In this document: positions 1 through 64,000 of the stretch, in pieces | How the letters are laid out: every line of letters begins with the position of its first letter | How positions within the stretch are numbered: the first letter of the stretch is position 1 | Assembly (NCBI GenBank): GCA_016788705.1 | Contig: JAEUSQ010000007.1 | Span: 1-64,000 of the forward strand | Length of the DNA stretch: 64,000 nucleotides | DNA from: Bacteroidetes Order II. bacterium | Lineage (GTDB): Bacteria; Bacteroidota; Rhodothermia; Rhodothermales; UBA2364 | Direction: 5' to 3' | The notes under the pieces: generated by a model | What the model was told of the DNA's origin: nothing | Databases searched by the model: none | The model's input: the letters and a program-made list of their open reading frames with translations, nothing else | Program-made: the position numbers and the translations under genes

Positions 1-141
1 GAAATGATTATGCCTGGTGACAATACCCAATTCAAGGTGGATCTCATCCAACCGATTGCGATGGAAGTAGGTCTCCGCTTTGCCATCCGCGAAGGTGGAC
101 GCACCGTTGGGGCTGGTGTGGTATCCAAAATCCTTGATTAA
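1..141 (+). CDS. tuf: Elongation factor Tu, C-terminal end (partial)
   Basis: The window opens inside this gene; 46 residues and the TAA stop are present. The reading matches the end of EF-Tu domain [22 protein letters not shown], then [18 protein letters not shown], the near-universal EF-Tu C-terminus. EF-Tu is the GTPase that carries aminoacyl-tRNA to the ribosome. The G domain and domain II lie off the left edge. The gene is followed at once by a strong terminator and then by a decayed relative of itself, and farther on by tRNA-Trp and secE, the usual order in many bacteria. Confidence 0.97.
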
Positions 142-161
142 AGACTGATTGAAATGACTTT

Positions 162-193
162 AAAAAGGGTGAAGTTTCCTTCACCCTTTTTTT
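162..193 (+). terminator. Rho-independent terminator after tuf
   Basis: GGGTGAAG (167-174), loop TTTC, CTTCACCC (179-186), then a run of seven T (187-193). It begins 20 nt after the tuf stop, so tuf transcription probably ends here. The A run in front of the stem would extend the helix with the T run. Confidence 0.9.
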
Positions 194-237
194 ATGGTTC
201 AAAACTTAGTCTTTCAATCAACACGAGGGAAATGCCC

Positions 238-957
238 ATGAAAAAGGAGGTACAGTTTACGGTATCAGTTGCTTGCTTGTTTTTAGGTTTGGTATTGTCC
301 GAATGGGGAGTCCCTCAGGATGACCCTGTTTTTGTAATTCACATCGAGGATCAGTTTTATATTTCGGGGCAAGGAGAAGATACTAACAGGTCCGGTAGTT
401 GAAGGAAACGTCAGAGTGGGGGATGTGGTAGAATTGGTGGGCAGTACGGATAAACCATTCAAGACAACAATTGCTGCGTTGATAATTGAAGGGCGTGAGG
501 TTCCAATGGTCTCTCGTGGAACAACCGTAGGCATTTTATTAAAAGGGCTCGAAAGAGGTGCTGGCCGTCGTGGTATGGTTATTGCTTCACCAGGCTTATG
601 TCTACGGGTAATTGGCTGGAAGTCTTTTTGAAGCGATTGCCGCCCGGAGGTCCCATTTCGGATAAAGCTTTATTGAACAAAGCGTTTGTAATGGTCAATA
701 TGAATGGAGTACCATTTTCCGGTACGCTGACGTTCAGTGACGGGCGTCCGTTGCTGGCACGGGGAGATAGCACCACGGCGTATTTAACCATGACGCGTAT
801 CGTAGGAACCAGAAAGCACCAAATTGTACACCTTGTGGAAAGAGGTTCCGTATATGCTTTTGGGGTAATCCAGCAGATAGGACACAAAGAAGAAGATGGT
901 TTTGTTGTAAAGAAACGGAAAAATTGTAATTTACACCCGGTATGTTATAGGATATAA
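238..957 (+). pseudogene. Decayed EF-Tu-like gene (domains II and III only)
   Basis: Read through two frame changes, this region resembles EF-Tu domains II and III without a G domain. Frame 1 from ATG 238 gives a hydrophobic start and then HIEDQFYISGQG, which fits the EF-Tu domain II opening (IEDVFSISGRG). One extra base near 371-379 moves the match to frame 2: LTGPVVEGNVRVGDVVELVG, then LLKGLERGAGRRGMVIASPG. Near 596 the match returns to frame 1, where EVFL, then ARGDSTTAYLTMTR and HLVERGSVYAFGVIQQI align with EF-Tu domain III. The two shifts cancel. Either this is a pseudogene from a partial tuf duplication or both indels are sequence errors; neighbouring long genes are intact, which argues against poor sequence. 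The first 20 or so residues (VACLFLGLVL) look like a membrane or signal segment, unlike EF-Tu. If repaired, the product would have about 240 residues. Confidence 0.7.
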
Positions 958-998
958 ACGGGCAACGTCTTATATTAACATTCTGCATAAAAATACCC

Positions 999-1069
999 AC
1001 CGGCGTAGTATAAGGGTAGTACAGCGGTCTCCAAAACCGTTAGTGTGGGTTCGAATCCTGCCGCCGGTG
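999..1069 (+). tRNA. tRNA-Trp (anticodon CCA)
   Basis: A full cloverleaf can be drawn: acceptor ACCGGCG (999-1005) with CGCCGGT (1062-1068), discriminator G, D-arm around GTATAAGGGTAGTAC, anticodon stem GCGGT/ACCGT with loop CTCCAAA (1029-1035), and T-arm with GGTTCGAATCC. Anticodon CCA at 1031-1033 reads UGG. No CCA tail is encoded. It lies directly before secE, its typical place between tuf and secE. Confidence 0.97.
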
Positions 1070-1093
1070 CTACACCAAAATATGTTATCAGTT

Positions 1094-1285
1094 ATGGAGC
1101 GCATACGCACCTATTTACAAGAAGTATTAAAAGAACTTCAAAAAGTTAGTTGGCCTACACGTGAACAACTTATTGAAAGCACCATTGTGGTAACGGTTGC
1201 CATTTTATTGGTTTCCTTTCTGACGTTTGCGGCAGACTCGGTCATTAGTTTGATCTTGGAAAACTTTTATAAGTTTTTCTCCTGA
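1094..1285 (+). CDS. secE: Preprotein translocase subunit SecE
   Basis: A 63-residue single-span membrane protein, the clamp of the SecYEG export channel. The family hallmark KVSWPTREQ is at residues 15-23, followed by one hydrophobic segment (about 30-55). The usual bacterial short form has about 60-65 residues. ATG 1094 places about 14 residues before KVSWP, as in other short SecE proteins; an in-frame ATG at 1082 would add four residues. No clear Shine-Dalgarno is visible; the tRNA-Trp end is only 24 nt upstream, so tRNA processing may create the mRNA 5' end. nusG follows after 56 nt. Confidence 0.95.
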   Translation: MERIRTYLQEVLKELQKVSWPTREQLIESTIVVTVAILLVSFLTFAADSVISLILENFYKFFS

Positions 1286-1341
1286 ATTCCGCAAGACCTC
1301 CTGTTTAGATTGCCTCCCACAAGCGCAAAGAGTCCCTTTGT

Positions 1342-1899
1342 ATGAAAGAATCCGCATCAAATACAAGCCGAAAGTGGTACGTTGTACGCACGTTTTCAGG
1401 CCATGAGAAGAAGGTGAAAGAAAATTTGCTTTCCGAACTTCGGCGCTTGGGAATTGAAGACCGTGTAGGGGATGTATTGATCCCAAATGAGACCATTTTT
1501 GAGATGCGGGCAGGCAAAAAGCGTACTCGTGAGAAAACCCTTTTTCCAGGCTATATTTTCATTGAGGCGATTCTGGATAATGACCTGATTCACGTTATTA
1601 CGGGTCTAGCATCGGTGGTTGGATTTCCAAATGTAGGGAAGGAACCCACTCCGTTACGGCCTGAAGAAGTTTCCCGGATATTGGGTAAAATGAAAGAAGT
1701 GCGGGAGGCAGGAGAACAACCTGAAATTCCGTTTAAAGCCGGGGATGCGGTAAAGGTCATAGATGGCCCCTTTAATAATTTCAGTGGCTTTGTAGAAGAA
1801 GTACACCCAGACAAAATGAAAGTACGGGTTATGGTTTCCATTTTTGGTCGTAAAACGCCGCTTGAATTGGACTATCTACAAATTGAACACGAAGCATAA
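1342..1899 (+). CDS. nusG: Transcription termination/antitermination factor NusG
   Basis: A 185-residue protein of normal NusG length. The NGN domain begins with KWYVVRTFSGHEKKVKENL (about residue 11) and contains LFPGYIFIE, the RNA polymerase-binding part. A C-terminal KOW domain carries AVKVIDGPFNNFSGFVEEV (about 131-150). NusG binds elongating RNA polymerase and couples it to Rho or the ribosome. It sits between secE and rplK as in most bacteria. Confidence 0.97.
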   Translation: MKESASNTSRKWYVVRTFSGHEKKVKENLLSELRRLGIEDRVGDVLIPNETIFEMRAGKKRTREKTLFPGYIFIEAILDNDLIHVITGLASVVGFPNVGKEPTPLRPEEVSRILGKMKEVREAGEQPEIPFKAGDAVKVIDGPFNNFSGFVEEVHPDKMKVRVMVSIFGRKTPLELDYLQIEHEA

Positions 1900-1943
1900 A
1901 CTTCATTAATAACGGGGAAAACCCCACACCAATCACATTAAAT

Positions 1944-1970
1944 CGGGAGCCTAAACGGGCGTTTGTACCG
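1944..1970 (+). promoter_or_regulatory. Stem-loop with CGGGAGCCTAAA motif before rplK
   Basis: The 12-mer CGGGAGCCTAAA (1944-1955) lies 25 nt before the rplK ATG and recurs exactly before rplA. A hairpin can be drawn: CGG (1944-1946) with CCG (1968-1970), an asymmetric internal loop, then AAAC (1953-1956) with GTTT (1961-1964) closing GGGC. L1 is known to repress its own L11-L1 mRNA by binding an internal-loop hairpin that mimics its rRNA site; this is a candidate for that site. GGGGAAAACCCC (1914-1925) is a second small hairpin upstream. Confidence 0.5.
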
Positions 1971-1980
1971 AAGTTGCACT

Positions 1981-2415
1981 ATGGCAAAAAAAATTGACGG
2001 CTACATTAAGCTGCAAGTAGCAGCGGGCAAAGCCAACCCAGCCCCGCCAATCGGGCCAGCCTTGGGTCAAAAAGGGGTAAATATCATGGAATTTTGTAAG
2101 CAGTTTAATGCTGCTACGCAAGACAAAGTGGGCTATGTGATCCCAGTGGTGATCACGGTGTTCAGTGACAAGTCTTTCACCTTTATTCTGAAAAGCCCTC
2201 CTGCGCCCGTTCTGATTAAGAAGGCGGCAGGCATTGAATCGGGTGCTGCAGATCCATTGCGTAATAAAGTAGGTACGATTACTTGGGAGCAATGCCTTGA
2301 AATCGCGAAGACCAAAGAAAAAGATATGGGTGGCTCTAGCTTAGAAGCAAAAGCCAAACAAGTTGCAGGCACCGCCCGTTCGATGGGGGTGAATGTATCA
2401 GGTGTTCCAGAATAA
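1981..2415 (+). CDS. rplK: 50S ribosomal protein L11
   Basis: 144 residues, normal for L11. The N-terminus [20 protein letters not shown], then [19 protein letters not shown], is the classic L11 signature; the C-terminal rRNA-binding domain has GTARSMGV near the end. L11 binds the GTPase-associated centre of 23S rRNA. The start at 1981 is chosen over an in-frame ATG at 1963 because MAKK begins the conserved domain and the upstream codons fall inside the leader hairpin. rplA follows after 76 nt. Confidence 0.98.
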
Positions 2416-2431
2416 GTATTAGTTTTCTTCA

Positions 2432-2469
2432 CTTGCGGGAGCCTAAATGCAATATGCAGGAGGCGCAAG
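2432..2469 (+). promoter_or_regulatory. Second CGGGAGCCTAAA stem-loop, before rplA
   Basis: CTTGCG (2432-2437) pairs with CGCAAG (2464-2469). Inside is the same 12-mer as before rplK (2436-2447), then TGCA-ATA-TGCA (2448-2458) as an apical hairpin, with GGAGG (2459-2463) in the opposing internal-loop strand. The two leaders share the 5' internal-loop sequence but not the stems, as expected for a conserved protein-binding loop. It ends 22 nt before the rplA start, and GGAGG could be hidden when the hairpin is bound. Confidence 0.55.
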
Positions 2470-2491
2470 AACCGCATAACCTGTCAAAAAA

Positions 2492-3199
2492 ATGGCAAAA
2501 AAAGGAAAACGTTACCAAAAAGCCTTGGAAGTGTTGGGTAACGTAGAAATGCCAGTTGGTCTGGAAAAAGCCATAGAACTGGTAAAACAAACAGCAACCG
2601 CCAAGTTCGACGAATCTATTCGTGTGGACATTCGGCTGGGGGTTGACCCGCGTCATGCAGATCAAATGGTACGTGGCTCCGTCATGTTACCACATGGAAC
2701 AGGGAAAACTGTTCGAATTCTTGTACTGACCAAAGAAGGGTTGTGGAACGATGCTAAAAATGCAGGTGCCGACTTTGTGGGATTGGACGAGTATATTCAG
2801 AAAATTCAGGAAGGGTGGACAGATGTAGATGTGGTGATTGCAACGCCCGACGTCATGCCACAATTGGGACGGATTGCGCGGATTTTGGGTCCAAGAGGCT
2901 TGATGCCTTCCCCACGAACCGGAACCGTTACAAATGATGTTGTAGGCGCGGTTCAAGCGGCCAAAGCTGGTAAGGTTGACTTCCGGGTGGATAAATTTGG
3001 GAACTTACACACGGGTATCGGTAAAAAGTCGTTCGCGAACGCTGCACTGAAAGAAAATGCAGAAGCCTTTATCCGCGAAGTAATACGGTTGCGTCCATCT
3101 TCGTCTAAAGGTACCTACGTAAAGTCGGTCACGCTTTCTTCTACGATGGGTCCCGGTGTTGCGATAGACCGTAACGAAGCCGTCAACACCATCCGTTAA
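2492..3199 (+). CDS. rplA: 50S ribosomal protein L1
   Basis: 235 residues, normal length. [13 protein letters not shown] at the N-terminus, [11 protein letters not shown], the conserved [15 protein letters not shown] segment and [14 protein letters not shown] identify L1. It forms the mobile L1 stalk near the E site of the 50S subunit and, in bacteria studied, represses translation of the L11-L1 transcript. Two matching leader hairpins in this window are candidate targets. rplJ follows after 30 nt. Confidence 0.98.
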
Positions 3200-3229
3200 T
3201 GTTAACCTGATCAACCGAGGAATTCAACT

Positions 3230-3745
3230 ATGAAAAAGGAAGATAAAGCGGTCGTCATCGAGGAAATCACCGAGCGTCTAAAGAACTCGAATGCGGTTTA
3301 CCTTACGAGTTTTCAGGGAATGACCGTTTCCCAATCCAATGATTTGCGAAATAAATTTCGCGCTGCTGGCATCGAGTTTAAGGTGCTGAAAAATACTTTT
3401 GTACGCCGTGCTATGGACAGTTTGGGCGGATACGAAGGGGTATATACCTTCCTAAATGGCACAACGGCGGTCGCGTTTACATCCGATCCTGCAGCTCCTG
3501 CACGTGTACTAAAAGACTTCATCAAAACCAACGATAAGCTCCAGTTTAAGGTTGCTTACGTAGATGGTGCGGTTTTTGAGAGTTCACATCTCGAAGCCCT
3601 GACCACACTCAAGTCCAAAGACGAGTTGATCGGTGAAATTGTTGGCTTGTTGCTCTCTCCGATCACTCACGTGGTAGGTGCGTTGCAGTCGGGTGGCTCG
3701 AACATCATGGGCATCCTGAAAACAATTTCTGAAAAAGAAAACTAA
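3230..3745 (+). CDS. rplJ: 50S ribosomal protein L10
   Basis: 171 residues. MKKEDKAVVIEEITERLKNS, then YLTSFQGMTVSQSNDLRNKFR and FKVLKNTF, fit the N-terminal rRNA-binding domain of L10; the C-terminal helix (about 135-171) is the docking site for L7/L12 dimers. Together they form the factor-binding stalk. An SD-like GAGG (3217-3220) precedes the ATG. The 30-nt gap to rplA leaves no room for the long L10 leader known from other bacteria, so any such control must lie elsewhere. Confidence 0.97.
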   Translation: MKKEDKAVVIEEITERLKNSNAVYLTSFQGMTVSQSNDLRNKFRAAGIEFKVLKNTFVRRAMDSLGGYEGVYTFLNGTTAVAFTSDPAAPARVLKDFIKTNDKLQFKVAYVDGAVFESSHLEALTTLKSKDELIGEIVGLLLSPITHVVGALQSGGSNIMGILKTISEKEN

Positions 3746-3795
3746 CCAACGGGGTGGGTTCGCCTATCCTCTTATAACCTCATAAACCTTAATTT

Positions 3796-3828
3796 GCCGG
3801 GTAGCGAAAGCAAAGACCCCGGCAGGAG
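3796..3828 (+). promoter_or_regulatory. GC-rich hairpin abutting the rplL ribosome binding site
   Basis: GCCGGG (3796-3801) pairs with CCCGGC (3818-3823). Within the loop, GC-GAAA-GC (3804-3811) can form a small GNRA-capped hairpin. The stem ends directly at AGGAG (3824-3828), the Shine-Dalgarno of rplL (ATG 3837). The placement suggests control of L7/L12 output or RNA protection; L7/L12 is needed in several copies per ribosome. No T run follows, so it is not a terminator. Confidence 0.55.
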
Positions 3829-3836
3829 AAACCAAA

Positions 3837-4223
3837 ATGGCAGATTTAAAAGCCTTGGCTGAACAGTTAGTCAGCCTTACCATCAAAGAAGCCAACGAAC
3901 TATCTCAAATTCTGGAAGCCGATTATGGCATTAAGCCAGCTGCTGCTGCGGTAGCGGTTGCGGGTCCTGCTGTTGCAGCCGAAGCGGCTCCAGTAGAAGA
4001 ACAAACAGAATTTGATGTGATCCTCACGGGCCTTAAGCCAGATGCTAAGAAGGTTGAAGTGATCAAAGTTGTTCGTGGTGCGGTTAGCGGCCTCGGTCTG
4101 GCAGAAGCCAAAGCGTTGGTAGATCAAACCCCGAGCACGCTCAAGAGTGCCATCTCTAAAGGCGAAGCCGAAGAGTTGAAGAAAACCCTTGAAGCAGCAG
4201 GTGGTGTTGTTGAAATGAAATAA
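3837..4223 (+). CDS. rplL: 50S ribosomal protein L7/L12
   Basis: 128 residues. The N-terminal dimerisation domain ([20 protein letters not shown]) is followed by an Ala/Val-rich hinge (about 35-55) and the conserved C-terminal domain with [31 protein letters not shown] and the GGVVEMK end. It recruits and stimulates translation GTPases on the stalk. AGGAG 8 nt upstream is a good ribosome binding site, stronger than at most genes here. Confidence 0.98.
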
Positions 4224-4279
4224 GGCATATGATTTGATACAGGATATTTTCGTACGTTCTTTATCATCATAAGCTTCAG

Positions 4280-4326
4280 GCCGGCTCTGTTGTGGAGGAA
4301 AATTCTATCCCGCGGAGTCGGCTTTT
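4280..4326 (+). terminator. Possible attenuator hairpin between rplL and rpoB
   Basis: GCCGGCTC (4280-4287) pairs with GAGTCGGC (4315-4322) with one G-T pair, followed by only four T (4323-4326). It is the main structure in the 216-nt gap between rplL and rpoB. A partly effective terminator in this position is known in Escherichia coli, where it lowers RNA polymerase expression relative to ribosomal proteins; a similar role here is inferred. Confidence 0.5.
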
Positions 4327-4439
4327 CCTGCGTAATACAACCTGTTTAGGCGGAATGCCCGTCTTAAACAACACGATATCCTATTCATGGCATTGGTGGC
4401 CTGCGATCACAGGTTATCAAAAATAGGGAGATGTTATCA

Positions 4440-7400
4440 ATGGCAGAAAACTCAACCATGTCGTTGAACGGCTTGAACACACCCAAACGAAAGACTTTTG
4501 CACGGGTTCGGAATATCTTGGAATATCCAGATTTTTTGGATGTGCAATTTCGGTCGTTCGAAGAGTTTGTTCAGGCTGATTGTGCCCCGGAAGACCGCAA
4601 AAATGCGGGTTTGCAGAAGGTGTTCCTCGAGCACTTTCCGATTCAAGACAGCCGGGAGCGCTCCATTTTGGAATTTATCCACTATTCATTAGACCCGCCC
4701 AAGCACACCATCGAGGAATGTATTGAGCAGGGTCTCACCTTTGCGGTTCCCCTGAAGGCCCGCTTGCGCCTGTCGTCGAATGAAGACGAAGACGAAGACG
4801 AGGCAGAAGAAGCCATCGAGTCTGAAGTCTATTTAGGCAATTTGCCTGCAATGACAAACCGAGCAACGTTTATTATCAATGGCGCCGAGCGGGTTATTGT
4901 ATCGCAGTTGCACCGTTCTCCGGGTGTATTCTTCGGTCAGTCTCAACACCCAAATGGAACTACCTTATATTCTGCTAGGGTCATCCCGTTTCGTGGATCG
5001 TGGGTAGAATTTACCACCGACGTGTCCAATCTGCTTTGGGCATATATAGACCGCAAGAAAAAATTACCTGTTACGACGTTGTTACGGGCGCTTGGGTTTT
5101 CGTCGGATGCTTCCATTCTTCGCTTGTTTGATCTTGCGGACGAAGTGTTTTTGACCGACATGGCCTCGTTCTCGCCATGCGTTGGGCGAATGCTGGCTGC
5201 TGACATTGCGGTTGAAGCAAAAACCGAAGTGATAGATGAGGATACAGGAGAGGTGGTTTCGGAGAAAATTGAGCGCAGTGTTTTAATTGCTGCGGATACT
5301 CAGTTGAAGGACAGTGATTTTGATGTGATCCGAAATTATGACATAGACCGAATTTACCTCCTTAAAGAGGATCAATCTGAAGAAATTGATAAATCTTCGT
5401 TATTGAAGACTTTGCGGAAAGATCCCACGACGAATGAAAAGCAAGCGCTAGAATACATTTATGAGCAATTGCGTGGCAGTGAGGCGCCAGATGAAGAAGC
5501 GGCTCGGACTGTTTTGGAGCGACTCTTCTTTTCTGAAAAGCGGTACGACTTGGGAGAGGTGGGTCGTTATCGGATCAATAGCCGTTTGAAGCAAGACATA
5601 GATCCTGATACGCTGGTACTGACCAAGGAAGATATTGTCTCGATTATACGAGAATTGCTGAATTTACAAAACAATCGTTCATCGGTGGATGATATTGACC
5701 ACCTCGGCAACCGCCGTGTACGAACGGTTGGTGAACAATTGGCGGCACAGTTTTCTTTGGGGCTTGCACGGATGGCGCGGACTATAAAGGAGCGGATGAA
5801 CCTGCGTGATGCCGAGAATTTCACTCCTCAAGATTTGGTGAATGCCCGGACGGTATCGAGTGTGATCAATACGTTCTTCGGGACAAACCAGCTGAGTCAG
5901 TTTATGGATCAGACCAATCCGCTGTCTGAACTGACACACAAGCGGCGGATGTCGGCCTTGGGTCCTGGTGGTCTTACGCGGGAACGGGCTGGTTTTGAGG
6001 TACGTGACGTTCACTATACCCACTATGGCCGTTTATGTCCGATTGAGACGCCGGAAGGCCCGAACATTGGTTTGATTTCTTCCCTTTGTGTTCATGCACG
6101 GGTGAATGATTTTGGTTTCATCGAGACGCCGTATCGGATTGTTCGGGATGGGGTGGTTTCGGATGAGATTGTGTATTTGACCGCTGAGCAAGAAGATAAT
6201 GCTGTTATTGCGCAGGCCAATGCGCAAATTGATGATGCAGGTAACTTCTTGACAGAGTTTGTGAAGTGCCGGAAGTCGGGTGACTTTCCTTTGGAGCGAC
6301 CAGCGGATATACAGTATATGGATGTTGCGCCGAATCAGATTGTATCGCCTGCGGCAAGTCTGATTCCATTCTTGGAGCATGATGATGCGAACCGTGCGTT
6401 GATGGGTTCGAACATGCAACGTCAGGCAGTACCATTGCTTCGTCCTAATTCCCCGATTGTAGGAACTGGATTAGAAGAACGGGTTGCACGCGACTCACGT
6501 GCCGTGATTGTGGCGGAAGGCAAAGGGATTGTGAAATTTGTGGACGCTACCCGGATTGTAGTGACTTATGAACGAGAAGAGGAGGATGAACAAGTTTCGT
6601 TCGAGAATTCGGATAAAACGTATCACCTCATCAAATTCCTACGCACGAACCAAGACACTTGTCTAAACCAGCGTCCGATTGTGAAAGCGGGCCAGCCTGT
6701 AGTAAAAGGGACTATCTTGGCCGATACACAGTCAACCCAAAAGGGTGAGTTGGCACTGGGTCAGAATGTCGTTGTGGCATTTATGCCTTGGCGAGGCTAT
6801 AACTTTGAGGACGCCATTGTGATTTCGGAAAAAGTGGTTAGAGACGATATTTATACCTCTATTCACATTGAGCAGTTTGAATTACAAGTCCGGGACACAA
6901 AGCGTGGCGAAGAAGAACTGACCCGTGAAATTCCGAACATCTCGGAAGAAGCGACCAAAGACTTGGACGAGCGTGGGATTATTCGGGTAGGTGCCGAGGT
7001 TAAGGCTGGGGATATTGTGGTGGGTAAGATTACCCCTAAAGGAGAGACCGACCCGACGCCGGAAGAAAAATTGTTGCGTGCCATTTTTGGGGATAAAGCG
7101 GGTGATGTAAAAGATGCCTCGCTGAAGGCCAGTCCCGGCATGAATGGGGTGGTCATTAGTACCAATCTGTTTTCACGCCGTAAAGCTGCCGACGCAGTAG
7201 CAAAGAAGACAGAGCAGCAGCAGTTGGAAAAAATTGACACCCAAATGGATCGTGACCTAAGGAAGTTACAAAGTTCTTTCTTTAACAAACTTTCTAAGTT
7301 GGTGGATGGGAAGACGTCTGGTGGAATTGAGCGTAAGACAGGAGAGGTGATCATTCCGAAAGGCGGGCGCATTACGTTGTCGCCCCTGATGAATGAGGAA

Positions 7401-8288
7401 CCGATGAACCTGAATACCCAGCGCGGCTTCACCGACGATCCGAAGGTCAATCAGTTGGTTCGTCAATTAATTTGGAATTACCAGATTAAACTGAACGATA
7501 TTACGGGCGATGCGAAGCGGGAGAAACACCGGATTCAGATGGGGGATGAACTTCCACCGGGTATCGTGCAGCTTGCAAAAGTGTATGTCGCCAAGAAGCG
7601 TAAACTTCAGGTAGGTGATAAGATGGCAGGCCGCCACGGTAATAAAGGGATTGTCTCTAAAATCCTGCCTCAGGAAGACATGCCATTCCTCGAAGATGGA
7701 ACTCCCGTGGATATCGTTTTGAACCCATTGGGGGTTCCCAGTCGGATGAACCTTGGGCAGATTCTGGAAACGATGTTGGGATGGGCAGGCCAAAAAATGG
7801 GCATTAAATATGCAACCCCTATTTTTGATGGAGCCAAGTTGGAAGACGTGGTATCGGAATTGGATTTGGCCAAATTGCCCAATGACAGCCGTGTACAGCT
7901 CTATGATGGCTTAACCGGAGAGCCTTTTGATCAAAAGACCACGGTTGGCGTCATCTATATGCTCAAACTTTCGCACTTGGTAGATGATAAAATCCATGCC
8001 CGTAGCATTGGGCCTTATAGCCTGATCACCCAGCAACCACTGGGAGGTAAGGCACAATTTGGGGGTCAACGTTTTGGGGAAATGGAAGTGTGGGCGTTAT
8101 ATGCCTATGGGGCTGCCAACGTGTTACAAGAAATGCTTACCGTAAAGTCCGATGATGTTCAAGGCCGTTCTAAGGTCTATGAAGCCATTGTGAAAGGTGA
8201 GAATATGCCTGAACCTAATGTGCCCGAATCCTTTAATGTATTGGTTCGAGAGTTGCAGGGATTGGGATTGGAAATTGATATTGATTGA
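4440..8288 (+). CDS. rpoB: DNA-directed RNA polymerase subunit beta
   Basis: 1282 residues. The start at 4440 is preferred over ATG 4431 because GGGAG (4426-4430) lies 9 nt before it. Typical beta-subunit blocks are present: [20 protein letters not shown] near the N-terminus, [20 protein letters not shown] (the rifampicin pocket, with the Asp, His and Ser of the sensitive type), [14 protein letters not shown], and the C-terminal [20 protein letters not shown] run of Glu/Asp about 115 residues in (4783-4815) is a small acidic insertion. It forms the catalytic core with the beta' subunit, whose gene is 79 nt downstream. Confidence 0.99.
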
Positions 8289-8296
8289 GCGCTTCG

Positions 8297-8325
8297 ACCA
8301 GTGCAATGAACTTCATTGTACTGGT
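8297..8325 (+). promoter_or_regulatory. 13-bp hairpin between rpoB and rpoC
   Basis: ACCAGTGCAATGA (8297-8309) pairs with TCATTGTACTGGT (8313-8325) with one G-T wobble and a 3-nt loop. No T run follows, so it should not stop transcription. It fills much of the 79-nt spacer and could mark an RNA processing or stabilising site between the two subunit messages. Confidence 0.6.
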
Positions 8326-8367
8326 TGGTTTCACTAAAAGCTGGACGCTAAAATCGGGACTCCGAAT

Positions 8368-11300
8368 ATGGCTTATACCAAGCAACAAAAACTCAAAAAG
8401 AGCTTTAGTACGATGACCGTCAGCCTCTCGTCACCAGAAAGCATTCTGGAACGGAGCTATGGAGAAGTCTTAAAGCCGGAAACCATTAATTATCGCTCGT
8501 TCAAGCCGGAAAAAGACGGTTTGTTTTGCGAAAAGATTTTTGGTCCAATTAAGGACTGGGAATGTCATTGTGGCAAATACAAGCGTATTCGCTATAAAGG
8601 CATTATCTGTGACCGATGTGGGGTTGAAGTAACCCAGAAAGCCGTTCGTCGTGAACGTATGGGACACATCCAACTCAGTGTCCCTGTTGTTCATATTTGG
8701 TACTTTCGCAGTTTGCCGAATAAAATCGGGAATTTGCTCGGAATCAAGACCAAAGATTTGGATAAGGTCATCTATTACGAGAATTATATCGTGATACAGG
8801 CTGGTTCTGCACGGGAGTTTGGGATTGATAACAATCAATTGCTCTCGGAGGACGACTATTTTGACCTTCAGTACAAAGTGCCCGAAGATAACCACTTGCT
8901 GGAAGACTCGGATCCGCGCAAATTCATCGCCAAAATTGGTGGGGACGCCGTAGAGCATTTGCTCAGAATGGTGGACTTAGACAAAATGGTGGTGGAGTTA
9001 AAAACGGAGGCACGGGAAGAAACAAGTCAACAACGCAAGCAAGAAGCTTTAAAGCGGTTGAAAGTGGCTCAGTTTTTCCGCGAGGCGAATAAAAAGCGAG
9101 AAAACCGTCCGGAATGGATGGTGATGCGTGCGATTCCAGTGATTCCGCCGGAACTTCGGCCTTTGGTACCGCTTGAGGGAGGGCGCTTTGCAACCTCCGA
9201 TCTGAACGACTTGTATCGCCGGGTGATCATTCGGAATAACCGCTTAAAGCGTTTGATTGAAATCAAGGCGCCTGAAGTTATTTTACGGAATGAAAAGCGA
9301 ATGCTGCAGGAGGCAGTAGATTCGTTGTTCGATAATTCGCGGAAGGCAAATGCCGTTCGGAGCGACTCTAACCGCGCCTTGAAATCACTTTCGGATATGC
9401 TGAAGGGGAAAAGTGGGCGCTTCCGCCAGAACCTGCTTGGTAAGCGGGTGGATTACTCCGGTCGTTCTGTTATCGTGGTTGGTCCGGAATTGCAATTGCA
9501 TGAATGTGGCCTTCCGAAAGAAATGGCCGTAGAATTGTTTAAGCCTTTTGTTATCCGGCGCTTGATTGAACGTGGGATCGTAAAAACGGTGAAGAGTGCT
9601 AAAAAAGTGGTGGATCGTCGCACGCCGGATGTATGGGACATTTTGGAAAAAGTGATTGACGGCCATCCGGTTATGTTGAACCGTGCACCCACGCTGCACC
9701 GCTTGGGTATCCAAGCTTTCCAGCCAACGTTGATTGAAGGAAAGGCGATTCGACTGCACCCATTGGTCTGTACGGCTTTTAACGCGGACTTCGACGGCGA
9801 CCAGATGGCGGTTCACGTACCGCTTTCGCACGATGCTTGTCTGGAGGCGATGACATTGATGCTTTCCTCGCATAATATCCTCAGTCCAGCGCATGGCGGC
9901 CCTATTGCCGTACCGAGCCAAGACATGGTTTTGGGTATGTATTACATGACCAAGTTACTTCCTGGCGAAGTGGGCGAAGGCATGACGTTCTCGGACACCA
10001 AAGAAGTAGTGCAAGCGTTCGATCATGGGGTGGTGAAATTGCATACAAAGATTTCGCTTCGGCTGGGACCGGGCAAATTTATTGAAACTACTGTTGGGCG
10101 GGCCCTCTTTAACCAGATCGTTCCTACAGAATTGGGGTATGTGAACGAGGTTCTGACAAAAAAGAATCTCCGGAACATCATTGGTCGGGTATTTGCGTCA
10201 ACCGGATTTAAGGGTACGGCAACCTTCCTCGACAATGTGAAGAATATGGGATTCCACCGTGCAATGCGGGGGGGATTGTCGTTCTCGATTTCGGACATTG
10301 TTATCCCGAATCTGAAGCATGAATTGATTGATAAGGCCCACGACGAGGTTTCGGAAGTGCGGGGTCAGTATGAAATGGGCTTCATTACCGATAATGAACG
10401 GTATAACAAGGTTATTGACGTTTGGACCAGAACAAACAATAAGGTTTCTGAGGTCTTGTATGAAACCCTTGAAAAAGACCGCCATGGGTTTAATGCCATT
10501 TATATGATGGCCCACTCGGGTGCACGGGGTTCTCAAGAGCAGATTCGACAATTGGGTGGTATGCGTGGTCTTATGGCTAAACCACAAAAAAACCTTTCTG
10601 GCGGTGCAGGTGAAATTATCGAAAATCCGATTGTTTCCAACTTTAAAGAAGGACTTTCGGTATTGGAATACTTTATTTCTACGCACGGTGCACGGAAGGG
10701 TTTGGCAGATACAGCCCTTAAAACGGCAGATGCTGGTTATCTAACCCGCCGTCTGGTGGATGTTGCGCAGGACGTGACGATTACCCACCATGACTGCGGA
10801 ACCTTGCGTGGTATTCCGATTTCGGCCATTAAGGACAATGAAGATATCATTGAAAAACTCGAAGATCGGATTGTTGGGCGCGTCTCGGTACATGATGTGG
10901 AGGATCCGTTGACAGGTGATGTCTTGGTGCGTGCCAATGAAATGATCAACGAACAGGCTGCCGCCCTGATTGGGAATACCTCTATTGAGACGGTGGAAAT
11001 CCGTTCTGTCTTGACCTGTGAGTCGCGTCGTGGGGTGTGTGCCCTGTGTTACGGGCGTAATTTGTCTTCTGGGCGATTGGCGGAAACCGGAGAAGCCGTA
11101 GGGGTTGTGGCCGCACAATCGGTAGGGGAGCCTGGAACCCAGTTGACCCTCCGTACCTTCCACATTGGGGGCGCAGCAAGACGTATTGCTGCCGAAAGTG
11201 CCCTCTCTGCACGTTTTGGTGGAAAAGTAGAGTTTGAGAACATGCGCAGTGTGGAATATGATGATGGCAATGGCCCTCGGATGATTGTTTTGGGTCGTTC

Positions 11301-12606
11301 TGGCGAAATCCGAATTGTGGATGACGGTGGAAGACACCTGATGTCCAGTTTGATTCCATATGGTTCAGAATTATTGGTTGAAGATGGTCAGTTAGTCGAA
11401 GAAGGCCAAATTCTTGCCCAATGGGATGCCTTTAACAGCCTTATTATCTCGGAAACAAACGGGATTGTGGCCTACCAAGACCTGATTGATGGGACGACCT
11501 ATAAGGTGGAGTCGGATGAGCAAACAGGAAATAGCGACATTATTGTAACGGAAGGGCGTGAAAGAAACCTCACCCCGGCCGTCAATGTTACGGCAGAAGA
11601 CGGTAAATTGCGTGAGTACTCGATGCCAGTCCGTGCTCGTATTCAGGTTCGCGAAGGTGAATTTGTACAGTCTGGGCAAGTACTGGCCAAGATTTTCCGT
11701 CAAACAGCACGGACGGGGGATATCACGGGCGGTCTTCCTCGGGTAACGGAACTTGTTGAAGCACGCCAGCCTACGGATGGGGCGGTCGTTTCTGAAATTG
11801 ATGGTGAAGTAACTTTTGGTCAACGGAAACGTGGGGCACAGGAAGTGGTCATCACCAGTCGAGATGGTTCTATCTCACGCACGTATTTGGTGCCATTGTC
11901 TAAGCACCTTTTGGTCTTTGAGAATGACTATGTACATGCTGGCGATCCTCTCTCGGATGGTCAGGTTTCCCCACAAGACATCTTGCGCATCAAAGGCTCT
12001 TTTGCTGTGCAGTCGTATTTGGTGAATGAAATTCAGGAAGTGTATCGTCTTCAAGGGGTAACCATCAGTGACAAACATATCGAAGTCATTGTGCGTCAGA
12101 TGATGCAAAAAGTGACCATCGTAGATCCGGGTGATACCGATTTCTTGGACGAGGATTTGGTAGATCGCTTTGAATTGGAAGAAGTGAACAACCACTTGTT
12201 TGATAAATTTGTGGTAGAAGAGCCGGGAGATACATTGCTTAAAATCGGCGAAATCATAGACCGAAAGCGGCTACGTGAGCATACATCGGAAATGAAGCGC
12301 CTTGATAAACAATTGCCGGTTGTTCGCGAAGCCCGTCAGGCTGTAGCAACACCAACATTATTGGGTATTACCCAGGCTTCATTGACGACTGATTCCTTTA
12401 TCTCGGCGGCATCTTTCCAAGAAACCACAAAGGTATTGACACTTGCGGCTGTTCAGGCCAAGACCGATCACCTGCGCGGCCTCAAAGAAAACGTAATTGT
12501 AGGCCATTTGGTGCCTGCTGGTACGGGTGTTCGTAAGTATCGGGATTTGCTTGTTTCGTCAAAAGCGGAAACCGAAACGGTACGCTCGGCCGAACTCATC
12601 GGCTAA
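8368..12606 (+). CDS. rpoC: DNA-directed RNA polymerase subunit beta'
   Basis: 1412 residues. The N-terminal zinc site [13 protein letters not shown] with CDRCGVEV, the catalytic [12 protein letters not shown] (residues 472-483; three Asp bind the active-site Mg), the second zinc cluster with [14 protein letters not shown], and the trigger-loop region [20 protein letters not shown] are all present. The length and layout fit the Bacteroidota type without the large gammaproteobacterial insertion profile. It is the last gene of the block and is followed by a strong terminator. Confidence 0.99.
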
Positions 12607-12628
12607 GCCATGCAGCCCGATATTGACA

Positions 12629-12663
12629 AAGTGTCGCTTCTTTACAGAGGCGGCACTTTTTTT
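12629..12663 (+). terminator. Rho-independent terminator after rpoC
   Basis: AAGTGTCGCTTCT (12629-12641) pairs with AGAGGCGGCACTT (12646-12658) through two G-T pairs, loop TTAC, followed by a T-rich run to 12663 and beyond. It lies 22 nt after the rpoC stop and ends the rRNA-protein/RNA polymerase transcript. Confidence 0.9.
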
Positions 12664-12768
12664 CTTTTTGGTAACTTCGTTATAACAAAATGGAATAATA
12701 ACCAAAGATTGGTTGGTGTAAGTTGCAATATTATTCCGAATGACATCAATATAACCAGTTAACAGAAA

Positions 12769-13341
12769 ATGCAAGGATTAATAGCTTGGTTGTCTCAGCC
12801 GTGGCCGTGGTATGTATCGGGCTTTATGATAGCCCTTTTGATACCGTTATTGGCGTTTTATGAAGGGAAACCCTTTGGTATTTCACGGAACTTCAGACAT
12901 ATGTGTGCAGCCATTATACCTGGTAAAGATGACTATTTACGGTACGATTGGAAGCAGGAAGGGTTATGGAATCTAACGATGCTCTTGGGAGCGGTATTGG
13001 GCGGATGGTTGGCATCGGTATATTTAAATCCACATCAAATGCAGCTTTCGGTTGCAGCAACCCAATTAGTCGCGCAGTGGGGCATTCAAACCGGAAGTGA
13101 ACTTAGCCCCGCTTTTCTGCTTGAGACGGACTTTTTGTTTTCAATAAAAGGCATCTTGGTTTTGGTTCTGGGTGGTTTTTTAATTGGTTTTGGCACACGG
13201 TATGCCAATGGGTGTACTTCGGGTCATGCCATTGCTGGCTTGTCTAATTTTCAGTTCCCGTCTCTGGTGGCCGTACTTGGCTTTTTTATCGGCGGTCTTT
13301 TGGGATCTTGGTTTGTTTTACCCATTTTGTTCAGGTTGTGA
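12769..13341 (+). CDS. YeeE/YedE family membrane protein (N-terminal half of pair)
   Basis: 190 residues with about four or five hydrophobic segments. The motif FGTRYANGCTSGHAIAGLS (about 141-160) with Gly-Cys-Thr-Ser-Gly-His is the family signature; in YeeE such cysteines conduct thiosulfate across the membrane. YeeE/YedE proteins move sulfur compounds. Here the protein is half-length and is followed after one base by a second half-length gene, so the two probably form one transporter. The exact substrate cannot be read from sequence. Confidence 0.85.
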   Translation: MQGLIAWLSQPWPWYVSGFMIALLIPLLAFYEGKPFGISRNFRHMCAAIIPGKDDYLRYDWKQEGLWNLTMLLGAVLGGWLASVYLNPHQMQLSVAATQLVAQWGIQTGSELSPAFLLETDFLFSIKGILVLVLGGFLIGFGTRYANGCTSGHAIAGLSNFQFPSLVAVLGFFIGGLLGSWFVLPILFRL

Positions 13342-13342
13342 T

Positions 13343-13789
13343 ATGTGGTATCAATCTTCTTTTTTTCGTTGGGTGTATTACCTCTTTGTGGGTGTGTGGT
13401 TTGGCATTGTGATGACCAAAAGTGAGGCCGTTTCTTGGTTCCGGATTCAGGAGATGTTCCATTTCCAATCATTCCATATGTATGGTATTATAGGGACGGC
13501 TATTGGTTTTGGGGCCTTCTTTACGTTTATGATTAAGCGGTTTAAGGTAAAAGATGTATTTGGAAAGGTGGTGGTGCCGGAACAGAAAGGGCAACATGGG
13601 AGATTTAACACCCGTTATTTGGTGGGCGGTGCGATTTTCGGGCTGGGCTGGGCGTTAACAGGGGCTTGTCCAGGTCCCGTTTTTGTTTTACTGGGGCATG
13701 GCATTTGGTCAATGGCCGTTGTAGCTGTGTCGGCACTGGTCGGAACGAAGGTTTTTGCGCGGTTTCATCACCAATTGGTAGGGGGGTAA
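13343..13789 (+). CDS. DUF6691-type partner of YeeE/YedE
   Basis: 148 residues with four likely membrane spans. The motif GWALTGACPGPVFVLLGHG (about 111-129) has the family Cys in GACPGP and mirrors the GCTSGH motif of the preceding gene. The start ATG at 13343 lies one base after the upstream stop, which implies translational coupling. Split YeeE/DUF6691 pairs are common in Bacteroidota and Proteobacteria and are often near sulfur genes, though none is seen here. Ends 4 nt before a convergent gene. Confidence 0.82.
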   Translation: MWYQSSFFRWVYYLFVGVWFGIVMTKSEAVSWFRIQEMFHFQSFHMYGIIGTAIGFGAFFTFMIKRFKVKDVFGKVVVPEQKGQHGRFNTRYLVGGAIFGLGWALTGACPGPVFVLLGHGIWSMAVVAVSALVGTKVFARFHHQLVGG

Positions 13790-13793
13790 ATGC

Positions 13794-14279
13794 TTATAAA
13801 GGCGTATCTCGCCCGATAAACCGCTCTTGTCCCAAAAGGAACCGGATTGCCCTTTTTACATTTCTACGGATACTTTCTTCCGACTTCAGGGCTGCAATGT
13901 AGCGGATAATTTCTTTTTTTCGAGAGGGTGTCAACTGGTTAAAGCCCAATTTAGCCGAAGGATTCTCATCTAAGGCAGCTACCAATTCTGGATGCGGGAG
14001 GATAGATCGGTCGCTGGGGTCATAAGAAAGGGTAAGATGAACAATTTCGCCAATACGCTTAGGGGATTTTAGCAACATTTTTTCATTGACGTACAGTCGC
14101 CAAGCACCGCTGTAGCGTACCAAGGTTTGCAGAAAGGGTTTGCCACTGATCGTCCCACAGACCGGAATAGGTCCTTTGTGTTTACCCGCTTGGAAAAATA
14201 ATTCCAGAAGGATCGCCTCTGGCACCAAAACATATGGATTGATACCTATTAGGTCTAATGGTGCTCCAAAGGCAAACAT
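13794..14279 (-). CDS. YdeI/OmdA-like protein (DUF1905 plus bacteriocin-protection domain)
   Basis: 161 residues. The N-terminal half (PIPVCGTISGKPFLQTLVRY, then WRLYVNEKMLLKS) fits the small beta-barrel DUF1905 domain. The C-terminal half, LTPSRKKEIIRYIAALKSEE followed by RRNVKRAIRFL, fits the helical YdeI/OmpD-associated tail. The biochemical role of these proteins is not settled; some were linked to resistance to peptides. It follows the TonB receptor gene by 30 nt on the same strand and may be cotranscribed with it. Confidence 0.75.
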   Translation of the reverse strand: MFAFGAPLDLIGINPYVLVPEAILLELFFQAGKHKGPIPVCGTISGKPFLQTLVRYSGAWRLYVNEKMLLKSPKRIGEIVHLTLSYDPSDRSILPHPELVAALDENPSAKLGFNQLTPSRKKEIIRYIAALKSEESIRRNVKRAIRFLLGQERFIGRDTPL

Positions 14280-14309
14280 AAATTACTTTGTTGATGATTC
14301 AATTTATGC

Positions 14310-16550
14310 CTATAAATTCCCTTGAAGTTGTAGGATGAAATTACGGGTAGGCGCCAAAATGGCTGGGCGTTCCATGTAATAATATTCGCCAGCATTTTTG
14401 GCCAATAGCGATATTTGTATTTTACCAAAATCGTAGCGGAGGCGGGCATCCCAGACTTTAATAGGAAGGTGGAGGGTGGCATCGGGGATGAAGTTGCCAA
14501 AATCGGAATCTACCCGTTCAAATGCAGAAGCATATCGGAAGTCTAAACCTACTTCTAACCGTTGAAGGGGTGAAACCGAGATAGAGGCTTGGAGCAAGTG
14601 TTTGGAACGATAATTCAGTGGCAAAATATTGTTTGGATCGGACCGGTCCTTGCCGTCTAATAATAAATAAGCGAGGTTAAATAACAATCGGCCATCTTTA
14701 CGTCCGGCACTTACCGAGGCATCTACGCCATTGATTTGTCCTTTGGTTAGGTTAACAAATTGGAAGGCACGGGCATTGTTTTGAAATTTGGGTTCTACCA
14801 GATCCGTGTATTGGTTGCTAAAAGCCGCCACATCGTATTGTCCTCCCCAGTCCTCGATAGGCAATGCAAAAAAGCCTTTTAAACCTGCTTCGTAGCCATT
14901 CGATATTTCAGGGCGCAATTGGGTATTAGGAATCACAGGCAAGAATTCGCTATTGTTCACATATCGTTCGGTGATCCCCGGCACGCGGAAGCCATAGCCC
15001 CAAGCCACCCGAAGATTAAGCGCTGGATTCAAGGTATAAGACACATTAAATTTAGGGCTGAACCGTTGTACGACGTCGGTAGATGAGATCTCGTAGCGAT
15101 CCAATCTAAACCCAGCCACCAAGTTGATTTTTTTTAAAAGTTGTTGTTCGTATTGCCCGAATACGGCCCATTCCGGTTGGGCAAAATTGGTATCATCCCC
15201 GCCAAAGAACCGCTTTGAATTGGTGGCATTTTGATCGAACCCCGCTCCGAAGATGAGGTATCGTTTTGCCTTTAGGTCTATGTTGGCCTGGAGTTCGCTC
15301 CCAAATCGTACCCCCGTTGTCCATTGATCCCGCTCCACCAGTGCGCCATTCCAGATGGGGATGGTAGTTCCGCCATAAAAACGGTTTTTGAGGGAGATAA
15401 AAACAGATGGATTCACCAAAAAGGTAAAAACGGGTAATATGGCCAAGCGCCGGACTTCATTGTCGGAGCTACCATTGAGCAGGCTGGTTTTGGCGACCCG
15501 TAGGGCATCGCGTCCACTAGCCCAATAAACAAAGCCGTTTTTGTGGGTGAGGCTACTGGTGACGAGGGTCTCTGTTTTGAGTCGGCTACTAAATTGGTAG
15601 CCTAACTTTGCGGCGAGATACCCTTCGTACCCATCCGAATTTTGGAAATAGCCTTCGGTTTGGGCGTAGTTCACGTTCACCCAATAGCCTAATTTGGGTG
15701 TAACTTGTTCGGAACGACTGATGTTAGCGCCCCAAAAATAGCGGTTTCGTTGGCTACCTGTCCAACTTTGTTTCCATTCGGTGTACCGCACGGGTGGGTG
15801 AACGCCTGCATAACTTCTGAAGGATGTTTCGGGTTTTTCCGGAAAGTCTTTGGTGATTACGTTGATGACGCCACCCAAAGCCCCTCCTCCATAGAGGGCG
15901 GATCCAGGCCCTTTGATGACTTCAACCTGTTTTATTTGGGCGGTAGGAACAAGATTAAAGGCAATTCCTCCGGTATCGGCATTGAGCATTGGCACGCCAT
16001 CCACCAAAAACTGGATACGACTACCTACGCCATATGAAAAACCAGTGGAACCACGCACATTTACTTGGTTATCTGATAGTTGGACGCCGGGTGTATAGCG
16101 AAGGGCATCATCTAATTGAACAATATTCCTGACCTCGATGTCTTTTGCGCCGAGTACGGCGATACTTACAGGTGCTTCGGAGTTCAGTTGTTCGCGGCGG
16201 GCTGCTGTGATGACCACCTCGTCGGTTTGCATGGATTCTTCCCGTAAGCGGTAGGTACGTAACAAGGTTTCTCCAACTTTTAGCGAGATGGTTTCTTTTT
16301 GGGTAAGGTATCCCACTGCCGAAACGATGACCTGATAGACATTCGGCGAAACGGATCTTACGATAAAATGGCCGTTTATGTCAGAAACAGCTCCATATCC
16401 GGTGCCGGATAGCCGAATGGTGGCGCCAGGAAAAGGCTTCCCATCTTCCGTCTGAACCGTCCCGGAAAAAGTGGCCGATTGTGCAAGGAGGGGTGTATGG
16501 CCAAAGTACATAACCCCGAAGAACACCAAAAAAAGGAAACGTAAGTTCAT
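14310..16550 (-). CDS. TonB-dependent outer membrane receptor
   Basis: 746 residues. A signal peptide (MNLRFLFLVFFGVMYFGHTP, cleavage near LLAQ) is followed by a CarboxypepD_reg-like beta-sandwich (about 27-110: FSGTVQTEDGKPFPGATI), a plug domain (DEVVITAARREQLN; IQFLVDGVPM; VEVIKGPGSALYGGGALGG) and a 22-strand barrel ending in Leu after an aromatic-rich strand. Such proteins take up metal complexes, vitamins or glycans using TonB energy. No SusD follows, so a small ligand is more likely. A lipoprotein gene 13 nt upstream is probably its partner. Confidence 0.93.
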   Translation of the reverse strand: MNLRFLFLVFFGVMYFGHTPLLAQSATFSGTVQTEDGKPFPGATIRLSGTGYGAVSDINGHFIVRSVSPNVYQVIVSAVGYLTQKETISLKVGETLLRTYRLREESMQTDEVVITAARREQLNSEAPVSIAVLGAKDIEVRNIVQLDDALRYTPGVQLSDNQVNVRGSTGFSYGVGSRIQFLVDGVPMLNADTGGIAFNLVPTAQIKQVEVIKGPGSALYGGGALGGVINVITKDFPEKPETSFRSYAGVHPPVRYTEWKQSWTGSQRNRYFWGANISRSEQVTPKLGYWVNVNYAQTEGYFQNSDGYEGYLAAKLGYQFSSRLKTETLVTSSLTHKNGFVYWASGRDALRVAKTSLLNGSSDNEVRRLAILPVFTFLVNPSVFISLKNRFYGGTTIPIWNGALVERDQWTTGVRFGSELQANIDLKAKRYLIFGAGFDQNATNSKRFFGGDDTNFAQPEWAVFGQYEQQLLKKINLVAGFRLDRYEISSTDVVQRFSPKFNVSYTLNPALNLRVAWGYGFRVPGITERYVNNSEFLPVIPNTQLRPEISNGYEAGLKGFFALPIEDWGGQYDVAAFSNQYTDLVEPKFQNNARAFQFVNLTKGQINGVDASVSAGRKDGRLLFNLAYLLLDGKDRSDPNNILPLNYRSKHLLQASISVSPLQRLEVGLDFRYASAFERVDSDFGNFIPDATLHLPIKVWDARLRYDFGKIQISLLAKNAGEYYYMERPAILAPTRNFILQLQGNL

Positions 16551-16563
16551 GTTGTATGGGGTT

Positions 16564-17037
16564 TTATTGGGGACAGGAAGTCGGTGGAAAAGGGGGGAAT
16601 TGATTAAAATCTACCGTAAGGCTAATCTCGGCGGTTTGGCCAGAGGACACGATGAAAGTACCATTGTTTTCCGTAAATATCCCTACTGGTTTTATCTCCA
16701 AGACCGTCGGGCCATATTGCATATAAACCCCAGAATACACATAAACACCGGGGTTTACATCGCTAATGCTAAAAGTGGATTGTGAGATGTCTGTGCCCGA
16801 TGCCTTGAGGTCGTTGCTGAGGGCAACTTCACTGAAACGTGCCACAATATCATCCACCGAACAGGGAGTAAATGGTGCTGCACCAAAATACAACGCACGG
16901 ACTTCTTCTGCAGGGGGCCATTTCCCTTTGAAAAAAATGGTTCCAGAAATTTTTCCCCGCTCCGGTGGCTGAAACCCGTGGTCGCAGCCGGAAATGACAG
17001 CGAAGAAAACCAGTAAAACGAGATAAATTCGGTTCAT
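16564..17037 (-). CDS. Predicted lipoprotein, partner of the TonB receptor
   Basis: 157 residues. A lipoprotein signal peptide with lipobox VISGC puts the lipidated Cys at residue 18. After it, GKISGTIFFKGKWPPAEEV and later VNPGVYVYSGVYMQYG suggest one compact beta-sandwich. The C-terminal half repeats the theme of a carrier-like or regulatory beta domain (SSGQTAEISLTVDF). I do not recognise a named family. It begins the operon and overlaps functionally with the receptor gene 13 nt downstream; a surface-exposed ligand-capture role is possible but inferred. Confidence 0.75.
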   Translation of the reverse strand: MNRIYLVLLVFFAVISGCDHGFQPPERGKISGTIFFKGKWPPAEEVRALYFGAAPFTPCSVDDIVARFSEVALSNDLKASGTDISQSTFSISDVNPGVYVYSGVYMQYGPTVLEIKPVGIFTENNGTFIVSSGQTAEISLTVDFNQFPPFPPTSCPQ

Positions 17038-17143
17038 GATCGTTCCTTCATGATTAGAGGAGGCTTAAACGGTCAAAATTCAAAAACCATGATCCGTTTT
17101 AAGTTCAGCTTGAAGTTATATTCTTGGCGTTCCATTAGCAAGT

Positions 17144-17180
17144 CTTTCCTTAAAAAGGCTTTCCTTAAAAAGGCTTTCCT
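17144..17180 (+). repeat. 15-bp tandem repeat upstream of queA
   Basis: CTTTCCTTAAAAAGG occurs twice head to tail (17144-17158 and 17159-17173) plus seven bases of a third copy. Each unit holds the near-palindrome CCTTAAAAAGG. It lies 27 nt before the queA start in the divergent gap between the lipoprotein gene and queA, where copy-number changes could alter promoter spacing. Confidence 0.7.
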
Positions 17181-17206
17181 TTTGCGTAATTGGTGAATCT
17201 TACCCC

Positions 17207-18253
17207 ATGAAATTATCACAATTTACTTTTGATTACCCGAAATCCCTGATTGCACGTCACCCGGTTTCACCGCGAGATCGTGCCCGTTTGATGGTGGTTC
17301 ATCGAAAAGACCGAAGGATTGAACATCGGCATGTTGCCGACTTACCACAATATTTTTCGAGCGGAGATGTGATGGTAGTGAACAATACCAAAGTATTTCC
17401 GGCGCGGCTACTCGGCGAAAATGCGCGGGGGGCCAAAATCGAGTTATTCCTCTTGAGGCCCATTAATCCTACGGCACATCTATGGGACGTATTGGCGGCT
17501 CCAGCGAAAAAAGTGCCAGTGGGCGAAAAACTTTGGTTTGAAGCAGGCTTGACTGCCGAGGTTATAGACAAACCTACTGATCGCAGTCGGACCGTCCGCT
17601 TTTTGTTTGAAGGGGATGCCGTGGCATTGAATGGTTTGATAGACCAAATAGGACATGTGCCTATTCCACCCTATCTTAAGCGGCCAGATGAAGAGAGCGA
17701 TAGATTGGACTATCAGACCATCTTTGCTTCGGAACGTGGTGCCGTGGCCGCGCCTACTGCCGGATTACACTTTACGCCCGATTTACTACAAGCCTTAAAG
17801 GAAAAAGGGGTGATTACTGCTCCATTGACACTCCATGTGGGCATCGGAACCTTTCGTTCGGTGGAGGTGGATGATGTGGAAAAGCACCAAATGGATGCCG
17901 AGATGTTTCTCATCAGTCCAGAAACAGCAGACACGGTGAACGCCGCCTTGAAAAATTCAGCGCAAAGGGTTACGGTGATTGGAACAACAGCCGTTAGGGC
18001 AGTGGAATCTAATGTCTCACCAGAAAAATTGCTAAAATCAGGAATGGGTTGGACCGATAAATTTATCTATCCACCGTATCAATTTGCTGTCACCCAACGA
18101 TTGATGACCAACTTTCACATGCCTGAATCCACGCTGCTGATGTTGGTTTCGGCGTTGGCCGGGGATGTGGATTTTATGTTACACTGTTATAAAACTGCCG
18201 TAGAAGAGTCTTACCGGCTCTTTTCGTATGGCGATGCCATGTTAATTATATGA
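17207..18253 (+). CDS. queA: S-adenosylmethionine:tRNA ribosyltransferase-isomerase
   Basis: 348 residues, normal for QueA. It makes epoxyqueuosine in tRNA by transferring ribose from SAM to 7-aminomethyl-7-deazaguanine. Family blocks seen: FDYPKSLIARHPVSPRDRAR at the N-terminus, VMVVNNTKVFPARL, HVPIPPYLKRPDEESD, AAPTAGLHFTPDLL and TNFHMPESTLLMLVSAL near the end. Its stop codon overlaps the ispD start (ATGA), so the two are translated together. Other queuosine genes are not in the window. Confidence 0.97.
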   Translation: MKLSQFTFDYPKSLIARHPVSPRDRARLMVVHRKDRRIEHRHVADLPQYFSSGDVMVVNNTKVFPARLLGENARGAKIELFLLRPINPTAHLWDVLAAPAKKVPVGEKLWFEAGLTAEVIDKPTDRSRTVRFLFEGDAVALNGLIDQIGHVPIPPYLKRPDEESDRLDYQTIFASERGAVAAPTAGLHFTPDLLQALKEKGVITAPLTLHVGIGTFRSVEVDDVEKHQMDAEMFLISPETADTVNAALKNSAQRVTVIGTTAVRAVESNVSPEKLLKSGMGWTDKFIYPPYQFAVTQRLMTNFHMPESTLLMLVSALAGDVDFMLHCYKTAVEESYRLFSYGDAMLII

Positions 18254-18978
18254 TGGATTCGCGGACACCTTCAACTTCGGTAGTGATTCCGGCGGGGGGG
18301 CGTGGAACGCGCCTAGGAGGCCTCAAAAAGCAATATCGTTTATTGGGGGGTGTTCCGTTATTGGTGAGGAGCACTCAGGTGTTTGAGTCCTGTGACGAAG
18401 TGGGGGAAGTGGTCTTGGTTTGTCCACCAGGGGAAGAAAGCGTGGTGGAGGCTTGGCAAGAAGAATACGGCCTGTCTAAAATTAAGAAAATAGTCTCTGG
18501 TGGTGTTACGCGCCAAGAAAGTGTGCAAAATGGGCTTCAAGTGATTGATGTGGCATCGAAGGTGGTGCTGGTGCATGATGCCGTCCGTCCGTTTATTCAG
18601 CCCAATGACGTGACCCTTTTGATCCAGTGTGTAGCGGCAAATGGCGCGGCGTCGTTGGCCATTCCGGTGGCAGATACGTTGCGCAAGGTTGAAGGAAGTA
18701 AATTTGCCGATAGCGTTCCGCGAGACGGGCTTTTCCGGATGCAAACCCCACAAGGCTTTTTAATATCCATTTTTAGACATGCCCATCAACTGGCCGCCCA
18801 GCATGGCTGGAATGAAACCGACGATGTGGCGCTGGTACAACGGGCTGGCTACTCGGTTAATTTAGAGAGCGGTAGTTCGTGGAACCTGAAAATCACGACA
18901 CCCGAAGATTGGGCATTTGCAGAAGTATTTTGGCCTCTATGGCAGCAAATGATTAAAAGTGACAAATTAGATTTGTAA
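18250..18978 (+). CDS. ispD: 2-C-methyl-D-erythritol 4-phosphate cytidylyltransferase
   Basis: 242 residues. The nucleotide-binding start SVVIPAGGRGTRLGGLKKQY, the central VLVHDAVRPFI and MQTPQGF (equivalent to the conserved QTPQ) identify IspD, the third enzyme of the MEP isoprenoid route. The usual length is 225-240. It overlaps queA by 4 nt and is followed after 12 nt by ispF, the enzyme two steps later. A second ATG three bases downstream (18253) is equally possible as start. Confidence 0.96.
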   Translation: MMDSRTPSTSVVIPAGGRGTRLGGLKKQYRLLGGVPLLVRSTQVFESCDEVGEVVLVCPPGEESVVEAWQEEYGLSKIKKIVSGGVTRQESVQNGLQVIDVASKVVLVHDAVRPFIQPNDVTLLIQCVAANGAASLAIPVADTLRKVEGSKFADSVPRDGLFRMQTPQGFLISIFRHAHQLAAQHGWNETDDVALVQRAGYSVNLESGSSWNLKITTPEDWAFAEVFWPLWQQMIKSDKLDL

Positions 18979-18990
18979 AAACAAAAACTT

Positions 18991-19464
18991 ATGCGAATAG
19001 GATTTGGATATGATGTTCACCGTTTGATGGAAGGCCGTCCGTTTATATTGGGTGGCGTGGAGATCCCGTTTGAAAAAGGCTTATTGGGCCATTCCGATGC
19101 GGATGTGTTGCTCCATGCGATTACCGATGCCTTATTGGGTGCAGCAGCCCTAGGCGATATTGGCGCACATTTCCCCGATAACGATCCTAACTGGAAGGGA
19201 GCGAATAGCCGTCACCTATTGCGGGCGGTTATGGACCTTATCTACGGTGCTGGCTATAAAGTGGGCAATGTGGATGCGACAGTGGTTTTAGAACGCCCCA
19301 AACTCCGCCCTTTGATAGATCAAATGCGGGCACACATCGCCGAGGATTTGTCTATAACAATAGGCCAAGTTTCGGTAAAAGCCACAACCAACGAGAGGAT
19401 GGGTTTTGTGGGACGGCAAGAAGGGGTGGCTTGCCACGCGGTATGTTTATTGTTGCAGCGTTAA
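18991..19464 (+). CDS. ispF: 2-C-methyl-D-erythritol 2,4-cyclodiphosphate synthase
   Basis: 157 residues, normal for Isp[16 protein letters not shown] holds the zinc ligands Asp and His, [20 protein letters not shown] the third ligand and substrate site, and [12 protein letters not shown] and [17 protein letters not shown] the remaining family blocks. It forms trimers that cyclise CDP-methylerythritol 2-phosphate. It closes the queA-ispD-ispF operon and converges on the kinase gene. Confidence 0.97.
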
Positions 19465-19534
19465 GTGTCCGATAAATTTTGTTCAAAAAACTATGGACAT
19501 AGAATAATGTTTAACATCATACAGATGTGTTTAA

Positions 19535-21823
19535 TCAATACTTTTCTTTAATTTCTGCGAGAAGCACCTCCGATTCTTGCAGGTCTTTGGCCACAATTGG
19601 TTTGGTGGCTTTACGAATCGAAATGGCTTTTTCCACAGCCTGAAGGGCTTGCGTGTATTGCTTATTTTTGGTATAGGCTGTCGCCATGTTGTGCCAAAGG
19701 TATCCAACAAATGGGTGACCGGGTGGAAGACGTTTGGTAGCAATGCGTTCTGCTTCTTTAAAATACTGGATAGACGCAGAGAATGCTTGTTGGTCGGATT
19801 TTAAGGTGGCGAGACTGTTCAACTGGAAGGCCACATAAGGGTGTTCGGGGCCCACGCTTCGCTTTAATATTCCTAATGATTCCACATAGGCTGCTTCGGC
19901 TTCATTATACCGCTTTTTGTCGTGCAAAAAATTACCAAGGGTATTCAGGTTACTGGCAAAATTTTGTGCTTCGGTAGTGTCTTGCAGGCTTCGGCGGATT
20001 GAGACCACTTTTTGGATCAAGGACAAGGCGCGGTCGGTTTGCCCTTTTTCTCCGGCAAAAATCGAAAGGCCATTGAGTAAACTTGCGGTTTGCTTATTTG
20101 GAACGGGGTGATGGGATTGATGAATCTGATAAGCTGTTTCATAGGACGTGATGGCCTTGTCTAAACGCCCCATCCGGAAATTGGTGTCGCCGTTAATTTT
20201 TAGCGCATCAATATAGGCTTCCGAAACGGAGTTCAGCGATTGAAACTGACGGATCGCTGTCTGAGCGAGAGAATCGGAGGTATTGAATTCGCCCATTCCA
20301 TTATAAACATCCGCCAAAACCGTTAAAACTTCTGCACGAAGCTCTGGCTGGTTGTTTAACTCGGTTTTGAGGCGGTTAGTCCCTTGTTTTAAGATGGCAC
20401 GAACGGGAATTTCCCCTTCGGGATATTTGGTGGGGTCACTGGCCTTGAATAAGTCCGTTAGGAAGACACCCACTTCCTTGGCTTTGTCGCGTTCTTTTTC
20501 AGCAAGGTTCAGGGCCTCACGAATGCGATTGTTTTGCCAGGTCATGACCACGGAAAAGGCCAGGAGCAAGACCAAAAATGCGGCGGCCCCTCCTACAGCC
20601 CACTTGTTACGACGGATGAATTTGGTCACGCGGTACGAAAATGTATCTGGCAATGCGAGAACAGGTTTGCCTTCCAAATAACGTCCAATGTCTTCACTAA
20701 GCTGCCCTGCCGATTCGTAACGACGCTCTGGCTCTTTTCGTAACGATTTCAGGACGATATTATCCACATCGCCCCGCAATTTGCGGATAAGTTGGGTTTG
20801 AGAAATGCTGCGGGTGGTGCTAATGGTTTTGGGATCCAGTGTTCGGGTATTGCCTTGCCCTATATAAACTTCCCGGATTTCTTGTATGGCGGTGCTGGGT
20901 TTGTTCGGTTCTTCTTCCAAAACTACCCGAATTAATTCTGCTTGTACGCGGGTGGCGATGGGAAAAGGACGCGACCCCGTGAGCAATTCAAAGAGCAAAA
21001 CCCCCAAGCTATATACATCGCTGGCAGTCGTCAGGCTGAGACCCTTGATTTGTTCCGGGCTTGCATAGGCTGGAGTTAAAATGCGCAATTCTGGAACCGT
21101 ATGCAATGATTCTACCGCCAGTTGATCCGGATTCAAGACCTTCGCAATCCCGAAATCTAAGAGCTTCACTTGTCGGTTTGGCGTCACTAAAATATTGGTC
21201 GGTTTCAGGTCTCGGTGTACGACCAAGTTTTGGTGGGCAAACTGCACCGCACTACACACTTCCCGAAAAAGTCTGAGCCGTTCCTCGATGGTGAGCCGAT
21301 GATCGTCACAATATTGGAGGAAAGGGACGCCTTCAATATACTCCATCACAAAAAAAGGCATCCCTGACTCGGTGGCACCACCGTCTAACAAACGGGCAAT
21401 ATTGGGATGATTGAGTTGGGCCAGAATTTGTCGTTCGGTACGGAATCTGGTCAAAATATCCTCACTGTCCATCCCTTTTCGGATCAACTTCAGGGCCACC
21501 CGTTGATGAAAATCGGCGGTTTGGCGCTCAGCCAACCAAACTTCCCCCATGCCGCCACGTCCTATTTGCCGAAGCAAGACATAGCCCCCCACCTTTTCAC
21601 CGGGATTATATTGTGCTATGGGTTCCGCAGGAGGTGGGGTAACGGCATCAAAAATGTGTTCTACCCGGTCTTCTTCCTCTTCCGCCAGCAGGCTTTTTAG
21701 TTCATCGTGCATCTCCGGATCTTGCTGTCCTATTTTTAGCAGGTAAGTGCGTTTATCCGACGCACTCATATCCAGCAATACATCTAAATGTTTCTGAATT
21801 TCAAGCCAGCGTTCGGGAGTCAT
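19535..21823 (-). CDS. Membrane-bound Ser/Thr protein kinase with TPR sensor
   Basis: 762 residues. An N-terminal linker (1-79) precedes a PknB-type kinase domain (about 80-385): glycine loop IGRGGMGEVWLAE, ATP-binding Lys in VALKLI (residue 112), catalytic HRDLKPTN (203-210) and DFG (223-225), all intact. A single membrane span lies at about 408-428, and the rest (about 470-750) is made of tetratricopeptide repeats with the A--Y pattern (YNEAEAAYVESLGILKRS). The domain order implies a cytoplasmic kinase with an extracytoplasmic TPR region. An ECF sigma factor gene lies 137 nt upstream on the same strand, a pairing common in this lineage. Confidence 0.95.
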   Translation of the reverse strand: MTPERWLEIQKHLDVLLDMSASDKRTYLLKIGQQDPEMHDELKSLLAEEEEDRVEHIFDAVTPPPAEPIAQYNPGEKVGGYVLLRQIGRGGMGEVWLAERQTADFHQRVALKLIRKGMDSEDILTRFRTERQILAQLNHPNIARLLDGGATESGMPFFVMEYIEGVPFLQYCDDHRLTIEERLRLFREVCSAVQFAHQNLVVHRDLKPTNILVTPNRQVKLLDFGIAKVLNPDQLAVESLHTVPELRILTPAYASPEQIKGLSLTTASDVYSLGVLLFELLTGSRPFPIATRVQAELIRVVLEEEPNKPSTAIQEIREVYIGQGNTRTLDPKTISTTRSISQTQLIRKLRGDVDNIVLKSLRKEPERRYESAGQLSEDIGRYLEGKPVLALPDTFSYRVTKFIRRNKWAVGGAAAFLVLLLAFSVVMTWQNNRIREALNLAEKERDKAKEVGVFLTDLFKASDPTKYPEGEIPVRAILKQGTNRLKTELNNQPELRAEVLTVLADVYNGMGEFNTSDSLAQTAIRQFQSLNSVSEAYIDALKINGDTNFRMGRLDKAITSYETAYQIHQSHHPVPNKQTASLLNGLSIFAGEKGQTDRALSLIQKVVSIRRSLQDTTEAQNFASNLNTLGNFLHDKKRYNEAEAAYVESLGILKRSVGPEHPYVAFQLNSLATLKSDQQAFSASIQYFKEAERIATKRLPPGHPFVGYLWHNMATAYTKNKQYTQALQAVEKAISIRKATKPIVAKDLQESEVLLAEIKEKY

Positions 21824-21960
21824 GGTAAGATGGGTTTATGCTTGCACGAAAAAGGCAAGAGGGGTGATATTTGTGATGGCCAAGCGGTGCTAAAAGACGC
21901 ACCGAGGTTTTAAGAAGAAACGCCGGAAAAAGATAAAGAAATGATCTTACCCTTCAAAAA

Positions 21961-22536
21961 TTATCCCAACAAGGAGGTTCGCAAGGAACGCCCCAGCCAG
22001 AGTTTGGCTGCGTTCCAAGACCGACGGACGGTAATATTCGAGAGTTCCATGATGGCGGCAATTTCTTCGTAGCTCAGCCCACCATAAAACCGATAAACCA
22101 CCACATTATATCCACGTTCATCAAAGGATTTAAGTTGTTCTAACGCCTCGTCTAATGCCAAAATTTCTTCGCTTTGCGTATCCGTCAGCCATTCGGCCAC
22201 TTCATCCACATCTAAATCGCGTTGGCTACCACCTCGTTTTTGGGCGCGTTTTTTCTCCGCATTGTTCAGGATGATCCGGCGCATGGCTTGCGCGGCAATC
22301 GCAAAAAAATGATTCCGGTTTTGCCAATTGGCGGCTTTCTGGTCTGCCAATTTAAAGTAGGCTTCGTGCACTAAAGCCGTTGTATTGAGGGTTACCCCCG
22401 ATGATTCCCAACGGAGTTTGGCATGGGCAATGCGCCTTAATTCTTCATAGATGATAGGAATTAGTTGGTTCATGGCCTGATCATCATTTTCATTGATGCG
22501 GGAAAGTAGTTGCGTCACTTCGGGAGAATGAGCCAT
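21961..22536 (-). CDS. ECF-type RNA polymerase sigma factor (TIGR02999-like)
   Basis: 191 residues. Region 2 includes LRRIAHAKLRWESSGVTLN, TALVHEAYFKL and NHFFAIAAQAMRRII, the pattern of the ECF group usually found next to Ser/Thr kinases with TPRs. Region 4 has LSYEEIAAIMELSNITVRRS, a helix-turn-helix for the -35 element. No anti-sigma gene is adjacent; the kinase downstream may take that regulatory role. The promoter it reads cannot be told from this window. Confidence 0.92.
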   Translation of the reverse strand: MAHSPEVTQLLSRINENDDQAMNQLIPIIYEELRRIAHAKLRWESSGVTLNTTALVHEAYFKLADQKAANWQNRNHFFAIAAQAMRRIILNNAEKKRAQKRGGSQRDLDVDEVAEWLTDTQSEEILALDEALEQLKSFDERGYNVVVYRFYGGLSYEEIAAIMELSNITVRRSWNAAKLWLGRSLRTSLLG

Positions 22537-22898
22537 TGTGGAGGGTGTTTTGGGTGGAGAAAAGTATTTATTATGGCTTATGATGTTCTTTTATTGGTTT
22601 GATGACTTTCCTAACGCTCCTAATCTACGCCGCAGCCCCCTTTATTTCAACGGGACTTTGGGTTACTTGGTCTCAAAAACAGGCAAAATTTTGATATGAT
22701 TCCGGATTCGCCTTAGCAGTTGTTGCACAAAAACCGTATGGAATTGGTAAAGGGTAAAATATTTTGAATAGCGTCCTATTCTTATTATGATCCTAAGATG
22801 TTTTCATGGTTCGTGTAGGTGTGTGTTTTTGGTGAATGCAAGAATTCCCTACAAGGGAGAATAGATGGATTTAGGAAATTGTTTATATCTGACAATAA
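22537..22898. other. Divergent intergenic region, 362 nt
   Basis: It lies between the leftward ECF sigma gene and the rightward Cys-rich small protein gene. It must hold both promoters. AT-rich blocks around 22750-22790 could be promoter elements, but I see no clear Bacteroidota-type -33/-7 pair, dyad operator, RNA gene or reading frame of interest. Confidence 0.6.
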
Positions 22899-23285
22899 AT
22901 GCCTGTGCAAACGATTCGTGAAATAGTATCTCCTTCCCTGATTTTGTTCTTGTTGTTCCAAGGCAGTCTTTCGGTTTGGATACAGTGGGATTTCCTGTTG
23001 CGTAGGGAGTTTATTGCAAAAAACTATTGTGTGAACCGTGCCAATCCCAATTCGGACTGTCAAGGCCGATGTTACTTAGGTTTTCGTTTGAATAAGACGT
23101 GGGATGAATCCGGGAAAAAGGCTCCATCCCAACGTGTACAGGAACAAGGTTCTTGGGTTTATGTGGCACCCTTTTCAGCACAACTCTTTGCATTTCATGA
23201 AGTGAATGGTCTGAAATTTCCACAATGTGCGCCACCGGAGCGTCTTGGATTTCTGCCAGACATCGAACATCCACCTCAGGTCTAA
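22899..23285 (+). CDS. Small Cys-containing membrane protein preceding a metal TonB receptor
   Basis: 128 residues. A membrane segment (about 11-32) is followed by the motif FIAKNYCVNRANPNSDCQG, RCYL. This Cys-Val-Asn-Arg ... Cys-x-Gly-x-Cys-Tyr-Leu pattern is recurrent in small Bacteroidota proteins encoded just before TonB-dependent receptors. Three Cys (about residues 44, 54 and 58) could bind metal such as copper, which fits the OprC-like receptor 120 nt downstream. The C-terminal half is variable and ends with a Pro/His-containing tail. Function is not established; metal handling is inferred. Confidence 0.75.
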   Translation: MPVQTIREIVSPSLILFLLFQGSLSVWIQWDFLLRREFIAKNYCVNRANPNSDCQGRCYLGFRLNKTWDESGKKAPSQRVQEQGSWVYVAPFSAQLFAFHEVNGLKFPQCAPPERLGFLPDIEHPPQV

Positions 23286-23405
23286 GACCACCTCTTCTAA
23301 GTTTAGCAACGTATTCTTCCTGTTTTGGAATGAAGGCTGCTTTGCCTGTGCATTTTGTCTAAGCGATGGGCTCAGGTGTGATTTTAATGGATAAAAAAAG
23401 TAGAT

Positions 23406-25670
23406 ATGAAACAAAAAAACAATAAGCTTCAGGTTTTTTTCCTGACGCTCGTGCTCTTGTGTGGGCTTTTACCGACCGTATGGGCACAAACAGAAAACCA
23501 TTTTCGTTTGATAGATGCCCAGAATGAAGCTCCGTTGATCAAGGTTTCGTTTCGGTATGCAGGTCAAACGGGTTTTTCGGATGAAAAAGGGGTGGTTTCG
23601 TTTAGGTATGAAGCCGGAGCAATCATGCACCTATCTCATGTGGGTTATGGAATGTGGGAATTATCAGATGCGGGAGTTCAAGCGGCCATACAATCTGGTT
23701 ATGTACGGAAAACCGAGCGGATGATGGAGGCTTTTCCTGTAACGGTCATCGCATTACGTCCTAAAACCAATCAGGGAACCGTCATGGAGCTGGACGAGCA
23801 AGACCGCTTGGCCCACGACGGTGGGGCGGTGTTGAACCAAGTAACGGCCATCAGCAGCATCCGTAAAAGTGGAAACTATGGATTTGATCCGGTCTTGCGT
23901 GGATTTAAATACGACCAATTAACTATCGTCATGAATGGGGCACAATCTGCGGCAGCGGCTTGTCCCAACCGAATGGATCCGCCTACCAGCCAAATGGCGC
24001 CGAATATGGTAGATCGGGTGGAGGTGTTAAAAGGCCCACACGCCCTACGATATGGTGGCGGATTTGGCGGAACCATTAACTTTGTTCCTGTTCCTTTGCG
24101 CTTTACCGAAAAAAAACAGGCTTCTGGTCGTGTTTCAGGCGGATATGACCAAAATGGACAGGTGGTCCGGAGCGAAGGCGTGGTGGGGCTTAATACGAAA
24201 AAATACAATTTAGACTTGTTTGCTGCGTGGTCTCAAGGCCAAGATTATCAAGACGGAGAAGGGATCTTGGTGGAATCCGACTTCAACAGAGGCAGTTTTG
24301 GTTCCAATTTGGGTGTGAAACTCTTGGAACACCACCAAATAAAAGCGTCGCTTACCCGTAATCTGGCACGGGATACCGATTTTATTGCTTTACCGATGGA
24401 TTTGCGGAAGGATGATACGTGGTTGATGAGTCTCCGGCATGATGCCCGTTTCCATGTCGGAAGGTTAGCGAATTGGAATACCACCCTCGCTGCAACATTT
24501 GTGGATCACCTGATGAACAATTTTTTGCAAACCGCCCGAACAATGGATGCGGAGTCGGTAGCGGATACACGTACCTATAGTGCTCGTACCGAGGGGTTGT
24601 GGCGGCTGGACAAAAATATGCTGTATCTGGGGGCAGATTTTCGGATGGATGAGGCAACCGGAACACGGACCCGGAAAATGTTAACAGGCCCCAATGCTGG
24701 AAAAGTCTTTACCGACAACATCTGGCAAGGCAGCCGTATCCGTAAAACCGGTCTCTTTGCAGAGTATCACCTACACCGCAACTGGAATGTGTTTGTATCG
24801 GGGCGGTTAGACCTGAACCAAGCCAGTGCAACGGCCATAGATGCACATTTCTTGGCCCAAAACCCCGAAGCGCCCGAAGTACAGCTTAATCCCAACTTCA
24901 GCATTGGGACGACACACAAAGCGCATAGGGTGACGTATGGGCTTTGGTTGGGAAGGGCGATGCGGAGCGGTGGGCTTTCGGAGCGCTATATCAACTATTT
25001 TCCGGTGGGTCAAGACCCCTACGAGATATTGGGCAATCCGAATATTAAACCAGAAATCAATACCCAAGCTGATTTAACGTTCGCCTATAAAAGTGCAAAT
25101 ACGTTGGTGAATGTGGATGTGTTTGCATCATATTTACAAGACTACATTACATCCGCCATTCAAGCAGGTTTAAAACCACGGGTGGCAACGAGTCCCGGCG
25201 TTCGGCGTGTAATCAATATTGAGGAAGCCGTTAAAACAGGCTTTGAAGCGGCTTGGACACAGGCATGGCCCCTGAATTTGGAACACCAACTGAGTTTGGC
25301 CTATACCTATGGTGAAGACTTAGAACGAGACCAACCATTGCCCGAAACGGCACCGATGGAAATCCGATTCCGGCTTTCTGGCGCCTTTCTGGAAGGCAAA
25401 CTCCGTCCGGAAATTGCGATGCGTCATGCCCAAAAACAAGACCGGATTTCAACCGAATATGGCGAAAAGACAACTCCTGCATTTATGGTCTGGGATGTAA
25501 CCGCACAGTATAAAATCCGCAATGGGTATCGTTTTACGGCTGGTGTAAACAACCTATTCGATGTTGCCTATTATGAGCATATGAGTCGTTTCATGCGTGG
25601 CGCCACACCACGTCGGGTATTTATGCCAGGCCGGAATCTCTTTGTTTCGTTGAGTTTAGATTTTCAATAA
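23406..25670 (+). CDS. TonB-dependent receptor, OprC/NosA copper type
   Basis: 754 residues. Signal peptide to about residue 27, a short beta-sandwich extension, then a plug with DPVLRGFKYDQLTIVMNG and the strong signature CPNRMDPPTS (C186 to M190). In Pseudomonas OprC the equivalent Cys-x3-Met binds copper, with Met ligands from the barrel. The remaining plug (VEVLKGPHALRYGGGFGGTI) and a barrel ending in Phe before Gln complete the protein. Copper acquisition at the outer membrane is therefore likely. The preceding Cys-rich small protein supports this. A terminator follows. Confidence 0.9.
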   Translation: MKQKNNKLQVFFLTLVLLCGLLPTVWAQTENHFRLIDAQNEAPLIKVSFRYAGQTGFSDEKGVVSFRYEAGAIMHLSHVGYGMWELSDAGVQAAIQSGYVRKTERMMEAFPVTVIALRPKTNQGTVMELDEQDRLAHDGGAVLNQVTAISSIRKSGNYGFDPVLRGFKYDQLTIVMNGAQSAAAACPNRMDPPTSQMAPNMVDRVEVLKGPHALRYGGGFGGTINFVPVPLRFTEKKQASGRVSGGYDQNGQVVRSEGVVGLNTKKYNLDLFAAWSQGQDYQDGEGILVESDFNRGSFGSNLGVKLLEHHQIKASLTRNLARDTDFIALPMDLRKDDTWLMSLRHDARFHVGRLANWNTTLAATFVDHLMNNFLQTARTMDAESVADTRTYSARTEGLWRLDKNMLYLGADFRMDEATGTRTRKMLTGPNAGKVFTDNIWQGSRIRKTGLFAEYHLHRNWNVFVSGRLDLNQASATAIDAHFLAQNPEAPEVQLNPNFSIGTTHKAHRVTYGLWLGRAMRSGGLSERYINYFPVGQDPYEILGNPNIKPEINTQADLTFAYKSANTLVNVDVFASYLQDYITSAIQAGLKPRVATSPGVRRVINIEEAVKTGFEAAWTQAWPLNLEHQLSLAYTYGEDLERDQPLPETAPMEIRFRLSGAFLEGKLRPEIAMRHAQKQDRISTEYGEKTTPAFMVWDVTAQYKIRNGYRFTAGVNNLFDVAYYEHMSRFMRGATPRRVFMPGRNLFVSLSLDFQ

Positions 25671-25702
25671 GCCTTAGTCAAAATCTCCGAATAAAATCCA
25701 GT

Positions 25703-25738
25703 AACAGCAGGTTGGGGTGTCCTTTAGCCTGCTGTTTT
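25703..25738 (+). terminator. Rho-independent terminator after the copper receptor gene
   Basis: AACAGCAGG (25703-25711) pairs with CCTGCTGTT (25728-25736), closing a 16-nt loop, followed by a short T run. It is 33 nt after the receptor stop. Confidence 0.75.
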
Positions 25739-25903
25739 GAAATGCTCAAAAAGGTGGATCCAAAAAAACTATTTTTGTAATGAGCAGATTTGTTTTGCGC
25801 TCCGGCGTAAGGAAATAACAAGTGCAGACCTCGACCTATGGGCGCGCAAGTGGTGGAGGCCAATGCTTGAACCTATAACTTCAAAACAACAATTCTGATA
25901 GTC

Positions 25904-26551
25904 ATGAAAAAAGTTCTTTTCTCAGCGCTGCTGCTTTTCATGGGCCTCTCGTTCACCATCGCACAGCCTCGTAACAACAACAAGAAGAAACCACTTACAG
26001 GACCAGCCCTCGAAGCCCGTGTAAAAACGGTATGTAGCTGTCAGCTCAGCCGTGCGCACAAAGCTGGAAAAATGCCCCAATTCCTGAATCAAAAACTGAA
26101 CCAACTCCAACAACGCAAACTTGTTACGCCAGCCGAAGCAGGCGTAATTCGTCAATTAGCCAAAGCCAAAACCTATAAGGAAGGGAAAGCAATCGCCGGA
26201 CGCCTTCAGGACATGGCTGCGGCCAATTCGGTTGCGGCACAAATCGCTGCTGGTTCGATCAAGTTAGCCGACCAAGCCGAGGAAGATCCGGTTGCCTATG
26301 CCAGTAAAGGGGCTTCAGATGCGTTTAATACCATTGCTGCGGGTATCGGAGCAGGGGCTTTGGTAGGTGGAATGGTAGGTGGGCCGCAAGGTGCTGCGGT
26401 TGGTGCTGCGGTCGGAGGTGTTCTGGGAGCTGCCGCTGCTGCCTATGATGAATGGAATGATGGTGATGAAGGAACCGGAGGTGGAGAGTGTGGTGAAGGA
26501 GATGGGGGCGATGGCGGAGATACGGGAGGTGGTGGAACCGGAAATAGTTAA
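25904..26551 (+). CDS. Exported glycine-zipper protein, unknown function
   Basis: 215 residues. A signal peptide (about 1-20, ending in IAQ) is followed by a basic helical region with one CSC pair (residues 44-46) and Gln/Leu-rich helices. Residues about 145-180 (GAGALVGGMVGGPQGAAVGA, continuing GxxxG) are a glycine-zipper segment like those of outer membrane or pore-forming small proteins. The tail is Gly/Asp/Glu-rich and very acidic with one Cys. I do not recognise a family. Upstream gap 234 nt; a strong terminator-like unit follows 176 nt downstream. Confidence 0.75.
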   Translation: MKKVLFSALLLFMGLSFTIAQPRNNNKKKPLTGPALEARVKTVCSCQLSRAHKAGKMPQFLNQKLNQLQQRKLVTPAEAGVIRQLAKAKTYKEGKAIAGRLQDMAAANSVAAQIAAGSIKLADQAEEDPVAYASKGASDAFNTIAAGIGAGALVGGMVGGPQGAAVGAAVGGVLGAAAAAYDEWNDGDEGTGGGECGEGDGGDGGDTGGGGTGNS

Positions 26552-26686
26552 GGGGTATATGATCCCCTTTCTCCTGAAATCTCGTAATAGTAAGGTGTAG
26601 GGAATCACCAAAAACAGATTGTACCAACAGCATTTCAACTTCAGAACCTGATCTACTGCACCGGCAAATCTGGCAGACAATAATCT

Positions 26687-26764
26687 TAATGGTGGGACAT
26701 TAAAAGACAACAATCCGTTTTTGGAGAAAAGGCCACTCAATCCGAGGGGCCTTTTCGCTTTTTT
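26687..26764 (+). ncRNA. Candidate small RNA unit A with terminator
   Basis: It begins with TAATGGTGGGACATTA (26687-26702), itself a TAATG/CATTA inverted repeat, then AATCCGTTTTTGGAG and a strong terminator: AAAAGGCC (26727-26734) with GGCCTTTT (26748-26755), inner CTC/GAG, and T-rich tail to 26764. Unit B repeats the same order 206 nt farther on. It could be a small RNA, or simply the terminator region of the upstream gene duplicated. Confidence 0.45.
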
Positions 26765-26892
26765 AACTTGTATTGATCCTTTTCAATATGCTATTGCGTG
26801 TATATCATTAACAAAGATGATAAAAGGCGGATTTTTACCGCACTTCTCTTCACAACCAATCTACCTGTCAAGACCAATCTACAGGAAAACCA

Positions 26893-26967
26893 TAATGGTG
26901 GGACATTAGGACATATAAAATCCGTCTTTTGTGGAAAAGCCGCTCGCAAGGGTGGCTTTTCTTTTTT
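26893..26967 (+). ncRNA. Candidate small RNA unit B with terminator
   Basis: It carries the identical 16-mer TAATGGTGGGACATTA (26893-26908), then AATCCGTCTTTTGTGG in the same place as unit A, then GAAAAGCC (26934-26941) with GGCTTTTC (26954-26961) and six T. The stem differs from unit A by compensated changes (GGCC/GGCC versus GCC/GGC), so pairing is kept while sequence drifted. It also serves as barrier before the leftward DinB remnant. Confidence 0.45.
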
Positions 26968-26977
26968 AAGAGTTGGT

Positions 26978-27431
26978 TTATAATTGTAAATAAACGATGT
27001 AGTCTATTGCTGGCGGAATGTCTCCGGTGGCCCGAATGTGTGCCGATATTTGTGCCCGATGGTGTGTTCCATGATTCAAAACATGGGTAATGATTTCGGC
27101 TCTCGTGTTTTGGAAAGAGGCTCCGGAGGTGGTTTGGTACGAAATGCTTTCTTGTAACGTTTCATTTCCCAAAAAAAGACAAATAGGTCTGCCAATCGCT
27201 GTTTGAAATTCTCATCCAAGTATGAAGTGTTTTGAGGGGGAAAGTAGGCCAAACAGCGACAGAAGAGCCTTCTCTGCGTAAACGGTTTAGCTAGATTTGT
27301 TGTGCAGCCAAAATGTGTGCGAATAAATTATTGGCGGTCAGGTTGGGTGTTGGCCAGGTAGAAATAGACCGAAACAGCAAGGTGTTCGGCCAATGATTAT
27401 ACCCAAGTAGGTTGATGAATTGTGTTTTCAT
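26978..27431 (-). pseudogene. Broken DinB-family gene
   Basis: From ATG 27431, MKTQFINLLGYNHWPNTLLF then NLFAHILAAQQI fits the N-terminus of a DinB-fold protein (four-helix bundle, often a metal-dependent thiol-linked transferase). At 27291-27293 a TAG sits where such proteins usually have Trp. Reading past it gives more coding-like sequence to a second stop (TGA) after TYLSFFGK, at a T7-G3-A3 run near 27165-27180. A one-base shift there opens the C-terminus, with THVLNHGTHHRAQISAHIRA, the family's typical helix. So the gene has one nonsense and one frameshift and is inactive, unless both are sequence errors. Total span 151 codons, normal for the family. Confidence 0.8.
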
Positions 27432-27440
27432 ATTTGGATC

Positions 27441-27475
27441 AAAAAAAGTCCGGCAGACGAAAAATCTTGCCGGAC
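27441..27475 (-). terminator. Rho-independent terminator on the minus strand
   Basis: On the minus strand GTCCGGCA (27475-27468) pairs with TGCCGGAC (27455-27448), followed by seven T (complement of A 27441-27447). It ends the leftward metalloprotease transcript 29 nt after its stop. Confidence 0.85.
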
Positions 27476-27504
27476 GCAACGTTAAAAGGGTTGTTTGCCT
27501 TTGG

Positions 27505-28179
27505 TTAGTCCCGACGGCCCGTTAGCAAGAGAACATAGTATAACAATTGCGCAACCGAAGCAACAGCAGCGGCCACATAGGTTAATGCGGCGGCATCTAA
27601 TACCTTATCCACGCCTTCGCCCTCTTGTGTGGTCACCAAGTTCATTTTAGCAAGCATCGCTTTGGCACGGTTCGAGGCATCGAACTCGACAGGAAGCGTC
27701 ACCAAAGAAAACACCGAGGCGGCTGCAAAAAGGACAATACCCAGCCATGCAAGTCCAGTGATGTTGATGGCCAATCCCGCCATGATGGCAATTGGGCCGA
27801 GCATACTTCCAAATTGAACGGCGGGTACCATCGCCGAACGCCAAACAAGCGGCGTATATTGTTCTTTATCCTGCAAGGCGTGGCCTGCTTCGTGTGCGGC
27901 GACCCCGGCTGCCGAAACAGAGCGTTCATTATAGGTTGCTTCGCTAAGGCGTAGCACCTTCCCGCGTGGATCGTAGTGGTCAGACAAGAAGCCGTTGGTA
28001 GGTTCAACCTTGACATGATACAGCCCTGCGGCATCCAGTACTGCCCGTGCCACTTCGGCCCCGGTCATACCACCACGGATTGGTACTTGTGCAAATTTGT
28101 TAAAGGTGGACTTTACCTTAAATTGTGCCCACAAAGCAAGCAACATGGGCACACCAAAAAAGAGAGCGTAGAGTAACAT
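27505..28179 (-). CDS. YugP-like neutral zinc metalloprotease, membrane-bound
   Basis: 224 residues, usual for YugP-type (DUF2268-unrelated, peptidase Mx family) proteins. One N-terminal membrane span (1-18), then the zinc site AAHEAGHALQDKE (His-Glu-x-x-His, about residues 95-107), followed by three hydrophobic segments with LPVEFDASNRAK between them. The N-terminal KVEPTNGFLSDHYDPRGKVL is also typical. The biological target of these proteases is not known. No operon partner: it is flanked by a terminator and a divergent gene. Confidence 0.88.
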   Translation of the reverse strand: MLLYALFFGVPMLLALWAQFKVKSTFNKFAQVPIRGGMTGAEVARAVLDAAGLYHVKVEPTNGFLSDHYDPRGKVLRLSEATYNERSVSAAGVAAHEAGHALQDKEQYTPLVWRSAMVPAVQFGSMLGPIAIMAGLAINITGLAWLGIVLFAAASVFSLVTLPVEFDASNRAKAMLAKMNLVTTQEGEGVDKVLDAAALTYVAAAVASVAQLLYYVLLLTGRRD

Positions 28180-28302
28180 TTTTTATGGGTTTGTAGTTTT
28201 GTACAGTTTTGGATTTTGCAGGGAATATAACGCGGATTCTGGGTTGGGGTTGCAAAATACGGTGTTTTGGAGCAAAATGTTTTCGTTTTTAATTTAGGAT
28301 TA

Positions 28303-28809
28303 ATGCGTGTACGTAAAGGAACGGCCGAAAAAACGGTAAAGCTATCAGGTTGTTTATTAGCCGTGGACGTGGGGATTCGGACAGGATTTGCTGTGTATGA
28401 TGAAACAGGGACATTGGTTCAATATGGATCGCATAACTATGGTTCTGTATCGAGGCTCAAACAAGCCGCTTGGGGACATTTGTCGGAAATTCGGAACCTT
28501 CACGTTCTTGTCTTGGAGGGTGGAGGTACTTTGGCCGAAGTTTGGCAGCACACGGCCCAAAAGCGTGGCATCAGGGTGATACAACTCTATGCGGAGACAT
28601 GGCGTAAAGACCTCTTGTACCAACGAGAACAACGAACCGGAAAAATGGCAAAATCTTTTGCCGAAGAAGTGGCCCGGAAGGTCATTCGCGAAAGTAATTT
28701 ACCCGCACCAAAAGCGCTGCGTCATGATGCAGCAGAGGCAATTTTAGTAGGTAAGTGGGCAATCTTTTATGGAGGTGTTTCTGGTGACCTTCAAAAAGAA
28801 GGGGAATAA
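28303..28809 (+). CDS. RuvC-like RNase H-fold nuclease, uncharacterised
   Basis: 168 residues from ATG 28303; a TTG start at 28267 would add twelve. LLAVDVGIRTGFAVYDETG (D22) resembles the first strand of RuvC (DPG-x-x-x-TG), VLVLEGGG (E72) the second acidic position, and RHDAAEAILVGKWA (H141, D142, E145) the C-terminal DAADA helix of RuvC-like resolvases. The catalytic set is therefore plausibly complete. It is shorter in the middle than RuvC, so Holliday junction cutting is uncertain; phage-like or Bacteroidota resolvase-like nucleases are alternatives. It stands alone; the next gene starts 204 nt later. Confidence 0.6.
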   Translation: MRVRKGTAEKTVKLSGCLLAVDVGIRTGFAVYDETGTLVQYGSHNYGSVSRLKQAAWGHLSEIRNLHVLVLEGGGTLAEVWQHTAQKRGIRVIQLYAETWRKDLLYQREQRTGKMAKSFAEEVARKVIRESNLPAPKALRHDAAEAILVGKWAIFYGGVSGDLQKEGE

Positions 28810-29013
28810 CGTAAGGAATCTGAAAAAAAAATCTACAAGTGGTTATTTTAATCTGTGCTTGCGTTGTGCACTCCCGAAAGGGTCCGAATTTTTACGATTT
28901 TTTGGACAAACACGCTTGCAAAGAAATTGTTTGTCTTATGGATGCATAATTTGCATTGTTCGAGTCGGGCAATTTCACAAACTGGGCGGCATTTTTTTCG
29001 AGGTCATAAGCAT

Positions 29014-30168
29014 ATGATGAACCGAAGAACTTTTTTACACATAGCGGGCTTAGGGATGGCTTCCATGTATTCGGCGGAAGTGAAAGCACTTGGCAAAGAC
29101 GAGGTCCCGTTTTATTTGGGGACCTATACAGGTGTGGACCATGCGCCTCTTGGAAAGAGTGAGGGCATTTACCGGGCAGTAGTACATACCAAAACAGGTA
29201 AAATACGGTTATTGGGCTTGGTGGCAAAAGTGGATGACCCTTCTTTTTTGGCCTGTTCGCCGGATGGTCGCTACCTATTTGCTGTTCATGAACGGGATCC
29301 GGGTGAGGTTTCGGCTTATGCCATACAACCCGATGGTGGGCTTTTATTGCTCAACCGCCGCCCCACTATGGGGCCACATCCTTGTTTTGTCTCCGTAGAT
29401 CCCTCCGGAAAAGTGGTTTTGGTGGCCAATTATTCAGGTGGAAATGTGGCTTCATATAAAATAGAAGGGCATGGGCAGTTGTCTGAACCCGTTTCGGTGT
29501 ATGCTCACACAGGTAGGGGAGCAGACCCAGATCGTCAAGCTATGCCTCATGCACATGCGTTCAAAACAGCGCCCGGTGGGGAATTTGCGTATGCGGCCGA
29601 TTTAGGAACAGATAAGGTGTACGGATATCGGATCCTCGCCGAAACAGGCCTCTTACAGCCCACTGAAAATCATTTTGTCCATACTGGCACAGGGTCGGGA
29701 CCACGGCACATGGCCTTTTCTCCGAATGGTAGGTGGTTATTTATGGTGAACGAGCTGGATAATACCATCCTGAGTATCCGGCTAAATATCCAAAATGGCA
29801 AAATGACGATTAAAAACAAAAGGTCTTCATTGCCTGCAAATTTTGTTGGGACAAGCTATGTGGCAGATGTCCATTTGTCCCCCGATGGTCGGTTTATTTA
29901 TGTGAGTAATCGAGGACACAATAGCATTTTTGTCGGTAAAATCAATCTAACGAATGGTGTCATTCTGCCTGTCCAACAAATTGCTTGCGGAGGAGATTGG
30001 CCCCGTAATTTTGGCATGGACCCGTCCGGCAAACTATTGTTGGTGGCGAACGAACGTTCCGGAAAGGTGGTGTCTTTTCAAAGAAATAGCCGAAGCGGAC
30101 AGTTAACCCCAACAGGTAATGAACTGGCCTTGCCTAAACCCGTATGTATTGCGTTCCCAAAGACATAA
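29014..30168 (+). CDS. Tat-exported lactonase-like seven-bladed propeller (6-phosphogluconolactonase family)
   Basis: 384 residues from ATG 29014. The start is chosen because NRRTFLHIAGLGMASMYSAE has a twin-arginine motif and hydrophobic stretch, with GAGG (29000-29003) as a fair ribosome binding site; longer readings into the upstream gap look non-coding. The mature part has repeated blades (DDPSFLACSPDGRYLFAVHE; PHCFV; GSGPRHMAFSPNGRWLFMVN; DVHLSPDGRFIYVSNRGHNS) and the family signatures LGTYTGVDH and GGDWPRNFGMDPSGKLLLVA. Exported members act on sugar lactones or other esters. Weak hint to sugar acid metabolism only. Confidence 0.85.
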   Translation: MMNRRTFLHIAGLGMASMYSAEVKALGKDEVPFYLGTYTGVDHAPLGKSEGIYRAVVHTKTGKIRLLGLVAKVDDPSFLACSPDGRYLFAVHERDPGEVSAYAIQPDGGLLLLNRRPTMGPHPCFVSVDPSGKVVLVANYSGGNVASYKIEGHGQLSEPVSVYAHTGRGADPDRQAMPHAHAFKTAPGGEFAYAADLGTDKVYGYRILAETGLLQPTENHFVHTGTGSGPRHMAFSPNGRWLFMVNELDNTILSIRLNIQNGKMTIKNKRSSLPANFVGTSYVADVHLSPDGRFIYVSNRGHNSIFVGKINLTNGVILPVQQIACGGDWPRNFGMDPSGKLLLVANERSGKVVSFQRNSRSGQLTPTGNELALPKPVCIAFPKT

Positions 30169-30185
30169 AGGTAAAAGAAGTTGGG

Positions 30186-30203
30186 GTGACACACATATGT
30201 CAC
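30186..30203. promoter_or_regulatory. Perfect 18-bp dyad before the exonuclease/DUF488 operon
   Basis: GTGACA-CACATA-TGTCAC is a perfect inverted repeat centred 55 nt upstream of the first start codon of the operon. The size fits a dimeric regulator's operator. It differs from the CRP consensus because GTGA and TCAC are 10 bases apart, not 6. No regulator gene is nearby. Confidence 0.5.
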
Positions 30204-30206
30204 AGA

Positions 30207-30234
30207 GGGGTTGTAGTTTATTGCTATAAACCCC
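30207..30234 (+). promoter_or_regulatory. Leader hairpin before the exonuclease/DUF488 operon
   Basis: GGGGTT (30207-30212) pairs with AACCCC (30229-30234), with an inner TAG/CTA pair and a TTTATTG loop. It lies 15 nt before the start codon and could affect translation of the first gene or end the upstream transcript, although no T run follows. Confidence 0.45.
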
Positions 30235-30249
30235 ATAACGGAAAAAAAT

Positions 30250-31206
30250 ATGATCAAATTTATTGCTGATGAACTCTGGGCTTTTGATGCCGAGTGGATC
30301 CCAGACCCGGTGGCAGGTCGGATTTTGTATAAATTACCTGCGGCAATGTCCGACGGCGAGGTGATGCAACACATGTGGCGGCAAGCATCCAAGTCCAGAA
30401 GCCTCATTCCAACCGAGGCCGACCGCGCATTTGAAACACATAATTTTTTGGATTATGGCGTAGAACGGCCTTACCTGAAAACCAATATCTGTCGTTTGGT
30501 CTCTGTTTCTATTGTAATTCGTCGGAAGGTAGGTGCAGGAAAGGCAAAACTCTACCTTAGGTCCAGTCCTGATAATTGGAGCGATGTTGTTTCGGCGAAA
30601 GAACGGAACATCATTCACAAGTTTTTGGGTGGTTTAGAGCAAAAAATGGATGAACCAGATGCTACGTCCACCTTTAATGCAAAGGGCTTCAAAAAAGGCG
30701 TGCAATTGGTCGGGTATAACTCGATGGGGGCTGATCTGAGTATTTTTCTACAGCGTGCTATTGTGCATGGTCTTCCATTTAAGAAGCTAAACACACGGCC
30801 TACGTGGGCAAAAGATGGTGTGGACTATTTTGATGACAAAAGCCCTTATAACATAGATATGCAGAAGTTGGTGGGTGGTTTTGGACGATCGAATCCATCA
30901 TTAAATGAATTGGCAGCCCTTTCTGGCATTCCGGGTAAAATGGGAACGGACGGCAACGATGTGGCTTTGTTGTGGCTGGATGGCAAGTTGGACGAAATTG
31001 TGAAGTACAATGAATACGATGCCCTTACCACTTATTTGGTGTTTTTGCGAATGGCGCATTTTGCGGGTATTTTTACCCCACAAGAATATGAATATGAACA
31101 ACAATTGGTGGCTGACCTTATTGCAGACTTGTCACAACAAGAACGCTATGCCCACCTGATTGCCTACCAAGAAGAATGGAACCGACTGAAATCCCTACTC
31201 CAGTAG
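30250..31206 (+). CDS. Predicted 3'-5' exonuclease of the DNA polymerase B type (DnaQ-like)
   Basis: 318 residues. Exo I is LWAFDAEWIPDP (D13, E15), exo II GYNSMGADLSIF (N157, D162) and exo III KYNEYDALTTYLVFLR (Y253-x3-D257). The four acidic residues that bind two metals are all present, matching the stand-alone PolB exonuclease-like family (DNA_pol_B_exo2). No polymerase domain is attached. First gene of a four-gene run; the next gene starts 31 nt before this one ends, so the products are probably made in step. A role in DNA or RNA end processing is likely; the target is unknown. Confidence 0.85.
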   Translation: MIKFIADELWAFDAEWIPDPVAGRILYKLPAAMSDGEVMQHMWRQASKSRSLIPTEADRAFETHNFLDYGVERPYLKTNICRLVSVSIVIRRKVGAGKAKLYLRSSPDNWSDVVSAKERNIIHKFLGGLEQKMDEPDATSTFNAKGFKKGVQLVGYNSMGADLSIFLQRAIVHGLPFKKLNTRPTWAKDGVDYFDDKSPYNIDMQKLVGGFGRSNPSLNELAALSGIPGKMGTDGNDVALLWLDGKLDEIVKYNEYDALTTYLVFLRMAHFAGIFTPQEYEYEQQLVADLIADLSQQERYAHLIAYQEEWNRLKSLLQ

Positions 31207-31775
31207 TTCCTATATTTACAATTGGTTACGGGAATATGACGTTGACCAATTTTGTAGAGAAACTTCGCCAGCACGAGATTCGTTTTTTGGCTGATGTGCG
31301 TTCGCAGCCGTATTCACGGTATCAGATAGATTATAATAAAGCCCAATTGGCTGAAAATCTGGCCCAATACGGAATCCGCTATGTGTTTTTGGGAGATGCG
31401 CTTGGCGGGAGGCCGCCTGATCCGGATTGTTATACCCAAGACGGAAAAGTGGCGTATGAACGTTGTCGGGAGAAACCTTTTTATCAGGACGGGATGAAAC
31501 GGCTGGAGACCGCCTTCGCCAAACAAGTCCGACTGGCCTTGATGTGTGGATGTGCAAAGCCGGAAATGTGCCATCGCAGCAAATTAATAGGGGTCTCATT
31601 AAGCCGTCTGCATATTCCAGTGATGCACATTTTGGGAGATGGAACGTTGATGTCGCAAGAAACAGTGATGCGATTATTGGAACCAGCGCCTGATTTGTTT
31701 GGAGAATCTCCCAAATTGGGTACGTCTCGTAAAAGTTATCGTATAGAAGAAGACCAAGAACCGCCTTATTCATGA
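31176..31775 (+). CDS. DUF488 family protein (first copy)
   Basis: 199 residues. DUF488 signatures: IFTIGYGNMTLTNFVEKL, LADVRSQPYSRYQIDYNK (Arg-x-x-Pro-x-Ser-Arg), and the cysteine motif ALMCGCAKPEMCHRSKLIG (C124, C126, C132-H133-R134). It overlaps the exonuclease gene by 31 nt and the next DUF488 gene by 4 nt (ATGA). The family has no firmly assigned function; the Cys-His-Arg pattern suggests metal or nucleic acid contact. The C-terminal 30 residues are a charged tail. This copy keeps all conserved positions and is the more canonical of the two. Confidence 0.88.
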   Translation: MEPTEIPTPVVPIFTIGYGNMTLTNFVEKLRQHEIRFLADVRSQPYSRYQIDYNKAQLAENLAQYGIRYVFLGDALGGRPPDPDCYTQDGKVAYERCREKPFYQDGMKRLETAFAKQVRLALMCGCAKPEMCHRSKLIGVSLSRLHIPVMHILGDGTLMSQETVMRLLEPAPDLFGESPKLGTSRKSYRIEEDQEPPYS

Positions 31776-32260
31776 ATCTTTTTACCATTGGTGTATATGG
31801 TTTCACCGAAAAAACCTTCTTTGAAACCTTAAAGACCCATGAAATTGACGTTTTGGTGGATGTTCGGCGGCGGCGTGGGGTACGCGGCAAAGTCTTTGCA
31901 TTTGCCAACCGCGTCCGCTTAGAAAGCCAGCTTGCAAAAGAGGGGATGGCTTACCTCTACTTGCCAGAATTGGCACCTACCGACGAGATTCGTGCCTTGG
32001 CGACACACGTGGATGCAAGCGTAGGCGTCACCAAGCGAACGCGCCAAGTGTTGCCAGAATCTTTCTGTTTGGCCTATCAAGACCAAGTTTTGTCTCCATT
32101 ATCCCGTGCTGATGTGCGCCTCAAACTCCCTCCACAAGCAACAAGGGTGGCGTTATTGTGCGTGGAAGCCAATCCTCATGCGTGTCACCGACAATTGGCC
32201 GCAGCGTGGTTGTCTGAACCTAACGAGGTGCCTGTGAAACATCTTATCCCCACATCATGA
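31772..32260 (+). CDS. DUF488 family protein (second, divergent copy)
   Basis: 162 residues. The start MNLFTIGVYGFTEKTFFETL and DVLVDVRRRRGVRGKVFAFA replace the canonical RSxPxSR segment with an Arg-rich stretch. The C-terminal motif ALLCVEANPHACHRQLAAAWL (C130, C138-H139-R140) is kept. It is about as similar to the first copy as two distant family members, so the pair is not a recent duplication. Two non-identical copies in tandem suggest a heterodimer or two related activities. Overlaps by 4 nt at both ends with its neighbours. Confidence 0.87.
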   Translation: MNLFTIGVYGFTEKTFFETLKTHEIDVLVDVRRRRGVRGKVFAFANRVRLESQLAKEGMAYLYLPELAPTDEIRALATHVDASVGVTKRTRQVLPESFCLAYQDQVLSPLSRADVRLKLPPQATRVALLCVEANPHACHRQLAAAWLSEPNEVPVKHLIPTS

Positions 32261-32928
32261 AAGTATTAATCGTATCCCGAACGGTTGTAGAACGCAGGAG
32301 GTGTATTGGTGCATTGGTCAGAACCAATGATGGTTATCAAAGTTTGCGGCTAATGGATGCACGCATTTTGCCAACAGGTGCATTTTGGACAGAAAGTGCC
32401 CCATTTCGGATTGGCGAGTTATGGGAGATCGAACAAGGCCCCGCAGCTTCCATACGCCGGCCACACAACGAAGATGTTTTGGTGTATGATTACACATTGT
32501 CCAACTCCTCGTTTACAGACCCACAACGCCTCGATGAATGGCTGCGGTTTCACTTGCATAAGATAGATCCTCCCTGTATTTGGGAAGGTTCACCAGAAAA
32601 CCTGTTTGGCGGAAGGCTCCAAAGTACCCGTAAGTATAATGGACGTGGATTTGTTACAAAAGCAGATTTACCAGAAGTGAGTACAGGTTTTTGGATCCCC
32701 GATCAGCCACTAAAAAAGGTTTTGTATGAGGGAAAGGCCAGTTATTTGTACGACAATGGGCTTCAAAAAGCGCGGGTTGGTAAGTTGAAATACATTGGTG
32801 AACCCGCGCCTCCCGATCAGATTCCGGCGGGTACCTTGGTGCGGGTTTCCCTTTCGCGCTGGATCGAACTACCGCCTTATCCGGAGGCGTGTTGGCTGAT
32901 GTTGTCGGGCTGGTATGGGATGCTTTAG
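32257..32928 (+). CDS. Probable dual-OB domain protein, last gene of the DUF488 operon
   Basis: 223 residues, soluble, no signal peptide. An N-terminal beta-rich part (MKVLIVSRTVV; LRLMDARI; FRIGELWEIE) is followed by a helical linker (residues about 85-110) and a second beta-rich part (PAGTLVRVSLSRWIELPPYP, then CWLMLSGWYG) that fits the layout of the dual OB-fold proteins reported beside DUF488. OB folds bind nucleic acid or peptides. Assignment is by resemblance and neighbourhood. The 3' end overlaps the convergent trkA gene by 4 nt. Confidence 0.65.
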   Translation: MKVLIVSRTVVERRRCIGALVRTNDGYQSLRLMDARILPTGAFWTESAPFRIGELWEIEQGPAASIRRPHNEDVLVYDYTLSNSSFTDPQRLDEWLRFHLHKIDPPCIWEGSPENLFGGRLQSTRKYNGRGFVTKADLPEVSTGFWIPDQPLKKVLYEGKASYLYDNGLQKARVGKLKYIGEPAPPDQIPAGTLVRVSLSRWIELPPYPEACWLMLSGWYGML

Positions 32929-33623
32929 AACGAGGCCTCCATATGCTCACTGAAGTTTCTTAGGTCGGAATATAGCCCGAAAAGCACCAAAATATCGCCT
33001 TCCTCTAATGTGGTATCGGGGGTAAGAACGCCCAATACATTGCGGCCACGTACTGTTTTCCCAAAGATATTTTTGGAAATGGTCTTCCGTACCACCGTTA
33101 CCACATTCAGCCCCCATTTATTGCGCAACTGAGAGTTTTGGATGGTTTTCCCGATGAGTTTTTTGGGTAGTTCAATTTCAGCGATTTCAAATTTATTGTC
33201 CAAGGCCAAAGACTTAACCGCACCTTTAAGACCAAATTTTTTCGAGAACTCGTCGGCATATTCGGCTTCTGGTTCAATAATTTGGTTGACCTCCATCGTT
33301 TCTAAGATGGTATGATGAATAGGAGAAATGGCACGAGCGATGATTTTGGTTTGGCAAAGTTTTTTGAGCAATGCCACAGTGGTTACCGAAGCGCCTAAGT
33401 CTTCTCCGATACTTACAATAATGTAATCAGATTCGTCCAGCGGAATACGCCGTAAAACCAATTCATCACTGCTGTCTGCACAGATGGTATGGGTCAGTTT
33501 ATCTTTATACATTTCGATATGGGCAGAACTATTGTCCACGCCCATCACTTCGTGTCCCTCTTCAATAAGGCGTATTCCTAAGTGTGAACCGAAGTTTCCT
33601 AGTCCGATAATAATAAATTTCAT
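32925..33623 (-). CDS. Potassium uptake protein TrkA/KtrA (RCK regulator)
   Basis: 232 residues. The Rossmann start MKFIIIGLGNFGSHLGIRLI, then GHEVMGVDNSS, is the NAD(H)-binding RCK_N domain (1-130). VVTVVRKT to LEEGDILVLFG forms the RCK_C ligand domain (about 145-225). RCK proteins form rings under Ktr/Trk channels and gate them with nucleotides. The gene lies 11 nt downstream of the matching membrane subunit gene on the same strand. Confidence 0.93.
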   Translation of the reverse strand: MKFIIIGLGNFGSHLGIRLIEEGHEVMGVDNSSAHIEMYKDKLTHTICADSSDELVLRRIPLDESDYIIVSIGEDLGASVTTVALLKKLCQTKIIARAISPIHHTILETMEVNQIIEPEAEYADEFSKKFGLKGAVKSLALDNKFEIAEIELPKKLIGKTIQNSQLRNKWGLNVVTVVRKTISKNIFGKTVRGRNVLGVLTPDTTLEEGDILVLFGLYSDLRNFSEHMEASF

Positions 33624-33634
33624 AGGTTTAATAC

Positions 33635-35404
33635 TTAGTTAATCAGTATTTTGGCATCCGGAAAATGGATTCGTTTTTCGGGAGGTGGCTTGGTAAAGAA
33701 CGAAAAAATACCAATCAGGAAGTTATAGAAACTGACCCGTCCGAGAAACATGAGTAAGATGATGACAATTTTACTTCCGGTACTCAGGTTAAACGTGATG
33801 CCCATGGTGAGGCCCACTGTTCCATATGCAGAAAAGCACTCAAAGGCAATCTGGAGTACGTCGAGTTCTGGTTGAAGCGCTGCTATAATACAGGTTCCTG
33901 TTCCAATGGCAATTAAAGACAAGCTGATAATTACAGACGTTTGACTGATGAGCGATCGGGTAATGTATTGCCATCGGATGACCATTTTATTGATCCCTCG
34001 GATGTGGTTAAAAATATTCATCGAGGCAATGGCAAATGTTGTGGTTTTAATCCCGCCTCCCGTAGATCCCGGCGAAGCGCCCACCCACATCAGTAACAAG
34101 TAAATCAGAATCATTGGTCGTGACATTGCGGCAATATCTACCGAGTTAAAGCCTGCTGTACGGGGGGTGACCGAACCAAAGAAAGCAACTGCTAATTTTC
34201 CCCAAAATGTGGGATGTTCACGCAATGTTCCATTGGCTTCGAAGATGTAAAAAGTCAGCATTCCAAAAATCAGTAAAGCAGCGGTTGTCCACAGAACCAA
34301 GCGGGCATTCACCTCGTATCGGGTACTGCTTTTGGAGTAATGGGGGGGGACCAATTGTAACAATCGTCGAACGATCTTCTCGATCCTGAAATGAATAATG
34401 TTGTAGGTAGCAAGCAATACGCTATACCCAATTCCACCCAAAATGATCAGCATGGCAATGGTGGTATGAAAGCCATAGTTGAAGCGCACACTGCTTTCGT
34501 ATAGACTGGCGGAAAGCGGCGAAAAGCCTGCATTACAAAACGCGGAGATAGAATGAAAAACCGCAAAGAAGAGTCCGAAATCAGGAGCATAAAAGTAGAT
34601 GAACAAGGCACCCAAGCCTTCAATAGCAAACGTAAATACGATAATTTTCAGGAGAACACGGGTGTTTTCGCTCAGGCTGTCTGAACCAACCAAGTTTTGT
34701 ACCAGCAAGATGTTCTTAAAGGAGCGGTTTGTTCGGAAAAAGACCCCAAAAACATTGGTGAAGGTCAGGATGCCCAACCCTCCAACCTGTATCAGAATCA
34801 GAATAATGAGCTGCCCAAAGGTGGTGAATCCTTTTCCCGTGTCTAAAACAGCCAAGCCGGTTACACAAACAGCACTTGTGGAGGTGAACAAGGCGTCTAT
34901 AAATGTAATGCCGTGGGTTGTGCTATTGGGCAACATCAAGAGGATGGCCCCAATAAAGATGACCCCGGCAAAAGTAAAGACAAACAAAACGGTTGGGTCT
35001 ATCTTGGCATCGGAATTGAGAAAGGTTTTATCGGAAAGGTCTATAACAGTAAGAAAAATAAGGATATAAATAAAGAGGCTACTTGAAAAATCGCTCTGGC
35101 TTATTAGAGAACTGACCAAACTCGTGAAGAAAACAACTGTCAGCAGGGTCGAGACCAAAATGGCGATGAATCGGACAAATTTGGATTTAAATTGGCGATA
35201 GCGTTGAAAAAAGCGGTTGGCAAAGAGCAGGTAGTAAGGTATGGAGATGAACGTCGGAATCACCCACCAATGTAGTTCGGGGATGCCAGCATAGAGTACA
35301 ATGGAGAGCAGTACAAAAAGTGGGATGCCCCATTGGTTACTAAGATTGTCAATTAACTTCATAAGGAGTCGCTGCAAATAACTTGCAGTATGTTTGAAAA
35401 ACAA
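33635..35404 (-). CDS. Potassium uptake membrane subunit TrkH/KtrB family
   Basis: 589 residues, longer than typical KtrB (about 450) because of an extra N-terminal block of about 100-130 residues with several hydrophobic segments (WGIPLFVLLSIVLYAGIPEL and following). The core has four selectivity-filter-like loops, for example TSTSAVCVTGLAV, ISAFCNAGFSPLS, VTPRTAGFNSVDIA with STGGGIKTTTFAIA, and CFSAYGTVGLTMGIT. Each carries the single Gly of the family filter. It imports K+ with TrkA. Likely transcribed from the gap at 35405-35549. Confidence 0.93.
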   Translation of the reverse strand: MFFKHTASYLQRLLMKLIDNLSNQWGIPLFVLLSIVLYAGIPELHWWVIPTFISIPYYLLFANRFFQRYRQFKSKFVRFIAILVSTLLTVVFFTSLVSSLISQSDFSSSLFIYILIFLTVIDLSDKTFLNSDAKIDPTVLFVFTFAGVIFIGAILLMLPNSTTHGITFIDALFTSTSAVCVTGLAVLDTGKGFTTFGQLIILILIQVGGLGILTFTNVFGVFFRTNRSFKNILLVQNLVGSDSLSENTRVLLKIIVFTFAIEGLGALFIYFYAPDFGLFFAVFHSISAFCNAGFSPLSASLYESSVRFNYGFHTTIAMLIILGGIGYSVLLATYNIIHFRIEKIVRRLLQLVPPHYSKSSTRYEVNARLVLWTTAALLIFGMLTFYIFEANGTLREHPTFWGKLAVAFFGSVTPRTAGFNSVDIAAMSRPMILIYLLLMWVGASPGSTGGGIKTTTFAIASMNIFNHIRGINKMVIRWQYITRSLISQTSVIISLSLIAIGTGTCIIAALQPELDVLQIAFECFSAYGTVGLTMGITFNLSTGSKIVIILLMFLGRVSFYNFLIGIFSFFTKPPPEKRIHFPDAKILIN

Positions 35405-35549
35405 GGCGCAAATTTATGAAAAAACCAACTCTGAATGTGTTATAAAATGTACGGTGTAAATAAGACTTCCTTTAAACTTCTTTTTTGAATGGGATTAAGT
35501 CAGATATTTTGGTGGTTAGTAATAAAAAGTTTCTGGTTAATTTCAAGCG

Positions 35550-38500
35550 ATGACCTCAATAAACATGAGTGGTATTCCAGATTTTTCGACTTCGGAGGTG
35601 CTGGTTTTGGCCAAACGGATTTTTGGTAGGGCGGGTGTGGTGAGGTCCTTACCTAGCTATAGAGACCAAAATTTTTGGATAGAAGCTGGGCCGGACCAAG
35701 GGGTCGTCCTTAAAATCGTCAATGCTGAAGAGCCGCTCGAAGTTATACGACTTCAACAAGCGGCCATGCAACGGGCTGTGCAGGCTGGTCTTCCATGTCC
35801 TGAAATTATCACCACCCGAAGCGGAGAACTTTGGAGTCGGGCAACGAAAAATGGCCTGCATTACTGGATTTGGTGCATGAGCCATATGCCCGGCAAGCCT
35901 ATTGCTTCCCTCTCATACCATAGCAAAACATTATTGTTTGAATGGGGCTGCACGCTGGGGGCGCTAGATAGGGCCTTAGAATCACTTGATGTCGCCTTTA
36001 TGAACCAAAAAGCGGAATGGAATTTATCTCATGCGGCCTCGGTCATTGCCGATAAACGGGGATATGTGACGGATATCCATACCAAGGAGTGGATCGAACA
36101 TGTGTTAAAGCAATATGCTGCTATTCCGCAGGAGGTTTGGGCGGGACTCCGGCAAAGCACCATCCACAATGATGCAAATGATTATAATTTACTGATAAAC
36201 CCTGCTGGGTTTTCGACCATTGAAGGCGAACAAATTAGTGCCGTGTTGGATTTTGGGGACATGGTAAAGGCACACACCATCAATGAACTTGCTATTGCTG
36301 CCGCCTATGCCTGTTTAGACAAAGCGTACCCACTACAAGTGATTGGAGAAGTTGCAAGAGGGTATCATGCCATGAATCCTCTTTCCGAAGAGGAACTTTC
36401 CGTTTTGTTTGTCTTGGTTTGTATGCGCCTCTGTGTAAGTATTTGCATGGCCGCAAAAGAACAAGCCCTCCGACCGAGCGAGGCGTACATTGGCGTTTCG
36501 CAAGCACCTATCCGTAGGACGCTCCCACGGTTGGTTTCGATCAATATGAAGACGGCAACAGCGGTTTTAAGGGTGGCTTGCGGATATCCGGCCTCGCCCA
36601 AAAAGTCTAAAGTTAAAGCTTATCTGGCTACACAAGTAGCCCAAACGCGGCGTATTCCGGTTGTTTCTGGCCTAGAGCCGGATGATGCACTGGTGATAGA
36701 CCTTGGTGTGGATAGTCATTTGGTTGCGGGGGATCCGGCACAAAATGAGGCGGTGGCGCTGGGTTCGCGCATTGCTGCCGAAATGCAAAAGCATAACAAG
36801 CGGGTGGCGGTTGGGCGCTATAATGAACCTCGTTTATTATACAATGTTTCCTTTTTTAAAACAGGGACACGCCTTACAGACGAATCTCGGACCATTCACT
36901 TGGGGATGGATTTTTTTGCTCCGGTTGGGACGATGGTTTTTGCTCCTTTAGCGGGAACCCTCCATGCTATCGCTTTTAATCCGTTGCCGCAAGACTATGG
37001 TGGTGTTGTTTTGCTTAAACACCTAACACCGGAAGGGGAAGCGTTTTATACCTTGTATGGCCACCTAAGCAAGGCATCGCTCTTGGATAAAAAAGTGGGG
37101 CAAGAAGTGTCTCCGGGCGATCCATTGGGAGAATTGGGGTCAGAGGCCGAGAATGTAGGTTGGCCGCCACACCTGCATTTTCAGGTGATGGTGGATGATT
37201 TGGGGTTAGGAACTGATTTTCCCGGCGTGGCATTGGCGTCGGAAAGGAACGTCTGGACGGAACTCTCTCCGGATCCTAATGAGATATGTGGTATTGCGCC
37301 TAAGTGCTTTCCGCCAGAAAAAGGGTCTAAGGCCGACACGTGGTCTAAGCGGCGATTGCGTCTGGGTCCTAACCTGAGTTTGGGGTATGATGAACCAATA
37401 AAAGCATTGCGCGGCTGGAAGCAATATCTGTTTGACGAAACAGGTCGGCGGTATATAGATGGCTACAACAATGTACCGCATGTAGGACATGCCCATCCTC
37501 GTGTTGTGGAAGCTGCTGGTCGGCAAATGTCCATCCTGAACACCAATACAAGATATTTGCATGATGCCATCTTGGAATACGCAGAGGCGCTGTGCAAGAC
37601 CTTGCCCGCATCGCTGTCGGTTTGTTATTTCTTAAATTCAGCGAGTGAAGCCAACGAATTGGCCCTTCGGATGGCCCGTGTGACTACCCGCCAAAAAGAT
37701 ATGATGGTACTTGATGCCGCTTATCATGGCCATACAACCAGCCTGATTGATATTTCCCCCTACAAACACAATGGGCCTGGAGGGAGTGGGCCGCCCGATT
37801 GGGTGCATACGCTGCCCTTGCCCGATCTCTTTCGGGGGGTGTATAAAGCCGAAGACGTACTGGCAGGTGAAAAATATGCACAAGCTGTTTACGCAAAAAT
37901 AGCGGAATTAAACGCCATCGGGCGAGGCGTTTGTGGTTTTATTGCCGAAACCTGCCCCAGTGTAGGCGGACAACTTTTTTTGCCAAAAGGATATTTAAGC
38001 ACGGTTTATCGGGCCATTCGTGAAGCAGGTGGGGTGTGTATCGCAGATGAAGTACAAACCGGATTGGGGCGTATTGGGACGCACTTTTGGGCATTCGAGG
38101 CACATGGTGTCGTGCCAGATATGGTAATCATGGGCAAGCCTTTAGGAAATGGCCATCCGATTGGCGCGCTCGTTACAACGCCCGAAATTGCAACAGCATT
38201 CCACAATGGGATGGAGTTTTTTAGTACATTTGGTGGGAACCCCGTTTCGTGTGTGGTGGGGCGAGAGGTGTTGAAAGTGGTACAGGAAGAAAACTGGATG
38301 GCCCATGCAAAACTAGTGGGGGATCGGTTGTGGGAGCAACTACGGACACTGCAATCGGGTTTTCCGATCATCGGGGATGTACGTGGTTCGGGTTTGTTTG
38401 GTGGCGTAGAATTGGTTCGGGATGAATTACTAACGCCCGCAGACCGTGAAGCACAATATGTGGTAAACCGAATGCGCGCACATGGCATTTTGATTGGTAC

Positions 38501-38624
38501 GGATGGGCCTTTTCATAATGTTGTTAAAATTCGTCCTCCAATGCCTTTTGATCAATCAAATGCAGATTTATTGGTGGATCGGCTTGGCCAGATTTTGCAT
38601 GAGTTGGATTCTGTAAGACCATAA
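35550..38624 (+). CDS. Three-domain fusion: APH-type kinase, M23 peptidase, class III aminotransferase
   Basis: 1024 residues. Residues about 30-330 form a choline/aminoglycoside-kinase fold with HNDANDYN (206-213) and LDFGDM, the catalytic Asp and metal-binding Asp. Residues about 425-590 form an M23 LytM-like domain with H450-x3-D454 and H541-L-H543 zinc ligands. The rest (about 610-1024) is a fold-type I PLP enzyme with Lys863 in MGKPLGNG. In animals the kinase and the lyase parts are separate proteins that phosphorylate and then degrade hydroxylysine or phosphoethanolamine, and kinase-lyase fusions are known in bacteria. The same two-step chemistry is inferred here; the role of the M23 part is unknown, and it may be structural. 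ATG 35565 is another possible start. Confidence 0.88.
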   Translation: MTSINMSGIPDFSTSEVLVLAKRIFGRAGVVRSLPSYRDQNFWIEAGPDQGVVLKIVNAEEPLEVIRLQQAAMQRAVQAGLPCPEIITTRSGELWSRATKNGLHYWIWCMSHMPGKPIASLSYHSKTLLFEWGCTLGALDRALESLDVAFMNQKAEWNLSHAASVIADKRGYVTDIHTKEWIEHVLKQYAAIPQEVWAGLRQSTIHNDANDYNLLINPAGFSTIEGEQISAVLDFGDMVKAHTINELAIAAAYACLDKAYPLQVIGEVARGYHAMNPLSEEELSVLFVLVCMRLCVSICMAAKEQALRPSEAYIGVSQAPIRRTLPRLVSINMKTATAVLRVACGYPASPKKSKVKAYLATQVAQTRRIPVVSGLEPDDALVIDLGVDSHLVAGDPAQNEAVALGSRIAAEMQKHNKRVAVGRYNEPRLLYNVSFFKTGTRLTDESRTIHLGMDFFAPVGTMVFAPLAGTLHAIAFNPLPQDYGGVVLLKHLTPEGEAFYTLYGHLSKASLLDKKVGQEVSPGDPLGELGSEAENVGWPPHLHFQVMVDDLGLGTDFPGVALASERNVWTELSPDPNEICGIAPKCFPPEKGSKADTWSKRRLRLGPNLSLGYDEPIKALRGWKQYLFDETGRRYIDGYNNVPHVGHAHPRVVEAAGRQMSILNTNTRYLHDAILEYAEALCKTLPASLSVCYFLNSASEANELALRMARVTTRQKDMMVLDAAYHGHTTSLIDISPYKHNGPGGSGPPDWVHTLPLPDLFRGVYKAEDVLAGEKYAQAVYAKIAELNAIGRGVCGFIAETCPSVGGQLFLPKGYLSTVYRAIREAGGVCIADEVQTGLGRIGTHFWAFEAHGVVPDMVIMGKPLGNGHPIGALVTTPEIATAFHNGMEFFSTFGGNPVSCVVGREVLKVVQEENWMAHAKLVGDRLWEQLRTLQSGFPIIGDVRGSGLFGGVELVRDELLTPADREAQYVVNRMRAHGILIGTDGPFHNVVKIRPPMPFDQSNADLLVDRLGQILHELDSVRP

Positions 38625-38713
38625 AGTGGAGGTCTTGTGCTGCTTCGGTCATGGGTAGATAAGAGGGATTGGGTTTCCTATACTGGTTGTTTGCCTATAC
38701 ATTGATACCCCAA

Positions 38714-39874
38714 TTAACCGTTTGCTTTACGGCTCATGCGGTCTAAAATCCGGACGAGGGCCAGAACGGCGGCTTCTATATGGGCTAAGGTGGTATGCTT
38801 TCCGAAAGAAAAACGAATGGTGGCAGCGGCTGTTTTTTCGGGCACGCCCATTGCCCGGAGAACATGGCTGGGTTCAACGGCGCCGCTGGTACAAGCGGAG
38901 CCACTGGAGACCATAAACCCTGCCAAATCCATATTTAGTAACAACATTTCGCCGTCTATTGGTTCATCGTTTAAAGGCGGGAAGGAAAGATTTAGAATAT
39001 GGGGCGAGGTAGGTGTTCCGTCTTGCGGCGTGTTCCAGACATACCTACCTGCCAGATAAACTTCCAATTGATTAATCAGATGCGCCTTAAGGGTTGCTAA
39101 ATAGCGTAGGTGCTCTTCGGCTTCGGCAATCGTTTGTTCAAAAGCTGTGACCAAGCCGACAACTTGTGCAACGGCTTCTGTACCGCCGCGTCGCCTCCGT
39201 TCTTGTGCGCCGCCTTCCATCAAGGTGGTTTCAATGGAGGTTCCTGTGCGAATATATAAGGCCCCTGCCCCTTTGGGGCCATACACCTTGTGTGCAGAGA
39301 ATGAACACATATCCACCCCCAAGGCATCCATTCTTGGTTGGAACAGCGCCGCTTGAACGGCATCTGTATGACATAGAATCCCTTTTTTACGGCAAATCTC
39401 GGCTATTTTATGAATTGGAGAAACCGTCCCCAATTCGTTGTTTACATACATTACCGAGACGAGCCGCGTATTGGGTTGCAAGGCATCCTCCACCTGTTTT
39501 GCCGTGACGCTTCCGTTGGGATGAGGCTGCAAAAAAGTGACTTCAACCCCTTGTTTCTGAAGAGATTTGGCGGGCTCCAGAATCGCTTCGTGTTCTGCAA
39601 ACGTGGTGATAAAATGGTCTCCAACTTTAAGCGTTCCTTTAAGCGCTAAATTGTTCGATTCTGTAGCACCACTGGTAAAGACCACTTCACCTTCTTCAGC
39701 ACCAATAAGGCGTGCAAACCGCTGGCGGGCATCTTCGATGGCAAACCGCGCCGTCCGACCCAAACGATGTACCGAAGAGGCATTCCCATATTCCGAGGTA
39801 AGGTAGGGCATCATCGCCTCCAGAACAGAGGGGGCGAGTGGCGTAGTGGCTGCATGGTCTAGATACACGGGCAT
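38714..39874 (-). CDS. Cysteine desulfurase (NifS/IscS type)
   Basis: 386 residues. MPVYLDHAATTPLAPSVLEA at the N-terminus, FTSGATESNNLALKG, the PLP lysine in SFSAHKVYGPKGAGALY and the active-site cysteine in VSSGSACTSGAVEPSHVL identify the class I (short loop) family. It removes sulfur from cysteine for Fe-S clusters or tRNA thiolation. No iscU or other Fe-S genes are next to it; thiolation via MnmA-type partners elsewhere is possible. Follows serS by 17 nt in the same direction. Confidence 0.95.
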   Translation of the reverse strand: MPVYLDHAATTPLAPSVLEAMMPYLTSEYGNASSVHRLGRTARFAIEDARQRFARLIGAEEGEVVFTSGATESNNLALKGTLKVGDHFITTFAEHEAILEPAKSLQKQGVEVTFLQPHPNGSVTAKQVEDALQPNTRLVSVMYVNNELGTVSPIHKIAEICRKKGILCHTDAVQAALFQPRMDALGVDMCSFSAHKVYGPKGAGALYIRTGTSIETTLMEGGAQERRRRGGTEAVAQVVGLVTAFEQTIAEAEEHLRYLATLKAHLINQLEVYLAGRYVWNTPQDGTPTSPHILNLSFPPLNDEPIDGEMLLLNMDLAGFMVSSGSACTSGAVEPSHVLRAMGVPEKTAAATIRFSFGKHTTLAHIEAAVLALVRILDRMSRKANG

Positions 39875-39891
39875 AGGCGCGGTTTTTTAAC

Positions 39892-41175
39892 TTATGAATC
39901 GATTACATCGAATCCGGCATAGGGAATCAAGGCTTCTGGCAACCGAATGCTACCATTGGGTTGTTGGCCATTTTCCAAAAGGGCGGCAACAATGCGCGGG
40001 AGGGCGAGTCCGCTACCATTGAGAGTATGGACAAATTGGGGTTTTTTGGCGCCTGGCGAACGAAAGCGAATATTAGCCCTGCGTGCCTGAAAGGTCTCGA
40101 AGTTGGACACCGAAGAGACTTCGAGCCAGCGTGCCTGTGCTCCACTCCACACCTCAAGATCATATTTTTTGGTTTGCGTAAAACCGAGATCGCCGGTACA
40201 CATCAACAGGCGATGATAGGGCAATTCTAGTTTTTGTAAAGCGGTTTCGGCATTTTCGCGGATGCCTTCTAGGTGTTGATAACTGGTTTCGGGATGAACA
40301 AATCGTACCAATTCTACTTTATCGAACTGATGGAGGCGGTTGAGGCCCCGAACGTCTTTGCCATAGCTGCCTGCTTCACGCCGGAAACACGGGGTATAGG
40401 CACAGTATAAAAGGGGTAATTGGCTTTCTTCTAAGATCTCGTCACGGAGGAAATTGGTAACCGGGACCTCGGCAGTAGGAACCATAAAGAAGCGATCGAG
40501 GGTGGCTTCATACATCTGGCCTTCTTTGTCGGGCAATTGCCCTGTCCCGATGCCACTGGCTTCATTGATCATCAGTGGCGGCTGAATCTCGGTATAACCC
40601 CCTTCATTTACCGCTAAATCCAAGAAGAAATTGATAAGGGCGCGTTGTAGGCGGGCCCCTTTCCCGATATAAAATGGAAATCCTGCGCCCGTAACTTTGG
40701 AGCCACGTTCAAAATCTATAAGGTTGTGTTTGGCTGCCAGTTCCCAGTGAGGCAATGCAGGGAAGCCAAAAACGGGCTTCTCGCCCCATTCAAATACCAC
40801 TTGATTACCGCTTTCATCACGACCAATCGGGACGTCGGGATGAGGAATATTGGGGATTTCGAGCAATAACTGCTGCCGTTCCACTTCCATAGACCGTGCC
40901 CAGTCTTCTATTTCTTTGATGTGGGCTTTTAGGGTAGCAGTTTCTTGGCGTGCGGCTTCAGCTGCTTCTTTTTTTCCACTGCGCATTAGGTCTCCAATAC
41001 TTTTAGAGCGCGCATTGAGGGTGGCTTGTACCTCTTGTAGCTTCGTGAGGGTCTCGCGCCACTCCAGATCAAGGACAAGCAATTTGTCCACCACTTCGGT
41101 TGTGCCTGCGTTCTTCTGAACGATGGCTTCTTTTACACGTTCCGGATTTTCCCGGATGATTTGAATGTCTAACAT
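39892..41175 (-). CDS. serS: Seryl-tRNA synthetase
   Basis: 427 residues, usual for SerRS. The N-terminal coiled-coil arm that grips tRNA-Ser (about 28-105, EWRETLTKLQEVQATLNARS) precedes the class II core. Motif 2 is CFRREAGSYGKDVRGLNRLH and motif 3 is GSGLALPRIVAALLENGQ. It charges tRNA-Ser. Located between an RfbD-like reductase gene and the desulfurase gene. Confidence 0.98.
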   Translation of the reverse strand: MLDIQIIRENPERVKEAIVQKNAGTTEVVDKLLVLDLEWRETLTKLQEVQATLNARSKSIGDLMRSGKKEAAEAARQETATLKAHIKEIEDWARSMEVERQQLLLEIPNIPHPDVPIGRDESGNQVVFEWGEKPVFGFPALPHWELAAKHNLIDFERGSKVTGAGFPFYIGKGARLQRALINFFLDLAVNEGGYTEIQPPLMINEASGIGTGQLPDKEGQMYEATLDRFFMVPTAEVPVTNFLRDEILEESQLPLLYCAYTPCFRREAGSYGKDVRGLNRLHQFDKVELVRFVHPETSYQHLEGIRENAETALQKLELPYHRLLMCTGDLGFTQTKKYDLEVWSGAQARWLEVSSVSNFETFQARRANIRFRSPGAKKPQFVHTLNGSGLALPRIVAALLENGQQPNGSIRLPEALIPYAGFDVIDS

Positions 41176-41235
41176 GACGTTGTCAGGTTGCTTATTGAGG
41201 GCAATCCAGTTAGGATGGCTTGATTCCAGGTTAAT

Positions 41236-42183
41236 TTAGGCGCCGTCGGTCTCTGTTCGTAATACCGCATCCCGTTTAATCAGGTCCTGAATGTTGTGTG
41301 GGATCGGTTTAGGTTTATATCCGATTTCAGATTCTGCTTTCAAAATAAGCAGTCCGGATTTTAGCGGTCGTTTGGCGGGTTGGGTGAACGCATTGCTATT
41401 GGTCGGTTCAATTAGGTTGGGATCGAACCCAAGTGTTTGTGCAATGGTTTGTCCAAAATCAAAAATCGAGATCATCTCACGTCCGGCAATATTCCAAACC
41501 CCTGCTTTCCGAAAGCGGATCAACCGTTCAATGCCCTCTGCTAGGTCATGGACATAAGTGGGGGTTCGCCATTGATCGGTCACCAATCGGACGTTTTTGC
41601 CTGCGTCCAATTGCTCGATGAGCCAAGTAGCAATATTGGGCCGGATGAGTTTGTGTCCAGTTCCATAAACCAAGATCGTGCGGACAAGTGCCCACTGATC
41701 GTTTTTAAGGGTTCTGACGGCATTTTCTGCCGCCAATTTGGTTCGCCCATAATACGAAAGGGGGTTTGGCCGAGCCTTCTCGCTATAAGGTCCATTTTCT
41801 CCGTCAAAGATGAAATCCGTAGAAAGGTGGACGAGTCGTGTTCCAAATGCTCGGCAGAGGCGTACCAATTGCTCGACAGCTCCCACATTGAGTTGCCAGC
41901 ACATGTCTCGTTGTGTTTCGCAGGCGTCCACCATCGTCATCGCGGCACAATGTACCACCACATCGGGAGCAAAATCTATAAATATATGCCGCATTTCTTC
42001 CGTTTCCAGAATGTCCATAGGGATGTAGCCACAGGATTGGTGGCGGAGTTTTGCGGTTTGGTCGCGGGAGGTAGCCAGTACGTCGTAGATTGGTTGGTGA
42101 GACAAAAGCTCCACTAGGGCCTGCCCCAGCAAGCCGTTTGCACCCGTAATCAAGATTCGACGATATTTTGGCAATTCAAACAT
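41236..42183 (-). CDS. NAD-dependent epimerase/dehydratase, RfbD-like
   Basis: 315 residues. The Rossmann motif LITGANGLLGQALVELLS (Gly-x-x-Gly-x-x-Gly) starts at residue 11. The catalytic SYYGRTKLAAENA (Tyr-x3-Lys, with upstream Ser/Thr in LSTDFIFDGENGPYSE) fits the extended SDR branch of dTDP-4-dehydrorhamnose reductase and relatives. The exact sugar or lipid substrate is not shown: no rhamnose biosynthesis neighbours are present. Its start lies inside the 3' end of the thioesterase gene (8-nt overlap). Confidence 0.8.
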   Translation of the reverse strand: MFELPKYRRILITGANGLLGQALVELLSHQPIYDVLATSRDQTAKLRHQSCGYIPMDILETEEMRHIFIDFAPDVVVHCAAMTMVDACETQRDMCWQLNVGAVEQLVRLCRAFGTRLVHLSTDFIFDGENGPYSEKARPNPLSYYGRTKLAAENAVRTLKNDQWALVRTILVYGTGHKLIRPNIATWLIEQLDAGKNVRLVTDQWRTPTYVHDLAEGIERLIRFRKAGVWNIAGREMISIFDFGQTIAQTLGFDPNLIEPTNSNAFTQPAKRPLKSGLLILKAESEIGYKPKPIPHNIQDLIKRDAVLRTETDGA

Positions 42184-42799
42184 CGGCTTTGTTTACGTTT
42201 TCCAACAAAAACTGGGTGAGTTCGTGCGCATCCGAAACTTTTAGTCTTCCGGCCAGCACCAAGCGCAACTGACGGCGTCTTTCAGCGGCTTCCCATCGGC
42301 CTTGTTCTTCCGAGGTGTCGGGCAATAAGGCAGGTACCGTTGTTGGCCGTAATTCTTCATCAATGGCGACCATCGTATAAAAAGCGCGGTTCGAGGCGGT
42401 TTTTCGGCTCGTTCGCGGGTTTTCGGCCCAGACATTAATCTCCACTTCCATCGAGGAACGGAAGGAACGGTTCACATGCCCGACCAAGGTGACAATGTCG
42501 CCCAACTTAATGGGAGATGAAAACTCGACGTGATCCACCGAAGCCGTCACGACCGTTCGGTTGCTATGCCGCTGCGCCACAACGCCGGCACACATATCCA
42601 TCAGGTAGAGCAATTGCCCACCCATCATATTGCCCAGTGTATTGGTGTGATTGGGCAAAACAATTTGCGACATCTCGGTGTGCGAGGCCGCCACATTTTT
42701 GGTAGGCATCATGTGGTAAGGGTTAATAAAGACCTGTTTAGGAAGCCGCATTTTGGGGTAAGGTAAGGATTTTGCGGGCTTCTTGGCCGATCTTGTCAC
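42176..42799 (-). CDS. Acyl-CoA thioesterase, YciA/hotdog type
   Basis: 207 residues. A hotdog-fold core lies in residues about 40-165: HTEMSQIVLPNHTNTLGNMM, GGQLLYLMDMCAGVVAQRHS, VTASVDHVEFSSPIKLGDIV. The conserved Asn/Asp pattern of the acyl-CoA hydrolase family (BACH/YciA) is present. It cleaves acyl-CoA thioesters. The first 30 residues (basic, Pro-rich) are not needed for the fold, so ATG 42712 is a possible alternative start. Cotranscribed with the overlapping RfbD-like gene. Confidence 0.88.
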   Translation of the reverse strand: MTRSAKKPAKSLPYPKMRLPKQVFINPYHMMPTKNVAASHTEMSQIVLPNHTNTLGNMMGGQLLYLMDMCAGVVAQRHSNRTVVTASVDHVEFSSPIKLGDIVTLVGHVNRSFRSSMEVEINVWAENPRTSRKTASNRAFYTMVAIDEELRPTTVPALLPDTSEEQGRWEAAERRRQLRLVLAGRLKVSDAHELTQFLLENVNKADV

Positions 42800-42822
42800 G
42801 TTTTTAGTGAAAGAACGAGGAA

Positions 42823-44544
42823 TCAGTAATAGGGTAGAACAGCATCCAGCGCTGCTTGGTTAATCTGGGCCGCCGCTGGTATGTAGTTGGTTGGTAGGGC
42901 CGCCATATGGGCAATCATTCGTTTTTGGGCCTGCATTAGGGCGGGTAACTGGGGTTGGATGTCTTCAAATTTCTGAATACGTGGCAGGCGTTGTTTGGCG
43001 CGGAGGATCCAGAACTGGCCCTTGTGTGGAAAAGGTCCTTGTATGCCTGTCCAGTCATTGGTGACCCGGAGCGTGGGCACAGGCCATGTTGGAATTTCTT
43101 GATCTTGTACCCAAAAATCTTGGGGAGCAATGCCGTCTAATGGTCGAAGGGATTTTTCGGCCATTAGACGGCGCAAGGTTTGCCAAACCGACGCACTATC
43201 CGGAAAAGCCCATGCTTCTACCTGCGTGATGAGGCCGTCCCGAAATAAAGTTGTTTTAAACTGTTCATAAAAAGCGCGTTCGTACCGTGACAAACGCAAG
43301 GTGTCCGAAACTGCCGAAAGAGTTGCATAATATCGTGCCGTATATTGGGCAATTTCGGTTTGTAGGGATACATAGGCATCATGATTCGGTATTTTACTTT
43401 GGGCAATTTCGGTTAGGATGGCATCTCGGATGGTGATTTCTAGCGCTTGCCGGAGGTCTTTCCGCCAATAGGGGGCCGGTACATCTGGTAGAAAGGCCAG
43501 AAAATCCGATACACGGAAAGGCTTACCAGATATGGTGGCTAAAATCGCTTGTGGATTCAGACGGGGTGCTTTTAGGGTGGGTACTTCTTGTTGTGCCACC
43601 ACCAAACCTTCGGGGGTATTGAGGCGTTCTGAATAGGGCGCGATCAATGGCCACAAGGGTTCTAATTCGTGTAAATAGATATGGAGGCGATGGGCTGTTA
43701 AAATAGATTTAAGATGGAGAGATGCGGCCTCGGTATATCTTCGGTTGCGCCACTCAAAAGCAAGTTTTTCCTTTTCTCGGAGAAATGACGTTTCGTCGAG
43801 GGCAATGTCTTCCCGCCGCTCGATGAGGCGAAATAGGTGCCAACCATTGAGGGATGCCACAGGGGTGGAAGTTTCTAAGGGTTTTAAGCGATATACCGCC
43901 TCCTCTGGTGCCAAATCCAAATCATTCCAATGAATCCATCCCATTTCTCCCGCTTTTTCAGGTTCTGGGATGCCGTATTTCTGCATTGAGGTACGTGCAA
44001 GTGCATTAAAATCGGCCCCAGCCTGCAACTGGGCGTATAGTGAATCTATCTCGCGACGGGTTTGTCCATAAATCTGCTGGAGCCGTAGGTGGGTCTTGTA
44101 TTTGATAAACGCATCATAAAGTTGTGCGGCAGTGGGCTGAGGAATAGTGTCTAATAGCGTGCGCTCTAAATAACGTTGCCGGCGTGAAAAATTAACTTGT
44201 CGGTTTATGTATAATTGTACGCGTTGTGATTGGTCTAATCCGCTTCGTTTTCCCCATTCTCCAATGATGCTACGCTCTAGCATTTTATAAGCATAGGCTC
44301 TTCTGGATGCGGGGGTGTCGCGTCCGGGAGACTGTATCATAAAAAGACTGTATTCATCTTTAAAATGTTGCTTATGAATGCCGATATTCTGCCAGTATAT
44401 TACTAAATCATCTTTTTGAGCATGTATCGCATGGATAGAATTGAATAGAAGAAAAAAAGTTAACCAAGTTAAGCGCTTGAACGAATATATGAAGATTAAA
44501 TGATGATGATTGTTTTTTGAATTTAAATTAGGAATCATTGTCAT
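42823..44544 (-). CDS. Periplasmic parvulin-type peptidyl-prolyl isomerase
   Basis: 573 residues. An unusually long N-region (about 25 residues, with HHHH) precedes a hydrophobic segment (about 30-42, signal peptide ending HAIHAQ). A parvulin rotamase domain fits about residues 150-240 (HLRLQQIYGQTRREIDSLYA, DFNALARTS and GEMGWI). The remaining helical regions resemble SurA/PpiC-type chaperones that help fold outer membrane proteins. A start at ATG 44538 would remove two residues. First gene of a leftward series and divergent from the surface module at 44601, whose barrels it could help assemble (inference). Confidence 0.8.
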   Translation of the reverse strand: MTMIPNLNSKNNHHHLIFIYSFKRLTWLTFFLLFNSIHAIHAQKDDLVIYWQNIGIHKQHFKDEYSLFMIQSPGRDTPASRRAYAYKMLERSIIGEWGKRSGLDQSQRVQLYINRQVNFSRRQRYLERTLLDTIPQPTAAQLYDAFIKYKTHLRLQQIYGQTRREIDSLYAQLQAGADFNALARTSMQKYGIPEPEKAGEMGWIHWNDLDLAPEEAVYRLKPLETSTPVASLNGWHLFRLIERREDIALDETSFLREKEKLAFEWRNRRYTEAASLHLKSILTAHRLHIYLHELEPLWPLIAPYSERLNTPEGLVVAQQEVPTLKAPRLNPQAILATISGKPFRVSDFLAFLPDVPAPYWRKDLRQALEITIRDAILTEIAQSKIPNHDAYVSLQTEIAQYTARYYATLSAVSDTLRLSRYERAFYEQFKTTLFRDGLITQVEAWAFPDSASVWQTLRRLMAEKSLRPLDGIAPQDFWVQDQEIPTWPVPTLRVTNDWTGIQGPFPHKGQFWILRAKQRLPRIQKFEDIQPQLPALMQAQKRMIAHMAALPTNYIPAAAQINQAALDAVLPYY

Positions 44545-44600
44545 CTTGCTTAATTGGGCGATGAATCGTTAAAAATAACTCTTTTCCTTTCACCCAAATC

Positions 44601-47207
44601 ATGAAAAAAATGAAGTTCCATGTTACCTCCAAGCATTTCTGGTACGGAATAGCGTTTTGTATTGCGCTTCTTCCGGCCAATGCACAGGCGCAGAACGCCC
44701 CTCCGATCTTGGCAAATCCAGTGTGGTCGGTGGATTCCGGAACCGTTCCGTTTATGGGGACGGGCAATACGGAGCGTGGCGGTGGGTATAACCCGAAAAC
44801 CGACCATGTTTTGGTGGTTACGCGCACCAATCCCACTCGTATTGCGGTCGTAAATGCGGCAGATGGTAAGTTCATAAAAGATATGGATATGACAGGGGTA
44901 AATGGTGGAACGTTTCACCTGAGTGAGATTGGCATTACGGGAGACGGTCAGATATTTGGCGCCAACCTGACGACCAATAGCACCACCAGCAACATCAAAC
45001 TTTATTATTGGTCGGACGAAGATGCCAAACCTATGATGGTTTTTGATGGAAAAGTGGAAGCGGCCCGTTACGGAGATGGAATTGGCGTGGGCGGAATGGG
45101 TAACAATGTAAAGGTGTTTTTGAATGGTAGTGGAAACGATAAAATGGCAGAGTTTGCTTTTGATGGAACGAAACTCAATTTTGTGAAAAGCCATGTTGTT
45201 GAGGCGGGTATTGCCCGCGCCCGATATGGGATGGCGCCCGTTATGGGCACCTCTTTGGTTTGGGTAAATGAACCCACCACCGAATTGGGACTATTCGATA
45301 CGGCTAATGGTACGGTGTATAATGTGCCGGAAGACAAAGTGGGAAAAGGTTTTGGAGATCTTACCTATTTCGAGGCGAATGGTCGTAGATATGTAGCAAC
45401 AGGACCAAATTTTGCAGGCAAAATGGAATGGGTATTGGTGGATGTTACCGTTCCAGCGGAAGCCAAAATTATCGCAACTTCTCCCGAAAACACAGCACGG
45501 CCCAACCTGAACGCCACAGGCTTTGCCGCCTATGACAGCAAACGCGGGAACCTGATCGTGCTGACGACCAATAATCAGATGGTCAGTTACCCGCTTTCGC
45601 AATTGGTCACCGCGCCGATCGCAAAGGTTATTAACAAAACCAATTGGCGTGTGGATGCCGGAAAAGCCCCGTTTATGGGCACGGGCAATACCGAACGTGG
45701 GGGCGGATATAATGGCGCAACGGACCACGTTTTAGTGGTGACCAGAACAAACCCCACTCGGATTGCTGTTTTGGATGCAGCCGATGGTAAGTTTCTGAAA
45801 GATATGGATATGACAGGGGTTGCTGGTGGAACCTTCCTGCTCAATGAAATAGGGATTACCCCCAGTGGTCAGATTTTTGGGGCCAACCTTACCACAAACA
45901 GCACCACCAGCAATATCAAAATTTATTATTGGGCAAATGAAGATGCCAAGCCCGTTGTCGTGTTTGACGGAAAAGTGGAAGCTGCACGCTATGGGGATGG
46001 TTTAGGAATTGCGGGAGATGGCAACAATGTGCGCATTTTCCTGAATGGCTCTTCTAATGACAAAGTGGCGGAATTTGCCTTTAACGGTGCCCAAATGGCT
46101 TTTGTGAAAAACCATGTGGTAGAAACCGGCATTGCACGTGCCCGCTATGGCATGGCCCCTGTTCCAGGTACAAACCTGATGTGGGTGAATGAACCACAGA
46201 ACCAAATGGCCCTTTTTGATCTAAACACCGGAAAGATTGTGGCGGATGTGCCCGAAGATAAATTGGCCAAAGGATTTGGAGACCTCGCATACTTCGAGTA
46301 TGGATTTCGTAGATATGTGGCGACCGGGCCCAATTTTGCAGGTAAAGGGGAATTTGTCGTGGTGGATGTTAGCGATCCGGCGAACGTGGCCATTGTGGGT
46401 GTAACCCCAGACTTTCCGAATCCCAACTTAAATGCCACTGGATTTGCGGCGTTTGACTATAAACGTAATGCCCTCATTGTGATGGCGACCAATAACGCCA
46501 TTGTAAGCTATTCTATTGTTGGAAAGTCGGAGGTGAACACTGCACCGCCAGCAGCCAGTATCGTGGCGCCCGCTGATAAAGGCAAAGTGGTTTTGGACGG
46601 ACAAGGCAGCAAAAACGTGACTTTCTCTTGGACGCCGGTGAGCGATGCAGACGGTGACGCCGTTGCTTATCGCTGGCATCTTTCTACCCAGCCAGATATG
46701 AGCGACCGCCAAATGGACATCGAAGTGGGAGCGGCAACAAGTACTTCCGTCAAGCAAAATTTCCTCTACGACATCCTGTACTGGCAAGGCAAACGCACAA
46801 CGGGCATGACACTCTATCACCGTGTTTATACCTTCGACGGTACTTCTTTTGTATCTGGCCCCATTTCTTCATTTGATGTTTCGTTGGCCGGAACCTTCGT
46901 AGATCGCGAAGAAGAAGGAGGCATTCCTGCCACGTTTGCTTTGAAAGGTAACTATCCCAATCCATTTAATCCGACGACCAGTATCTCCTTCGATCTACCA
47001 GAAGTGGCTTCGGTAGAAGTGGTGATCACAGATATGCTGGGTCGCGAAGTGATGCGTTCGGGCCAGTTGACGCTAAGTGCCGGGGCTGCCCAAAAAATAC
47101 AACTTGATGCACTTGGCCTAAGTTCGGGCAATTACCTCTACCGTGTGCAAGCCAAAGGCGCCAAAAAATCCTATGTTGCCACCGGGCGGATGACCCTCTT
47201 GAAGTAA
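44601..47207 (+). CDS. T9SS cargo with two tandem DUF4623-like repeats
   Basis: 868 residues. Signal peptide to about residue 30 (ending NAQA). Two homologous units of 307 residues follow: repeat 1 about 41-347 and repeat 2 about 348-645; both contain PFMGTGNTERGGGYN, DHVLVVTRTNPTRIAV, GQIFGANLTTNSTTSNIK, VEAARYGDG and RYVATGPNFAGK. Then comes a fibronectin-like unit (about 660-760) and a T9SS sorting domain with NYPNPFNPTTSISFDLPE and the end MTLLK. The repeats look like beta-propeller halves of unknown role. Surface attachment or secretion by T9SS is well supported. Confidence 0.85.
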   Translation: MKKMKFHVTSKHFWYGIAFCIALLPANAQAQNAPPILANPVWSVDSGTVPFMGTGNTERGGGYNPKTDHVLVVTRTNPTRIAVVNAADGKFIKDMDMTGVNGGTFHLSEIGITGDGQIFGANLTTNSTTSNIKLYYWSDEDAKPMMVFDGKVEAARYGDGIGVGGMGNNVKVFLNGSGNDKMAEFAFDGTKLNFVKSHVVEAGIARARYGMAPVMGTSLVWVNEPTTELGLFDTANGTVYNVPEDKVGKGFGDLTYFEANGRRYVATGPNFAGKMEWVLVDVTVPAEAKIIATSPENTARPNLNATGFAAYDSKRGNLIVLTTNNQMVSYPLSQLVTAPIAKVINKTNWRVDAGKAPFMGTGNTERGGGYNGATDHVLVVTRTNPTRIAVLDAADGKFLKDMDMTGVAGGTFLLNEIGITPSGQIFGANLTTNSTTSNIKIYYWANEDAKPVVVFDGKVEAARYGDGLGIAGDGNNVRIFLNGSSNDKVAEFAFNGAQMAFVKNHVVETGIARARYGMAPVPGTNLMWVNEPQNQMALFDLNTGKIVADVPEDKLAKGFGDLAYFEYGFRRYVATGPNFAGKGEFVVVDVSDPANVAIVGVTPDFPNPNLNATGFAAFDYKRNALIVMATNNAIVSYSIVGKSEVNTAPPAASIVAPADKGKVVLDGQGSKNVTFSWTPVSDADGDAVAYRWHLSTQPDMSDRQMDIEVGAATSTSVKQNFLYDILYWQGKRTTGMTLYHRVYTFDGTSFVSGPISSFDVSLAGTFVDREEEGGIPATFALKGNYPNPFNPTTSISFDLPEVASVEVVITDMLGREVMRSGQLTLSAGAAQKIQLDALGLSSGNYLYRVQAKGAKKSYVATGRMTLLK
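44721..46530 (+). repeat. Two tandem 921-bp coding repeats
   Basis: The copies are 44721-45641 and 45642-46530. The codon at 44724 (Trp-Ser-Val-Asp) aligns with that at 45645 (Trp-Arg-Val-Asp), a period of 921 bp, 307 codons. Identity is high over long stretches at both the DNA and protein levels, so the duplication is not ancient. The second copy merges into a different region before the fibronectin-like part. Confidence 0.85.
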
Positions 47208-47310
47208 AAATGCTTGGTTTAAGAAAAGGGCGGGGTGTAGGGTCTGCTTCGTCCTTTATGATTTATTACTAAATCAGATTGTTACGCTATATTATCTAAA
47301 CAAATCGTTA

Positions 47311-49401
47311 ATGAAAAAACTGTTTTTTTTGATGATGGCATTCTTTGCCAGTACAACCATATGGGCACAGCCTGCGCCCACCACCAATACGTTGTACGAC
47401 ATCACCTTTAAAGGTACGACCGTTACCTTAGACGGCGACTTAAGCGACTGGTCGGATGCACAGTGGATTTTTCTGAGCCAGGATAAGGTTAATTTTCTGG
47501 ATCCGACAAACCGTCCGATTCAAGGCCGTCCAAAATCTCCAGCAGATTTTAGCGGTTTTTTTGCAATTAAAATGGATGCGGATAACATCTATTTTGCGGT
47601 GAAAGTAAAAGATGAAGGCACTCCGATGATCGAAACACCTGCTACACCAAACTTGGCCTTTGTGTATGACCACCTTTCGGTCTATCTCGGCTTGTATGAT
47701 ATTGGGACCTTGGGTGGAAGCCCCCATACTGAAGGTGCCGGGCAAGTGTATTTTATTGATCCAGTAAAAAAAGACACCATCAAATCTAGCATCCGGACAT
47801 ACCGCATTGGCCCGGGGACAGATAACCAGAAGTCCACGTTGGGCCCAGATTTCCAGTTGTTGCTTCGTGCTTTGCCTTATGCACCGGGAACCAAAGGAAC
47901 AGCCGTTTCTACGTATAGCGGTGCAATGGTGGATACCACAATTGTCAACACCGAGGCTGGCTCGAAGCTGACAACCGATGAACAAGGCTATACCTTGGAA
48001 TGGAAAGTGCCCTTCGCTTCGTTGGCGGGTAAAATTTCAAAAGGAACCCGTGAGTACAAAAATTATGCATGGCCGTTGTTCTCCCCCAAAGACGGTATGG
48101 TTATTGTTTTCGATGCCGATATTACCGACCTCGACGAGGGGGAATCTAATTCCGGTGGAGCCACTCGGTTTATGCGTATCGGCAATATGCCTGCTCTTTG
48201 GCGAGACTCCAAAAGTTTTCAGATGCGGGGGCGTATTGTAGATGTGAGCAATCCCCAAAATGCGAATAATAGCCCTGCAAACCGTTACCCGATTGATTAT
48301 AAACCAGTTCAAACCATTGCGTTGGATGGTAAATTGGATGAATGGAAAGATGCGAAATTTTTTGGATTTAGCCAGGAAGCCTTAAACTTTGCTGGAGCCG
48401 TTGCGCCCAAATCTCCTGCTGACCTGAGCGGCTATGTTGGGTTGAAAATAGACGACAACAATCTTTATGTAGCAGCCAGTGTGCGCGACGAAGGCAATGG
48501 CTTGGTCGGAACTACGGCTGATGCCGCCGCCGCCAAATTCTTTGACAGCATTCGCTTGTACCTCGGTTTGTATAACATCAAAAACCGTGCGGGTAGCCCG
48601 CATACCGAAGCTACGTTCCATTTCAATAAACCCGGTGGTGGGACGGTTCCCGCAAATAGTGCGTACCGTATTGGCACTGGAACCGACAATACCTTCACAA
48701 CGCTCGGATCGGACCACCACTTGGTTCTTCGCTCGTTGCCCTATGCCGCAGGCGCCAAGGGTACGGCGTATATCGCAGGATTGGTGAATCAGGCGAATAG
48801 TACTTGGGACGCCTCTTCTGTTTTGGCCACCGATAACAAGACCTACACCGTAGAGTGGAAGATTCCGTTTGCCTCGTTGGGTGGCGCACTTGGAAGTGGG
48901 GATTTTGCTGGATTCAATTGGCCCACCTTCAAGCCAGCGGCGGGAATGTTTTTGCCCTTAGACATGGAATTGACGGACTTGGAAGATGGTGAAGCCACCG
49001 ATGGCTCTAAAACCCGCGTGCTTCGTGCGGGATCGGGCGCTACGCCAGACAAAACCCCCGCAAATTGGGGGCTTCGTGGCATTGTGACGCAAGAAGGACT
49101 TTCAATTGGTGTCAAAAATGAAAGTACCGAAATTCCTGCCGGATTTGTGTTAGAAGCAAACTATCCGAACCCATTCAACCCCACAACCACCATTGAATTT
49201 GGTTTGCCGATGACCTCGGATGTACGCTTAAGTGTCTTTAATGTATTGGGTCAAGAAGTGGCCGTATTGGCCTCCGGAACCCAACGTGCCGGAACCCATA
49301 CGGTAACGTTTGAGGCGGGTAACTTGCCGAGCGGTACGTATTTGTATCGTCTAAGTACACCGCAATACACGGTAACTAAACGCATGGTTCTGGTCAAATA
49401 A
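47311..49401 (+). CDS. T9SS cargo with two CBM9-like carbohydrate-binding domains
   Basis: 696 residues. Signal peptide ending TIWAQ (about residue 20). Two related domains, about 30-310 and about 330-600, each open with VTLDGDLSDWSDAQW / IALDGKLDEWKDAKF and continue FAIKMDADNIYFAVKVKDEG / VGLKIDDNNLYVAASVRDEG, then YLGLY and HTE. This is the pattern of family 9 carbohydrate-binding or DOMON-like modules. The C-terminal 80 residues are a T9SS sorting domain (NYPNPFNPTTTIEFGLP). It begins 104 nt after the previous gene. Sugar or heme binding are both conceivable. Confidence 0.85.
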   Translation: MKKLFFLMMAFFASTTIWAQPAPTTNTLYDITFKGTTVTLDGDLSDWSDAQWIFLSQDKVNFLDPTNRPIQGRPKSPADFSGFFAIKMDADNIYFAVKVKDEGTPMIETPATPNLAFVYDHLSVYLGLYDIGTLGGSPHTEGAGQVYFIDPVKKDTIKSSIRTYRIGPGTDNQKSTLGPDFQLLLRALPYAPGTKGTAVSTYSGAMVDTTIVNTEAGSKLTTDEQGYTLEWKVPFASLAGKISKGTREYKNYAWPLFSPKDGMVIVFDADITDLDEGESNSGGATRFMRIGNMPALWRDSKSFQMRGRIVDVSNPQNANNSPANRYPIDYKPVQTIALDGKLDEWKDAKFFGFSQEALNFAGAVAPKSPADLSGYVGLKIDDNNLYVAASVRDEGNGLVGTTADAAAAKFFDSIRLYLGLYNIKNRAGSPHTEATFHFNKPGGGTVPANSAYRIGTGTDNTFTTLGSDHHLVLRSLPYAAGAKGTAYIAGLVNQANSTWDASSVLATDNKTYTVEWKIPFASLGGALGSGDFAGFNWPTFKPAAGMFLPLDMELTDLEDGEATDGSKTRVLRAGSGATPDKTPANWGLRGIVTQEGLSIGVKNESTEIPAGFVLEANYPNPFNPTTTIEFGLPMTSDVRLSVFNVLGQEVAVLASGTQRAGTHTVTFEAGNLPSGTYLYRLSTPQYTVTKRMVLVK

Positions 49402-49408
49402 GCAACGG

Positions 49409-49440
49409 AAAGGGGCAGGTAGTTGCCCCTTTTTCTTCTT
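49409..49440 (+). terminator. Rho-independent terminator after the CBM9-like gene
   Basis: AAAGGGGCA (49409-49417) pairs with TGCCCCTTT (49424-49432), loop GGTAGT, followed by a T/C-rich run. It splits the surface module into at least two transcripts, or reduces expression of the receptor genes relative to the two cargo genes. Confidence 0.85.
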
Positions 49441-49462
49441 TTGCAACTTACCAGATAGGATT

Positions 49463-52108
49463 ATGAAAAGATTGTTGGTGTTGGTGCTTGCCCTGTTGCC
49501 ATCCTTTGTGTTGGCCCAAACCACCGGAAAAATTGCAGGACGAGTGGTGGATACCGCTACCGGAGTGGGCATTCCCGGTGCAAATATCGTGGTTTTGGGA
49601 ACGCCGCGTGGTGCATCCTCCGATTTGGATGGGAACTACTTTGTCCTAAATGTAGAACCGGGCGTTTATACCCTTATTGCATCTTTTGTGGGTTACGAAA
49701 CCAAGCGCGTGGAAGGCGTGCGGGTGGGTGTAGATAGAACTGCGACGGTCAATTTCTCGATGGCTGAAGACAATGCCCTGACCCAAGAGGTGGTCATTCA
49801 GGCCAATAAAAACTTGGTGGAAGTGGATAGAACCTCGTCCTCGGCCAAAATTGGGGGCGAGCAAATAGCGGCCTTGCCTGTGGATAGCTTCTTGGAAACC
49901 ATCGGACTGCAAGCGGGCGTGACCAAAGGAGCTGGTGGCGAACTCCACATTCGGGGTGGCCGCTCTTCGGAAGTAAAGTATTATGTGGACGGAGTCGCGG
50001 TCTCGAACCCTTTTAACAACAGCATGGCCTCGCCCGTAGAAAACTCGGCGGTGCAAGAGGTGGAGGTCATCAGCGGAACCTTCAATGCGGAATACGGCCA
50101 AGCGAATTCGGGGATTGTGAACGTTGTGACCAAATCCGGTAGTGAGAAGTTTACGGGGTCGTTTAACCTGAGCGGCGGTGGGTACTTTTCCGGACGGGAA
50201 GGCATTTTCCCAGACATTGGCGCAGCAAGTCCGTTAGGCCAAAAACGCTTCGAGGGTTCTATTTCTGGTCCCACAGGCATTAAAAACCTGACATTCTTCC
50301 TGAATACAGGTTGGACGGACTACGATAACTACTTGGGCGGCCGTCGGGTCTTTATGCCGTCCGATTCTTCTAATTTCTCGGGAAGGCCGGATACTTGGCG
50401 CATCCAAGCAACCGGAGACTCTGCCTATGTCCCGATGAATCCAACCAATGGTCTGACGAATCTTCTGAAACTGACGTACCAACTCTCACGAGACATTAAA
50501 CTTTCGTACTCGGCTTCTCGGAATTGGTACAAGAGCCAATCGTACAGCCATTTTTATCGGCTCAACCCCGAAGCGCGTCCTACGTTACGCAGCCTCAGCT
50601 ATAACCACTTATTGGTGTGGAACCAAGTACTGAATGCCCGAACTTTCTTTAACGTCCGGTTAACCTATTACACCACAGACCTTAGCCAATATGTGTATGA
50701 AGACCCGCAAGACGAGCGTTATCGATATATTTATGGTCGGGGGATTCAGCCGGGCAACGTCTTCAATACGGGTGGCGTGGACCGAAGTCACATCCGACGA
50801 GACAGCGATACCTATGCGGCACGCTTCGACATCACACGACAAATTGGACAAAGTCATTTGGTGAAAGCCGGAGTTGAGTATCGGTACAACCGCCTCTTCA
50901 GCGACGAATTCCAGCTTTTGGTGGATCCACGCCAATTTGGTACGTTCGAGCCGCAAATTCCAGACCTTAGCTCTACCCTTCACAACCAATACACCCGCCA
51001 TCCCATAGAGGCCGCACTCTTTATTCAGGATAAAATAGAGATTAAAGATTTAATTGTGAATGTGGGCCTACGCTATGACTATTTTGATCCGAATGCCAAG
51101 GTTCCGACCGATCTGAAAGATCCGCAAAACACTTTGCGTCCGCGCCCCGAAGCCGAGGCATACCGCGAGGCAACCATCAAAATGCAAGTTAGCCCACGTC
51201 TTGGATTCGCGTTCCCCATCACCGAAACGGGGGTAATTCATGCCAGCTATGGCCATTTCTTTCAAATTCCGGAATATGGCCGTATGTACGAAAACCCCGA
51301 CTTTAAGGTGGCGTTGGGGAATTTTAATACCTTTATGGGCAATGCCGACTTGGAGCCGCAACGCTCCACAATCTACGAATTAGGACTTCAGCAACAACTG
51401 GGGCAAAACCTTGCGATAGATGTAACGGCTTATTATCGGGATGTACGTAACCTCATCGGAGCCAAACTCTACCGCACTTATACCGGATCGGACAGCTACG
51501 GGCGTTACGAAAACGCCGATTTTGGCTCCGTCCGCGGGCTTACCGCCTCGCTTCAGATGGTTTTTCCTGCGTTTGGTATCCGCGGTGGTATTAACTACAC
51601 CTATCAATCGGCGCGAGGAAATGCCAGCGATCCTCGACAGGCATTCTATGATGCACAGGGCAATAACGAAGCTGCCCGATCGCTCATCCCCTTAGACTGG
51701 GACCTTCAACACAGCCTAAACGGAGACCTGACATGGAACCAAGGCGGTTGGTCTGCGGGTATCATCGGTGAATTTAAATCCGGATATCCCTTCACACCCA
51801 CCGACGTCCAGCGGAATCCGATTGTGGAGCAGCGTAATGGCGCACGGTATCAGCCCGAATTTCGCTTAGACCTTCGTGCGGGTCGGGACTTTAAGCTGGG
51901 AGACTTGCGGGCACAAATCTTCATTTTTGCAGATAACTTACTCGATGCCTATCGGCCAGATCGTTACCCGCGCCTCTTTCAAACCGAAATAGAGGCGCAT
52001 CGCGCAAATGGATTGGAAGTGATCAATACCCTCAAGGAGTTTCGGACGAATCCGGCAGTCCAGCCCTCGCCCCGCATGATTCGGCTTGGGATGATGCTTG
52101 ACTTCTAA
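49463..52108 (+). CDS. TonB-dependent receptor with carboxypeptidase-like domain
   Basis: 881 residues. Signal peptide (MKRLLVLVLALLPSFVLAQ), then a CarboxypepD_reg-like beta-sandwich (GRVVDTATGVGIPGANIVVL to about 105), plug (ELHIRGGRSSEVKYYVDGVA; VEVISGTFNAEYGQANSGIV) and a long barrel ending in Phe (RLGMMLDF). The long extracellular loops and no SusD gene behind it differ from glycan-uptake SusC. The next gene starts 47 nt later. It may act as a channel for a ligand bound by the preceding surface proteins. Confidence 0.92.
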   Translation: MKRLLVLVLALLPSFVLAQTTGKIAGRVVDTATGVGIPGANIVVLGTPRGASSDLDGNYFVLNVEPGVYTLIASFVGYETKRVEGVRVGVDRTATVNFSMAEDNALTQEVVIQANKNLVEVDRTSSSAKIGGEQIAALPVDSFLETIGLQAGVTKGAGGELHIRGGRSSEVKYYVDGVAVSNPFNNSMASPVENSAVQEVEVISGTFNAEYGQANSGIVNVVTKSGSEKFTGSFNLSGGGYFSGREGIFPDIGAASPLGQKRFEGSISGPTGIKNLTFFLNTGWTDYDNYLGGRRVFMPSDSSNFSGRPDTWRIQATGDSAYVPMNPTNGLTNLLKLTYQLSRDIKLSYSASRNWYKSQSYSHFYRLNPEARPTLRSLSYNHLLVWNQVLNARTFFNVRLTYYTTDLSQYVYEDPQDERYRYIYGRGIQPGNVFNTGGVDRSHIRRDSDTYAARFDITRQIGQSHLVKAGVEYRYNRLFSDEFQLLVDPRQFGTFEPQIPDLSSTLHNQYTRHPIEAALFIQDKIEIKDLIVNVGLRYDYFDPNAKVPTDLKDPQNTLRPRPEAEAYREATIKMQVSPRLGFAFPITETGVIHASYGHFFQIPEYGRMYENPDFKVALGNFNTFMGNADLEPQRSTIYELGLQQQLGQNLAIDVTAYYRDVRNLIGAKLYRTYTGSDSYGRYENADFGSVRGLTASLQMVFPAFGIRGGINYTYQSARGNASDPRQAFYDAQGNNEAARSLIPLDWDLQHSLNGDLTWNQGGWSAGIIGEFKSGYPFTPTDVQRNPIVEQRNGARYQPEFRLDLRAGRDFKLGDLRAQIFIFADNLLDAYRPDRYPRLFQTEIEAHRANGLEVINTLKEFRTNPAVQPSPRMIRLGMMLDF

Positions 52109-52155
52109 GCAAAACCGAAATCTTTTTGGTAACTTAACTTTAGAATTGGATTGTG

Positions 52156-55100
52156 ATGCGTACTATAAAATCATTTATCTATATACTCGTTTGGTTTCTT
52201 CCGGTCTTTGCGCTGGCCCAAGTAAACCAATCGGGGACGTACATCAACCCGAACAATGGACTGCGGGACTGGCGGACGGACATCAACCTCACGGGCAACC
52301 AGGTGGAGTCCATTATCACCAACTATGGAACCATTGGCAAAGGTAACGAGAGCATCAACCAAGCGGGTGTATGGCCGAAAGGAACCGGACACGGCCACTT
52401 ACACCAAATGAGTGGCTGGGTGGGTTCGCGATTGCTGAATAAAGCCGGACAACGGACGGTCATTATCTCGGACGGTTATACCGACGGCAATACGGGGCCA
52501 CTCGCCGAAACCGACGGCAAGGTGGAGTGGAAATTTCAGCCCAAGCCAGGTTACCTAAATCGCAGTATTGCTCGCCCAGAGGTTGCCAACTCATTAAACC
52601 CTAGCAGTTGGCCCACCAATTGGCCAGGGAAAGATGCCCAGTGGAATGGTAAATGGAATGGATTCTTTGGGCTAAACCAATTTAATGCAGACCAAGAAGT
52701 GTATTATGTGATGGATGACTTCACCAACCGTGAGTTTCAGGTGTACCCTTTTGGGGAGGCTGATGCCGAACGGCGGGGATTGGGGCTTCAGGTGGATGTA
52801 AGGCTCTTCCAATGGTCGCAAGCCTTGGCAAAAGACATTTTGTTTATGCAATACGAGGTGTCTAATGTCGGAAATATTAACTATACCAGCGATCTAAACA
52901 ATAACCCACTGTTTTTTGGGGGTTATACCGACACAAACCCATCGGGCGCAGGAGCCACCGACGACGCTGCTGCATTCTCGAAACAACGGAATTTGGTCTT
53001 TGGTTGGTCTTCCGACGGTGTGGGCAAGTGGACGCAATTCCGTGAAATTGCCCCCGGACATGTGGGGTGGAAGTTCCTCGAAAGCCCCTCGATTTCTAAC
53101 GATGCTATAGACAACGACGGCGACGGCCTGGTGGATGAGTCCCGTGATAATGGGGCCGGATCATTGGTGGTGTCTTCGTGTGGCATCTATGGCCAACCCC
53201 GCGAACATTGGTCGGGTGATGAAGACTGCGACTGGAATGCCAAAATAGACGATAAGGGAACCGATGGTATTGGCCCTGGGGAAGAAGGGTATCCTGGCCC
53301 AGACCCAGACGGTACGGAAGGTAACAAAAAACCGGATCAGGGCGAGCCGAATTTTGGACGACTGGACAAGGATGAATCCGACCAGATTGGACTGACATCT
53401 TTTTATGCTCCGCTTTTCGGAACGGTGGACATCAAGGAGGAAGAGGCGATGTGGCCACGAATGCAACCGGGTTTCTTTGATGTGCCCCAACAGGCTGTTA
53501 ACCAAATCTGGATTTTTGCCTCTGGGCCGTTTGCCTTGCCCGTGAACCGAACCGAACGTTTCTCTACGGCTTTCCTCTGGGGAGCCAACCGAGATGCCCT
53601 CTACCGGACGGCACAAGTGGCCCAACGGATTTATGATGCCGATTACCGCTTTGCACGTCCACCAAGGCAACCCGAACTGCGTGCGGTAGCAGGAGACAAA
53701 CAAGTAACGTTGCTGTGGGACGACCTCTCGGAGTTCTCCCGTGATCCTATCTATGGCCAAGATTTCGAGGGATACCGAATTATAAAATCCACCGATCCAC
53801 AATTTCGGGATGCCAAAGAAGTGACCGATGCCTTCGGAAATGCGGTCTATAAGCGCTCTATGGCCCAATTTGACAAAGTGAACGGCTTGGTGGGGCCTCA
53901 TCCATTACAGTTTGGGGAAGAAATTGGTTTACCGAATGGCATTCATTACCATATGGGCGATGATAATGGCCTTCAGCATTCCTTCGTAGATCGGGATGTG
54001 GTGAATGGCCGCACGTATTATTACGCCGTTATTGCCTATGATGCCGGGTATGCCACCGATTATTTTAAGCGTGGCATCTCGGAGATAGAAGACCTGTTCC
54101 CGATTTCGCCCTCCGAGTCGCCAGCCAGCATTACGCTCACCAATGGCGTAGTTACCAAATACGACCGAAATACCGTATCCGTCACCCCCAATAAACCCGC
54201 TTCCGATCTCGAAATAGGCAAACTCCAGACCGAAGCCGGGGATTGGGTTAAAAAGGCGGTGGGCTTCTCTACGGCTCAGGTGAGGGCGGTGGCACTTTCC
54301 GGAGAAATTCTGAAAGATGCGACCTATAATATCACCTTCGATACAAAACCCCTCACCAACCGTCCTACCGTAGAATATAACACGGCTACATTTAGCGTCC
54401 GAACGTCCGATGGCCGCATTTTGGCGGATAAAGTTCCTGTCCCTACTACCGCAGATGGCACAGCCAGAACAACATGGACGCACGAACTCTTGGCCGATGG
54501 CATTCTGTTGCAGTTCGAGAATGCGTATCCCACCGAGTCGGATACCAAAAAAACGTCTGGATGGGAGGCCAATGTAAAATCGAACCTAAAAACCGAAGTG
54601 GAGGCAACAGCTTCTACCGCGTATCCTACCGCACCTATTTGGCCTATAAATGCCGTTATTGAATTTACGCAGGCCGTTGCAGACACCGCTTGGTTCTCGG
54701 TAAATGCTACCCGAACAGTGGATACGTATTTCAAGGTTTATGATGCTGTTACAAAGAAAAGTTTAGATTTTATGTTTGCTGAACCAACCGAAACCGCCAA
54801 TGGGCGCATAGATGTGGGCGAGGCGATTGGCTTGCTTTTCAAAGATAAACCAACCGATACCCGCTATACCCGCGCTTGGACGATTCGTTTTTTACAACCA
54901 ACCGATGCCGAAGGCAAACCACTTCCGACAACGCAAACTGTTTTGCCACAATCGGGAGATAAGTATTACCTGCGTACGCAGGTTCCTTTCGGAAAAAACG
55001 ACCGATTCTCCTTTGGTTCAACCGCTACCAAGCAAGTTGCCAATCCCGATGCCTCGCTCTTAGACAAGGTGTATGTGGTTCCCAATCCCTACGTGGTGGG

Positions 55101-55359
55101 CAATACCGCCGAGACGCGTCCGTTCCTCTCTGGCCGTGGCGAGCGAAAACTCTTCTTCCGAAACCTGCCCGCCAAGTCCACCGTTCGGATTTTCACAGCA
55201 AGTGGGGTTTTTGTGCGCGAGATTGAAGGAGCAAACGGAACAGCCACATGGGATTTGCAGACGAAAGACGGCCTCGAAGTCTCGTATGGCCTGTATTTCT
55301 ACTTGGTGAAGGCGGAGGGAGTTGGAGAGAAAACTGGCAAATTCGCCATTGTAAACTAA
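52156..55359 (+). CDS. Large exported Asp-rich protein with Ca-binding-like segment
   Basis: 1067 residues from ATG 52156 (a GTG three bases earlier is also possible). Signal peptide ending VFALAQ (about residue 22). The middle (about 300-430) has SNDAIDNDGDGLVDESRDNG and other Asp/Gly/Pro-rich loops like thrombospondin type 3 or dockerin calcium sites. Residues about 520-650 look like a fibronectin III-type region (KQVTLLWDDLSEFSRD). The C-terminal 90 residues (VYVVPNPYVVGN; FFRNLPAKSTVRIFTASGVF; LYFYLVKAEG) resemble a T9SS-type end without the PFNP box. I cannot name its substrate. Encoded with the receptor and the PorV-like gene. Confidence 0.75.
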   Translation: MRTIKSFIYILVWFLPVFALAQVNQSGTYINPNNGLRDWRTDINLTGNQVESIITNYGTIGKGNESINQAGVWPKGTGHGHLHQMSGWVGSRLLNKAGQRTVIISDGYTDGNTGPLAETDGKVEWKFQPKPGYLNRSIARPEVANSLNPSSWPTNWPGKDAQWNGKWNGFFGLNQFNADQEVYYVMDDFTNREFQVYPFGEADAERRGLGLQVDVRLFQWSQALAKDILFMQYEVSNVGNINYTSDLNNNPLFFGGYTDTNPSGAGATDDAAAFSKQRNLVFGWSSDGVGKWTQFREIAPGHVGWKFLESPSISNDAIDNDGDGLVDESRDNGAGSLVVSSCGIYGQPREHWSGDEDCDWNAKIDDKGTDGIGPGEEGYPGPDPDGTEGNKKPDQGEPNFGRLDKDESDQIGLTSFYAPLFGTVDIKEEEAMWPRMQPGFFDVPQQAVNQIWIFASGPFALPVNRTERFSTAFLWGANRDALYRTAQVAQRIYDADYRFARPPRQPELRAVAGDKQVTLLWDDLSEFSRDPIYGQDFEGYRIIKSTDPQFRDAKEVTDAFGNAVYKRSMAQFDKVNGLVGPHPLQFGEEIGLPNGIHYHMGDDNGLQHSFVDRDVVNGRTYYYAVIAYDAGYATDYFKRGISEIEDLFPISPSESPASITLTNGVVTKYDRNTVSVTPNKPASDLEIGKLQTEAGDWVKKAVGFSTAQVRAVALSGEILKDATYNITFDTKPLTNRPTVEYNTATFSVRTSDGRILADKVPVPTTADGTARTTWTHELLADGILLQFENAYPTESDTKKTSGWEANVKSNLKTEVEATASTAYPTAPIWPINAVIEFTQAVADTAWFSVNATRTVDTYFKVYDAVTKKSLDFMFAEPTETANGRIDVGEAIGLLFKDKPTDTRYTRAWTIRFLQPTDAEGKPLPTTQTVLPQSGDKYYLRTQVPFGKNDRFSFGSTATKQVANPDASLLDKVYVVPNPYVVGNTAETRPFLSGRGERKLFFRNLPAKSTVRIFTASGVFVREIEGANGTATWDLQTKDGLEVSYGLYFYLVKAEGVGEKTGKFAIVN

Positions 55360-55413
55360 CCTGTAACCGTGTCCGGTAAACCAAACCGTTTGCCGTTCAA
55401 TAAGGATAGGATC

Positions 55414-56421
55414 ATGAAAAAACTTGTTTACCTTGTGGTGATGGTCTTGTGTCTGCCGATTGGGACAAGGGCACAATCTAAGGTCGCTACAACCTCGGTA
55501 CCTTTTCTGGAAATTGGGGTGGGTGCACGGAACGTAGCCCTTGGCGAGGCTAGCGTATCGGCCGTCAATGACATCACCGCGCTCTATTGGAATCCGGCAG
55601 GGATTACCAAAATGAAAAATGTGGAAGTAGGATTTCAACACACCACGTGGTTTGCCGGAACCCAACTCCAATATGCCGCTGGTGGGGTGAACCTCGGCAA
55701 CGCGGGAGCCATTGGCGTAAGTATGTATGCCATGGGATCGGGCGAGATGCAAGTCCGAACGCTGGAATACGAAGGTGGAACCGGAGAAACGTTTAATGTG
55801 CAAGACTTGAGCATTGGGCTGAGTTATGCCAAAGCCCTTACAGATAACTTCTCGATTGGGGGAACCGCAAAGTTCATCAATTCGCGCCTCTGGCGAATGT
55901 CTGCCAAAACCATGGCCTTGGATTTGGGGGTGCAGTACCAAACGCCCCTTAAAAACCTGAACCTCGGTTTCGCCATCTCCAACTTTGGTGGGCAAATGAA
56001 ACTTGCGGGCGATAATACCAATACCCGCGTGGACTTAGACCCTCTCGGAGCCGGAGACAACGATGGCTTATTGGGGAATCTGGCCGTAAAATCGTGGGAT
56101 TTGCCCCTCCTCTTCCGAATTGGTGTGCATTATAATGCCGTAAAAACCGCCAATAGCCGCCTGATGATTACAACAAATGCCCTCTACCCGAACAACAACG
56201 AACGCTCGGTGAATGTGGGTGCAGAGTACGCCTTCCGAGAAATATTTTTCCTCCGTGCGGGGATGAGTAACCTCTTTTTGCCCGATGCAAACCGAGGACA
56301 AGGCAATATGCGGCTCGGTTTTGGCTTATTGTTGGGGGGGAAAATTGGGGCGGATTATGCCTTTGCGGATCGCGGCGATTTGGGCAGTACAAACATCATT
56401 GGAGCAACCATCCGGCTTTAA
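55414..56421 (+). CDS. PorV/PorQ-like outer membrane protein of the T9SS type
   Basis: 335 residues from ATG 55414, chosen because MKKLVYLVVMVLCLPIGTRA is a clear signal peptide; the 15 extra codons upstream look non-coding. The mature part starts with VPFLEIGVGARNVALGEASV, SVNDITALYWNPAGI, the signature of the PorV/UPF0164 barrel family, and continues as an amphipathic 14-strand-like barrel. PorV binds T9SS cargo and hands it to the cell-surface attachment machinery. Closely coupled to the upstream gene (54 nt). Other T9SS genes are not in this window. Confidence 0.88.
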   Translation: MKKLVYLVVMVLCLPIGTRAQSKVATTSVPFLEIGVGARNVALGEASVSAVNDITALYWNPAGITKMKNVEVGFQHTTWFAGTQLQYAAGGVNLGNAGAIGVSMYAMGSGEMQVRTLEYEGGTGETFNVQDLSIGLSYAKALTDNFSIGGTAKFINSRLWRMSAKTMALDLGVQYQTPLKNLNLGFAISNFGGQMKLAGDNTNTRVDLDPLGAGDNDGLLGNLAVKSWDLPLLFRIGVHYNAVKTANSRLMITTNALYPNNNERSVNVGAEYAFREIFFLRAGMSNLFLPDANRGQGNMRLGFGLLLGGKIGADYAFADRGDLGSTNIIGATIRL

Positions 56422-56447
56422 ATTGTATAACAACAGTTCTTGATGAA

Positions 56448-56481
56448 CGGAGCAGTCTTTTTAGGTTGCTCCGGTTTTTTT
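56448..56481 (+). terminator. Rho-independent terminator after the surface module
   Basis: CGGAGCA (56448-56454) pairs with TGCTCCG (56467-56473), followed by G and seven T (56475-56481). It ends the receptor - Asp-rich protein - PorV transcript. Confidence 0.88.
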
Positions 56482-56535
56482 AGGTTACAAGAGGTATATT
56501 AGGTCAACAACCCTTTAACACGTTCAATAATTTTG

Positions 56536-57420
56536 ATGGAAAAGAATCAACCAATCTTGGGGTTCATCGGAACCGGAGTCATGGGCAAAAGCATGGCTGG
56601 GCATTGGCTAAAGGCCGGATACGAAGTCTGGGTCTATAACCGAACACGAGAAAAATTGGTGTCCTTATTAGAAATGGGAGCCAAAGAAGCCCAATCGGTT
56701 GCCGATATAGCACAACATGCACAAGTTATAGCCACCATGCTGGGGTTTCCGACCGATGTGGAAGACATCTATTTGGGTGAAAATGGCCTGATAGCGAATG
56801 GAAGTCCTGCGCAACTCTTGGTGGATTTTACGACTTCCTCGCCCGACTTAGCCCGTAAAATTGCCGGAAAAGCCCGCGAAAAAGGCATCTCGACCTTGGA
56901 TGCGCCTGTTTCTGGCGGCGATACTGGCGCACGCGAGGCGCGACTCTCTATCATGTGTGGTGGCGCGGAGGAAGCCTTCAAGACCGCATGGCCGCTCCTT
57001 AATTTATTAGGTCAGAATATCTTACATCATGGCCCCGATGGAGCCGGGCAACACGCTAAAATGTGTAACCAAATCACCATTGCAGGCATGATGATGAGTG
57101 TGATGGAAGCCTTGGCTTATGCCAAATCCGCTGATTTAGACCCCGAAAAAATGTTGACCTCGGTTGGTTCCGGTGCAGCCACCTCGTGGACGCTCCAAAA
57201 CCTGATGCCCCGCGTCCTAAAAGGCGACCTGAATCCGGGCTTCTTTGTGGCCCATTTCATCAAGGATATGGACATTGCCCTGCACGAGGCCGAAAAACGC
57301 GGACTCGAATTGCCCGCTTTGCGTCTGGCGCGCCAACAATACCAGCGCCTCGCAGATATGGGATACGCCCACCTCGGAACCCACGCCTTATGGTTGGTTT
57401 ATGAGGATTCTTTAGGGTGA
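56536..57420 (+). CDS. 3-hydroxyisobutyrate dehydrogenase-like NAD(P) oxidoreductase
   Basis: 294 residues from ATG 56536. GFIGTGVMGKSMAGHWLKAG is the Rossmann NAD(P) motif, PVSGGDTGAREA the substrate-binding signature of beta-hydroxyacid dehydrogenases, and GAGQHAKMCNQ the block with the catalytic Lys. Members reduce or oxidise 3-hydroxy acids such as 3-hydroxyisobutyrate, tartronate semialdehyde or succinic semialdehyde; substrate is not fixed by this sequence. It stands alone between a terminator and the convergent rnhB gene (overlap none, 1-nt gap). Confidence 0.92.
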   Translation: MEKNQPILGFIGTGVMGKSMAGHWLKAGYEVWVYNRTREKLVSLLEMGAKEAQSVADIAQHAQVIATMLGFPTDVEDIYLGENGLIANGSPAQLLVDFTTSSPDLARKIAGKAREKGISTLDAPVSGGDTGAREARLSIMCGGAEEAFKTAWPLLNLLGQNILHHGPDGAGQHAKMCNQITIAGMMMSVMEALAYAKSADLDPEKMLTSVGSGAATSWTLQNLMPRVLKGDLNPGFFVAHFIKDMDIALHEAEKRGLELPALRLARQQYQRLADMGYAHLGTHALWLVYEDSLG

Positions 57421-57421
57421 T

Positions 57422-58066
57422 TTAAGTCAACCAGAGGTGCATTTGGGTGCTTGTGGTGGGAGAAAGCCGGAAGGAACGGCGGTGTTCGGGCGTAGGGCCA
57501 TGAAGGGCCAGTGCGGCGTAATGGGCTTGGGTGGGATAACCTTTGTGGCGGTCAAAGCCAAAATTGGGGTAGGCTTTGTGTAGATCGTGCATCATGCGGT
57601 CACGGGTCACTTTGGCGACGATCGAAGACGCGCCGATGCACTGGCTACGGGCATCCCCTTTCACTAATGCCTCGGCACGAAAGGGGCAATTTGGGTAAAT
57701 CCGGTTTCCGTCAATGAGTAGAAGATCTGGTGCGGGATCAAGGTTTTGTACCGCCCTTTTCATCGCCTCCATGGCGGCCCAAAGGATGTTCAATTGGTCA
57801 ATCTCGGCGGCAGAACAAACCCCAATTCCAACAGAAATAGCCTGTTGCAGGATGGTGTCATATGCCTTTTCCCGCTGAGTGGCCGTGAGTTTTTTGCTAT
57901 CCGCAACATCGGGAAGCACCAGATTGGGTGGCAACATCACCGCCGCTGCCACAACCGAGCCAGCCAAACATCCACGCCCTGCCTCGTCCACACCCGCCAA
58001 GAAATGTACCGATTTCTCCTGAAAATAGACTTGGTCGAATGCAGCGCCAGCAGAAGTTGGTCCCAT
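57422..58066 (-). CDS. rnhB: Ribonuclease HII
   Basis: 214 residues. FLAGVDEAGRGCLAGSVVAA has the first Asp-Glu pair of the active site; DSKKLTATQREKAY, LLIDGNRIYP with the third Asp, and GDARSQCIGASSIVAKVTRD with the fourth complete the RNase HII signature. It cuts RNA within RNA-DNA hybrids, including single ribonucleotides in DNA. Its start codon shares one base with the stop of the LacI-type gene upstream, so the two are probably cotranscribed. Confidence 0.97.
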   Translation of the reverse strand: MGPTSAGAAFDQVYFQEKSVHFLAGVDEAGRGCLAGSVVAAAVMLPPNLVLPDVADSKKLTATQREKAYDTILQQAISVGIGVCSAAEIDQLNILWAAMEAMKRAVQNLDPAPDLLLIDGNRIYPNCPFRAEALVKGDARSQCIGASSIVAKVTRDRMMHDLHKAYPNFGFDRHKGYPTQAHYAALALHGPTPEHRRSFRLSPTTSTQMHLWLT

Positions 58067-59079
58067 TATTTGCTACGTGTCGTCATCCGGATTTGTAGTT
58101 CCGGTTCGATTTTTCGTTGGATAGAAGGCAATTTGGGATCATTGATCCGTCGCATAACTTGTGTCGCTGCTTCTAACCCCACTTGGAACATCTTTTGGTT
58201 GATGCTCGAAAGTCCCAGAAACCGACTGATCTTAAGGTCGTCGTATCCGATTACAGCCATGTCTTCCGGAACCCGTTTTCCCATTTCACGTAGAGCGGCC
58301 AACGCTCCTATGGCCAATACATCGCTGGCAGCAAAAATTGCCGTAACATCCGGGGCATTTTTTATCAGGGCCTGAATGGCTTCATAGCCCGCTTCTTCGC
58401 TGTGTCCGGCATGTTTGATGGTGATGCCTTCCTGAATCAGCAGCGGGTCGAAGGGCAATCCAGCATTTAATAACGCCCTTCGGTAGCCGTCAGCACGCGG
58501 GGCGGCGTCTTCGCTCCATTCATGGGGGGCCAACATCCCAATCCGGGTGTGTCCTTGTTCCACCAAATGCTGAACCGCCATTGCGGCGCCAGCTGTGTCG
58601 TCCCAGTAAAAGCTGTCAAATTCATCGCTGCGCGTACCAATTAAGACCACCGGAGCATTGAGTAAACGCACTTCGTACAACAACTTTTCATCCAATCCAG
58701 GTAGTGCCAAAAGCAAAGCATCCACCGAACCACGTTGAAAAAATCGGGTAAGTGTTTCGTGTGGATTTTGCGAACTGAGGTCGGTGAGCAAAAGGTCAAA
58801 TCCATTTTCCCGAATGGTGTCTTTTACGCCTTTGAGCATCTCGTTATAAAACAAAGCCGTAAAGGAAGGGGTGGCCACCGAGATGGTTTGGGAGTTTTGT
58901 TGGGCGAGCATTTTGGCCATTCGGTGTGGGCGGAACCCTAAAATCTCGATACTGGCCATTACCTTCTGACGGGTTGCTTGAGAAACTTCGGGCGAATTGT
59001 TTAAAACACGTGAAACCGTGGAGATTGCAACCCCCGCATGTTGTGCAACCTCGTAGATGGTGACTTTACCGATAGACAT
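58066..59079 (-). CDS. LacI-family transcriptional regulator
   Basis: 337 residues. KVTIYEVAQHAGVAISTVSR is the helix-turn-helix (residues about 5-24), with the hinge helix following (RPHRMAKMLAQQ). The rest is a periplasmic-binding-protein-like sugar sensor with SDEFDSFYWDDTAGAAMAVQ and DLKISRFLGLSSINQ. Such proteins repress sugar transport and use genes. It is divergent from a MalK/UgpC-type ATPase gene, with two operator-like sites between, so control of that gene and of itself is likely. Confidence 0.95.
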   Translation of the reverse strand: MSIGKVTIYEVAQHAGVAISTVSRVLNNSPEVSQATRQKVMASIEILGFRPHRMAKMLAQQNSQTISVATPSFTALFYNEMLKGVKDTIRENGFDLLLTDLSSQNPHETLTRFFQRGSVDALLLALPGLDEKLLYEVRLLNAPVVLIGTRSDEFDSFYWDDTAGAAMAVQHLVEQGHTRIGMLAPHEWSEDAAPRADGYRRALLNAGLPFDPLLIQEGITIKHAGHSEEAGYEAIQALIKNAPDVTAIFAASDVLAIGALAALREMGKRVPEDMAVIGYDDLKISRFLGLSSINQKMFQVGLEAATQVMRRINDPKLPSIQRKIEPELQIRMTTRSK

Positions 59080-59101
59080 GACTTCCCCGTAGTTTAGTGC
59101 T

Positions 59102-59113
59102 GGAACCGCTTCC
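59102..59113. promoter_or_regulatory. LacI-type operator candidate 1
   Basis: GGAACCGCTTCC (59102-59113) is an imperfect palindrome with a central CG and the AANCGNTT core shared by many LacI-family operators; only one base pair breaks the symmetry. It lies 23 nt upstream of the regulator's start on the minus strand, fit for autoregulation. Confidence 0.5.
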
Positions 59114-59153
59114 GGATAGAATATAATATAAACTTGTCGAAATACCTTGTTTG

Positions 59154-59163
59154 AAATCGCTTT
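59154..59163. promoter_or_regulatory. LacI-type operator candidate 2
   Basis: AAATCGCTTT (59154-59163) also fits AANCGNTT with the central CG. It lies 55 nt before the ATPase start and 51 nt from candidate 1 (centre to centre), close to five helical turns, so one tetramer or two dimers on the same face could control both genes. Confidence 0.4.
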
Positions 59164-59217
59164 TGTTAAGCGTAATTTGAAGCAACATAAACATCCACAA
59201 ACTTTAAATCAAGTCTT

Positions 59218-60327
59218 ATGGCGCGCGTTGAACTTCAAGATATAAAGAAGCAATACGAGAATGGGTATGTGGCCGTTCACGGAGCAAATTTCACCATCGA
59301 AGACGGTGAGTTTATGGTTCTGGTTGGCCCATCCGGTTGTGGGAAAAGTACCACGCTCAGAATGATTGCAGGCCTCGAAACCATTTCTTCCGGAACTTTG
59401 CGCATCGGGAATACGGTCGTAAACGACATTGCGCCTAAAGACCGTGATATTGCGATGGTATTTCAAAACTATGCGCTGTATCCCCACATGACCGTCTATG
59501 ATAACATGGCTTTTGGGTTGAAACTGCGAAAGTTCGATAAAGCAGAAATCCATGAGCGTGTGCAGAATGCGGCTAAGATTTTGGGCATTGAGAGTATGTT
59601 AGACCGCAAACCGAAAGAACTTTCTGGGGGGCAGCGCCAGCGGGTGGCGGTAGGCCGGGCCATTGTTCGTAAACCCAAAGTCTTTTTGTTTGATGAACCC
59701 CTTTCAAACTTAGATGCCAAGTTACGGGTACAAATGCGGGCGGAGATATCTAAACTGCACCGCCAATTAGGGACAACAATGGTCTATGTGACGCATGATC
59801 AGGTAGAAGCCATGACGATGGGAAACCGTATCGTGGTGATGAAGGATGGACACATTATGCAATTAGATACACCACTTAACCTCTACAATCAACCAGCGAA
59901 TAAGTTTGTGGCGGGTTTTATAGGTTCGCCTGCCATGAATTTTATTTCGGGAACCATCGAACGCCAAAATGGCCTCGTTTTTCGGTCTGAAAAAGAAGCA
60001 TTACACCTGCCCGTTGGTCGTACCCACGAAACCGCCTTATCGGGCTATATTGGCAAAGCCGTTACATTAGGCATTCGCCCAGAAGATATTTATGTGCAAA
60101 ACCGCATTCTAACGGAAAATGAAACCGCACTGGCGGGCGAAATGATCTTGGAGGTGGAAGAACCCATGGGCAACGAAACCTTTATTTATGCAGGTTGCGT
60201 GGATGGTACCATCGTTGCTCGGATAGATCCGCAAGAATTGCCCGATGTAGGTGCTGCGATTCATCTCGTATTCGACCTGACCAAACAACACTTTTTTGAC
60301 AACGCCACCGAGTTGGCTATCCGATAA
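59218..60327 (+). CDS. ABC transporter ATPase, MalK/UgpC/MsmK type
   Basis: 369 residues. Walker [11 protein letters not shown], signature [14 protein letters not shown], Walker [17 protein letters not shown] and the H-loop [14 protein letters not shown] are intact. The C-terminal 130 residues form the OB-like regulatory (TOBE) domain of the sugar importer ATPases. The permease and binding-protein genes it must serve are not in the window, so it may energise several sugar importers, as MsmK does. LacI-type gene divergent upstream; terminator downstream. Confidence 0.95.
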
Positions 60328-60350
60328 ATAGGGCGGGTTGTTGGCTTTTT

Positions 60351-60384
60351 CCCTTTCGGCGCATGGGTCGGAAGGGATTTTTTT
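60351..60384 (+). terminator. Rho-independent terminator after the ABC ATPase gene
   Basis: CCCTTTCGG (60351-60359) pairs with TCGGAAGGG (60368-60376) through two G-T pairs, followed by A and seven T (60378-60384). It lies 23 nt after the stop. Confidence 0.85.
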
Positions 60385-60683
60385 GTACATGATCTTTTTC
60401 TTTGCCCAACTTCCGTTTATCTGAGTTCAGGCTAAAGTAACAGAATACCGATCCTGTAGTGTTTGTCAGATACATTGTAGTCGGATACCCATCTCACAAC
60501 CCAATCGTTCTGACGTCCAACAAAAATCATTATTGTGCTCGGTTCTATATAATGGGAGAATATCCTTTTAATCTAATTATATAGGCAACTTTATAAATGT
60601 TTTTGGCTTGTATATTGCTTGGTTTGCAAGTAATAGTAACTCGTTTTAAGTAAGCCTAACTACCATCATTTAATCCTTTTTTT
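60385..60683. other. Intergenic region of 299 nt
   Basis: A/T-rich and without a reading frame of interest. It should contain the promoter of the exported protein gene at 60684; AT-rich segments around 60570-60650 are the likely place, but I cannot name exact elements. No RNA gene or dyad is seen. Confidence 0.55.
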
Positions 60684-61874
60684 ATGAAAAAACTATTTTT
60701 ATGCTGCTTGCTTTTGCCTGCACTGGTCTTAGCCCAGAAAATGAAAATCAAAAACGGTACCGAATTCGTACTGGTGGAAGTTCAAATGAACTATGAAGAC
60801 CATTCGACGGGAAATTTATTGGATGCCTACAATAACAAAAAAGCCCTAAAGCCTGGAGAGACGTTTACCTTGCCACACTGCAATACATTCGGTGCCGGAG
60901 ACCCTATGGTCTTTAATGTCTCGGCCACCGACGCCGACAAAGACCTGTACCTCTTTGGGGAGGTGGATATTTGTAAAACACCTCAAATTGTGATTGAAGC
61001 GAAACACCTCTTCATTGACGACCCTGAAAACAATCCCTCTGAAGAGGACGTGTATTCGGATAGCAACCCCATGACGAATCAAATCCGCTACGACGACTTT
61101 GTTCAATTCGTTGAAAAAACCTTTGGCCCTGCACTCAAGGCGGGTTCAATGGCTTTGGTAAAGGCACAATTTTCTCAAAGAATACGGGAAGGTCTAGGGG
61201 TTTCGGTGGCAGGACAGACGACATTTACCCAAGCAATGCTGAATAAAGCCAAAATTTGGTACACAGCAGGAAAAACAGAACAAACCCCACGGGCACCTTT
61301 TGGCAGTTTTGAGTTTTCCAAAAAACTATACCCCGTTCTTTATGTGGGTGAAGACCTCAATACCGAGGGTATCTTTTTTGTGTTTGATCGGGAGGGCGAA
61401 GGAGAGGACGCTTGGAAAATAGAAATGATTATGGATGCGCCGGCCTTCCAGTCGTATGCTGCCGTGCTGGATGGCGAACTAGACGAATTGGCCGACGAGG
61501 TAACCACAGAAGGTGATCAAAACAATGAGGCTTTGCAAGAATATGAACAATTTATGGCCTGGATGGAAGCCCAATTGTTGCCCGTCTTGAAGTCGTCTAA
61601 CTACAATAAGTTTACATGCCTCTTTGGAGATGATTGCGACACTAATGTGACCCAGCCTGTATTCTTAAAACTGGTCCGGTTTTTTGCCCAGACAGGTACG
61701 TTCGAGGCAATGCCCAATGAAAATATGGATTTTACCGAGGCGATTGATCCAGTTATTTTCTTTGGTATTCACTATAATGAAGACAATGAAGATGGTTTCT
61801 ACCTCAATTTTCGCAGGGTAGATCAGGGCGAGTGGCGTATCCGCAAAGTAACACCTGCAAAAGAATTGAAATAG
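60684..61874 (+). CDS. Exported protein of unknown function
   Basis: 396 residues. A clean signal peptide (MKKLFLCCLLLPALVLAQ) is followed by a short beta-rich region with KIKNGTEFVLVEVQMNYED and a long, acidic, partly helical body (for example DPENNPSEEDVYSD, about 113-126). No Pfam-like motif is recognised. A Cys pair occurs near FTCLFGDDCD. The C-terminus ends in RRVDQGEWRIRKVTPA. It is flanked by a terminator on the left and a bidirectional one on the right, so it is a single-gene unit. Confidence 0.7.
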   Translation: MKKLFLCCLLLPALVLAQKMKIKNGTEFVLVEVQMNYEDHSTGNLLDAYNNKKALKPGETFTLPHCNTFGAGDPMVFNVSATDADKDLYLFGEVDICKTPQIVIEAKHLFIDDPENNPSEEDVYSDSNPMTNQIRYDDFVQFVEKTFGPALKAGSMALVKAQFSQRIREGLGVSVAGQTTFTQAMLNKAKIWYTAGKTEQTPRAPFGSFEFSKKLYPVLYVGEDLNTEGIFFVFDREGEGEDAWKIEMIMDAPAFQSYAAVLDGELDELADEVTTEGDQNNEALQEYEQFMAWMEAQLLPVLKSSNYNKFTCLFGDDCDTNVTQPVFLKLVRFFAQTGTFEAMPNENMDFTEAIDPVIFFGIHYNEDNEDGFYLNFRRVDQGEWRIRKVTPAKELK

Positions 61875-62011
61875 GTTTGACTGCTGCAGGGCTGGTCAAA
61901 AACAATACCCTATGACGGTGCATTGAGCGCATGTTAATTAAGCCCGCGCCAAAAAGGAAGCCCATCACCCGCCGTGCGGATAGGCTACGGTTAAACAAAG
62001 GGTGTAAAGAC

Positions 62012-62052
62012 AAAAAAACCCTCTTCGCGAAGCCGTGTCGAGGGATTTTTTT
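62012..62052. terminator. Bidirectional terminator between two convergent genes
   Basis: CCCTC (62019-62023) pairs with GAGGG (62040-62044) around TTCGCGAA and neighbouring bases that can extend the helix. Seven A precede the stem and seven T follow, so it can stop both strands. Confidence 0.8.
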
Positions 62053-62092
62053 ATGTGATAACCGACGAATTGCCTAAATCTGTGTGGCTGTT

Positions 62093-63091
62093 TTATTTGG
62101 AAAAGCATGCCGTTACCGGAAAGTGGTCGGTTACCTCCAAAGGATTATACGAATGAATAAACCCAATACTCCGTAGCCGACCATAAAGTGACTTAGAGAC
62201 CAGCAGATGGTCAATAGCACTCAGTTCGTTTACCGTTGCAATATTGTCTTGGTTTTTGTCCCAAAGCGAGGTGAAGCGTAAGACTTGCGGTACATCTGCC
62301 ATAATATTGTGCAAGTCGTCATCCGTAGTGGCTCTGCCAACGGCTTTTATGGTCTGCATCACATTGCTAATAGGACGGTTACCGTTACGGTCTAAGACCA
62401 TATCGTCAAAATCGTTAAAATCTCCCGTTACAATAACAGCCCGGCCCATTTTGGTCTCGCGCTCTGCTATTCTTCGGATAACCTCTGCTTGGGCTTCGCG
62501 TTGAGGTTTACGCTCGATATTGTCTGGTTGAGCCAGAAAATGCAGTCCAATAAGAGTGACCGGTTGATCGCCAATCGTAAAACGGGCATACAGGTTTTTT
62601 GAAACGCCATATACACGATCTGTATCACCCACCTTCACTCGGTCGTTAGATCGGCCTGTTTCGGTGATGGGAATCCGGCTAATAACGGCTACGTCTTGTC
62701 CTAAGAAGGAGTCTTCCCCTTGTACAAAATAGACTTTGTACCCTTTTTCGGGCATGGATTCTGCAATAAGAGCCTCTAAAACCTCGGCATTTTCTACCTC
62801 GGCTAGGTGAATCACATCGGCATTTAGGCTTTTAAGTACCTCTCCCACCTTTTTTCGGTGTGCTGCTGCCTTAGTGGGATCGCCCTTCCAGTCAAAATCA
62901 GCACCGCCTTCATCGCCCGTCCCATCAAATAAAAATTCGGTATTTAAATGTGCAACCCGAATCCCATCGCATGTCAATTCTACTACTGGCGTAGGCTTAA
63001 ACAAGGGGGATGAGGTCTCTGTCGTTTTGGTGCCAGAACAAGCCGAGAAGCCCAAAGCATACAACAAAAGGAGTGTAGAAAAGTATTTCAT
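62093..63091 (-). CDS. Endonuclease/exonuclease/phosphatase-family lipoprotein
   Basis: 332 residues. Signal peptide and lipobox GFSAC put the lipidated Cys near residue 18. The body fits the EEP fold: RVAHLNTEFLFD near the start, HLAEVENAEVLEALI with the conserved metal Glu, VIVTGDFNDF (Asp/Asn pair), LSAIDHLLVSKSLYGR and DHFPVTACF with the final catalytic Asp-His. Members include DNases, inositol phosphatases and sphingomyelinases. A surface lipid or nucleic acid substrate is possible; the exact one is not shown. Confidence 0.88.
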   Translation of the reverse strand: MKYFSTLLLLYALGFSACSGTKTTETSSPLFKPTPVVELTCDGIRVAHLNTEFLFDGTGDEGGADFDWKGDPTKAAAHRKKVGEVLKSLNADVIHLAEVENAEVLEALIAESMPEKGYKVYFVQGEDSFLGQDVAVISRIPITETGRSNDRVKVGDTDRVYGVSKNLYARFTIGDQPVTLIGLHFLAQPDNIERKPQREAQAEVIRRIAERETKMGRAVIVTGDFNDFDDMVLDRNGNRPISNVMQTIKAVGRATTDDDLHNIMADVPQVLRFTSLWDKNQDNIATVNELSAIDHLLVSKSLYGRLRSIGFIHSYNPLEVTDHFPVTACFSK

Positions 63092-63282
63092 GTGTCTGTA
63101 TTTGAGGATGTTTTTTGGAAAGATACAAAAGGAAAGGGCTTTTTGGTAAATTAAGCCCTTGAGAATCTTTGAAACACCTTGTTTTGACCATAGGGATTGA
63201 AGTGTTTTTTACAAGAATGTCGTCATATTTGTCTTAAATTGAAAATTCCGTTTTTTATTAGAACTTTGAAAGCACATTCGAT

Positions 63283-64000
63283 ATGGCAGGACATAATAAG
63301 TGGTCTAAAGTAAAACGCATCAAAGCAGTAGCCGATGGGAAACGTTCCAAGGTATGGCAACGGATTACCCGCGAGATTATGGTGGCGGCAAGAGACGGAG
63401 GCGGAGATGCGGGCATGAATGCGAAATTGGCGGCAGCCTTGGAGCGTGCACGTGCCGAAAATATGCCCAAAGACAATATGCAACGGGCCATAAAACGGGG
63501 GACAGGCGAAATTGCCGGAGCCGACTATGAGGAACTGAACTACGAAGGGTATGCGCCCTTTGGTATTGCCGTTTTTGTCGAAACACTTACCGATAACCCC
63601 GTCAGAACGGTGGCCGATGTTCGTCATGCTTTTAGCAAACATGGTGGCAATATGGGAACCACAGGCTCGGTTGGCTATCTGTTTGATCATAAAGGGGTGA
63701 TTGAAGTGCCTTTGACTGCAATAGACTACGATGCATTGTTCGAATTGGTGGTAGATGCCGGTGCCGACGACTTGGAGGAGGATGCCGAAAGCTATACCAT
63801 TTCTACACCCGTAGAGGCATTTGGTGCGGTGCAACAAGCCCTTTCTCAGGCTGGAATTAAACCAGCAGAAGCAAACCTGGAACGGATCCCAACTACGACC
63901 AATAAGTTGAAGCCGGAAGAAGTAACGAAGGTGTTGAAACTCATAGATATGCTCGAGGAAAACGATGATGTGCAGGCAGTTTATCACACCCTCGAATTGG
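63283..64000 (+). CDS. YebC/PmpR-family protein (3' end cut by window)
   Basis: 239 codons are present. MAGHNKWSKVKRIKAVADGK, REIMVAARDGGGDAGMNAKL, ENMPKDNMQRAIKRGTGEIA and NYEGYAPFGIAVFVETLTDN are the family's defining blocks; the last codons read VYHTLEL. Full-length proteins have about 240-250 residues, so only a few codons are missing. YebC proteins were viewed as transcription regulators and have lately been linked to resolving ribosome stalling at proline stretches. ruvC often follows in other bacteria; that area is off the window. Confidence 0.95.
   Translation, partial: MAGHNKWSKVKRIKAVADGKRSKVWQRITREIMVAARDGGGDAGMNAKLAAALERARAENMPKDNMQRAIKRGTGEIAGADYEELNYEGYAPFGIAVFVETLTDNPVRTVADVRHAFSKHGGNMGTTGSVGYLFDHKGVIEVPLTAIDYDALFELVVDAGADDLEEDAESYTISTPVEAFGAVQQALSQAGIKPAEANLERIPTTTNKLKPEEVTKVLKLIDMLEENDDVQAVYHTLEL

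Follow-up and report, generated by a model that had tools for sequence, protein, structure and literature searches.

A putatively DNA-damage-regulated variant of PDC-M45, a candidate defence cassette, with an added exonuclease gene in one genus of Rhodothermales

DUF488 cassettes and the catalogued candidate PDC-M45

DUF488 proteins are widespread and, to our knowledge, have no established function. Their Cys...CysHisArg motif, which we take to be the active-site signature of the family, predicts a Cys-based enzyme. DNA-end-processing conflict systems are said to have been predicted for the RapZ-C-DUF488-DUF4326 clade by Burroughs & Aravind in 2023 (NAR Genomics Bioinformatics). PADLOC catalogues one arrangement of such genes as PDC-M45, in which component A is a DuOB protein and components B and C are DUF488 proteins. 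In the literature, PDCs figure as unvalidated candidates of the "guilt-by-embedding" kind (PMC12988326; PMC10855318), and a literature search for a paper naming PDC-M45 found none.

The triad recurs on plasmids and chromosomes, including plasmids of Rhodothermus, Allochromatium, Agrobacterium, and Rhodovastum, and genomes of the phylum Bacteroidota. It adjoins a CRISPR-Cas locus on R. marinus pRMAR01, cas1/csx16/csm6 on Allochromatium pAt1, and CBASS, an ImmA/IrrE-type gene, TcmP, and an integrase on Agrobacterium pAt1D1108a. The PDC-M45A models match the plasmid DuOB proteins of Allochromatium, Agrobacterium, and Rhodovastum, each encoded directly ahead of the same two DUF488 genes. At the Pfam level, DuOB is present in 6 of 297 genomes of the phylum, five of them with both DUF488 genes adjacent, and one of these five loci is degraded (partial DuOB match, frameshifted gene B). 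The sixth locus (G222, L069:9555-10295) has a lone DuOB at a site where two sister species carry DuOB-dA-dB, dA and dB being the two DUF488 genes, and it reads as a joint loss of both. DuOB-DUF488-DUF4326 cassettes, a sister system of PDC-M45, reside on small plasmids of Citrobacter, Klebsiella, Acinetobacter, and Moraxella (L059-L063), and some of them adjoin restriction-modification (R-M) or toxin-antitoxin genes.

The locus described here lies in a window of 64,000 nucleotides, the whole stretch of DNA analysed (contig JAEUSQ010000007.1, positions 1 to 64,000, of a Bacteroidetes Order II. bacterium). The window genome belongs to the genus of MAG UBA2364 ("Bacteroidetes bacterium"), and its order also contains Rhodothermus. 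The locus comprises four plus-strand ORFs, whose consecutive overlaps are 31, 4, and 4 nt. The features of the unit and its neighbours are as follows.

28855..30168, + strand: lactonase-type 7-bladed propeller, upstream neighbour outside the unit
30186..30203, no strand: inverted repeat GTGACACACATATGTCAC, a recA-type (SOS-like) putative operator, 46 nt upstream of the start codon of the exonuclease gene
30250..31206, + strand: DEDDy 3'-5' exonuclease, PolB-exonuclease-like (PF10108), 318 aa; Pfam DNA_pol_B_exo2, E 3.9e-41
31176..31775, + strand: DUF488 protein A, PDC-M45B type, 199 aa; Pfam DUF488, E 3.4e-21; PADLOC PDC-M45B, E 1.3e-47
31772..32260, + strand: DUF488 protein B, PDC-M45C type, 162 aa; Pfam DUF488, E 7.3e-17; PADLOC PDC-M45C, E 8.3e-16
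32257..32928, + strand: DuOB protein with tandem OB folds, a divergent counterpart of PDC-M45A, 223 aa; Pfam DuOB, E 1.7e-6
32925..33623, - strand: TrkA-type potassium regulator, convergent, downstream boundary of the unit; same neighbour in congeners G001 and G002

By their profile matches, genes 2-4 are the already catalogued PDC-M45 triad. Both DUF488 proteins score above the Pfam DUF488 (PF04343) cut-off, and protein B additionally matches DUF488-N3a (Pfam, E 1.8e-7). An OB-like protein had been said to close the set, and Pfam DuOB (PF22557) agrees at 28.6 bits against a cut-off of 27, with profile positions 1-210 covered. The PDC-M45A models leave the DuOB proteins of the window, G002, and R. 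marinus unmatched at E <= 0.1, though all of them pass Pfam DuOB. Because its DuOB fails these models, the locus is treated as a variant and not as a plain member, and in sequence terms the window holds a divergent, reordered version of PDC-M45 (B-C-A). The initial annotation had proposed an undescribed system. This is only partly right and does not stand for the triad, which is in PADLOC and whose domains are named in Pfam. On sequence evidence, the gain of an exonuclease and a recA-type operator by a candidate defence triad in one genus is what is new here, and the locus is a real and informative variant, not an undescribed system.

The exonuclease, the DUF488 pair and the DuOB protein

The overlapping genes had been read as one operon, which the exact ORF coordinates confirm together with the overlap and order seen in a congener. 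Since the 31-nt overlap and the gene order are kept at 73% DNA identity and purifying selection acts on each of the four genes (dN/dS about 0.04-0.16 across whole genes), the arrangement is not a matter of chance. DUF488 protein B is the fastest evolving, with 51% identity to G002 versus 79-82% for the other three. The lactonase was considered as an operon member and ruled out, because the operator separates it from the exonuclease. Upstream of the lactonase, the window encodes at 28267-28809 a genus-conserved RNase H-fold protein of 180 aa, without a Pfam match and with a weak Holliday junction resolvase match (phrog_1770, E 5e-4). A foreign base composition was looked for at the operon and none was found, its GC being 0.45-0.51 versus 0.48 for the window.

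The catalytic residues of the exonuclease are complete, as had been claimed: D13, E15, D162, Y253, and D257 form the DEDDy set and are invariant in an alignment across 14 homologues. Its profile matches B-family polymerase exonuclease domains in the PDB. The exonuclease is joined to the triad in 3 of the 19 DuOB loci inspected, and these represent all three species of the window's genus, in which exonuclease and triad are syntenic with the same overlaps and neighbours. The four-gene order expected across genomes is thus present in 3/3 species of the genus and missing from the other DuOB loci inspected, which lack the exonuclease; the DUF488-exonuclease pairing, proposed as a clue to function, is not constant. 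From this distribution, the exonuclease is a genus-specific addition and not part of PDC-M45 itself. No relatives of DuOB or the exonuclease were found in the phage records searched.

Such a distribution could also mean that the exonuclease is an independent gene which drifted beside a PDC-M45 cassette and has only the promoter in common with it. Of 297 phylum genomes, 205 encode PF10108 proteins, no DUF488 or DuOB gene adjoins any of the best 27 non-genus PF10108 loci inspected, and the other cassettes manage without an exonuclease, all of which agrees with independence. Against it stand the overlap and order kept through divergence and the single operator ahead of all four genes. Moreover, PF10108 exonucleases are rare in the window's order, and the window protein has 43-44% identity to homologues of another family versus 22-23% to those of its own class, so it was probably acquired. 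We regard mere adjacency as improbable, and favour the exonuclease as a gained member of the operon.

The two DUF488 proteins are different from each other and both retain Cys-His-Arg, in line with the initial annotation. The invariant Cys...Pro..CysHisArg comprises C124/P129/C132-H133-R134 in protein A and C130/P135/C138-H139-R140 in protein B. Where Cys-Ala-Glu is usual, protein A has Cys-Gly-Cys or Cys-Ala-Cys in the window and in Rhodothermus, and protein B retains Cys-x-Glu. The window genome has two DUF488 genes in all, both at this locus. A genome-wide scan with protein A returned one close relative only. A redox- or metal-sensitive step had been suggested for DUF488; it is rejected, as nothing beyond Cys and His speaks for it and the motif is presumably that of the family's active site. 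The model of protein B (pLDDT 94) places the catalytic Cys at a strand end ahead of a helix, as expected. This model has no significant match among PDB structures, and the rhodanese/phosphatase-type fold given for DUF488 in the literature is therefore not confirmed by structure. By sequence, no solved relatives of DUF488 or DuOB were found in the PDB.

The 28 best-ranked PDB matches of the DuOB model (pLDDT 82, five sequences in the alignment) are HIN-200 domains, the first with a Foldseek E of 5e-4, a probability of 0.99, and a TM of about 0.33. In a viral structure library, LEF-3, a tandem-OB ssDNA binder, ranks first for the model. The DuOB sequence profile matched no sequence in the PDB, and the likeness to HIN-200 is one of the fold model only. 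The modelled resemblance supports DNA binding, not homology. Nucleic-acid recognition coupled to processing, as first proposed, is upheld as an interpretation of the predicted proteins.

In G001, one contig enters gene B up to the counterpart of window position 31982 and then runs into an HTH ORF and the start of an apparent type I hsdM, and the other flank resumes at window position 31987 after an apparent hsdR tail; hsdM and hsdR were read by eye, and the insertion is inferred from two contig ends (L024:6219-6687, L103:10053-10921). The same gene B also has an early frameshift. A type I R-M module thus appears to be inserted in the second DUF488 gene of G001, which would be a natural knock-out by another defence system and fits defence turnover. 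As gene B is broken, the set is dispensable there.

The disruption in G001 bears on the view that the locus is a strict anti-phage system, in which DuOB would sense invading DNA, the DUF488 pair and the exonuclease would destroy or disable it, repair would be uninvolved, and the operator would sense phage damage. The fast divergence of gene B and the R-M-like module within it argue for this, together with the listing of PDC-M45 as a defence candidate, the CRISPR, CBASS, ImmA/IrrE-type, and TcmP neighbours of the triad, the R-M neighbours of the related DUF4326 cassette, plasmid carriage, and a very patchy spread (window-type DuOB in 5 of 245 class genomes, namely three species of the window's genus and two Rhodothermus). 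However, the genus locus is fixed between ordinary genes without defence neighbours, and its operator is common to recA, ssb, and PARP. A purely anti-phage role is on the whole unlikely, though it deserves some weight. The expectation of variable islands holds across lineages, with their plasmids and defence neighbourhoods, and fails inside the genus.

The recA-type operator and its putative regulon

Reported SOS operators of Bacteroidetes and Balneolaeota are GGA-N5-TCC, CTAA-N5-TTAG, and the direct repeat TTACACATATTTTWTACATA (PMC8565304, PMC7739468). A published SOS operator for the window's order, Rhodothermales, was looked for in the literature and none was found. Alignment of the upstream gap of three species reveals the inverted repeat GTGACA-N6-TGTCAC, conserved in the window genome, G001, and G002. 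This perfect dyad is the sole site with 0-1 mismatch in the window, and elsewhere in the window genome GTGAC-N8-GTCAC occurs at one other site only, 58 nt before recA. With at most one mismatch, GTGACA-N6-TGTCAC has 7 sites in the window genome (G000) versus 1 for the reversed control. A recA upstream site with <=2 mismatches is present in 22 of 29 genomes of the order versus 51 of 5800 shuffled sequences (0.9%). Besides the exonuclease operon, the genes with a species-conserved site upstream are recA, the divergent ssb and mazG, a WGR-PARP gene, and an FtsK-like pair. In the window genome, these four sites are located at G000:C57:15724 (recA), C18:139543 (ssb/mazG), C13:1825 (409-aa WGR-PARP protein), and C42:19624 (two-gene FtsK-like membrane set).

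The RTGACA-N6-TGTCAY sites form a putative DNA-damage regulon and look like an unreported SOS operator for the order. Since the operator also occurs at recA across the order, the operon is probably DNA-damage-inducible. This operator is the most telling clue at the locus, and the initial annotation missed it. In the window genome, recO is immediately followed by two canonical lexA genes in tandem (G000:C59:168184-169201), and a third lexA-like gene lies on C49. Near the tandem genes there is no site at <= 3 mismatches, and the third has a single 3-mismatch match, about 580 nt upstream. An SOS regulon would have its operator both at recA, as is found here, and at lexA for autoregulation, as is not. 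Since the operator is absent at all the lexA-like genes, we infer LexA as its binder and do not read it from the sites.

Perfect operator copies, GTGACACGGAATTGTCAC, also occur in Rhodothermus (L045:6468-6485; L030:12083-12100; L028:17712-17729). Those of L045 and L030 fall within a CRISPR leader region. The array, with 25 repeats in G004 and two in R. marinus DSM 4252, is followed immediately by dA-dB-DuOB. Damage-linked CRISPR transcription is a possible consequence in Rhodothermus. The leader copy of R. marinus does not count as independent proof for the cassette, since the same plasmid has the operator at a second site too. No LexA boxes were recognised at proteobacterial and other-family cassettes outside the genus, so damage control is not a family property.

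An operator common to recA, ssb, PARP, and FtsK-like genes would also suit a domesticated DNA-repair operon, that is, a former defence cassette which has given up its action against phage and cleans up damaged ends of the chromosome instead. Synteny throughout the genus, purifying selection, the added DNA-type exonuclease, and fixed chromosomal sites in another family too are consistent with domestication. On the other hand, the set is missing from nearly all relatives, gene B is lost in G001, and related cassettes sit in defence neighbourhoods. Complete conversion to repair is considered quite unlikely.

Proposed function and comparison with described systems

The explanation preferred here, which we hold with evenly divided confidence, is that the locus is a DNA-damage-regulated, chromosomally fixed PDC-M45 variant extended by an exonuclease, with DNA-end processing as its predicted activity. 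A DNA break or replication stall, from damage or phage, would release the recA-type repressor, probably LexA, and the operon would be expressed alongside RecA and SSB. DuOB, with two tandem OB folds, would bind DNA, the two Cys-based DUF488 enzymes would have as substrates DNA termini or nucleotides that are blocked or chemically unusual, and the PolB-type exonuclease would then resect from the 3' end. This damage-inducible DNA-end-processing module may serve defence, repair, or both. A bolder pathway, to which we attach very little probability, can be imagined, in which the HIN-like tandem-OB protein presents ends, the DUF488 pair removes or adds a nucleotide-derived adduct, for example ADP-ribose left by the co-regulated WGR-PARP, and the PolB-type exonuclease trims. 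If true, bacterial PARP, the SOS response, and anti-phage defence would all be parts of a single circuit.

The preferred explanation would link a candidate phage-defence cassette with the DNA-damage response. The operator common to recA tells which treatment should induce the set, and DNA as the substrate is suggested by DuOB and the added exonuclease, so that DUF488 function is open to direct tests.

PDC-M45 and the window locus have in common two different adjacent DUF488 genes and a DuOB gene, overlapping or nearly so, and the B and C models match the window. In PDC-M45 the DuOB gene comes first, whereas in the window it comes last and its product is too divergent for the PDC-M45A models. 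The window locus further differs in the extra exonuclease in front, the recA-type operator, and the lack of a defence island in its genus. The DuOB-DUF488-DUF4326 cassette likewise has DuOB, a PDC-M45C-like DUF488, and one further gene in a row, but DUF4326 replaces DUF488-A and there is no exonuclease. DNA_pol_B_exo2 exonucleases (PF10108) resemble the window protein in their DEDDy catalytic residues and length, and in contrast are elsewhere, at the loci seen in this analysis, uncoupled from DUF488/DuOB genes. The HIN-200 domains of IFI16/AIM2-type innate DNA sensors are alike in having tandem OB folds and are the best structural match of the DuOB model, but sequence similarity is absent and the TM-score is low, which makes this a fold resemblance and not membership. 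Here, recA and ssb have an operator in common with other genes of DNA metabolism, as in the SOS regulons of Bacteroidetes and Balneolaeota, but its sequence, RTGACA-N6-TGTCAY, is unlike those reported there.
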